DNA of 35,816 nucleotides from Candidatus Competibacteraceae bacterium (GTDB lineage: Bacteria > Pseudomonadota > Gammaproteobacteria > Competibacterales > Competibacteraceae): positions 1 through 35,816 of the forward strand of contig JAGRHQ010000013.1 in the NCBI GenBank assembly GCA_020444905.1. Direction: 5' to 3'. Shown piece after piece: positions 1 to 35,816 of this stretch. Below the pieces are notes generated by a model. The model saw only the letters and a program-made list of their open reading frames with translations. It was not told the DNA's origin and did not search any database. A program made the translations under genes and the position numbers. Each line of letters starts with the position of its first letter. Positions within the stretch are counted from its first letter, which is position 1.

Positions 1-216
1 TACCGGGAGTTGGACCAGGGGTTTGATCTGGTGTTCAGCATTGGCACCACCAGCGTATTTCCCTACATCGCTGGACCTGTGGCGCAAGCCAGCCAGATGG
101 GCGTTCCCACGGTGGAGATTAATCCCACTGATACGAATGTGACCCGGTTTATCGATTACAAACTGGCCTCGGGTGCGGCGGCTAGCTTGCAGGCGATTTA
201 TGAGGCGTACCGGTAA
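1..216 (+). CDS. Sir2-family NAD-dependent protein deacylase, C-terminal end (partial)
   Basis: Only the last 71 codons are in the window; the frame is open from base 1 and ends at TAA 214-216. The visible part has the C-terminal hallmarks of bacterial sirtuins: an IGTTSVFPYIAG segment corresponding to the GTSSxVxPAA loop that contacts NAD, and the VEINPTDT segment corresponding to the conserved xxIN strand followed by a Thr. Sirtuins remove acyl groups from lysines using NAD and act in the cytoplasm. The zinc module and catalytic His lie outside the window, so substrate type (acetyl or succinyl) cannot be judged. It converges with the minus-strand kinase gene, and a probable terminator follows the stop. 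Confidence 0.85.
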   Translation, partial: YRELDQGFDLVFSIGTTSVFPYIAGPVAQASQMGVPTVEINPTDTNVTRFIDYKLASGAAASLQAIYEAYR

Positions 217-248
217 GGACTGACTTTCAGGGGGCAGGCGCTAGGTAT

Positions 249-266
249 CGGGCAGGCCCGTTTTTT
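249..266 (+). terminator. Probable intrinsic terminator after the sirtuin gene
   Basis: A short GC-rich hairpin (CGGG, loop CAGG, CCCG at 249-260) is followed directly by six T residues at 261-266. It lies 33 bases after the sirtuin stop, between two convergent genes. The stem is short, so the call rests on the T run and position. Confidence 0.5.
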
Positions 267-271
267 CCTCA

Positions 272-2551
272 CTATCGAAGCCGACGCGGCGGCGGGTTGA
301 CATATTGGGGGGATGGACGATCGCGTCGCTCGACTCGCGCCGCGTTATTGTTGTTGTTATAGGTCAGGACCTGCTCGACATCTTTTAGCCCACGCTCGAT
401 CTCCACGCCTACCGATGCGCCGGTCCGGCTGACCTGTTTAGTGAATTCTTCCATGCCGCGGCGGATTTGTGTTGCAGCGCGTGCGGCGTCTTTTTGAAAT
501 TGCGTAATTGGATTAGCTGTTCGACGCGCCGGTTTTCTCGATGTGGCAGCATGTCGAACGGGCTTTGGCTGGGAACGCGCCGTACTGGCGACAGGGGTTG
601 GTGCGGGGGTGGATCGCGAGCGCTGGACAGACGCCGTTGTTGATTTAGGATCGGTGCGACTGACAAGCTGAATGGGCGGCAACGTGGACGACGTGGATTG
701 CTGGCGAGAGGTCAGCTCAATCGGCGGTAGAGTGGGGCGCGCTGGCTGTGAACGGGCGGTCAGTTCAATAGGCGGCAACGTAGGCGGCGTGGACCGCAAA
801 CGGGATTTCAGTTCAATCGGCGGCAATGCTGGCGGTGCTGCCCGTTTCGAGCGTGGTTCGACACGCGCAACGGGCGCAGCCGGTGTAGCGACCGGCGTAC
901 GGGGTGTAGCAATAGGCGCGGGCCGGCTTGCGGGCGGAGAAGATGACGGAATCGTTTTAACGGCCTGATCGGTGCGTGCCGCGGGCTTGGCGATGCGCTC
1001 CTGACGCGGCTTGGGCGCTGCGACTTTAGCCGTAGTCGGCGACGAACGATGCATGACCGATGGCTCCGATTCGGCAGGCGCGGCAGGCTTCGCTTGCGGT
1101 TTGGCAATAACCACCTGCTCCTGTACATGCTCTTCCGCGCGGGGGGGCGGCGAGTCAAGGTTTTCTGCATCAGACAGAGTTTCCATGCCGGCTTCCGGCG
1201 GTTCCGGGGCTTCTTCGTCGGTTACAAGGACAGGACGGGGTTCAGCCGCAGGGAGCGGAGCATTCTCTACAGACAAGTCTTCGACAACCGGCTTGGAGGG
1301 TTCCGAAGTTTCCTGGGTGGCGATGGTGACGGCGGGTTCAGGCGTTACCGGGAGCGAGGGGCTATCGGATGGACGAAGAGCGATGGCCCAGGCCAGAGCG
1401 CCCGCCAGGGCCAGAATGCCAACCAGGGTTTTGGTTGAGCGTGAATAACCCGGGCGGTTTACCGCTGTCAGGCGGCGCGAACGCGGATTCGGCGGCAGGG
1501 TCAGCGGCGAAATATCCCAGTTGGGTTCATCGGCTGCAAGAACCGGTTTTGGCTCGTGGTTACAGGCAATCAGCTGACCGGCGCGCACCGCGTCCAGCAC
1601 GGCGCGAATCTCCGTGGCGTTTTCAGGCCGGTCATCCGGGTTCCGGGCCAGTAACCGTGTGATCAGATCGGCGAGCAGGGTCGCCGTCCCACCCCCTGGT
1701 TGGGTCGAAACCGGAATCGTCCAGAACTCGATGGAGCGTTGTAACAGTTTGCGCTCCTGATCATTCAATTCCCCGAGTTCTTCGCAGCGCTGAGCCGCGC
1801 CTTCCTGACCGTGTTGCGCCAGCAGTTGACCCAAACGCCGCTGGGCGGCAGTAGCCGGTTGATCGGTGAGAAGCGTGAACAGCAGCAGTCCCAGCGCGTA
1901 ATAGTCAGCGCGCGGACCGACCGCGTATTCGTAACCTTCCGCACCGGTCGAGGCCGGCAGCGCCTGCTCCGGGGCCATGGTGGCGGGCGTACCGATGAAG
2001 GAGCGGGTGCTGTCGCCATCGTGGCGTTTAAGCGAACCGAAATCCGCCAGCTTGAGCAACGCGCCATCCTGATCAACCAAAATGTTGCTGAATTTTAGGT
2101 CGCGGTACACAAAACCGGCGTCATGAATGACTTCCAAACCGCTCAGGATTTGCCCGGCCCAGTCGAGAATGCGCTCCAATGCCAGCGGCGGGGCGCTGTC
2201 CTGGCGTTTTTGCGCCAGCCATTGGCCAAGATTGGCGGACAACTGCTCCATCACCAGCACGGGTTGTCCATCGAGCTGGCCATGATCGAGCAGCGTGACG
2301 ATATGGCGGGATTGTTCACTGCTCAGCCGGGACAGAAAGGCGATTTCGCGTTCCAGGTGAGCGCGCCAATGACCTTGCAGGCTGGGATCAGCCTGCTCCA
2401 TGGCCAGGGTATTGATCAGCTTGAGGGCAACAGGATATCCAACGGCGTCAGTCGCCGCCCACACTTGACCGTAGCTCCCGGCTCCAGTCGAGAGCACATT
2501 ATCCAGTCGGTAATCTCGTCCATTGATGACAATACGTTCGCCGCTCTGCAT
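272..2551 (-). CDS. Membrane-anchored eukaryotic-like Ser/Thr protein kinase with proline-rich C-terminal domain
   Basis: A 759-residue protein. Residues about 14-330 form a protein kinase domain: glycine loop GAGSYGQV near residue 23, the VALKL lysine near 44, catalytic loop YRDLKFSN near 149 (Tyr in place of the usual His of HRD), DFG near 170 and MAPEQ near 192. One membrane segment follows near residues 373-392 (VGILALAGALAWAIAL). The remaining roughly 365 residues should be periplasmic and are rich in Pro, Ala, Ser, Arg and Lys, including a 16-residue repeat. There is no recognisable PASTA or other known sensor domain. The start is 18 bases after the stop of the decarboxylase gene, so the two are probably co-transcribed; no good Shine-Dalgarno sequence precedes ATG 2551. 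The kinase fold is secure; its signal and targets are unknown. Confidence 0.92.
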   Translation of the reverse strand: MQSGERIVINGRDYRLDNVLSTGAGSYGQVWAATDAVGYPVALKLINTLAMEQADPSLQGHWRAHLEREIAFLSRLSSEQSRHIVTLLDHGQLDGQPVLVMEQLSANLGQWLAQKRQDSAPPLALERILDWAGQILSGLEVIHDAGFVYRDLKFSNILVDQDGALLKLADFGSLKRHDGDSTRSFIGTPATMAPEQALPASTGAEGYEYAVGPRADYYALGLLLFTLLTDQPATAAQRRLGQLLAQHGQEGAAQRCEELGELNDQERKLLQRSIEFWTIPVSTQPGGGTATLLADLITRLLARNPDDRPENATEIRAVLDAVRAGQLIACNHEPKPVLAADEPNWDISPLTLPPNPRSRRLTAVNRPGYSRSTKTLVGILALAGALAWAIALRPSDSPSLPVTPEPAVTIATQETSEPSKPVVEDLSVENAPLPAAEPRPVLVTDEEAPEPPEAGMETLSDAENLDSPPPRAEEHVQEQVVIAKPQAKPAAPAESEPSVMHRSSPTTAKVAAPKPRQERIAKPAARTDQAVKTIPSSSPPASRPAPIATPRTPVATPAAPVARVEPRSKRAAPPALPPIELKSRLRSTPPTLPPIELTARSQPARPTLPPIELTSRQQSTSSTLPPIQLVSRTDPKSTTASVQRSRSTPAPTPVASTARSQPKPVRHAATSRKPARRTANPITQFQKDAARAATQIRRGMEEFTKQVSRTGASVGVEIERGLKDVEQVLTYNNNNNAARVERRDRPSPQYVNPPPRRLR
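662..832 (-). repeat. 48-bp in-frame tandem repeat in the kinase periplasmic region
   Basis: GGCGGC-type blocks recur at exactly 48-base spacing (674, 722, 770 and 818). They encode about three and a half copies of a 16-residue unit beginning LPPIELxSR. The unit is proline- and basic-rich, with one acidic residue, and probably forms an extended spacer. Confidence 0.8.
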
Positions 2552-2569
2552 GAAAAGGGTGGACTGGTC

Positions 2570-3724
2570 TCACAAGTAATAAGTTTTCAGCGGTGGGAAA
2601 CCGTTAAATTCGATGGAGCTATAAGAGGCAGTATACGCGCCGGTGGACAGCCAGTAAATCCGGTCGCCAATTTCCAGGGAGAGCGGCAGTTGGTATTTAA
2701 AATGTTCATAAATGATGTCCAGGCTGTCGCAGGTGGGTCCCGCGAGGATGACATCCCCGGTTTCGCCGCCTTTTTCCGTATAGGCCGGATATTTGATGGA
2801 TTCATCAATCGTTTCCATCAGGCCATTGAAAATGCCGACATCCGTGTAGACCCAGCGCTTCAGATCGGTTTTGGATTTTTTGGAAATCAGCACGACCTCG
2901 CTGACCAGGATGCCTGCTTCACCGGTCAGTCCGCGGCCTGGCTCCAGATAGATTTCCGGGATGGCGTCGCCAAAATGCAAATTCAGATAACGATTGATCT
3001 CTTCGGCGTAAACCGAAAGCGGATTGCTCTTTATCAGGTAATTTGCCGGGAAGCCGCCGCCCATATTGATGGCCTTCAGCGGAATTTGCTCTTTCCCTAC
3101 CCATTCAAACAGGCGGCGCACTTGGGCGATCGCTGCATCCCAGGCGGGAATTTCCCGTTGTTGCGAGCCGACGTGAAAGGAAACGCCATAGGGGTCCAGT
3201 CCCAAATCAGCGGCCAGGGAGATAAGTTCCATTAACATGCGCGGTTGACAGCCAAATTTCCGCGACAGGGGCCAGTCGGAGTCGGAAGTCACCGCATCCA
3301 TCAGCAGGCGAAAAAACAGACGCGAACCGGGCGCTTCCCTGGCCAGGATACGGACATCCGCCTCGCTGTCCGTAGCGAAGAGTCTCACGCCTTTGTCGTA
3401 GGCTGCGCGGACATGTTTGGCCTTTTTGATAGTGTTGCCGAAACTGACGCGGTCAGGCGATACGCCAAGCTGGAGGACACGGTCCAGTTCGTAGATCGAA
3501 GCAATATCGAAATAGGACCCCAAGTCTCTCAACAAAGTTAGAATTTCCTCGCCGGGACTGGCTTTAACGGCGTAATAAATTTTTGCTGAGGGGAAATCCC
3601 GCCGAAATTCCTGAAATTTCCGCGCAACCCGGTCAAGGAGCACGACAAGGAAAGGCGTCTCTTTGGTTGCAGAAAAATCGACGATTTTTTCCCATTCAAC
3701 AGGCGAGTAGTAACCACGATACAT
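2570..3724 (-). CDS. PLP-dependent ornithine/lysine-type decarboxylase (fold type III)
   Basis: A 384-residue member of the eukaryotic-type ODC / alanine-racemase-fold family, which decarboxylates basic amino acids to diamines (putrescine or cadaverine). PLP lysine is K54 in YYAVKASP; HVGSQ, the GGGFP phosphate loop and EPGRGLTGEAG follow; the second-subunit catalytic Cys is in GPTCDSLD near residue 332. Length matches the family (about 380-400). ATG at 3724 was chosen because GGGAG lies seven bases upstream; an in-frame upstream start at 3790 has no such support and would run into the terminator hairpin. Ornithine versus lysine preference cannot be read from sequence. Beside carboxy(nor)spermidine dehydrogenase and decarboxylase, putrescine production for spermidine synthesis is the likely job. 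Confidence 0.9.
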   Translation of the reverse strand: MYRGYYSPVEWEKIVDFSATKETPFLVVLLDRVARKFQEFRRDFPSAKIYYAVKASPGEEILTLLRDLGSYFDIASIYELDRVLQLGVSPDRVSFGNTIKKAKHVRAAYDKGVRLFATDSEADVRILAREAPGSRLFFRLLMDAVTSDSDWPLSRKFGCQPRMLMELISLAADLGLDPYGVSFHVGSQQREIPAWDAAIAQVRRLFEWVGKEQIPLKAINMGGGFPANYLIKSNPLSVYAEEINRYLNLHFGDAIPEIYLEPGRGLTGEAGILVSEVVLISKKSKTDLKRWVYTDVGIFNGLMETIDESIKYPAYTEKGGETGDVILAGPTCDSLDIIYEHFKYQLPLSLEIGDRIYWLSTGAYTASYSSIEFNGFPPLKTYYL

Positions 3725-3769
3725 GCTATTCTCCCAGCTTGGAAAACAGAGGGATTCAGGATGATAGAA

Positions 3770-3801
3770 AGGCTGTCCAGTTTCGAGCAACCGGACAGCC
3801 T
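3770..3801 (-). terminator. Hairpin between the dehydrogenase and ODC-type genes; possible terminator or attenuator
   Basis: Perfect 9-bp inverted repeat AGGCTGTCC / GGACAGCCT with a 14-base loop, placed 24 bases after the dehydrogenase stop. On the minus strand it is followed by TTTCTATCAT, a weak T tract, so it may terminate only part of transcription. It would separate the pst-phoU-nspC-dehydrogenase unit from the decarboxylase-kinase pair. Confidence 0.55.
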
Positions 3802-3824
3802 TTCATGGTTATTCCGTAAAGGGG

Positions 3825-5252
3825 TTACTTCTTCTTTTTATCCGATTTCCCCGACTTGTCCGATTTCTCCTTATCCTTTGATTTCTTGGGTTCGACAGGA
3901 GGTTCGACAGGAGGTTGGGGCCTTACTGCGATCATCGGGTTGGCTGCGGAAACCGTGACGGTTGCTGTCGATTCCGCTAACTCTTCTTCCAATGACCTGA
4001 CCGCACCATCGAACGACTCCTTGCCGCCCGGCTTGATTTCCTTGATATCCGTCGGCAGGCCAATTTTGTCCAGAATGGCAATGAACGGCTCCGGATCGAG
4101 TTCCTCGACATTGACCATCGTACTTGCATCCCAGACACCCTGGGCAACCAGCATAGCGGCAGCCACCGGGGGCACGCCAGCCGTGTAGCTGATGCCTTGC
4201 GATTCGACTTCTTCAAAGCATTGCTTGTGATCGGAAACCTGATAAATAAACACTTCCCGCGCCTTGCCGTCCTTCCAGCCCTTGACAAAGTTTCCGATGC
4301 AGGTCTTACCGGTATAACCAGCAGCCAGGGTCTGTGGATCGGGGAGGAGGGCCTTGACCACTTTCAGCGGCACCACGTCCTGACCCGTAGTCAGAGTCAC
4401 CGGCAAATGGGAGAGAAAGCCTAAGGTGCGCAGCACGGTGAAGACATTAATATAGTGATCGCCAAAACCCATCCAGAACCGGATGCTGTTGGCGTCGATA
4501 TTTTTCGATAACGAATGCAATTCATCGTGACCATTCAGGTAGATCGGACTGGGACCCACCACCGGCAAATCGTAAACGCGCTTGACCGAGTGCGTCGGGT
4601 ATTCCTTCCATTGCCGGTCAATCCAAGTCCAAACTTTGATGAATTCACGGAAATTGATTTCTGGATCGAAATTCGTGGCGAAATACTTACCGTGACTACC
4701 CGCATTGACGTCGATGATATCGATGGTGTCAATTTTGTCGAAGTAACGTTTGACCGCTAATGCGCAGTAGGCGTTGACCACGCCCGGATCAAATCCTGCG
4801 CCGAGAATCGCCGTCAAGCCCTTTTCAGTGCAGCGATCCTTGCGCTTCCATTCATAGTTGGCGTACCAGGGGGGATTTTCACAGACCTTGTCGGGTTCCT
4901 CGTGAATTGCGGTGTCGATGTAAGCGGCGCCGGTTGCCAGACAGGCTTCCAGGATCGACATATTCAGGAATGCGTTGCCCAGATTAATGACGATTTGGGA
5001 ACCGGTTTCCTCAATCAATTTTACGGTTGCTGGAATGTCGAGCGCATCAATTTGCCGTGAATACAATTTGTTTGCGGGATTCTGGATATGCCCTTTCCCT
5101 TTGACGCTTTCGATAATGCCATCGCATTTGGCCAGCGTTCGCGAAGCAAGACAGATATCGCCCAACAGGTCGTTATTCATTGCAGCCTTGTGCGCGGCTA
5201 CATGAGCGACGCCGCCTGCTCCAATAATCAGCACATTCTTCTTCATGGACAT
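3825..5252 (-). CDS. Carboxynorspermidine/carboxyspermidine dehydrogenase (saccharopine dehydrogenase-like)
   Basis: A 475-residue NADPH-dependent reductase of the saccharopine dehydrogenase family. It condenses aspartate semialdehyde with a diamine (diaminopropane or putrescine) to give carboxynorspermidine or carboxyspermidine. The N-terminal Rossmann motif is VLIIGAGGVAHVAAHKA; SILEACLATGAAYIDTA, GAGFDPGVVNAY and GISYTAGVPP are family blocks. ATG 5252 has AGGAA six bases upstream; the longer open frame upstream overlaps nspC and was rejected. The catalytic part ends near residue 405; an extra tail of about 70 residues ends in a Pro-Glu stretch and a highly charged Lys/Ser/Asp tract (KSDKSGKSDKKKK). 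The gene starts 10 bases after nspC and should be co-transcribed with it. Confidence 0.9.
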   Translation of the reverse strand: MSMKKNVLIIGAGGVAHVAAHKAAMNNDLLGDICLASRTLAKCDGIIESVKGKGHIQNPANKLYSRQIDALDIPATVKLIEETGSQIVINLGNAFLNMSILEACLATGAAYIDTAIHEEPDKVCENPPWYANYEWKRKDRCTEKGLTAILGAGFDPGVVNAYCALAVKRYFDKIDTIDIIDVNAGSHGKYFATNFDPEINFREFIKVWTWIDRQWKEYPTHSVKRVYDLPVVGPSPIYLNGHDELHSLSKNIDANSIRFWMGFGDHYINVFTVLRTLGFLSHLPVTLTTGQDVVPLKVVKALLPDPQTLAAGYTGKTCIGNFVKGWKDGKAREVFIYQVSDHKQCFEEVESQGISYTAGVPPVAAAMLVAQGVWDASTMVNVEELDPEPFIAILDKIGLPTDIKEIKPGGKESFDGAVRSLEEELAESTATVTVSAANPMIAVRPQPPVEPPVEPKKSKDKEKSDKSGKSDKKKK

Positions 5253-5262
5253 TTTTCCTGGC

Positions 5263-6384
5263 TCAGGAAAGGTTGTGTTTGAAATCCGGGTACCCGAAGG
5301 TGCGGACGACTTCCGTGGTTCCGTCCAGGCGCTGGACGACAATAGCAGGCATGGGAACGCCGTTAAACCAGTTCTTTTTGACCATCGTATATCCAGCCGC
5401 GTCGGCGATGCGGACTTCATCGCCGATGTTCAATGGCGCCTTCAGACGATATTCGCCAAAGACATCGCCGGCCAGACAGGTTCGCCCAGCGATCATAACC
5501 CGGTGAGTTCCTGCTTCGGGAAAAGCGATTTTTGCGGTGGTGCGATAGACCAAATGGTCGAGCGTATGCGCTTCAACGGATGCGTCGACAATCGCAATAT
5601 CCATTTCGTTCTGGAGGACATCCAGCACGGTGGTGACCAGTTCCGCGCATTCGGTGATCGCGGCTTCCCCAGGTTCGAGGTAAACCTGAACGCCGAATTT
5701 TTCGCTGAAATTTTTGAGTTTTTCGCAGAACCGGTCGACGGGATAGCCTGCCTTGGTGAAGTAAAGACCGCCGCCTAAGCTGACCCACTCCATCTTTTCC
5801 AGTAACGATCCATAGTCCTGGCCGATCTGGTCGATAGCTGTGGAAATATTCTCGAAGTCGTCATTTTCACAGTTGAAATGAAACATCACTCCACTTAACA
5901 ACGGTGCTACCTTCATCACTGCACTTTGATCGGAAACGCCGAGTCTGGAATATTGTCTCGCCGGGTCGGCAAGATCGAAATGCGAGTAGCTGATGCCGGG
6001 ATTGACTCTCAACCCTAGTTTCACGCCAGGGACATCATCGCGATACGCCATCAACTGGGAAACTGAATTAAAGATAATTTTGTCGGCATATTGCCTGACT
6101 TCTTCAATATCGCTTTTGGAAAAAGCTACGCTATAGGCATGAACTTCTTTACCAAATTCCTCGTATCCCAATCGCGCCTCATACAGCGAGCTGCTGGTGG
6201 TTCCATCCAGATAGCGCCGCATCAGACCAAACACGCACCATGTGGAAAAACACTTCAGGGCTAGCACCGATTTCGCGCCGGAAGCCTCACGGATCTGTTG
6301 AATGATTTTCAGATTTTTTTCAAGTTTGCTTTCGTCAATCAAATAGTAGGGCGTGGTTAATTTTTTCATCGACTCGCGGCTCAC
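5263..6384 (-). CDS. nspC: Carboxynorspermidine/carboxyspermidine decarboxylase
   Basis: A 373-residue PLP enzyme of fold type III that decarboxylates carboxy(nor)spermidine to (nor)spermidine. The PLP lysine lies in SVLALKCFSTW near residue 44; HFNCEN, SLGGGLYFTKAGYPV, YLEPGEAAI and DASVEAH are NspC blocks. The start is taken as GTG 6384, which overlaps the phoU stop as GTGA and has GGAGG four bases upstream inside phoU. ATG 6369 (protein beginning MKKLTTPYYLI) is possible but its nearest Shine-Dalgarno is too distant. The overlap predicts translational coupling to phoU. With the adjacent dehydrogenase and the ODC-type gene it completes an aspartate-semialdehyde route to spermidine or norspermidine. 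Confidence 0.93.
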   Translation of the reverse strand: MSRESMKKLTTPYYLIDESKLEKNLKIIQQIREASGAKSVLALKCFSTWCVFGLMRRYLDGTTSSSLYEARLGYEEFGKEVHAYSVAFSKSDIEEVRQYADKIIFNSVSQLMAYRDDVPGVKLGLRVNPGISYSHFDLADPARQYSRLGVSDQSAVMKVAPLLSGVMFHFNCENDDFENISTAIDQIGQDYGSLLEKMEWVSLGGGLYFTKAGYPVDRFCEKLKNFSEKFGVQVYLEPGEAAITECAELVTTVLDVLQNEMDIAIVDASVEAHTLDHLVYRTTAKIAFPEAGTHRVMIAGRTCLAGDVFGEYRLKAPLNIGDEVRIADAAGYTMVKKNWFNGVPMPAIVVQRLDGTTEVVRTFGYPDFKHNLS

Positions 6385-7106
6385 TCTTCCTCCAGCGCAT
6401 CCTGGGCCAAGTCTTCCACTCGGATATGCCGCACATCCTTGCCTTTGACCAGATAGATCAGATATTCCGCGATATTTTTGGCGTGATCGCCGATCCGCTC
6501 CAATGCCTTGATGATGAAAAGGACGTTAATAGCGTGACCGATGGTGCGCGGATCTTCCATCATGTAAGTGATCAGTCGCCGCAGCGCCGACTGAAACTCC
6601 TGATCCAGTTCGTCATCGCCCCTGGCGACTTCAACGGCCTTTTCTACATCCAGCCGCGCCAGGGCGTCGAGACAACCGTGCAACATGTCAATGGCCTGCT
6701 TCGCCATGGGCGTCACATCACGCAACAGCTTGGCGCTGGGCGGGCTACTGACGGCATCGTAGGTCTTGACGGTCATCCGGGCGATTTTCTCGGCTTCATC
6801 CCCGATGCGCTCGAGATCGGTGACAATTTTGGAGAGCGACATGATCAGTCGCAGGTCGCTGCCCAAGGGTTGACGCAGGGCGACCAGACTCACGCTGTCT
6901 TCATCGGTTTTAACCTGCATGCCGTTGATAATCTGGTCGCGGGCGATTACTTCGCGGGCCGCTGAGACATCCTCATTATTCAATGCATTGATCGCATTGT
7001 GAATTTGATCCTCGACCAGCCCGCCCATTTCCAGCACCAGGTTGCGCAGGTTGGCGAGCTGCACGTCGAACTGCTTGACGGTATGGGCATCGTGGCTGAT
7101 AGGCAT
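6381..7106 (-). CDS. phoU: Phosphate signalling protein PhoU
   Basis: A 241-residue protein of normal PhoU length with two three-helix PhoU repeats. The conserved metal-binding signatures are visible as DLERIGDEAEKIA in the first repeat (near residues 92-104) and ALERIGDHAKNIAEY in the second (near 195-209). PhoU links the PstSCAB transporter to the PhoR-PhoB two-component system and holds the Pho response off when phosphate is plentiful. It follows pstB by 45 bases on the same strand. Unusually its last codons contain the ribosome binding site and overlap the start of nspC. PhoR and PhoB are not in the window. Confidence 0.97.
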   Translation of the reverse strand: MPISHDAHTVKQFDVQLANLRNLVLEMGGLVEDQIHNAINALNNEDVSAAREVIARDQIINGMQVKTDEDSVSLVALRQPLGSDLRLIMSLSKIVTDLERIGDEAEKIARMTVKTYDAVSSPPSAKLLRDVTPMAKQAIDMLHGCLDALARLDVEKAVEVARGDDELDQEFQSALRRLITYMMEDPRTIGHAINVLFIIKALERIGDHAKNIAEYLIYLVKGKDVRHIRVEDLAQDALEEE

Positions 7107-7151
7107 CGTAAAATTCTCTGTAGGTCAGCGAAAAGGGGATAGACTCGGTGC

Positions 7152-8042
7152 TTAACCAAAGCGGCCAGTAATATAGTCTTCAGTCAGCTTGTGGCGGGGA
7201 TTGGTGAAAATTTGATCCGTTTCGCCGATTTCAATCAGATTGCCTAAATGGAAATAGGCGGTGCGCTGAGAGACGCGGGCGGCTTGCTGCATGGAGTGAG
7301 TCACGATGACGATCGTATAATTCTCACGCAATTCGTCGATCAATTCCTCAATTTTGGCGGTAGCAATCGGATCGAGCGCTGAACAGGGTTCGTCCATCAG
7401 AATCACCTCGGGATTCACTGCGATCGCCCGGGCGATGCACAACCGTTGCTGTTGGCCCCCGGACAGGCTGGTGCCCGGCTCGTCCATGCGACTCTCGACT
7501 TCTTTGAGCAGGCCCGCCCGTTCCAGACTGTCCTGCACCAACTCGTCCATTTCCGCCTTACTATTGACCATGCCATGAATGCGCGGCCCGTAGGCGACGT
7601 TTTCGTAAATGGATTTGGGGAAGGGGTTAGGCTTCTGGAACACCATGCCGACCCGCGCCCGCAACTGCACGACATCAATGCTTTTGTCGTAAATATCGTC
7701 CTGATCCAGCTTGATTTCGCCCAGCACCCGACAGGCTGCGATTGTGTCATTCATCCGGTTCAGGCAGCGCAGAAAGGTCGATTTGCCACAGCCAGACGGG
7801 CCGATGAAGGCGATAACTTCATTAGCGCCGATGTCCAGGCTAACCTGCTTAATTGCCTGCTTTTCGCCGTAGTAAACATCGACATTGCGGCAGGTGATTT
7901 TGGGATTGCTAACGGTGATCTTGCCAACCGTCTGGCGGTGATCGTAATTAATGATCTGGGCGCTCGACAGTGGAGTCTCCCGGACTTCGGCGTTCAATCC
8001 GCCATTCAGAGCGGCCTTGACCTCAATCGTTGTGGTACTCAT
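7152..8042 (-). CDS. pstB: Phosphate ABC transporter ATP-binding protein PstB
   Basis: ATPase of the high-affinity phosphate importer. Walker A is GPSGCGKST, the signature is LSGGQQQR, and Walker B with the D-loop is [24 protein letters not shown] is the switch His region. The typical PstB opening block ([12 protein letters not shown]) begins near residue 52, so this 296-residue protein has an N-terminal extension of about 40 residues relative to common PstB (about 257). ATG 8042 ([11 protein letters not shown]) lies 28 bases after pstA; the in-frame upstream start at 8117 would overlap pstA and is less likely. An internal start nearer the conserved region cannot be excluded. Confidence 0.96.
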
Positions 8043-8070
8043 GCAATGGTTCTCGAAGGTTGGAGGCAGA

Positions 8071-9393
8071 TTACCAGCGCCGTTCAAAGCGTTTGCGGAG
8101 AATGATCGCCAGGCCATTCATCACGAGCATGAAGGCCAGCAAGACCATAATCGCCGCCGAGGTGCGTTCGACAAACGCCCGTTCCGGCAGGTCGGCCCAA
8201 AGATAGATTTGCACCGGCAGCACCGTCGCCGGGTCGGTGAAGCCCTGCGGCACGTCAACGATAAAGGCCACCATACCGATCATCAGCAGTGGGGCCGATT
8301 CGCCCAGGGCGCGGGCCATGCCAATGATTGAACCGGTCAGCATACCCGGCATGGCCAGCGGCAGAACGTGATGACCCACCATTTGTAATTTGGATGCGCC
8401 CATGCCCAGCGCTGCTTCACGAATCGAAGGCGGGACCGAGGTCAGGGCGGCGCGTCCGGCGATAATAATTACTGGTAGCGTCATCAGACTCAAGACCAGA
8501 CCGCCGACCAGCGGCGCGGAACGCGGCAGGCCGAAGAAGTTAATGAACACCGCCAGCCCCAGTAGACCGAAGACGATAGAGGGCACTGCCGCCAGGTTAT
8601 TAATGTTGACTTCGATCAGATCGGTCCAACGGTTCTTGGGGGCAAATTCCTCTAGATAAACCGCAGTAGCCACGCCAATCGGAAAGGAGAGCAGAAAAGT
8701 CACCAGCAGGGTGTAGAACGACCCCATCAGCGCCCCACGAATACCCGCCTGTTCCGGCTCGCGGGAATCACCTTGGGTGAACAGAATCGTATTGAAACGT
8801 TTTTCCAATTTGCCGGATGCGCGTAATTGATCGATCCAAGCGATTTCCTGATCCTTGATGGGGCGCAACGATTCGTCAATATTGCGGTCGATATTGCCCT
8901 TGATGAAGGTATCCACATTAGCCGAGGCCAACACCCAGACGGACTGGCGGGTTCCGATTAACTCAGGATTGTTCAGTACTTCATTGCGCAGGCGATATGG
9001 CGCATTAGAACTGACGAGACCATACAGGGCGCGCAAGTTGCGGCGACCCTCGACCTCAGGAAACATCTCGCGAAGACTGGCGCGAATCAAGGCCGCGTAA
9101 TCTGCATTCTCCAAAACTTGCGGGCCACGGCGGCCATCCGGGTCAATGACCGCCGGATCGAACTGGATCGGCAACTCAACATAGGTCTGCCAGAAGGCCG
9201 GATAACCTTTGCCGATGATGTTGGCGAACATGAGCGCCACAAACGCCAACCCCAAGCTAATGGCGATCAGTCCATACCAGCGGAAGCGGCTCTCGGCGGC
9301 GTGCCGGCGCGCAAGACTGGCGTTGACAATGGTTTTGATGTCCCGTGGCGGTTTTGCCAGCTTGGGGGGCGATGAGGTCGATGGATTATTCAT
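8071..9393 (-). CDS. pstA: Phosphate ABC transporter permease PstA (long form with DUF3333)
   Basis: A 440-residue inner-membrane permease. A first membrane segment (about 41-62) is followed by a periplasmic insertion of about 150 residues (DUF3333 type, starting near [15 protein letters not shown]), then a binding-protein-dependent transport domain. The [25 protein letters not shown] coupling-helix region, which contacts PstB, is near residues 325-350, with ALGESAPL following. The start overlaps the pstC stop by 8 bases, indicating translational coupling. E. coli PstA is about 296 residues and lacks the insertion. Confidence 0.96.
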
Positions 9394-10765
9394 ATTGTTC
9401 CCGGTACTTGCGCACGACCGTCAGGGCGATGATGTTGAGAATCAGCGTAACAATGAACAACACCAGACCCAGCGCGAACGCCGCCAGGGTTTTGGCGCTG
9501 TCGAATTCCTGATCGCCGGTGAGCAAAGTCACGATTTGCACGGTGACGGTGGTGACCGCCTGCAAGGGATTAGCGGTCAAATTCGCCGACAGACCGGCGG
9601 CCATGACCACGATCATCGTTTCGCCAATGGCGCGAGAGACCGCCAACAGAATACTGCCAACAATGCCTGGCAAAGCAGCGGGCAACAGCACTCGTTTGAT
9701 GGTTTCCGATTTGGTCGCGCCCAAAGCGTAAGAACCATCGCGCATTGATTGCGGCACGGCGTTAATGACATCGTCGGACAGCGAGGACACAAAAGGAATG
9801 ATCATGATGCCCATCACCAGACCGGCAGCCAAGGCGCTTTCCGAAGCGACTTGCAAACCCAGCGCCTGACCTGCATCCCGGATGAGCGGCGCAACGGTCA
9901 AGGCCGCGAAGAAACCGTAAACCACGGTGGGAATGCCGGCCAGTACTTCCAACGCGGGTTTAGCCGAAGCGCGGAATTTTGGACCGGCGTACTCGGACAG
10001 ATAAAGCGCCGACATCAGGCCAATCGGCACCGCGACCAACATGCCGATACCCGAAATTAACAGGGTGCCGGTAAACAATGGGATCATGCCGAATGCGCCA
10101 GAAGAACCGGTCTGGTCGGCGCGGATGGCAGTCTGCGGACTCCAGTGCAGGCCGAACAAAAATTCAGTGACCGGCACTTTGTGAAAAAACAGCACCGATT
10201 CAAAAAGCACCGACAATACAATGCCAATGGTGGTAAAAATCGCTACGGTTGAGCTGACGATAAGCAGCACATTGACCACCTGCTCCACCCGGTTACGGGC
10301 GCGCAGTTTGGGCGATATAGCCCGCCAAGCATAAGCGACGCCTGCGGTCGCCATCGTCAGAACCACCACCCACAGCGCCACATTGCCCATCATTTGCAGG
10401 TGGCGATAATGTGCAGCGGCGGCCAGGATCGTTGCATCCGGACGGCTGGAAACGATGTTGCCGCTGACCAGGTTCTTGATGTCGTTGACCACCAGATTCA
10501 GTCGCCCTGCCGGTAATTGCTGCAACTCGGGCGGCAAGCCGGCCACCACCAGTTCAATAATGACACTGGGTTGTAATGCGGCCCAGACGGCAAACACAAT
10601 CAACGCCGGCAATCCGCACCACAGCGCCGTGTAGGAACCGTAGTAACTCGGCAGGGAATGCAGGTTACGAATCTGCTTGCCAGCAACGGCCAAAGCGCGT
10701 TTGCGGCCCAGGTAGTAACCGCTCAAGCTCAATAATACAAGGGTCAGGAACAGGTAAAACAGCAT
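9386..10765 (-). CDS. pstC: Phosphate ABC transporter permease PstC (long form)
   Basis: A 459-residue inner-membrane permease. An N-terminal part with membrane segments near residues 1-20, 45-65 and 130-150 and a small periplasmic section precedes the transport domain (about 215-450). The cytoplasmic coupling motif is seen as GSYALGATKSETIKRVLLPAALPGI near 342-366, followed by AIGETMIVVMAAG, typical of PstC. E. coli PstC is about 319 residues, so this is the extended form, matching the extended PstA partner. ATG 10765 starts 21 bases past a stem-loop that separates it from pstS; no strong Shine-Dalgarno is visible. Confidence 0.95.
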   Translation of the reverse strand: MLFYLFLTLVLLSLSGYYLGRKRALAVAGKQIRNLHSLPSYYGSYTALWCGLPALIVFAVWAALQPSVIIELVVAGLPPELQQLPAGRLNLVVNDIKNLVSGNIVSSRPDATILAAAAHYRHLQMMGNVALWVVVLTMATAGVAYAWRAISPKLRARNRVEQVVNVLLIVSSTVAIFTTIGIVLSVLFESVLFFHKVPVTEFLFGLHWSPQTAIRADQTGSSGAFGMIPLFTGTLLISGIGMLVAVPIGLMSALYLSEYAGPKFRASAKPALEVLAGIPTVVYGFFAALTVAPLIRDAGQALGLQVASESALAAGLVMGIMIIPFVSSLSDDVINAVPQSMRDGSYALGATKSETIKRVLLPAALPGIVGSILLAVSRAIGETMIVVMAAGLSANLTANPLQAVTTVTVQIVTLLTGDQEFDSAKTLAAFALGLVLFIVTLILNIIALTVVRKYREQYE

Positions 10766-10785
10766 AGTGGGGTCATCAAGATGCG

Positions 10786-10817
10786 AAAAGCCGCCCGCAA
10801 CAGGGGGTGTGGGCGGC
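10786..10817 (-). terminator. Stem-loop between pstS and pstC (partial terminator or mRNA-stabilising hairpin)
   Basis: Perfect 7-bp GC stem GCCGCCC / GGGCGGC with a 14-base loop, followed on the minus strand by TTTTCG. It lies 28 bases after the pstS stop. Hairpins here are common in binding-protein operons and allow more binding protein than permease; the T tract is short, so read-through into pstC is expected. Confidence 0.65.
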
Positions 10818-10844
10818 GTATGTTACCTGGATTCCGCTATTGGA

Positions 10845-11876
10845 TCACAGGGGCTTCAGGTTTTTTGCGTCCATCGCAGACTGCTTGCGCTGGTCAGCAG
10901 GCAGTGGGATCAAACCCTTGTTGGCCAGATAACCTTCATCGCCCATGGCCTTGTCGCTGACATACTCATCAACAAATTCCTTGATGCCGGGGATGACGCC
11001 GACATGCGCTTTCTTGACATAGACAAACAGTGGCCGCGAGACTGGATATTTGCCACTGGCGATGTTGTCGAATTCCGGCTCGACGCCATTGATGGGTTCG
11101 CCCTGAATTTTGTCCAGATTTTCTTCCAGGAAGCTGTAGCCGAAGATACCCAGCGCATTGGGGTTGGCCACCAGTTTGTTGACGATCAGGTTGTCATTCT
11201 CGCCCGCTTCGATGTACGCGCCGTCTTCACGGATCGTCTGGCAAACGGCTTTCGCTTCCTTCTTGTCCAGCGCCTTGACCGCAGCGAACTCTTCGCAGCC
11301 GATATCCATGACTAATTCAACAAAGGCGTCACGGGTGCCAGAGGTCGGCGGAGGACCCAGCACTTCGATTTTCTTCGCTGGTAATTCCGGGTTGACTTCC
11401 TTCCAGGTCTTGAACGGATTGGCAACCAGTTTGCCTGTGCCCGGCTCTGGAACCTGCTTGGCTAACGCCAACCACAGGTCTTTGGTGGTCAACGGCATTG
11501 GCTCATTTTTCTTGGAGGAGGCGACGACGATGCCATCGAAACCGATCTTGATCTCGACAACTTCCTTGACGCCGTTCTTGGCGCAGGTTTCGATTTCGGA
11601 CTTCTTGATAGCGCGTGAAGCATTGGAAAGATCCGGGAATTCGACGCCAACGCCGCCACAGAACAGCTTGAAGCCGCCGCCGGTGCCGGTGGATTCGACT
11701 TTGGGCGTCTTGAAGTCGGCGTTCGCTTTACCGAACTGCTCGGCCACGGCGGTCGTAAAAGGATAAACGGTGGACGAACCCACAATGCTGATGTAATCGC
11801 GGGCCGATTGGGCATGGGCGGCGCCGGCCAGCGTGAACGTGGCCGCCACGGCGAATGCGAGCTTGTGCCTGATCAC
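10845..11876 (-). CDS. pstS: Phosphate ABC transporter periplasmic substrate-binding protein PstS
   Basis: A 343-residue periplasmic protein that binds phosphate and delivers it to PstCA. The start is GTG 11876, with GGAGG six bases upstream; the open frame reaching 11996 runs through the promoter region and was rejected. A signal peptide (IRHKLAFAVAATFTLAGAAHA, cleaved before QSARDY) is followed by the phosphate-binding segment IVGSSTVYPFT, then TSGTRDAF, which supplies further ligand contacts. The Tyr/Ser-rich style and the NASRAIKKSE region match PstS of the sphX/pstS group. It is first in the pst-phoU operon, downstream of Pho-box-like repeats. Confidence 0.95.
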   Translation of the reverse strand: MIRHKLAFAVAATFTLAGAAHAQSARDYISIVGSSTVYPFTTAVAEQFGKANADFKTPKVESTGTGGGFKLFCGGVGVEFPDLSNASRAIKKSEIETCAKNGVKEVVEIKIGFDGIVVASSKKNEPMPLTTKDLWLALAKQVPEPGTGKLVANPFKTWKEVNPELPAKKIEVLGPPPTSGTRDAFVELVMDIGCEEFAAVKALDKKEAKAVCQTIREDGAYIEAGENDNLIVNKLVANPNALGIFGYSFLEENLDKIQGEPINGVEPEFDNIASGKYPVSRPLFVYVKKAHVGVIPGIKEFVDEYVSDKAMGDEGYLANKGLIPLPADQRKQSAMDAKNLKPL

Positions 11877-11985
11877 AGAAAACCTCCGATAAGCAATTGT
11901 TATACAGATGATTAAACAGAAAAAACCCTCATCCTCAAGGGCTGTGGTAAAAATATAACCTGTGATTACTACGAGATGACGGTCT

Positions 11986-12018
11986 TTATATTGCATTTAT
12001 ATTGCAGTTTTATGGCAA
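11986..12018 (-). promoter_or_regulatory. Pho box: three tandem 11-bp PhoB-binding repeats upstream of pstS
   Basis: Read on the minus strand, three adjoining 11-base units occur with no gap: TTGCCATAAAA (12018-12008), CTGCAATATAA (12007-11997) and ATGCAATATAA (11996-11986). The Pho box consensus is an 11-base periodic direct repeat of CTGTCAT plus an A/T-rich spacer; here the T of TGTCA is replaced by TGCCA/TGCAA, but the period, TGC core and A/T spacer fit. The site ends 110 bases before the pstS start. TAGTAAT about 14 bases downstream is a possible -10 element. The divergent dehydrogenase gene starts only 16-32 bases away. Confidence 0.75.
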
Positions 12019-12034
12019 TGAACCCTGAAAGAGG

Positions 12035-12916
12035 ATGCCGGAGAAGAGAGTGCAACGTAATCAACAGACAAATAGCGAGAGGGTCATCCTGATTACGGGT
12101 TGTTCTTCGGGCATTGGGTATTGTGTCGCTCATGGTCTGAAGACGCGCGGTTGGCGGGTATTCGCCACAGCCCGACAGGCAGCGGATGTCGAACGCTTGC
12201 AAGCGGAAGGGTTGGAAAGTGTATGTCTGGATGTGCGAGACGCCTTATCTATTCAGTCCGCGGTGACGGAAATCCTGGCGAGGACCGATGGCCGGTTGGA
12301 CGCGCTGTTTAACAATGCTGGCTACGGTCAACCCGGCGCGGTGGAGGATGTGAGTCGTGATGCGTTGCGTGAGCAGTTTGAGACCAATCTGTTCGGTGCG
12401 CTGGAAGTGACTAATCAGGTGATCCCGGTGATGCGCCGGCAGGGCGCAGGACAGATTCTGTACAATAGTTCAGTGTTGGGTTTAGTCGCATTTCCCTACC
12501 GGGGCGCTTACGTGGCCAGCAAGTTTGCGCTGGAGGGACTGGCGGATACCTTGCGTTTAGAGCTTGCGGGTACGGGCATTCATGTTTGCCTGATCGAGCC
12601 GGGACCGATTCTCAGCCGGTTTCGCGACAACGCCCATACGGCCTATCAGCGGCATATTCGCGCTGCGAATAGTCTACATCGTGAGAAATATGCCGCGATG
12701 GAGGCGCGCTTGCTCAAAGAAGGCCCCGCTGCGCCGTTCACGCTGCCACCGGAAGCGGTATTGAAGCGGGTGATTCATGCGCTGGAAAGTCCCCGACCTC
12801 GCGCCCGCTATCCGGTGACGACGCCAACATACCTGTTTGCCATCCTAAAGCGATGGTTGCCCACTGCAATGTTGGATGCGATTCTGCGGCGGGCGGGCGG
12901 CGAAGGACGGCGGTAG
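12035..12916 (+). CDS. Short-chain dehydrogenase/reductase (classical SDR)
   Basis: A 293-residue cytoplasmic NAD(P)-dependent oxidoreductase. The nucleotide-binding motif TGCSSGIG is near residues 22-29, the NNAG motif is FNNAGYG near 90, the catalytic Ser lies in LYNSSVLG near 145 and the Tyr-Lys pair in YVASKFALEG near 158-162. The LRLELAGTGIHVCLIEPGPI segment and length resemble the SDR group of retinol/steroid-dehydrogenase-like proteins, but the substrate is unknown. ATG 12035 has AGG directly against it, which is too close; GTG 12050 has GGAG six bases upstream and may be the true start. It is divergent from pstS and its upstream region is occupied by the Pho box, so phosphate control is possible. 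Confidence 0.9.
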   Translation: MPEKRVQRNQQTNSERVILITGCSSGIGYCVAHGLKTRGWRVFATARQAADVERLQAEGLESVCLDVRDALSIQSAVTEILARTDGRLDALFNNAGYGQPGAVEDVSRDALREQFETNLFGALEVTNQVIPVMRRQGAGQILYNSSVLGLVAFPYRGAYVASKFALEGLADTLRLELAGTGIHVCLIEPGPILSRFRDNAHTAYQRHIRAANSLHREKYAAMEARLLKEGPAAPFTLPPEAVLKRVIHALESPRPRARYPVTTPTYLFAILKRWLPTAMLDAILRRAGGEGRR

Positions 12917-12935
12917 GGAGCCGTAGCTGCTTGGA

Positions 12936-15146
12936 CTAAGGTTGCGCCAGAGCCTCCAGCACGGAACGCAATTCCAGCCACCACTGTTCCAGCGGCCGCC
13001 GGTTGGCGATATCGACCATATCCGGCATCTGCTTGATCGGGAATGTGGTCAGCTTGCCCTCGGCCAGACCGACGAAAGCGCCCGCCGCCCCGCCGCGCCC
13101 CAGTTCCCCGGTCAGGAAGTCGATGCAGTGGGCGGCCAGCCGGGTCGCCAGAATGCGATCGAACGGTGAGGGATTGCCGCCTTGTTGAACGTGGCCTAAC
13201 ACCGCCTGGCGCACGTCAAACAGGTGACTGCCTTCCTCTTCAAACAGCCGGGCCAGAAAATCGGTGGTGTATTGATCGTTGGCGTACTCGTTGCGAATCG
13301 TCAGGTAGAAGCGCCGCCCCTTGCCGAAGCTGTCGACCATGCGCTCCACATCGGCCTGCAAGTCCTTGAGCGTGATGCCCTCTTCAGGCAAATAAATCCG
13401 TTCCGCCCCGCTGGCCATCCCGCTCATCAACGCCAAATAACCACAATGCCGCCCCATGACCTCGACCACAAAACAACGCCGCGCCGCCATCGCCGATTGC
13501 TTGATGCGGTCGAGCGCCTCGACAATCACATTGAGCGCCGTATCAGCGCCGACGCTTAAATCCGATCCCGGCAGGTTGTTGTCGATGGTCGCCGGCAAAC
13601 AAATCATCGGCATCTTGAAGGCGGGATAACGCTCCCGCTCGCTGTGTAGCCAGTGTAGGACCTGATAGGCTTTCCAGCCGCCGATGACCAGCAGACCATC
13701 GACGCCGTGCGTCTCCAAAGCGCGCGCAACGGTGTAGAGTTGTTCCGTGGTCGGGGTTTGCCGACTGGCGCCCAGCTCCGCGCCGCCCAGCGCGGTCCAG
13801 CCTTCGACATCGCCCCAGGTGAGTTCTTCAATCCGTCCGTCGATCAAACCGCCAAAGCTGCCGCGCACCCCCAGCATGGTATGGCCGCGATCCCGGCCCA
13901 GGCGCACGGCGGCACGGGCGGCGGTGTTCATGCCCGGCGCCAGTCCGCCGCCATGCAATACCGCGATGCGGCGCGGGCGGTCCACGGGCGTCACGCTGGG
14001 CAACGCCTCGGCCATCGCCCGAAAGGTTTTGGTCATTTCGTTGAAACTACCGCCGCGTAGCTCCACGGCTTTGACGTAATCCTTTTCGGCAATAGTCCGG
14101 GCTACTGCGCGGGTTTGCTCGACGCATTGCATCAAGGGTAATCGCCTCACCCGGTTATAGCGTACCCCGATGAGTTGCGGTTCACTATCTGGAGTCGCGG
14201 CCAGAACTTCCTGAACCGCGGCGTGGCCAACCAGGGTGCTCATCCAGCGGTCATAAGCGCTGGGCGTGCCGCCGCGCTGGACATGCCCGAGGATCGTCAC
14301 GCGGGTATCTTCGCCCAGCCGCTCTTCCAGAACCTGGCGGATATAGTCGGCGCTGATCCGGTTGCCGGTCCGATCGGTGGCGCCTTCGGCTACCACCACA
14401 ATACTGTCGCGCCGACCCGCCGCCCGGCCATGACGCAACATCTCGCACATACGGTTTTCCCAGCCTTCCGCCGGCGGATATTCAGGGATAAGAACATAGT
14501 CAGCGCCGCCAGCAATAGCGCTGGTCAGCGCCAGGTAGCCGCAATGCCGGCCCATCACCTCGACCACGAAACTGCGCTGGTGGCTGGCGGCGGTGCTGGT
14601 CAGCGCGTCAATCGCTTCGATGATCCGGTGCAGGGCGGAATCGGCGCCGATGGTCATGTCGGTGCCGACCATATCGTTATCGATGGAGCCGACCAACCCG
14701 GCAATCATCAGCGCGGGATGGGCGCGGGCCGTCGCTTCGTCGATTTCGCCGGCTTGCACCAGTTCCGCCAACAGTTCCGGCCATTCCTGGCGAAACAGAT
14801 TCGCGCCGGTCAGGCTGCCGTCGCCACCGATGATCACCAGGCGGTCAATACCGCATTGGAGCAGATTGCGGGCGGCGCGTCGGCGGCCGTCCCGTTCCCG
14901 GAACGCGGGACAGCGGGCAGTGCCGATGATCGTACCGCCCCGGTGCAGGATGCTGCCAACATCATCCCAGGCGAGTTGACGGACGCGATCGCCGCCGTCC
15001 ACCATGCCTTGATAGCCTTCGTAGATGGCGTAAACGGCTGCGCCTTCGTGAATGGCGGCGCGAACCACCGCGCGAACGGCGGCGTTCATGCCCTGGGCGT
15101 CGCCACCGCTGGTCAGAACGCCAATGCTGATCTGAGAATGAGACAT
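12936..15146 (-). CDS. Two-domain (eukaryote-type) ATP-dependent 6-phosphofructokinase
   Basis: A 736-residue protein made of two fused phosphofructokinase domains; ordinary bacterial PfkA is about 320. It phosphorylates fructose 6-phosphate to the 1,6-bisphosphate. The N-terminal half (1-390) keeps the catalytic set: GVLTSGGDAQGMNAAVR, GTARC, IIGGDGSLTGA, GLVGSIDND with the catalytic Asp, VVEVMGRHCGYLA, VAEGATD and LGHVQRGGTPSAYDR. In the C-terminal half (about 395-736) GGDGS has become GGWKA, so it is probably regulatory, while PATIDNNLPGS, RRCFVVEVMGRHCG, the RNE of TIRNEYANDQYTTDF and LGHVQQGGNPSPFDR remain. The arrangement and wording follow animal PFK-1 closely. It converges with the SDR gene, 19 bases apart; its start at ATG 15146 lacks a strong Shine-Dalgarno. 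Confidence 0.95.
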   Translation of the reverse strand: MSHSQISIGVLTSGGDAQGMNAAVRAVVRAAIHEGAAVYAIYEGYQGMVDGGDRVRQLAWDDVGSILHRGGTIIGTARCPAFRERDGRRRAARNLLQCGIDRLVIIGGDGSLTGANLFRQEWPELLAELVQAGEIDEATARAHPALMIAGLVGSIDNDMVGTDMTIGADSALHRIIEAIDALTSTAASHQRSFVVEVMGRHCGYLALTSAIAGGADYVLIPEYPPAEGWENRMCEMLRHGRAAGRRDSIVVVAEGATDRTGNRISADYIRQVLEERLGEDTRVTILGHVQRGGTPSAYDRWMSTLVGHAAVQEVLAATPDSEPQLIGVRYNRVRRLPLMQCVEQTRAVARTIAEKDYVKAVELRGGSFNEMTKTFRAMAEALPSVTPVDRPRRIAVLHGGGLAPGMNTAARAAVRLGRDRGHTMLGVRGSFGGLIDGRIEELTWGDVEGWTALGGAELGASRQTPTTEQLYTVARALETHGVDGLLVIGGWKAYQVLHWLHSERERYPAFKMPMICLPATIDNNLPGSDLSVGADTALNVIVEALDRIKQSAMAARRCFVVEVMGRHCGYLALMSGMASGAERIYLPEEGITLKDLQADVERMVDSFGKGRRFYLTIRNEYANDQYTTDFLARLFEEEGSHLFDVRQAVLGHVQQGGNPSPFDRILATRLAAHCIDFLTGELGRGGAAGAFVGLAEGKLTTFPIKQMPDMVDIANRRPLEQWWLELRSVLEALAQP

Positions 15147-15249
15147 AGAACAGGGTTTCCCTTGGCTGCTGAATGGATGGAAGATGGATGGAGGTAAGCT
15201 TAGCAGCAGTTTTTAAACGGGGGATTAAGGCTATTCAAGCTCGAATCCT

Positions 15250-15274
15250 TCTGCCCTTTGGCAAAGAGGGCAGA
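15250..15274. repeat. Perfect inverted repeat in the pfk upstream region
   Basis: TCTGCCCT and AGGGCAGA are separated by a 9-base loop, giving an 8-bp stem. It lies between the pfk start and the stop of the fusion gene, in a 182-base intergenic stretch with no gene. On either strand it lacks a convincing T run, so it may be part of a repeat element or a weak terminator for the fusion gene upstream. Confidence 0.5.
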
Positions 15275-15291
15275 AAATGCCTTTGCCGCTA

Positions 15292-15322
15292 TCCCCTTCT
15301 TTGAAAAAGAGGGGCCGGGGGA
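15292..15322 (+). repeat. Palindromic intergenic repeat, copy 1
   Basis: TCCCCTTCTTTGAAAAAGAG followed by GGGCCGGGGGAT forms an imperfect hairpin (CCCCTT / AGGGG arms around CTTTGAAAAA). The same pattern, with arms lengthened and the CGGGGGA tail kept, occurs in the opposite orientation at 18541-18574, so the two copies bracket the 15329-18472 gene. Confidence 0.65.
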
Positions 15323-15328
15323 TCAAGG

Positions 15329-18300
15329 TTACAACGATCTGGCAAGACGGAAACCTAGGAAGCTGTTACGAAGCGACGGCCAGTTCCAGTTGCGGTACGC
15401 CGAACGCACCCAAGCGGGAGAGTAGAACCAGGAGCCACCCCGAATCACCTGGACGCCAGTTGCATAATTTACATTACATATCTGCTCTTGTCCCGCATAA
15501 GGATTTTGCCAGAGTGAGCAAGTCCATTCCCAGACATTGCCCAGCATGTCATACAAATCCCACCGGTTGGCTGTAAACAAACCGACCGGAGCCGTATAGG
15601 TATAACCATCATTACATTCATGGATCGTCCAGTCTGGATAGGTCTGCTGGAACGTCCAATCCGCCACATTGGCGTAGCTACAGGCTAAATCCGGATTCTC
15701 TCCCCAATAGCGCGCGGTCGTCGTTCCCGCTCGCGCCGCGTATTCCCATTCCGCCTCGGTCGGCAACCGATACGCCAAGCCCGTCTGCTGACTCAGCCAC
15801 CGCGCGTAGGCCGTCGCATCGAACCAGTCCACATTGATCACCGGTCGCCGCCCCCGGCCCCAACCTTCGTCATCGGGCTTGGTCCGGCCCGTCGCCTCGG
15901 CAAACCGGTCATATTCGTCAAAGGTCACTTCGTATTTGCCGATGGCGAAACGCGCCACCGTCACTGTGTGTTGCTGTTCATTGTCCCACCGGCCCACTTC
16001 GCTAGTCGGACTGCCCATCAGGAAGGTTTCCCCTGACAGGACGACCATATCGGGTTCGATGAAGAAATCCGAGGAGGAGGAATGCGCCGTAATCCAGTCC
16101 GCCAGGTACGGCAGAATCTCGTGGCTGCTGTCCTCGACACTCACTTCGGCCTTCAGGGCGCGGACACCATTAAAGGTTTCATCATCCAGAAACTTGGGGG
16201 TGTGACTGAATCCGGGAAACACCGACTCATCGACTTCATCCCCTTCAAGATTCGCCTCGGTGGTGTCCAGCGCAATGACGTACTCACTCACCTTCGCGCC
16301 CAAGCCGCCAAGCGACTGATCCCGGCGTAACGCCTGCTGCTTACGATCACTGGGTAGAAAACGCTGGCTCTCGAACGAGATCAGTCCATCGCCATCCGTT
16401 AGCGTAATCCTCTTATGGCGAGTGAAATTCTCCCAGTACGCCTTCACCGACGTCCGCAAGCCGATCAGCACTTGCACCGGCAGGTTCGGCGCCAAAAACA
16501 GATGGTCAGTATTTTTCAGGTCGCGGAGGATCGAGCCGGCGCTCAGTGACCACTGTGGCAGATCTTCCACAAGATCATTCGCTCGTCCCGCTTGCACACA
16601 GGAAACCTGCTTACAATATCTGATAAGGTCTCCCCCAACCCCATCCACGCCCTCCGGGTAGTCAGAACTGTTACTGGCAAAGACGCCGCTATGCGGGGCG
16701 CCAACCGTGGTCAGGGAGGCGACGGGCAAACGCTGATTTGAATAGTCGCTCCCAAAATCCGCTAGCCCTTGCAGATAAGTGCGCGCCAGCAGACCGCCAA
16801 AGGAATGCGCCACCAGATGCACATGCTTGCCGGTCTCGGTTTTAATTAACGCGACCGCATGAAACAGGTCCACGGCCACATCCTCAAAGCGGGCATTGGT
16901 GCGCCAGCGGAATTCAAACGGCAGAATTTTCGGTTGGCTGACGCCACCGCCCATCCGGGTTTGTAAGGCTGTGAACATCTGATTCCAGGTGGTATCGTCC
17001 GATCCAGAGCCACCCCCCAGACTATCCCCCAGGTTAAAGCCGTGTATGAACAGCACCGGCTGGGCATCGTGCGCCAGCTCCGCACTCCCCAGGGCGTAGG
17101 CCGCACACAACACCGAGGCCGCTTGATAAATCAGGGTGATGGACTCTTCTCCAACCGGGATTTTCAGTGTTTCTTCCGCCAGCAAACGACTCGGTACGCG
17201 CGCACCGTTGTAAAAAAATCCCTTGATAAAAAAGCCCTTGGTCGATTGCCAAAGGCGCGGCGCATCTCCTGAACAATCCCGATCCGCACTGGCCAGCATC
17301 GCATAAGGTTCCGCTTCGGCCACAGACGCCGCCGTCGAGAGTGCGGTCAACGCGCTGGTATTCAGACGCACCGTGCGGCCTTCCGCCAAGGGTGCAGACA
17401 GCGTCAACGTGATCATCGGATCGCCGTCCGCCGTCGTCCCGGTGCGCAAGACTGCATCGGCTCCCACCGGCAATGCATCCCCGTCAATCTCCACCAGATC
17501 GCCCAGCGTAATCAGGCTCACTCCATTGGAGGTTGCCGTCTCCACCTGTTGCGCCGCGACCAATTCCAGGCTACCCGTCACATCGAATGTCGCAGCCCCA
17601 GACGTGACGCGCATCTGGAAGGGCTTCGATCCGGCCAGTACCCCATCCGGCGGCTGGTAACGGAGCGCGCCGGTGTCGCTGTTGACTGTCAATCCTGTTG
17701 GGCCGGACCGTAGCGTAAATCTCAGGGTCATCTGCGACCCTTCGGAAAACACCACCTGCGCCGGGCCGGTGGTCAGCGCCTGACCCACGAACAGATTGTA
17801 GCGGTTCTCGCCATCCGCGCCGTCCAACTGCACCGTGCGAATCTCCGCAAGACTCACCCCGCCATCCACCACCGCCCCATCCAGGCCCGGATTCGCTGCC
17901 AGCCATGCTACCGCCTTGGTCGGTGTGATCGCGCCATTCGCATCCGCCGCAATGAAGGCGATAAACGCCTGGAGCGCGGCTTTACGAATCGGGTTACTGT
18001 CCTGGTTTTCCAGCGTATTGGCAAAGTTCGCCAGCACCGTCCCCCGCGAATCGCCTACATCCAGGCGACTCACCCAGTAATCCAAGCCTCCCAGATCTGG
18101 CGACCGGCCCAGCATGTTTTCATACAAGGCCGTCACGAATTGTTCATTCGTCAATGACGCCGGATATTTCGCCTGAAACTCGTCCGACGCGACGAAGAAA
18201 TCAGCGATGGCATTGACATTGCCTTGAAATGGCTCGAAACCTACGCCGCTTTCCAGATAAACATCAGTCCAGAAGGTCAGTCCGGTAATGTCGCCATAAT

Positions 18301-18472
18301 CGGGCAAGGTCGAGTTCGGCAAGGGCGAACGGCCAAACGCGGCGGCGTAGAACCAGGCAATTGTCGAAGCTGCCGGCGCACTGAACGCCGCTTGAGCTGG
18401 CCTTGGCGCAACAAACGCCAGCAACCCTAGCAGCGTCAACAGAATGAATAAGAAACGAATTGAGCGCGTCAT
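15329..18472 (-). CDS. Secreted multidomain protein: DUF4214 + Ig-like region + lipase-like hydrolase + FGE-like domain
   Basis: A 1047-residue exported protein. ATG 18472 (MTRSIRFLFILLTLLGLLAF) has GGAGG ten bases upstream; ATG 18481 sits against that site and is less likely. A signal peptide ends near APRPAQA. Residues about 30-185 hold two DUF4214-type blocks (AFGRSPL, LGRSPDLGGLDYW). About 230-330 looks like a cadherin/Ig-type fold (LTVNSDTGALRYQPPDG). About 470-760 is an alpha/beta-hydrolase with oxyanion motif LFIHGFN, nucleophile elbow VAHSFGG near 555 and a likely catalytic His in SSHEILPYL. Residues about 808-1047 are an FGE/SUMF1-type domain (LPTEAEWEYAARAG, DMLGNVWEW, RGGSW) lacking the paired catalytic Cys, so sulfatase activation is unlikely. 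Probable role is an extracellular or surface lipase/esterase; the combination is not one I recognise. Confidence 0.88.
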   Translation of the reverse strand: MTRSIRFLFILLTLLGLLAFVAPRPAQAAFSAPAASTIAWFYAAAFGRSPLPNSTLPDYGDITGLTFWTDVYLESGVGFEPFQGNVNAIADFFVASDEFQAKYPASLTNEQFVTALYENMLGRSPDLGGLDYWVSRLDVGDSRGTVLANFANTLENQDSNPIRKAALQAFIAFIAADANGAITPTKAVAWLAANPGLDGAVVDGGVSLAEIRTVQLDGADGENRYNLFVGQALTTGPAQVVFSEGSQMTLRFTLRSGPTGLTVNSDTGALRYQPPDGVLAGSKPFQMRVTSGAATFDVTGSLELVAAQQVETATSNGVSLITLGDLVEIDGDALPVGADAVLRTGTTADGDPMITLTLSAPLAEGRTVRLNTSALTALSTAASVAEAEPYAMLASADRDCSGDAPRLWQSTKGFFIKGFFYNGARVPSRLLAEETLKIPVGEESITLIYQAASVLCAAYALGSAELAHDAQPVLFIHGFNLGDSLGGGSGSDDTTWNQMFTALQTRMGGGVSQPKILPFEFRWRTNARFEDVAVDLFHAVALIKTETGKHVHLVAHSFGGLLARTYLQGLADFGSDYSNQRLPVASLTTVGAPHSGVFASNSSDYPEGVDGVGGDLIRYCKQVSCVQAGRANDLVEDLPQWSLSAGSILRDLKNTDHLFLAPNLPVQVLIGLRTSVKAYWENFTRHKRITLTDGDGLISFESQRFLPSDRKQQALRRDQSLGGLGAKVSEYVIALDTTEANLEGDEVDESVFPGFSHTPKFLDDETFNGVRALKAEVSVEDSSHEILPYLADWITAHSSSSDFFIEPDMVVLSGETFLMGSPTSEVGRWDNEQQHTVTVARFAIGKYEVTFDEYDRFAEATGRTKPDDEGWGRGRRPVINVDWFDATAYARWLSQQTGLAYRLPTEAEWEYAARAGTTTARYWGENPDLACSYANVADWTFQQTYPDWTIHECNDGYTYTAPVGLFTANRWDLYDMLGNVWEWTCSLWQNPYAGQEQICNVNYATGVQVIRGGSWFYSPAWVRSAYRNWNWPSLRNSFLGFRLARSL

Positions 18473-18540
18473 GATGTGCATTCCTCCATATCTAGGATGG
18501 ACAAAATATAGGGGAAGGGTTGACGGCTAAAACATCCAAT

Positions 18541-18574
18541 TTTCCCCCGCCCCCCTGTTTTTTCAAAGGGGGGA
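18541..18574 (-). repeat. Palindromic intergenic repeat, copy 2 (inverted relative to copy 1)
   Basis: CCCCCC and GGGGGG arms surround TGTTTTTTCAAA, followed by the CCCCC tail seen in copy 1 when read on the minus strand (core CTTTGAAAAA then GGGGGGCGGGGGA). It lies in the 133-base gap between the start of the fusion gene and the stop of the OadA-like gene. No gene is visible in that gap. Confidence 0.65.
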
Positions 18575-18605
18575 GAAATCTTCTATCTTTATTCAAGAGG
18601 GGAGT

Positions 18606-20267
18606 TTATTGCTCTGGCGGTTCAATTGTGATGCGGAATGTGCGGATGGTATCGCCTTCTACTACCGTGCATTGCGTGGTGACCGGCGCGGTGAAAGGCG
18701 GAGCGATATGGATTAAAGGAGATTCTGACGCCGGTTCCGGTTCCGGTTCCGGTTCCGGTTCCGGTTCCGGTTCCGGTTCCGGTTCCGGAGCCAGGTCAGG
18801 CGCAATGACCGGGAGCGTTGTGACTTCCGTGACCTCCGGTTTTTTCCCTGCAACCGGGGGTGTTCCGGTTTCCCCGGTCAACCCGCGCACACCAGCATTC
18901 GCTTCCATGCGCATACCGGGCGTAATCGTCGCAGCCACCAGAAAGAGATGTTCCTCAGTGACCGGCAATTCACGTTCGCGCAATGCTTCTTCCGCGATAG
19001 CCAGGCTGTCAGGCGCCTGTTCCAGTGGACTGCCAACGCAAGGCTCCAACTGCAATTGTTCAGTGGCGATTTTGACTACAGCGGGATCGGGTTGGTGCGG
19101 CGCGTGGCCGAAATAACCCAGGATAGAGCGCCCATAACCCGGATCGATCCGCGCCCAGCGCCCGTGCAATACATTACTCAGGGCCTGCGCCCAATAATGT
19201 TGGGCGCCGGGCATCGCGCTGGTCCAAGCGCCGCCGGTTTGCGCCACAATCGGAAATTCGGCCAGTACGTCAGCATAACGATCCAGAAGACCGGCGCTGG
19301 CCACACCCTCAAGCATGGCGGCGACTGCATCCCCCGGCAGAGGGAATTGAACCACCCGAGCGTCAGGCGCGGCGGCGACCGGATTCAAGGCATAGTCCCG
19401 AAGTCCGTCGATCAAGCCCTGTTCCAGGTCGTCGACCTTGCCAGGATCGATCTCCAACAAATAGCCGGTGTCCTTGAGCGCCTGCGTCATCGAACGCACA
19501 TCCGGTTGCGCAGCGCCGGAAGCGAGTGGCCGCACGGACAGGTCAATGCCATCCACGCCGCCGGCAATGCCCGCCATGTAACAAGCGACCGCCAGCGACG
19601 CCGTGTCGCAGGTGTGCATGGACAACGGAATCTCGGGGGGCAGGATTTTCTTCAAGCCCTTCGCTGTTTCATAGCAGGTGTGTGGAGTCGTTGTGCCGGT
19701 CGCGTCATGCATGCAAACAGAGTCAAAATGCAGGCCGGATTCCAGCAGCTTCTGCGCCAGACGCACATAGAATTCCGGGGTGTGCGCCTCATTGGAAGGG
19801 TAGGGTGTTCCCATCATCGCCAAGCACACTTGATGATGCAGTCCGGCATCGACGATCAGCTTGCCAGTCTTGACCAGATTGTCGACGTTATTCATGAAAT
19901 CGACATTGCGGACCATCGCAACGCCATGCTTTTTCAGCAACCGGGCCTGTATTTCCAACAGAGTAAGTCGCTGCGGAATCAGGGTCAGGCCACAGATTGA
20001 GCGGGTCAGAATTTGTATGCCAATATCTGGACCTGTCGCTTTGCGCACCTGCTGCATGTTGACGAACGGGTCCTCGCCTGCCTGGACATAGGGCGCCTGG
20101 TAATGACCGCCGTCAAACTCGATATGACGCACTCCCATTGCAACAGCGGCTTGCAAGGAGGAGAGCAGGTTTTTAACAGGAACCTGACCGCCGAACAGGC
20201 TTCGCAAGCCGTCGCTGAAAGCGGTCAATGTGACGTGAATATTTTTCGGAGTAGGGGCAAAGATCAT
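18606..20267 (-). CDS. OadA/pyruvate carboxylase subunit B-like protein without a biotin domain, atypical active site
   Basis: A 553-residue protein. Residues about 10-270 match the HMGL-like carboxyltransferase barrel and about 275-430 the PYC_OADA C-terminal domain (FPLPGDAVAAML, VLAEFPIVAQTGG, ALSNVLHGRW, GYFGHAPHQPDP). In oxaloacetate decarboxylase and pyruvate carboxylase this part moves CO2 between biotin and a keto acid. Here the first metal Asp is kept (FSDGLRSL for RDAHQSL) but the carbamylated Lys of KDMAG is His (MHDATG), the HTHDT pair is HTCDT and the catalytic Thr of SGGTSQP is Ala (ASGAAQP). The end is a (Pro-Glu)n linker and about 40 residues without a biotinylation MKM motif. 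GGGAG precedes ATG 20267; the OadG-like gene lies 16 bases upstream. The biochemical role is uncertain and may not involve biotin. Confidence 0.75.
   Translation of the reverse strand: MIFAPTPKNIHVTLTAFSDGLRSLFGGQVPVKNLLSSLQAAVAMGVRHIEFDGGHYQAPYVQAGEDPFVNMQQVRKATGPDIGIQILTRSICGLTLIPQRLTLLEIQARLLKKHGVAMVRNVDFMNNVDNLVKTGKLIVDAGLHHQVCLAMMGTPYPSNEAHTPEFYVRLAQKLLESGLHFDSVCMHDATGTTTPHTCYETAKGLKKILPPEIPLSMHTCDTASLAVACYMAGIAGGVDGIDLSVRPLASGAAQPDVRSMTQALKDTGYLLEIDPGKVDDLEQGLIDGLRDYALNPVAAAPDARVVQFPLPGDAVAAMLEGVASAGLLDRYADVLAEFPIVAQTGGAWTSAMPGAQHYWAQALSNVLHGRWARIDPGYGRSILGYFGHAPHQPDPAVVKIATEQLQLEPCVGSPLEQAPDSLAIAEEALRERELPVTEEHLFLVAATITPGMRMEANAGVRGLTGETGTPPVAGKKPEVTEVTTLPVIAPDLAPEPEPEPEPEPEPEPEPEPASESPLIHIAPPFTAPVTTQCTVVEGDTIRTFRITIEPPEQ
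18731..18788 (-). repeat. Hexanucleotide tandem repeat encoding (Pro-Glu)n
   Basis: The unit CCGGTT is repeated nine times perfectly and ends with CCGG (58 bases). It is in frame inside the OadA-like gene and encodes an alternating Pro-Glu linker. Slippage by whole units would change linker length without breaking the frame. Confidence 0.95.
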
Positions 20268-20283
20268 GGTGACTCCCTCTGAT

Positions 20284-20538
20284 TTAGAGTTTTTCTTCGA
20301 TTTGGGTAACCCGCGCGCCGGGAGTAATAGCGTTGACAGCGGAAGCGATGGCGACCGCGACCGCCGCGTCGATGGTCGGTGGTTGCGCTGGCGCAGCGGC
20401 AGCTCTGCCCGCCAGGGGTGGCTCTTCCGGCACAGGCGGTTTCACTAACTCGCGCCAAGCGCTGGTTCGCCTGACGAACGGAACAATAACTGCTGCCAGG
20501 ATGCCGAAACAGATCAACAGAACAAGCAAATTTTCCAT
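20284..20538 (-). CDS. Small OadG-like membrane protein (decarboxylase gamma/delta subunit type)
   Basis: An 84-residue protein starting at ATG 20538, with AGGA about eight bases upstream; an in-frame start at 20574 is less supported. One membrane segment (LLVLLICFGILAAVIVPFV, residues 4-22) is followed by a Pro/Ala-rich linker and a short C-terminal segment (TIDAAVAVAIASAVNAITPG) that resembles the AAVAAA helix of OadG and methylmalonyl-CoA decarboxylase delta subunits. Such subunits anchor the carboxyltransferase subunit to the membrane complex. It is 16 bases upstream of the OadA-like gene, which fits that role. The assignment rests on context and pattern because these subunits are poorly conserved; no beta (sodium pump) subunit is present in the window. 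Confidence 0.6.
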   Translation of the reverse strand: MENLLVLLICFGILAAVIVPFVRRTSAWRELVKPPVPEEPPLAGRAAAAPAQPPTIDAAVAVAIASAVNAITPGARVTQIEEKL

Positions 20539-20660
20539 ACAGGATTCCTTGTGACGCCGGGATATCGCATTCAAAAGCGCATCTCGAAGGAAATTGTAGG
20601 AAAATTATAACTGAGTATCCAGGTCATTTAACATCAATAACTTATCAACATAGCACCCTC

Positions 20661-22196
20661 ATGCCCGCCATCCTGCTTGCAACCCTGAATGCCCGTTACT
20701 TTCACTCTTCGCTGGGTTTGCGTTATCTGTACGCTAACCTCGGGGAGTTGCAGGAAGCGGCGGCCATCCGCGAGTTCATCATCAGCCAGCGACCGCTGGA
20801 CATCGTCGAGACGTTGCTGACCGAACAGCCGCGCATCATCGGTTTGGGCGTGTATGTCTGGAATGTGATGGAGATCACGCAGGTTGTCGGGTTACTCAAA
20901 CAGGTGCGGCCCGAGGTGTGGATTGTGCTAGGCGGCCCGGAGGTCAGTCATGCGTGGGAACAACAGCCTGTGGCGGCGCTGGCCGATTATGTGATGGCCG
21001 GTCAGGCTGATCTGGCCTTTGCCCAACTGTGCCGGCGGTTGCTGGCCCACGATCCGCCGGCTGAAAAGGTCACGGTCGTTGAACCGCCGCCCCTGGAAGC
21101 GCTGGCGTCGCCTTACCCGTTTTATCGGGATGAGGACATTGCACATCGGTTGATTTACGTGGAAGCCTCGCGGGGTTGTCCTTTCAAGTGTGAGTTCTGT
21201 CTGTCGGCGTTGGATCGCAAGGTCTGGCCGTTTCCGCTCGAACCCTTCCTGGCGGAACTGGGGCAGCTTTATCAGCGCGGGGTGCGTCATTTTAAATTCG
21301 TTGATCGCACCTTTAATCTGGATGCCAAAACGGGAGCGCGCATTCTGGATTTTTTTCTGGAGCGACTGGATAAGGGATTGTTTCTGCATTTTGAACTGAT
21401 CCCCGACCATCTGCCGGATGCGCTAAAGAGCCGGATCGTGCGCTTTCCAGTAGGTTCGTTGCAGTTCGAGATCGGTATTCAGACTTTTAATCCCGCCGTT
21501 CAAGCGTGCATTAGCCGCAAGCAGAATGATCGGAAGACCGAAGAAAATTTGACCTGGTTGCGTCAACAAACCGGTGTCTATCTGCATACCGATTTGATCG
21601 CGGGTCTGCCCGGCGAAGACTTGGCCAGCTTTGCCGCCAGCTTCGACCGGTTGGCGGCGCTGGACCCGCATGAAATTCAGGTCGGCATTCTCAAGCGCTT
21701 GCGCGGCGCGCCGATTGACCGGCATACCTTGGCCTTTGATTGCCGCTACAACCCGTATCCGCCCTATAACCTGTTGTCTTCAAACGTGCTGGATTTTGCG
21801 ACCCTGCGGCGTCTGGAACGGTTTGCGCGTTATTGGGATTTAATCGGCAATTCCGGGCGTTTCGCGCAAACCCGACCGCTGTTGTTAGCTGATGCGCCGT
21901 TTCAACGCTTCATGGCGTTAAGCGACTGGTTGTTCGCCACGACCGGCCAAACGCATGAGTTGGCCTTGGGGCGATTGTTCGATTTGCTATACCAGGGACT
22001 GACGGAGGCGCTAGAGATTGATGCAGCGAGGGCGCGTCAGGCGTTGGCTGCGGATTACCAGGTCAGTGGTGCGAAAGGCTGTCCGGCGTTTCTGCGGGCG
22101 GACTCGTCCGCCCCAGTTAAACCCGTTACATCGCCCCGAACTGCTGGCGGCGGCGCTGCGCCTGATCGCCAAGCCCGGCGGTTGCCGCCCTCTTGA
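20661..22196 (+). CDS. B12-binding-domain radical SAM protein (DUF4080 type)
   Basis: A 511-residue protein. The first 140 or so residues form a B12-binding-like Rossmann domain (ILLATLNARYFHSSLGLRYL, IIGLGVYVWNV, VLGGPEVSH). The radical SAM cluster motif CPFKCEFC (Cx3Cx2C, three Cys for the 4Fe-4S cluster) is near residues 174-181, with the rest of the barrel to about 400 (FKFVDRTFNLD, EIGIQTFN, DLIAGLPGED). The C-terminal part (LFDLLYQGL to PDRQARRL) fits DUF4080 proteins. The B12-binding domain lacks an obvious DxHxxG loop, so cobalamin may not be bound. Reaction unknown. It is divergent from the OadG-like gene across 122 bases and no Shine-Dalgarno is visible before ATG 20661. Confidence 0.88.
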   Translation: MPAILLATLNARYFHSSLGLRYLYANLGELQEAAAIREFIISQRPLDIVETLLTEQPRIIGLGVYVWNVMEITQVVGLLKQVRPEVWIVLGGPEVSHAWEQQPVAALADYVMAGQADLAFAQLCRRLLAHDPPAEKVTVVEPPPLEALASPYPFYRDEDIAHRLIYVEASRGCPFKCEFCLSALDRKVWPFPLEPFLAELGQLYQRGVRHFKFVDRTFNLDAKTGARILDFFLERLDKGLFLHFELIPDHLPDALKSRIVRFPVGSLQFEIGIQTFNPAVQACISRKQNDRKTEENLTWLRQQTGVYLHTDLIAGLPGEDLASFAASFDRLAALDPHEIQVGILKRLRGAPIDRHTLAFDCRYNPYPPYNLLSSNVLDFATLRRLERFARYWDLIGNSGRFAQTRPLLLADAPFQRFMALSDWLFATTGQTHELALGRLFDLLYQGLTEALEIDAARARQALAADYQVSGAKGCPAFLRADSSAPVKPVTSPRTAGGGAAPDRQARRLPPS

Positions 22197-22214
22197 ATCA
22201 CTCGAATGGATTGG

Positions 22215-23117
22215 TTATTTCGGTGGTTCGACGCCCATTTCCCGCAGTCGCGCCATGAGTTGTGCGACTTGCTGTTCCGCCTGGTTGGCGCGTTGACGCT
22301 CCTGCTCGGCGCGTTGACGCTCCTGCTCGGCGCGTTGACGCTCCTGCTCGGCTTGGCTCTCAGCATTCAGGGCGCGCTGGCGTTCCTGCTCAGTGTGCTG
22401 CTCGGCGGTCAGGATGCGTTGACGCTCCTGCTCGGCGTGCTCGGTCCGGGTCGGAATCAGCCGTCCAGTTGTGTCAGTCCAACGCAACCATAACGCTTCC
22501 ATTTCCTCATATTCTCCCTGCCATAAGCGCAGACCCAAACCAGCTCCCTGCAACACCCCCCCTGCCTGTTCCAAATAGCCCTGACCCGTCAGTTGATAGA
22601 TACGCAACACCCGGTTGGACAGTTGCCGCCAGGGATCGAAAATCACGTAATACTCCACCCGGGCGGTGGCGTACTTGCGCAATTTTTCGCTGTCTTCGCC
22701 ACCCTCGCGGTTCGAAACCACTTCGATAGCCACGACCGGTGGTTTGCCGCCCTGCTTCCAGATGAAGTAGGAGCGATTGGCTTTCAGGCTGAGGTCGGCG
22801 CCGGGACCGGGCACATCCAGGGCCAGCATCATGTCGGGAACCAGAGGCGGTTCGCGCAGCGCGTAAAACAGGCCGACATTGGCCAGCGCCAGAAAACGGC
22901 GATGTCCCGGCGTACACTGGGCAGGTCCCGGCCAAGCGCCGTAGAGGGGTTCAGTCAGCAGACGTTGCTGTTTTTCCGACAGGATATTGTCCACGGGCGT
23001 GTCGTCCTCGGTGACCAGATTTTCCATTTCGCGCTCGATATCCGCACCGATTTCCGCCAGTTCCTGTTCCCAGTTCGGCGCCTGCCCGGTTTCGCGGGGA
23101 TTGATGGTTGCGTTCAT
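22215..23117 (-). CDS. Uma2-family (DUF820) nuclease-fold protein with C-terminal coiled coil
   Basis: A 300-residue protein. Residues about 60-200 match the Uma2/DUF820 restriction-endonuclease-like fold: PDMMLALD supplies the Asp, VVAIEVVSNREGG the Glu and SEKLRKYATARVEYYVIFDP the Lys and following strand. The last roughly 90 residues are a long Glu/Gln/Arg coiled coil built from 7-residue EQERQRA units, partly encoded by perfect 21-base repeats. The family is multi-copy in cyanobacteria and some gammaproteobacteria, and its function is not settled. It lies 40 bases downstream of the MmeI-type gene and is probably co-transcribed with it. Confidence 0.85.
   Translation of the reverse strand: MNATINPRETGQAPNWEQELAEIGADIEREMENLVTEDDTPVDNILSEKQQRLLTEPLYGAWPGPAQCTPGHRRFLALANVGLFYALREPPLVPDMMLALDVPGPGADLSLKANRSYFIWKQGGKPPVVAIEVVSNREGGEDSEKLRKYATARVEYYVIFDPWRQLSNRVLRIYQLTGQGYLEQAGGVLQGAGLGLRLWQGEYEEMEALWLRWTDTTGRLIPTRTEHAEQERQRILTAEQHTEQERQRALNAESQAEQERQRAEQERQRAEQERQRANQAEQQVAQLMARLREMGVEPPK
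22290..22352 (-). repeat. Three perfect 21-bp tandem repeats encoding coiled-coil heptads
   Basis: A 21-base unit beginning GCGTTGACGCTCCTGC is repeated at 22290, 22311 and 22332 without change, with diverged copies up to about 22440. Each unit encodes one heptad (EQERQRA) of the Uma2 protein coiled coil. Confidence 0.92.
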
Positions 23118-23157
23118 GGTCGGGAAGCCCCTCTATGACAGAGTAACTTGTTCAAAC

Positions 23158-25986
23158 TTACACCCGTGCCCGATTCAATTCCAGCAACCGGCGCAGGATT
23201 TCCGCGTCACTCAGGTCGGCAGGCCAGCCGTAGGCCATCGCCACGGCTTCATCCAGCGCCCGGTGGACGTGATCGAGCCAGGCCGGACGCTGGTTGTAGA
23301 GGTTCGTCAAGGTGCGCTTTTTGAGTTCAGCGGCGTGTTCGGGTTTGGGGATGATGCGGTCGGGATAGCCGGGGACGACTTCGGGAATCCGGTCAACCCA
23401 TTGCGGAGGATTCAGCCAGTTCTCGCGCAGTTCATTCAGTTTGCGGGCGGCTTCAGCAATGGCCTGGGCGCGAGGATCGCTGGCGTAGTCTGTCGCTGAA
23501 ATGTTCGGAGTCAGGCCCTCGGGGAATGGGAAGGTCTCGAAACAGCGTGTCGAGTTATAAACCGGGTCGTTACCAACTCCCAATCTGCCACCCAGTGCTG
23601 TTGCCCATACGACATGAAAACGCGATGACAAAATGCCAAAAATTTCATCGTCATCACAGGCAATCACAACCAGTTTATGTTCCGGTGCGACACTGACCGG
23701 CAACCAGATGAAAATCCGGTGCTTGGCCGTTTCTGATGTAGCGATATAGCGCGTTAATCCGGCCAGCTTTCGACGCAACTCTGGGCGTGGGCGACCATGC
23801 CGCCACCAGTAAGCCACTCGCGATTTCTCACGATTGCTCATCCGCACCGGCTTGATCTTATCCACCACATGCGTAAATGGCGCTTCGTAAAAGGCTGCTT
23901 CACGCTCGCCCAGATCGGTTCCAAAGTCGATCACCCACCGGCCTTTCCAACCCTGGGTCACATCGACGCCGTTCCAGATCGGGCGCAGAACGTCGCTGTT
24001 GGGGCGGCCATGCGGATTGGGTTGCTGGAGCCAGTGGCGCGCGGTGTGACTGTCCACGGCAAACGCCCCGGCCAGACACAGGCCAAAGAACGAATAACCG
24101 GCGTTTTCGGGCAACGGACGGGCTTGCGTCAAATCCAGCGCGCCGTCGATCTCGCTTGCTCCGGTCAGGTCGGCATGAATCATGGTGACCGGTTGACCAT
24201 TCAAAATCCCCCCGGCTTCGCCACCCCTTCCAAAACACACCAGCGACACCCGAACGGCAGCCCCTTCGTTGATCCATTCCAGATCAGACCAGGCGTGGAA
24301 AATGACGCCACTCGCTCGAATACGCTCCAGAACCGGCCGGTTGCGTTTCTGACGAATCGAATTCGTCGCCACCAGTCCCGCTCGCTGCGATGGTCCCGTT
24401 TCAATCTGCGCTCGCGCCTTCTCGAACCAGTAGCACACCAAATCAGCGCCGCCCGGCACTCGTCCCGCATAAACCTGGCGCAGCCGGGTCATGTAGTCTT
24501 CGCCCAGGATCGCTAACTGGCGCTTATCGCCCAGAAACGGCGGATTGCCGACAATGGCATTGGCTTCAGGCCAGGTTGCCTCGTGGTCGCCCTCCAGCAA
24601 TGCATCCCGGCACTCAATATGCTGCAACGGTTTCAGAATCGGCTGATCATTCAGGCTGTAGCCATGCCCCAGCATCCATTGAATCTCGCCGATCCACACC
24701 GTCAATCGCGCCAGTTCCGCTGCATACGGATTGATTTCGATGCCCAGCACCGTTTCCGGGCCGACGCTGGGAAAGCCGCGTTGCAGGCCCAGCGTCTCCG
24801 CCTCCAGCATCACCTGATGTTCGATATCCTTGAGCGTGCGCAGCGCCAGATAAAGGAAATTGCCCGACCCACAAGCCGGATCGAGAACCCGGAAGATGCG
24901 CAACCGCTCCAGGAACCTCTGGAGCGCCTGTTCCGCTAACGTCCGTTTGGGCTTCTTCGCGCTCAGCCACCGTTCCATCTCCCCCTTGACCGTGGCCCAT
25001 TCCGCCAGCAGCGGGTCGCGGATCACCGGCTCGATCAGCCGGCGGATCGAGGCGGCGTCGGTGTAATGCGCGCCCAGTTGACTGCGCTTGTTCGGGTCCA
25101 GACCGCGCTCAAACAGCGTCCCGAAGATGGCCGGTTCAATCGCTGACCAGTCCAGCGCCGCCGCCGAATGCAGGGTGTCCAGGTCGGCCCGTTCCAGCGG
25201 CAGACAATGATCGTCGTCGAACAAGCCGCCATTGAACCAGGCGATCCGCGCCAGACCAAATCGCCCGCCCTGATGCATGGCGCGGAACAGTTCACGAGCC
25301 AGACCGGGAAACTCGTCGGGAGTGCGCCTTGCTTCCTCCAGCACCTGGCTGAACAACCGCTCGGGCAACAGGCCAATATCTTCAGCAAACAGGCAGAACA
25401 GCAGGCGGGTCATGAAATGGGCGACGGGTTGCGGATCATGCCCCCGCTGGCGCAGAGCCTGAGCCAGACCGCCCAGCAGGCGGGCGGCGTCCTGCGTGAC
25501 CCCTTCCCGCGTCCGGGTTGGCTGGAGACGCTGCGGTTCCGTGAACGCCCATTTCAGCTTCTGAAATCGGGCCGGGTCGGCCAGATCAGGCAGGCTCAGC
25601 CGATGAACGACGTTGACCGTATTGGAAAAATTGGTGTGAATTTCAATCGTCGCCATGTCGGAGACGATCAGGAGTTGCGGATTGTCCAGAGCCAGGGCGT
25701 ATTGCTGCAACTGCCGCAACGCCGCGTCCAGGTCTTTGTGCTTGCCCTTGTACTCCCAGGCGAAACAACCGCGTCGCCAGACATCGGCCCAGCCCTTGCC
25801 GCCGCCGGTTTTGGTGACCCCCTTCTCGAAGGTGAACCACTCGCCTCTGGGATCGGCGACGGACGGACGCGCTATGTCCAACAGGTCGCACAACTCATTG
25901 AAATGGGACTGCGCCCCGCTGCGTTCCGACAGGGTGCTGTCTTGCCAGCGTTGAATGAACGAGGTCAGGGCGGCGGGCGTAGTCAT
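23158..25986 (-). CDS. MmeI-type (type IIL) combined restriction endonuclease / adenine-N6 DNA methyltransferase
   Basis: A 942-residue single-chain restriction-modification protein. The N-terminal nuclease motif is D68, E78 and K80 (GWADVWRRGCFAWEYKG), the D-x9-E-x-K spacing of MmeI. A helical connector follows, then a methyltransferase with SAM motif VLDPACGSGNFLYLA near residue 372 and catalytic NPPF near 480 (gamma-class N6-adenine). The remainder, including IRQKRNRPVLERI and the segment after residue 600, corresponds to the target-recognition region. In this family one protein cuts about 20 bases from its site and modifies one strand for self protection. ATG 25986 was chosen; a TTG at 26001 lies inside the ssrA terminator. 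All motifs are intact. The gene starts 55 bases beyond ssrA. Confidence 0.9.
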   Translation of the reverse strand: MTTPAALTSFIQRWQDSTLSERSGAQSHFNELCDLLDIARPSVADPRGEWFTFEKGVTKTGGGKGWADVWRRGCFAWEYKGKHKDLDAALRQLQQYALALDNPQLLIVSDMATIEIHTNFSNTVNVVHRLSLPDLADPARFQKLKWAFTEPQRLQPTRTREGVTQDAARLLGGLAQALRQRGHDPQPVAHFMTRLLFCLFAEDIGLLPERLFSQVLEEARRTPDEFPGLARELFRAMHQGGRFGLARIAWFNGGLFDDDHCLPLERADLDTLHSAAALDWSAIEPAIFGTLFERGLDPNKRSQLGAHYTDAASIRRLIEPVIRDPLLAEWATVKGEMERWLSAKKPKRTLAEQALQRFLERLRIFRVLDPACGSGNFLYLALRTLKDIEHQVMLEAETLGLQRGFPSVGPETVLGIEINPYAAELARLTVWIGEIQWMLGHGYSLNDQPILKPLQHIECRDALLEGDHEATWPEANAIVGNPPFLGDKRQLAILGEDYMTRLRQVYAGRVPGGADLVCYWFEKARAQIETGPSQRAGLVATNSIRQKRNRPVLERIRASGVIFHAWSDLEWINEGAAVRVSLVCFGRGGEAGGILNGQPVTMIHADLTGASEIDGALDLTQARPLPENAGYSFFGLCLAGAFAVDSHTARHWLQQPNPHGRPNSDVLRPIWNGVDVTQGWKGRWVIDFGTDLGEREAAFYEAPFTHVVDKIKPVRMSNREKSRVAYWWRHGRPRPELRRKLAGLTRYIATSETAKHRIFIWLPVSVAPEHKLVVIACDDDEIFGILSSRFHVVWATALGGRLGVGNDPVYNSTRCFETFPFPEGLTPNISATDYASDPRAQAIAEAARKLNELRENWLNPPQWVDRIPEVVPGYPDRIIPKPEHAAELKKRTLTNLYNQRPAWLDHVHRALDEAVAMAYGWPADLSDAEILRRLLELNRARV

Positions 25987-26002
25987 GGGGCGGCGTTCCA
26001 AG

Positions 26003-26024
26003 AAAAAACCCGCCGGAGCGGGTT
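26003..26024 (-). terminator. Intrinsic terminator of ssrA
   Basis: On the minus strand AACCCGC, loop TCCG and GCGGGTT form a strong 7-bp hairpin running into TTTTTT, 16 bases after the tmRNA CCA end. This is a textbook rho-independent terminator. Confidence 0.92.
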
Positions 26025-26040
26025 GGTTGGGTGCTTCAAT

Positions 26041-26410
26041 TGGTGGAGGCGGGGGGAATAGAACCCCCGTCCGCAGATCCTCTGCCTTTGGCCCTACATG
26101 CTTAGCCTGATCTTTAATTTAACCTTTCGCAACCCGACCGGCAGGGCGGCGAACGGCGGTTCCGGTGAGTTTTAGCCCCTCCCCCCCGGACAGGTTCGGT
26201 AGCGATCTTGTGTTAGTCGACCCCTGAAGCGCCCCGAAAGGCTCCGAACCTCACAAGCAAGTTTCGGTCAGGGGCTGGCGGGCTTTAAGCCGCCAGAGCG
26301 TAGCTGTCGTCGTTGGCAACTATATTTTACAGCCAGTTTAACGAGGCGAGCTGCATCCTCGACATGCGCCTTGGGTTTTGCAATCCACGTCGAAACCCGG
26401 AATCGCCCCC
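26041..26410 (-). ncRNA. ssrA: tmRNA (transfer-messenger RNA), complete, one-piece
   Basis: A 370-base RNA gene. The 5' end GGGGGCG pairs with CGCCTCC near the 3' end (one G-U pair) to form the acceptor stem, followed by discriminator A and an encoded CCA at 26041-26043. The universal opening GGGGGCGATTCCGGGTTTCG and the T-arm GGGGGTTCTATTCCCCC are intact. The resume codon GCC at 26317 opens a tag frame ending TAA at 26285. The molecule rescues stalled ribosomes with SmpB, whose gene is 5.1 kb upstream. A GC-rich run (CCTGTCCGGGGGGGAGGGGC) in the pseudoknot region is normal for variable loops. TACTTT ten bases before the 5' end may be a -10 element. A strong terminator follows. Confidence 0.97.
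26285..26317 (-). other. tmRNA tag-peptide reading frame, ANDDSYALAA
   Basis: Reading from GCC at 26317 gives Ala-Asn-Asp-Asp-Ser-Tyr-Ala-Leu-Ala-Ala and TAA. The E. coli tag is ANDENYALAA, so the ends recognised by ClpXP, SspB and ClpAP (AND at the start, ALAA at the end) are conserved and the middle differs. Confidence 0.95.
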
Positions 26411-26466
26411 ATTGGGTAAAAAAGTAGGATCACTGGCGAGTGGGAAAGTTCCAGCCATGATCAGGG

Positions 26467-27579
26467 TCATTGCAAACGACTGCGCACCAGGAGGGTGGCG
26501 ATACTCAGCGTCACCAGAGCGGTCAACGCCATCGGCCAGGCTTGGGCGGCAACCTCGGCAGCCGGCAATGTTTTCACGAACGTACCCTGAACGATGATCA
26601 GGAAGTGCTTGAGCGGGATGGCTTCAGCGACCCACTGCAAGACCGTCGGCATATTTTCCACCGGGGTAGCGAATCCAGACATCAGAATCATCGGTACCCC
26701 GGTTGCAAAAGCGCCCAGAATAGCCTGTTGCTGGGTGGCGCAGATCGAGGAAATCATCAACCCTAACCCGACGATGGACAGAATGAACAGCAGCATGGTC
26801 AGGAACAGCAACCCCAGAGAGCCGGTGAAGGGAACGCCAAAGGCAAATACGCCCGCCCCCACCATTAACATCCCCAGCGTCGTGCCAATGACCAGCGCCG
26901 GCGCGGCTTTGGCCACGATGATTTCCGTCGGCGTGGTAGGCGAAACCAGCAACTGGTCGAAGGTGCCGAGTTCACGTTCGCGCGCAATGGACAATGCCGT
27001 GACGATGAGGGAGGTGAACATCGCCAGGGTACCGGCGAGGCTGGGTACAATGAACCATTGATAAATGAGGTTTGGGTTAAACCAGTGCCGAACGGCTACG
27101 CGGTCGTTATTCCCGGAACTTTCAGCCTGTATCGTTGCGCCCAGATTGCCAGCAATGCTTTCTACATAGCGGAGCGCGACCTGCCCGGAGTTGGCCCGGC
27201 GACCATCGACGATGACTTGCAGCGGCGCGGGACGACCTGCCGCCACATCGCGCGAAAAGGTTTCCGGTATGTCAATGGCCAGCAGCACTTGACGCTGCTC
27301 GATCGCTGCTTGTAATTGCTCCGGGCTTTGCATCGTCGTCACGCTGCCGACGAACGCGGCGGCGCTGACTTGGGCAACCAGTTCCTGCGACCAGCGTCCG
27401 CCATCGCGGTCGTAGACGGCGATGGCAGCGTGGCGCACTTCCAGCGTGGCGGCAAAGGAAAAGATCAGCAACTGCATCAGCGGCGGCCCAATAAGCAAAG
27501 CGCGCGCCCGCCGGTCGCGCAGGATGCTGAGCAATTCCTTGATAATCTGCGCGCGCAGTCGTGGTGAAAGCAGCGTCAT
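26467..27579 (-). CDS. ybhR: ABC-2 efflux transporter permease, YbhR-like
   Basis: A 370-residue inner-membrane permease. One N-terminal membrane segment (ALLIGPPLMQLLIFSFA, about 28-45) is followed by a periplasmic domain of about 130 residues and five more segments from about 175 to 365, the layout of ABC-2 drug-efflux permeases. IKELLSILRDRRARALL at the start is the cytoplasmic elbow helix typical of YbhR/YbhS/YhhJ. It begins three bases after the ybhS stop. It is the last gene of a ybhG-F-S-R operon and is followed by ssrA 57 bases away. E. coli YbhFSR is linked to export of some antibiotics and cations; the substrate here is unknown. Confidence 0.9.
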   Translation of the reverse strand: MTLLSPRLRAQIIKELLSILRDRRARALLIGPPLMQLLIFSFAATLEVRHAAIAVYDRDGGRWSQELVAQVSAAAFVGSVTTMQSPEQLQAAIEQRQVLLAIDIPETFSRDVAAGRPAPLQVIVDGRRANSGQVALRYVESIAGNLGATIQAESSGNNDRVAVRHWFNPNLIYQWFIVPSLAGTLAMFTSLIVTALSIARERELGTFDQLLVSPTTPTEIIVAKAAPALVIGTTLGMLMVGAGVFAFGVPFTGSLGLLFLTMLLFILSIVGLGLMISSICATQQQAILGAFATGVPMILMSGFATPVENMPTVLQWVAEAIPLKHFLIIVQGTFVKTLPAAEVAAQAWPMALTALVTLSIATLLVRSRLQ

Positions 27580-27582
27580 GAT

Positions 27583-28695
27583 TCAGGCGTCCAGGCTCTT
27601 GCGGGTTTTGGCTTTCGCCAGAGCAAAAAACACGACGCCAATGGCCAGCATCGCCGCCATGTTCGGCAACATCACTGCCCATACGTCGCCAGCCAGGAAG
27701 ACGGTCTGCAAAGAGGCCACAAAGTGACGAGCGGGAACGATAAAGGTGAGGAGACGGATAGGCGTTGGCATCGAGTCAATCTCGAACAGGAAGCCCGAAA
27801 GCAGGAAGGCCGGTAGAAAGCCCGAGAAGAGCGCAGCTTGTGCGGCAATGAACTGGTTTTTCGCCAATGCCGAAATCATTAGACCCTGTCCCAGTGCCGG
27901 TACAAGAAAAACGGCGGAGAGCAACAATAAGGTGAACCAGGAACCCCGTAACGGCACATCAAAAACGAAAACGGCTAGCAGAGCAGAACCCAGCGTGGCC
28001 AGCAGGCCCAGCACAAAGTACGGCAACAGTTTGCCGATCAAAATTTCAACGACCCGCGCTGGTGTGGACAACAAGGCTTCCATCGTCCCGCGCTCCCACT
28101 CCCGGGCGACGACCAACGCCGTGAGCAGCGTACCGATCATTGTCATGATGATGGCAATAGCGCCGGGCACCAGAAACCGGCGGCTTTCAATCTCCGGGTT
28201 GAACCAGAAGCGCGAACGCACATCGATCACAGGCGGTGTGCTTTGCCCAACCTGGCCAGCCAGCCACTGAGCAATCACGCCTTGCGCATACCCGGCGACA
28301 AAGCCGGCAGTGTTCGGTTGCGAGCCATCGGTGATGACTTGTACCAGGGCACTCGCTGTGTTCGTCGCCAGCCGGCGCTCGAAATCCTGGGGGATGACGA
28401 CGTAACCCTTGAGCCGGCTGGCAATGACTTCACCGGCGACTTCCCGCCGATCCCGCGCCGGCGTGACCTGAAAGTAGCGCGTTCCGCTGAACGCTGCGGC
28501 AAGCGACTGAGCGGCTGCGCCATCGGACTCCAACACGACGCCAATCGCCACCTTGCGGATATCCAGCGAAACGGCGTAGGCGAACAGGAACAGCAGAATG
28601 ACCGGCAGCACGAAGGCAATCAGAAAGGTCGAGGGATCGCGGATGACCTGAAGACTTTCCTTGCGCACCAGCGCAATGAGTCGCCGCAGGTTCAT
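27583..28695 (-). CDS. ybhS: ABC-2 efflux transporter permease, YbhS-like
   Basis: A 370-residue inner-membrane permease, the partner of the following YbhR-like protein and of the same length. It opens with the elbow helix LIALVRKESLQVIRDPSTFL, then a membrane segment (IAFVLPVILLFLFAYAVS), a periplasmic domain to about residue 165 and five further membrane segments. Its start overlaps the ybhF stop as ATGA (28692-28695), indicating translational coupling. The two permeases would form a heterodimer served by the fused two-domain ATPase. Confidence 0.92.
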   Translation of the reverse strand: MNLRRLIALVRKESLQVIRDPSTFLIAFVLPVILLFLFAYAVSLDIRKVAIGVVLESDGAAAQSLAAAFSGTRYFQVTPARDRREVAGEVIASRLKGYVVIPQDFERRLATNTASALVQVITDGSQPNTAGFVAGYAQGVIAQWLAGQVGQSTPPVIDVRSRFWFNPEIESRRFLVPGAIAIIMTMIGTLLTALVVAREWERGTMEALLSTPARVVEILIGKLLPYFVLGLLATLGSALLAVFVFDVPLRGSWFTLLLLSAVFLVPALGQGLMISALAKNQFIAAQAALFSGFLPAFLLSGFLFEIDSMPTPIRLLTFIVPARHFVASLQTVFLAGDVWAVMLPNMAAMLAIGVVFFALAKAKTRKSLDA

Positions 28696-30455
28696 GCAGC
28701 TTCCCGCATTGATGAAGCCGCATCCTGAGCGTCCACCTCCTGGATAAGATGGATAAAAGCGTCTTCCATGGTCGGTTCCTGGTCGCCGATAATGGTAACC
28801 CGCGCCTTGAGCACATCCGGCGTATCGAGCGCGATGAGCTTGGCCCGATACATCAACGCCACCCGGTCGCAGTACTCGGCTTCGTCCATGAAATGTGTGG
28901 TGACCATGATGGTGACGCCCTTATGCGCCAAGCCGTTAATGTGCGTCCAGAATTCACGCCGGGTGATGGGATCGACGCCGGAAGTGGGTTCGTCGAGGAA
29001 CAGCACCAGCGGACGGTGCATCAGCGCGCAGGCCAGCGCCAGGCGCTGTTTGAAACCGAGCGGCAGTTCATCCGGCGCGCTCCCAAGGTATTTCCCAAGC
29101 TGAAAAGTTTGGACCATTTCCTTGATGCGTTCGCGTTTCAATGCCCCCTCCAGGCCGTAAACCCCGGCGGAGAACTCCAGGTTTTGCTGAACCGATAACA
29201 AGCCATAGAGCGAGAACTTCTGCGCCATGTAACCCAGTTGCCGCTTGGCTTGGCTGCCGGCAACGCGCAGATCCAGGCCGACCACTCGCGCCTCACCAGC
29301 GGTCGGACGCAGCAGCCCGCACAGCATCTTGAACGTGGTGGATTTGCCCGCGCCGTTGGGACCGAGCAGTCCGAAAATTTCGCCCTTGCGCACCTGGAAA
29401 CTGACGTGATCGGTCGCCGTGAACGCGCCGAAGCAGCGGGTCAGGTTACGACACTCCACGACGTTGTCACCATCCAGCGTGACGGGCGCCATTTTCTGCG
29501 CAAGAGCGGATATTCCACCTGGGCCGCCGCCCAGGAGATCGACGAAAGCGTCCTCGAAACGCGGCGTGACCGGTTGCAGCTCCGCCCCGGCCTGTGCGGC
29601 AAAGGCGGCGACCGCCTCATGCTGACTATCCAGGCGCAAGACGACGCGAATCGCGTTGCCCTGAATAACGCCATCGCTCACCGAAGTCAATTCCAGAACT
29701 TCCGACAGCAGTTCGCGCCGGTCGCGCCGGTAATTCAAAAGGCGAAAACTACGTTCTTTCAAGCGGTTTGTGAGTTCGCTAGGCGCGCCGGCAAATTTGA
29801 GCTGGCCTTCATTGAGCAGGAACACGGCAGCACAGCGCTCCGCTTCGTCGAGATAAGCGGTGGCCCACACGACCGCCATGCCGTCATCAGTCAGGGCTTG
29901 CACCATGCGCCACAAATCCTGCCGGCTGACCGGGTCGACGCCTACGCCCGGTTCATCCAGCAACAACACTTTAGGCGTGGCCATCAGCGCACAGGCCAGA
30001 CCTAGTTTTTGCTTCATTCCACCGGAGAGCTTTCCCGCCAACCGCGTTGTGAAAGGGCCAAGCCGGGTGAACTCCAGCAGCCGTTCGAAGGTATCACGGT
30101 GGGTTCGTCGCTCAAGTCCGCGCAATTCCGCGTAGAGCCGCAGGTTCTCCAGCACCGACAGGTCTTCGTAGAGGCCAAAACGCTGCGGCATATAGCCGAT
30201 GTTGTCCGACAGCGCGGTGCTGTCGCGCACCGAGTCCAGACCCGCCACCGTGATGTGGCCTGCGGTGGGCGCCATCAGACCGGCCATGAGCCGCATGAGC
30301 GTAGTCTTGCCCGCGCCATCCGGCCCGACCAGCCCGGTCAAGCAGCCAGGCAGGATACGTCCGTGGATACCGCGCAGGGCTTCGAGTGCGCCAAAGCGCT
30401 TGACCACGCCATCAAGTTCAACCGCGATTGACGGCGCGGCGTCCACAGGATGCAT
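28692..30455 (-). CDS. ybhF: ABC efflux transporter ATPase with two fused nucleotide-binding domains, YbhF-like
   Basis: A 587-residue protein with two ATPase domains. Domain 1 (about 8-235) has Walker A GPDGAGKTT, signature LSGGMKQKLGLACAL and Walker B KVLLLDEPGVGVDP. Domain 2 (about 330-560) has Walker A GPNGAGKST, a degenerate signature LPLGFKQRLALACAL, Walker B LVLFLDEPTSGVDP and the switch His in VTTHFMDEAEY. A linker of about 95 residues joins them. The variant signature of domain 2 is typical for YbhF-type proteins, so it is not damage. ATG 30455 lies three bases after ybhG with AGGA seven bases upstream. It powers export through YbhS and YbhR. Confidence 0.94.
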   Translation of the reverse strand: MHPVDAAPSIAVELDGVVKRFGALEALRGIHGRILPGCLTGLVGPDGAGKTTLMRLMAGLMAPTAGHITVAGLDSVRDSTALSDNIGYMPQRFGLYEDLSVLENLRLYAELRGLERRTHRDTFERLLEFTRLGPFTTRLAGKLSGGMKQKLGLACALMATPKVLLLDEPGVGVDPVSRQDLWRMVQALTDDGMAVVWATAYLDEAERCAAVFLLNEGQLKFAGAPSELTNRLKERSFRLLNYRRDRRELLSEVLELTSVSDGVIQGNAIRVVLRLDSQHEAVAAFAAQAGAELQPVTPRFEDAFVDLLGGGPGGISALAQKMAPVTLDGDNVVECRNLTRCFGAFTATDHVSFQVRKGEIFGLLGPNGAGKSTTFKMLCGLLRPTAGEARVVGLDLRVAGSQAKRQLGYMAQKFSLYGLLSVQQNLEFSAGVYGLEGALKRERIKEMVQTFQLGKYLGSAPDELPLGFKQRLALACALMHRPLVLFLDEPTSGVDPITRREFWTHINGLAHKGVTIMVTTHFMDEAEYCDRVALMYRAKLIALDTPDVLKARVTIIGDQEPTMEDAFIHLIQEVDAQDAASSMREAA

Positions 30456-30458
30456 GAC

Positions 30459-31457
30459 TCAATCCTGCCCGGTGGATGCGGTGGCAACCGTGACCGTCAC
30501 CGGCATACCCTGATGAAGCCATTGATCGGCGTTGGTGATGACAATGCGCAAGCGATAGACCAAATCGGTGCGTAGATCCGTCGTTTCAACCGACTTTGGC
30601 GTAAATTCCGCGCGCGGCGAAATGAAACCAATATGCCCTAGATAAACCTTCTTGGAAGAATCGGTGCGCACGCTCACCGGGGTTCCCGACGCGATGCGAC
30701 CCAGTTCGGGTTCGCTGACATAAGCGCGAACGTATACCGGGTCGCGCAACGACAACGTGTAAACGGCGGCGTGACTGTCCACCATGCTACCGGGTTCACG
30801 CACCCGACTCAGCACGACCGCATCCGCCGGGGCGATGAGTTGCGTATCATCCAGCGCCGTCTGCGCTTGGGCGCGAGCCGCCTCAGCGCTGGCCAGCCGC
30901 GCTTGCGCCGCGGCAATATCTTCCTGTCGAAAACCTTCCTGTTGCAGGGACAGGGCTTGTTGCGCGGAAGCCAGGGCGGCGATCGCTTCATCACGGGCAG
31001 CGCGCGCGGCGTCCAAAATTTGTTGACTGGCGGCCCCGGTGCTGGCGAGTTCGCTTTGCCGGCGAAACTCGCTGTCCACCTTGCGGAAGACCGCTTCCGC
31101 CTGACGGACGGACTCCTCGGCGCGTTTGATTTCCTGGGGACGGTTGCCGTGTTGGAGTTTATCGAGTTCTGCCTGAGCGCGCTGGACCTCAGCCTCCGCT
31201 GCAGCCAGCGCATCTCGATACGGCTGTGCATCCAGTTCCGCGACGACATCGCCCGCCTTGACGGTTGCGCCTTCGTCGACCGCCATCCTTAGCAGACGGC
31301 CCGGTTGGCGAAAAGCCAGTTCGACTTCGCGAATGTCAACATTGCCATAGAGCGTCAGCGCGCCCTCCGTTGGATGATCCTGACCCTGCCGCCAGTAGGC
31401 CGTTCCCACACCAAGAATCAGCAACACGAGGACAACAACACGAAGTTTGTTTTTCAT
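30459..31457 (-). CDS. ybhG: HlyD-family periplasmic adaptor (membrane fusion protein), YbhG-like
   Basis: A 332-residue protein anchored by one N-terminal membrane segment (VVVLVLLILGVGTAYW, residues 7-22). The first half-lipoyl motif (LTLYGNVDIREVELAFR, then AGDVVAELDAQPY) is followed by a long Ala/Glu/Gln-rich helical hairpin (about 80-195) and the second half (LIAPADAVVLSRVREPGSMV). The C-terminal part has LGHIGFISPRAEFTPKSVET and DLVYRLRIVI, very close in wording to E. coli YbhG. It links the inner-membrane YbhFSR pump to an outer-membrane channel such as TolC, which is not in the window. It starts 51 bases after smpB and is the first gene of the operon. Confidence 0.94.
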   Translation of the reverse strand: MKNKLRVVVLVLLILGVGTAYWRQGQDHPTEGALTLYGNVDIREVELAFRQPGRLLRMAVDEGATVKAGDVVAELDAQPYRDALAAAEAEVQRAQAELDKLQHGNRPQEIKRAEESVRQAEAVFRKVDSEFRRQSELASTGAASQQILDAARAARDEAIAALASAQQALSLQQEGFRQEDIAAAQARLASAEAARAQAQTALDDTQLIAPADAVVLSRVREPGSMVDSHAAVYTLSLRDPVYVRAYVSEPELGRIASGTPVSVRTDSSKKVYLGHIGFISPRAEFTPKSVETTDLRTDLVYRLRIVITNADQWLHQGMPVTVTVATASTGQD

Positions 31458-31508
31458 TCGTCAGTATCCGTTTCGTGGATGACGCCTGCATCTGCGAGAA
31501 AACCGGGT

Positions 31509-31979
31509 TTATCGTTCCCGCATCAGCCGCTGTTTGTCACGCTCCCAGTCACGATCCTTTTCAGTCGCCCGCTTGTCGTAATCCTTCTTGCCTTTCGCCA
31601 GACCGATGTCCAGCTTGGCCCGGTTGTTCTTCCAGTACAGCTTCAGCGGGATCAACGTATAGCCCTTGCGCTCGACCGAGCCGATCAGCCGACTAATCTC
31701 TTCCCGATGCAGCAGCAATCTGCGGGTACGGGTCGGGTCCGCGTCGACGTGGGTCGAAGCCGAGGTCAACGGCGAAATATGGCAACCGAACAGAAACGCC
31801 TCGCCATCGCGCAACAGCACATAGCTTTCCTTGAGGTGGGCGCGACCGGCCCGCATGCTTTTAACCTCCCAGCCCTGGAGAGATAACCCAGCCTCGAAAT
31901 GTTCCTCGATGAAATAATCGTGATACGCCTTCTTATTGCCCGCGATCTGGTTGTTCGGGGCCGATTTTTTCTTACTCAT
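31509..31979 (-). CDS. smpB: SsrA-binding protein SmpB
   Basis: A 156-residue cytoplasmic RNA-binding protein of normal length. It binds the tRNA-like domain of tmRNA and delivers it to stalled ribosomes. Diagnostic segments are [50 protein letters not shown] and the decoding tail beginning [25 protein letters not shown] lies six bases before ATG 31979. The ssrA partner gene is on the same strand 5.1 kb downstream, separated by the four ybh genes. Confidence 0.97.
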
Positions 31980-32030
31980 AGCGCACTCCTAGCTCCTTTA
32001 TGGTTGTAGTGCGAAATACGCCAAATGACT

Positions 32031-32058
32031 CCTATAAAACCGAAGTCATTAAAATCAA
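32031..32058 (-). promoter_or_regulatory. Possible sigma-70 promoter for smpB
   Basis: On the minus strand TTGATT (32058-32053) and TATAGG (32036-32031) are separated by 16 bases, in an A/T-rich gap of 113 bases between the membrane-protein stop and smpB. The match is moderate; this gap contains no gene. Confidence 0.3.
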
Positions 32059-32092
32059 TAATGTATATGATTATAAATTGAACCTGCACCGA

Positions 32093-35000
32093 TTATTCCC
32101 ATCTCGCCAAATCGGCCCGCGCAATCCGAATTCGCTGCAAAATCGCCTCGCGTTTGAGATTGAACAGCACCATCCCCATAGTAATCGACGCACCCAACCC
32201 AAGCAGAATCAGCGCCCGACTCATGCCTTGTTCCGGATAAAAGCGCAGCAGTTGCCCACTGATATTCAGCACCAGAAACGCCACGCCCGCATAGAGAAAA
32301 GCGCGGATACGCAGCGCGATGCCGATCAACACTCCGACCAGCGCCAATGCCAGCGCCAGCGCGAACACCCACAATTGCGGTTGCAGGAACACATCCAGTC
32401 CCGCCCCGGCATACAACACACTCAACGCCGCCAGCCGCGCTCCATTCAACACCTGGGGCCGCAACTCCCGCCGATGCAGATGCAGCAAGGCCAGCACCGA
32501 CACCGCCGCCGGGATGAGATAGAACTGCCACAATCCATACCGTTGCGCCCAGAGCGGCGCCCAGAGGTAAATCGCGCCGTTCAAAGCTAACACGCCCAGA
32601 TAAAAGGGCAATGGATTACGCATGGCCCCGGCCAGCGACAAGTAGAGCAGACCTCCGGTCAACAACGTCCCACCCGTCCACGGCGAGGCGAGTTGCCAGG
32701 GTGCGGTTGCCAAAGCCAGCAACGGCAACCCCAAGACCAGATGATAAAAGGGCCGTAACCCGGTCCACTGGTACAATAGGAAAGCCGCGCCCGCTCCGGC
32801 TAGCAATCCAGTCGTATCCCAGGGCGTCCAGGGCGTCAGGCCAAATACAATCAGTCGCCCGTAACCCGCCAGCACTCCAAGCAATAGTACGGTCGCGTAG
32901 ATTCGATTCGGTTCATCCCGACTCCGCCAAGCCTTTAACCCAGTTAAAATTAGCAACAGGGTTAACGTCGCACCCGCCGCCAAGGCATCGGTGAAGAGAC
33001 CGAAATACCACGGCCAGACTCCAAGTCCCAGTCGCCAGGCCGCCACAGCGGCGATATGTAGTCCCAAACTCAGCAAAGTCGCCAGCCATAGCCAGGGCGT
33101 CGTTTCGCTAATCGCTTCCTCGACATCCAGCCAACGCTGAAACCGTTTGGCATTGGGTTGAAGGTCGTGGGCGTCAAGCCAGACGGTCAACGAGCGTTGA
33201 CTCCGTATAAATAACAGCCACAGCAGGCCACTTTGCAAGGCCAACCAGGGCAATACCGCGATCACCGCCGGCCAGGCCAGAAGTTGATTCCACAACCACA
33301 GCGTATAACTGCTGGCCAGCGCTAGCCGTAGTCCAACCTTAAACCAGAACCGTTCCTGTCGTTGCCAGCCCATCAGGAAGGCGTAAAGCGTTAGTCCCGC
33401 CAGTAATACGGCTAGCGCAAGCTCCCCAGTGACGAACCCGGTCCATGCGCCGAATAAAACGGCTATCAGTCCCAGCCAGGGCCAGGGATTGACTGCGACC
33501 TTCCAGTCGGGAAAGCGCGCGTTCCAGGACGGCAACAGAAAATTGCCGATGCTCCATAGCGCATAGCCCCAACCTAGACTGAACCAGGCTTCGTCCCAGA
33601 CTGCAAATCCAACCAGATCAGCAACGCGCCACGCCAGTGCGCTGATCAAGATCACCAGTCCCAGACCACGCCACAGAGCAGCCTTCGCGAGCGGATGAGT
33701 CACCGGGAACAACGCGATACAGAGCAACGTCAATAGCAGCGGCAGACCAGGCGCTTTGACCAGAACGCCCAGCGTAGCTCCGGCCAACGCCAGTCCATAG
33801 AGCAATCCGCCCATCATCCACAAGGGGCGACGCCAATACGTGAAGGGCGCGGTGTGCGCCGATTGCAACCTGGCTGCCGCCAATGTCATAAGCAGACTCA
33901 AACCGACATTGACCAGCGGTTGACCTAGAATGAATAATTGGGGCGGATTCAGCCGGGCGCTCACCAGCCAGACGCCGAGCGTCAATGTCATCAATGCCGC
34001 GCCAACATGCATTGCAGTCCGGTAACGATTACCTGCCAGCGCGAATAACGTCAGACTAATGCCCACGGCGGGCCACAATTGTGGCGCAACGCTGCCAAGC
34101 ATTCCCAGCGCCAGACTGACCGCCACGGGTACGGTAGCGACCAGCATCGCGCAAGCGTGCAAACTCGCCTCGACGCGCTGGCGACCGCCTGCGCCGCCCG
34201 GTACGGTGAAACGCAGCCGCTGCGCCCATCGCCAGGTCAATGGCTGATCCAGCGCGGCAACGCTCAACCGCCAGATGACCAGGACGTACAAAACTCCCGC
34301 CGCGGCTATTCCGGGCAGCGATAGCTCCAGATACGCTAATCCCGTCAGCCATCCCGCCAAACCCAGCAGCATGGGTAGCGCGACCCCATGAAACCAGCGC
34401 AGGCGTCCGATGAGTAACAAACTGCTGAGCGCCGCCAGCCCGGCGATCCACGGCCATGTCGGCGACAGATGGCCCTCCAGCAAGCGAGCGCCCAGATGCA
34501 CCAGCCCGATGGTCCATAACAAGGCCATCGCCTGTTCCAGCGGTCCGCGAATGATCGAAGTTACACTGACTTCCAGTTGGTTTTCACCGGCTCTGACCTC
34601 AGCGCGCAAAATTTCACGTATCTCTGCGCGCCAATCCAGCCACAACAGAAACGACCACAACGCAAGGACCAGCAGGAACTCGATGAGTCCGGTGCTGGGA
34701 GCAGGAAAATAGCCGCGTTTCAGCAAAACCCCGATTGCAGCGATTAGCGCCAACACACCATAGAACAACGATTGCTGGCGCAAACCCAGGCTCATCCATA
34801 ATAAAATTCCACTGGCCAACGCCAGCAAGAAGACGGGTTCCAACCGGCCCAGCCAGAATGGCCAAAGATTGACGCCTGCTAACGTCAGCGCCGCGACGAT
34901 GGCCAACAGGGCGCTATTGATCCAAACCCGCCGGCTGATCGGTGACTGTCGTTGATCATGCAAGCCCAACCCCGTCCATAACGCCGCCAGCGCTAGCCAA

Positions 35001-35816
35001 CCCAGCGCGGTTTGCAGGACCCAACCGAACAACAATCCGTCTGGCGTGTAAGCGACTGCGGTTGCCGCCAGCGCCGCAATGCTGGCATTGGCATACGCCC
35101 ATTGCGGATCAGCGTCCGGCCATCCCAGCGCCCAGCGGGTTGCGCCATAACCCAGTAGCGCGGCGGCGGCGGCAGTGGCAAGTCCAAGCCAGCCTGGCGC
35201 ACTCCAAACCAGACTCCAGATGGTTAAGCCGATCAGCAGCGCCCCAAATACCAGCAGGCATTGCCAGGCGATGGTTAGGAAACCGGAATTCTGCGAAGAG
35301 CGTATTTTCAGGCGCGCCCCGCAACTCAGCGCCAGCAAGGCGAACAGGCCCGGCAGGCTCGCCAGTAAATGCCAGCCCGGAGGCAACCACTGCAAAATTC
35401 CATATCCGTACAGTCCTACGACGCAGCCCAACAGCAGATAGAGCGGCAACAGGGTCAAATAGCGCCAGGTCATCCAGCCATACAACGCACTCCCCAGCGC
35501 CAGGGTTAACAGCGCTGTCGGGGTCGCCGGAATGGCCATAACGATGGCAACCACCGACAAGCCGTACAGGGCAAAGCTGAATCGGGACAGGAAGGCGTAT
35601 TGGCGCATCCATTCCTTGAGCGCAGCGTCCACCGGGAACAGCAGCAGGCATAACACCATCAGAAATGGCCCTGAATAGCCCACCGGTAATGAATCCGGCC
35701 AAATCCAGGTCAAATGGACGAAAGAGACCGTCCCCGCATACACCAGCATCCCGGCAGCGAAATAGCCCGTCCATTGACGATCCAGAAAAATTTGCCGCAA
35801 CCATTCGCTGACGAAG
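32093..35816 (-). CDS. Very large polytopic membrane protein of unknown function (N-terminus outside window)
   Basis: At least 1240 residues. The frame is still open at the window edge (FVSEWLRQIF before the first internal TTG), so the start lies beyond 35816. The sequence is a nearly continuous run of hydrophobic helices of 17-22 residues separated by short Arg/Trp/Gln-containing turns, an estimated 35-40 membrane segments. Two or three longer hydrophilic loops occur, for example around RAEIREILRAEVRAGENQLEV and SQRSLTVWLDAHDLQPNAKRFQRWLDVEEAISET. No catalytic, transport or nucleotide-binding motif is recognisable. The last segment ends in a basic cytoplasmic tail (NLKREAILQRIRIARADLARWE). 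The many-helix style recalls DUF2339-type proteins, but I cannot support a family call. It may be preceded by partner genes outside the window. Confidence 0.8.
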   Translation of the reverse strand, partial: FVSEWLRQIFLDRQWTGYFAAGMLVYAGTVSFVHLTWIWPDSLPVGYSGPFLMVLCLLLFPVDAALKEWMRQYAFLSRFSFALYGLSVVAIVMAIPATPTALLTLALGSALYGWMTWRYLTLLPLYLLLGCVVGLYGYGILQWLPPGWHLLASLPGLFALLALSCGARLKIRSSQNSGFLTIAWQCLLVFGALLIGLTIWSLVWSAPGWLGLATAAAAALLGYGATRWALGWPDADPQWAYANASIAALAATAVAYTPDGLLFGWVLQTALGWLALAALWTGLGLHDQRQSPISRRVWINSALLAIVAALTLAGVNLWPFWLGRLEPVFLLALASGILLWMSLGLRQQSLFYGVLALIAAIGVLLKRGYFPAPSTGLIEFLLVLALWSFLLWLDWRAEIREILRAEVRAGENQLEVSVTSIIRGPLEQAMALLWTIGLVHLGARLLEGHLSPTWPWIAGLAALSSLLLIGRLRWFHGVALPMLLGLAGWLTGLAYLELSLPGIAAAGVLYVLVIWRLSVAALDQPLTWRWAQRLRFTVPGGAGGRQRVEASLHACAMLVATVPVAVSLALGMLGSVAPQLWPAVGISLTLFALAGNRYRTAMHVGAALMTLTLGVWLVSARLNPPQLFILGQPLVNVGLSLLMTLAAARLQSAHTAPFTYWRRPLWMMGGLLYGLALAGATLGVLVKAPGLPLLLTLLCIALFPVTHPLAKAALWRGLGLVILISALAWRVADLVGFAVWDEAWFSLGWGYALWSIGNFLLPSWNARFPDWKVAVNPWPWLGLIAVLFGAWTGFVTGELALAVLLAGLTLYAFLMGWQRQERFWFKVGLRLALASSYTLWLWNQLLAWPAVIAVLPWLALQSGLLWLLFIRSQRSLTVWLDAHDLQPNAKRFQRWLDVEEAISETTPWLWLATLLSLGLHIAAVAAWRLGLGVWPWYFGLFTDALAAGATLTLLLILTGLKAWRSRDEPNRIYATVLLLGVLAGYGRLIVFGLTPWTPWDTTGLLAGAGAAFLLYQWTGLRPFYHLVLGLPLLALATAPWQLASPWTGGTLLTGGLLYLSLAGAMRNPLPFYLGVLALNGAIYLWAPLWAQRYGLWQFYLIPAAVSVLALLHLHRRELRPQVLNGARLAALSVLYAGAGLDVFLQPQLWVFALALALALVGVLIGIALRIRAFLYAGVAFLVLNISGQLLRFYPEQGMSRALILLGLGASITMGMVLFNLKREAILQRIRIARADLARWE

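Follow-up and report, generated by a model that had tools for sequence, protein, structure and literature searches.

The window, the whole stretch of 35,816 nucleotides that was analysed, harbours the remains of a Na+-pumping oxaloacetate decarboxylase (OAD), and it is probable, at roughly two chances in three, that this pump relic has been retained as a membrane-tethered, non-catalytic alpha-gamma pseudoenzyme. Both genomes that carry the truncated OadA have it undisrupted, and strong purifying selection acts on it in each, strongest in the association hairpin. It represents a degenerate lineage of a known pump rather than a new family; its homology, synteny and losses are established by computation, as are the purifying selection and a constraint that has shifted to the association hairpin. 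The features of the locus are as follows.

20267..18606, minus strand: truncated OadA-like gene P0001, ATG start, 553 aa, OadA/transcarboxylase-type barrel and PYC_OADA domain
20538..20284, minus strand: OadG-like (gamma) subunit ORF, 84 aa, from homology search (phmmer) and alignment
19368..20267, minus strand: carboxyltransferase TIM barrel, residues 1-300, from alignment, the confident model barrel and Foldseek to 1rqh/2nx9
18882..19367, minus strand: PYC_OADA domain, residues ~301-462, Pfam PF02436
18702..18842, minus strand: predicted disordered linker, residues 476-522, pLDDT <50, with a (Pro-Glu)n run
18615..18680, minus strand: association domain (gamma-binding beta hairpin), residues 530-551, TTQCTVVEGDTIRTFRITIEPP, from alignment and model, its role from PMC2881705 and PMC7274780
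15329..18481, minus strand: DUF4214 / alpha-beta hydrolase / FGE-sulfatase protein, 1050 aa, at the place of oadB in syntenic loci
12936..15146, minus strand: double-domain phosphofructokinase-like gene, the syntenic anchor beside oadB in working operons
12035-12916: SDR gene, beside the phosphofructokinase gene

The ATG of the OadA-like gene is preceded at 5 bases by the ribosome-binding-like AGAGGGAG, and the OadG-like ORF ends 16 bases upstream of the gene. A Pfam search with the 553-aa protein revealed PYC_OADA with 42.7 bits and HMGL-like with 34.9 bits, each above its cut-off, and no match to Biotin_lipoyl. With TIGR01108, the curated OadA model, it scores 141 bits against a cut-off of 756.5, and a working relative (268 bits) also falls under this cut-off. 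Going by sequence, its closest relatives of solved structure are transcarboxylase 5S, V. cholerae OadA and pyruvate carboxylase. An AlphaFold model (input alignment of 25 sequences, mean pLDDT 83.9, pTM 0.81) contains a complete barrel, the PYC_OADA helices, disorder at 476-522 and, at the C-terminal end, a hairpin predicted with confidence (529-548), and when run through Foldseek it gave 1rqh (5S) as the top match (TM to target 0.84), with 2nx9 (OadA) at 0.86. The barrel and PYC_OADA domain of an alpha subunit are thus found by Pfam, sequence, model and Foldseek alike, and the original prediction, made from the letters of the window, was right in outline that they are kept.

The same prediction held that the C-terminal biotinyl domain is missing, and no such domain with its EAMK motif could be identified: the ORF ends 2 residues past the association hairpin and no biotin-domain remnant was seen downstream of the ORF in three frames, neither in the genome of the window (G000) nor in G003, which like G004 and G005 belongs to the same genus. 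It was overlooked, on the other hand, that the C-terminal tail is itself the gamma-binding association domain; the homologous hairpin is kept and predicted to be ordered, and in working homologues it is located just before the biotin domain. In the linker upstream of it the (Pro-Glu)n run is encoded by 9.7 copies of a 6-base repeat, a perfect tandem array of the unit CCGGTT at 18731-18788, and this array is almost absent in G003, so linker length may vary quickly.

The OadG-like protein, which the original prediction had placed upstream, proved to be homologous, in position as well as in sequence, to the gene that precedes oadA in working operons of the oadGAB type. It is a short protein composed of an N-terminal part with what looks from the sequence alone like a single membrane helix, a linker and a C-terminal alpha-binding helix AVAVAIASAVNAITPGARVTQIEE, and its phmmer homologues lie directly before oadA in 13 other Competibacteraceae loci. 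Pfam OAD_gamma gave no match at E<=1 for this protein, nor for the gamma genes of the working operons of this group. When aligned, the C-terminal alpha-binding helix is kept and the membrane half has diverged, also at the place of GALRGLIELFPE, a membrane-half motif of other Competibacteraceae OadG proteins; pairwise dN/dS is about 0.22 in the C-terminal part and 0.27 in the N-terminal part, both from few codons. In known enzymes the gamma C-terminal tail binds the association domain of alpha (PMC7274780, PMC2881705), and in the Salmonella OAD gamma interacts extensively with beta (PMC7274780), for which reason divergence of the membrane half is the release expected from loss of OadB.

Genes 61-73% identical to the window OadA were found in the genome search only in the family of the window, and named records for them come from Ca. 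Contendobacter odensis, Ca. Competibacter phosphatis and further Competibacteraceae, among others. Over shared length the window protein is 54-68% identical to working homologues. The working version is present in Competibacteraceae of four other genera (g5, g9, g10 and g12), where the intact OadA proteins of 619-648 aa carry the motifs FRDGLQS, MKDASG (MKDSSG in two), MHTHDT and ASGT[SA]Q, a biotin domain with EAMKA and all of the residues K, H, H, T, R, D and Q, and also in other phyla; operons of this type, whose OadA is 65-73% identical to that of C. odensis, are present in bins of Verrucomicrobia, Krumholzibacteriia, Planctomycetota, Calditrichaeota and Holophagales. In every locus of sufficient length oadG, oadA and oadB are consecutive, and OadB of the working operon matches OAD_beta with 483 bits (Pfam). 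A contig search with the window protein alone as query gave no match; the functional relatives were recovered with an alignment as query. In the tree G000 and G003 share a long stem among Competibacteraceae sequences, with moderate support.

These loci (L097-L112 and L043-L052) constitute a divergent oadGAB operon type, spanning Competibacteraceae and genomes binned to several other phyla, in which most members have EAMKA in place of EAMKM at the biotin site, OadA falls far under the NCBIfam OadA cut-off and the gamma subunits lack a Pfam match. Compared with this operon (L097-L112), the window shares the OadG C-terminal helix, the association hairpin and, in some genera, the same chromosomal place, but lacks oadB, the biotin domain and five out of seven catalytic residues. 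Identity to classical OadA from the same bacterial class is only about 25%, for the window protein as for its working relatives; with V. cholerae OadA (2nx9) the window has in common the barrel and PYC_OADA fold, the Pro-rich linker, the association domain and a paired gamma gene, but has Lys, metal His, Thr, Arg and Gln replaced and neither biotin domain nor beta subunit. Transcarboxylase 5S (P. shermanii, 1rqh), the best fold match, is likewise without a biotin domain of its own; it retains the catalytic Lys together with the two metal His, relies on a biotin carrier that is a protein of its own and has no OadG partner. As a separate observation, the oadA of Ca. Competibacter phosphatis SBR_G (L049:7732-9744, also L115) runs out of frame across the linker and association hairpin and the frame is restored before the biotin domain, two compensating indels which are possibly assembly errors.

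When comparing gene order, C. odensis (L048) has SDR, phosphofructokinase, oadB, oadA and oadG, and the window has SDR, phosphofructokinase, the hydrolase/FGE gene, truncated oadA and oadG. The window locus is therefore a syntenic, decayed form of the complete oadG-oadA-oadB operon, and the canonical homologues at the same chromosomal place, with active site and biotin domain in sister genera, were overlooked when a distinct family was proposed, a proposal that does not stand, since canonical homologues at this locus are what had been named beforehand as refuting it. For the 1050-aa protein at the place of oadB, a full-length paralogue (77% identical) lies on contig C520 of G000, and the six relatives searched gave no full-length match; the protein is probably unrelated in function. 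The contig is syntenic on the phosphofructokinase side and G003 has the same truncation independently, which makes a chimeric assembly unlikely.

A genome-wide search found no oadB orthologue in G000. Its sole OAD_beta gene is of the mmd type and is located on contig C111, where a carboxyl-transferase (PF01039) and a biotin carrier are its neighbours, which agrees with the earlier remark that neither a beta subunit nor a biotin carrier is nearby, as none was found in the window; in G003, which is 96% complete, no OAD_beta homologue was found. An intact paralogue elsewhere was rejected, as besides this gene G000 has no PYC_OADA match and G003 no match at all. In G004 and G017 the operon is missing and the phosphofructokinase gene directly adjoins the next conserved gene, and since G005 also has no window-type OadA gene, the truncated OadA is dispensable within the genus (G004, G005). 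G005, without an oadGAB operon, does contain a second kind of OAD beta, 51% identical (G005:C54:26612-27736, L124), and similar beta subunits are found in G017, G024 and G033.

The truncated OadA is known from two genomes only, G000 and G003, of which at least the latter is a metagenome assembly. The two proteins are 74% identical, contain no stop or frameshift and both end at PPE, at nearly the same residue but with different stop codons, so that the truncation appears, from the sequences, to be shared. Since Cys220 (see below) and the PPE end are common to both, the losses probably predate the split of G000 and G003. The flanks differ between the two genomes and no partner gene is conserved beside the OadA-OadG pair; the G003 contig stops about 250 bases past the gene.

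To describe the active site, seven columns invariant in 16 functional relatives were scored (R18, D19, Q22, K187, H218, H220 and T252, window numbering), chosen as catalytic on the basis of what is established for OadA, 5S and pyruvate carboxylase. In the window protein D19 and H218 are kept and five residues are replaced, R18S, Q22R, K187H, H220C and T252A; of the catalytic Lys, the Asp and two His metal ligands and the Thr of an alpha subunit only D19 and H218 remain. The alignment thereby bears out the earlier reading of His for the Lys (MHDATG), Cys for the second metal His (HTCDT) and Ala for the Thr (SGAAQP), a list that had left out Arg18 and Gln22. Read in the order above, the seven columns are S, D, R, H, H, C, A in G000 and C, E, Q, N, H, C, I in G003, five of seven changed in each, compared with 40/200 (20%) and 35/200 (17.5%) of the other invariant columns, an excess at the catalytic columns with Fisher p = 0.006 (G000) and 0.003 (G003). 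The Lys187 codon AAA has become AAT in G003 and CAT in G000, as a Lys-to-Asn step common to both carriers would allow. The PGGAIGPN motif of working relatives is eroded in the PYC_OADA domain of the window. The role of Lys178 and of the zinc site in OAD alpha has been described (PMC2881705).

Selection was analysed with a custom-written branch codon model (GY94-type, F3x4), which by maximum likelihood gave an omega of 0.052 in working lineages, 0.13 on the stem and 0.145 on the two truncated tips. When the tips were forced to omega 1, lnL fell from -7211.4 to -7322.4, a loss of 111 units (2 delta lnL = 222). Taken singly, omega is 0.24 for G000 and 0.087 for G003, significantly below 1 by 6.6 and 25.9 lnL units, and part of the G000 branch may be relaxed. 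By region, omega on the truncated tips is 0.13 in the barrel, 0.17 in PYC_OADA and 0.012 in the association hairpin (the last estimate based on 22 codons), compared with 0.050, 0.054 and 0.061 in working lineages; constraint is down about threefold in the catalytic part of the tips but not in the hairpin, where G000 and G003 differ by 10 synonymous and 1 non-synonymous codon changes.

The main rival is a pseudogene in early decay, in which function would have gone with oadB and the biotin domain and the gene would merely be undisrupted so far. The loss of the pump partner, the eroded catalytic residues and PGGAIGPN motif, an evolution faster than in working homologues and the absence of the gene in G004 and G005 all agree with such decay, but an omega of 0.145 on both tips is far from 1, the frame is open in two species only 74% identical and the hairpin is under more constraint than in working enzymes, which makes this explanation unlikely.

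A neofunctionalised enzyme, in which Asp/Glu19, His218 and Cys220 with His/Asn187 would bind another metal or perform another lyase reaction, appears more doubtful still. Several lyase chemistries are known from the HMGL-like fold, purifying selection acts on the barrel and both carriers have an Asp/Glu-His-Cys triad that could hold zinc, but positions 18, 19, 22, 187 and 252 differ between the carriers, unlike a conserved new site, and the strongest constraint lies outside the barrel. The new metal chemistry once suggested for the His/Cys/Ala set finds no support here; the set is not conserved across the clade, the only other member of the lineage having Asn/Cys/Ile together with D19E and R18C, and because G003 has Asn at the Lys and Ile at the Thr there is no conserved new catalytic set. 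That the gene still encodes a working decarboxylase component, borrowing the biotin carrier and beta subunit of the mmd-type cluster with its carboxyltransferase on contig C111 of G000, is highly improbable and was rejected, as the protein no longer has the catalytic Lys, the second metal His or the Thr, and G003 carries the gene without any OAD_beta homologue.

The reading as a retained pseudoenzyme would start from a complete oadG-oadA-oadB operon, from which oadB and the biotinyl domain of OadA would have been lost in the ancestor of the carriers in this genus. Because of these two losses carboxyl transfer and sodium pumping should be impossible, and we infer that the protein is without activity. 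The active site would have eroded, and the remaining OadA and OadG would have been kept as a membrane-tethered complex, the OadA barrel being joined through the association hairpin to the C-terminal helix of OadG, with the membrane segment of OadG as the putative anchor. Since two related bacteria have it undisrupted, the truncated OadA probably has a new, non-enzymatic job at the membrane, most likely that of a pseudoenzyme which might, for example, act as a scaffold or regulator docking a protein or small ligand there. Of the two options first offered for this gene, the non-catalytic scaffold is the better one and fits the selection pattern.

Like described pseudoenzymes (PMC10211241) the window protein combines a conserved fold with lost catalytic motifs and retention by selection; by homology it belongs to an enzyme family whose catalytic residues it has lost, and it is under purifying selection. 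A limited literature search found nothing on OAD pseudoenzymes or on OAD in Competibacter. To our knowledge, no pseudoenzyme built on the alpha-gamma pair of OAD has been described. It is conceivable, if rather unlikely, that the alpha-gamma half of the decarboxylase sodium pump has become a new membrane-anchored protein with a function of its own, as a metabolite sensor, a docking platform or an Asp/Glu-His-Cys metal enzyme, and such reuse would be an example of a primary ion pump dismantled and its soluble part repurposed. The locus resembles a natural separation experiment, in which the alpha-gamma contact is kept while selection has let go of the catalytic site and of the membrane segment presumed to face beta. 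If a function were found, this would be a pseudoenzyme that arose from a biotin-dependent ion pump, and it would tell the parts of OAD that serve assembly from those that serve catalysis. An annotation of the window gene as pyruvate carboxylase subunit B / OadA would be wrong in flux models of these bacteria.

Elsewhere in the window, positions 23158-26001 encode a protein of 947 aa that contains an NPPF motif and looks, by eye, like a large DNA methyltransferase of the restriction type, and adjoining it is a Uma2-like ORF with a heptad-repeat tail at 22215-23117.
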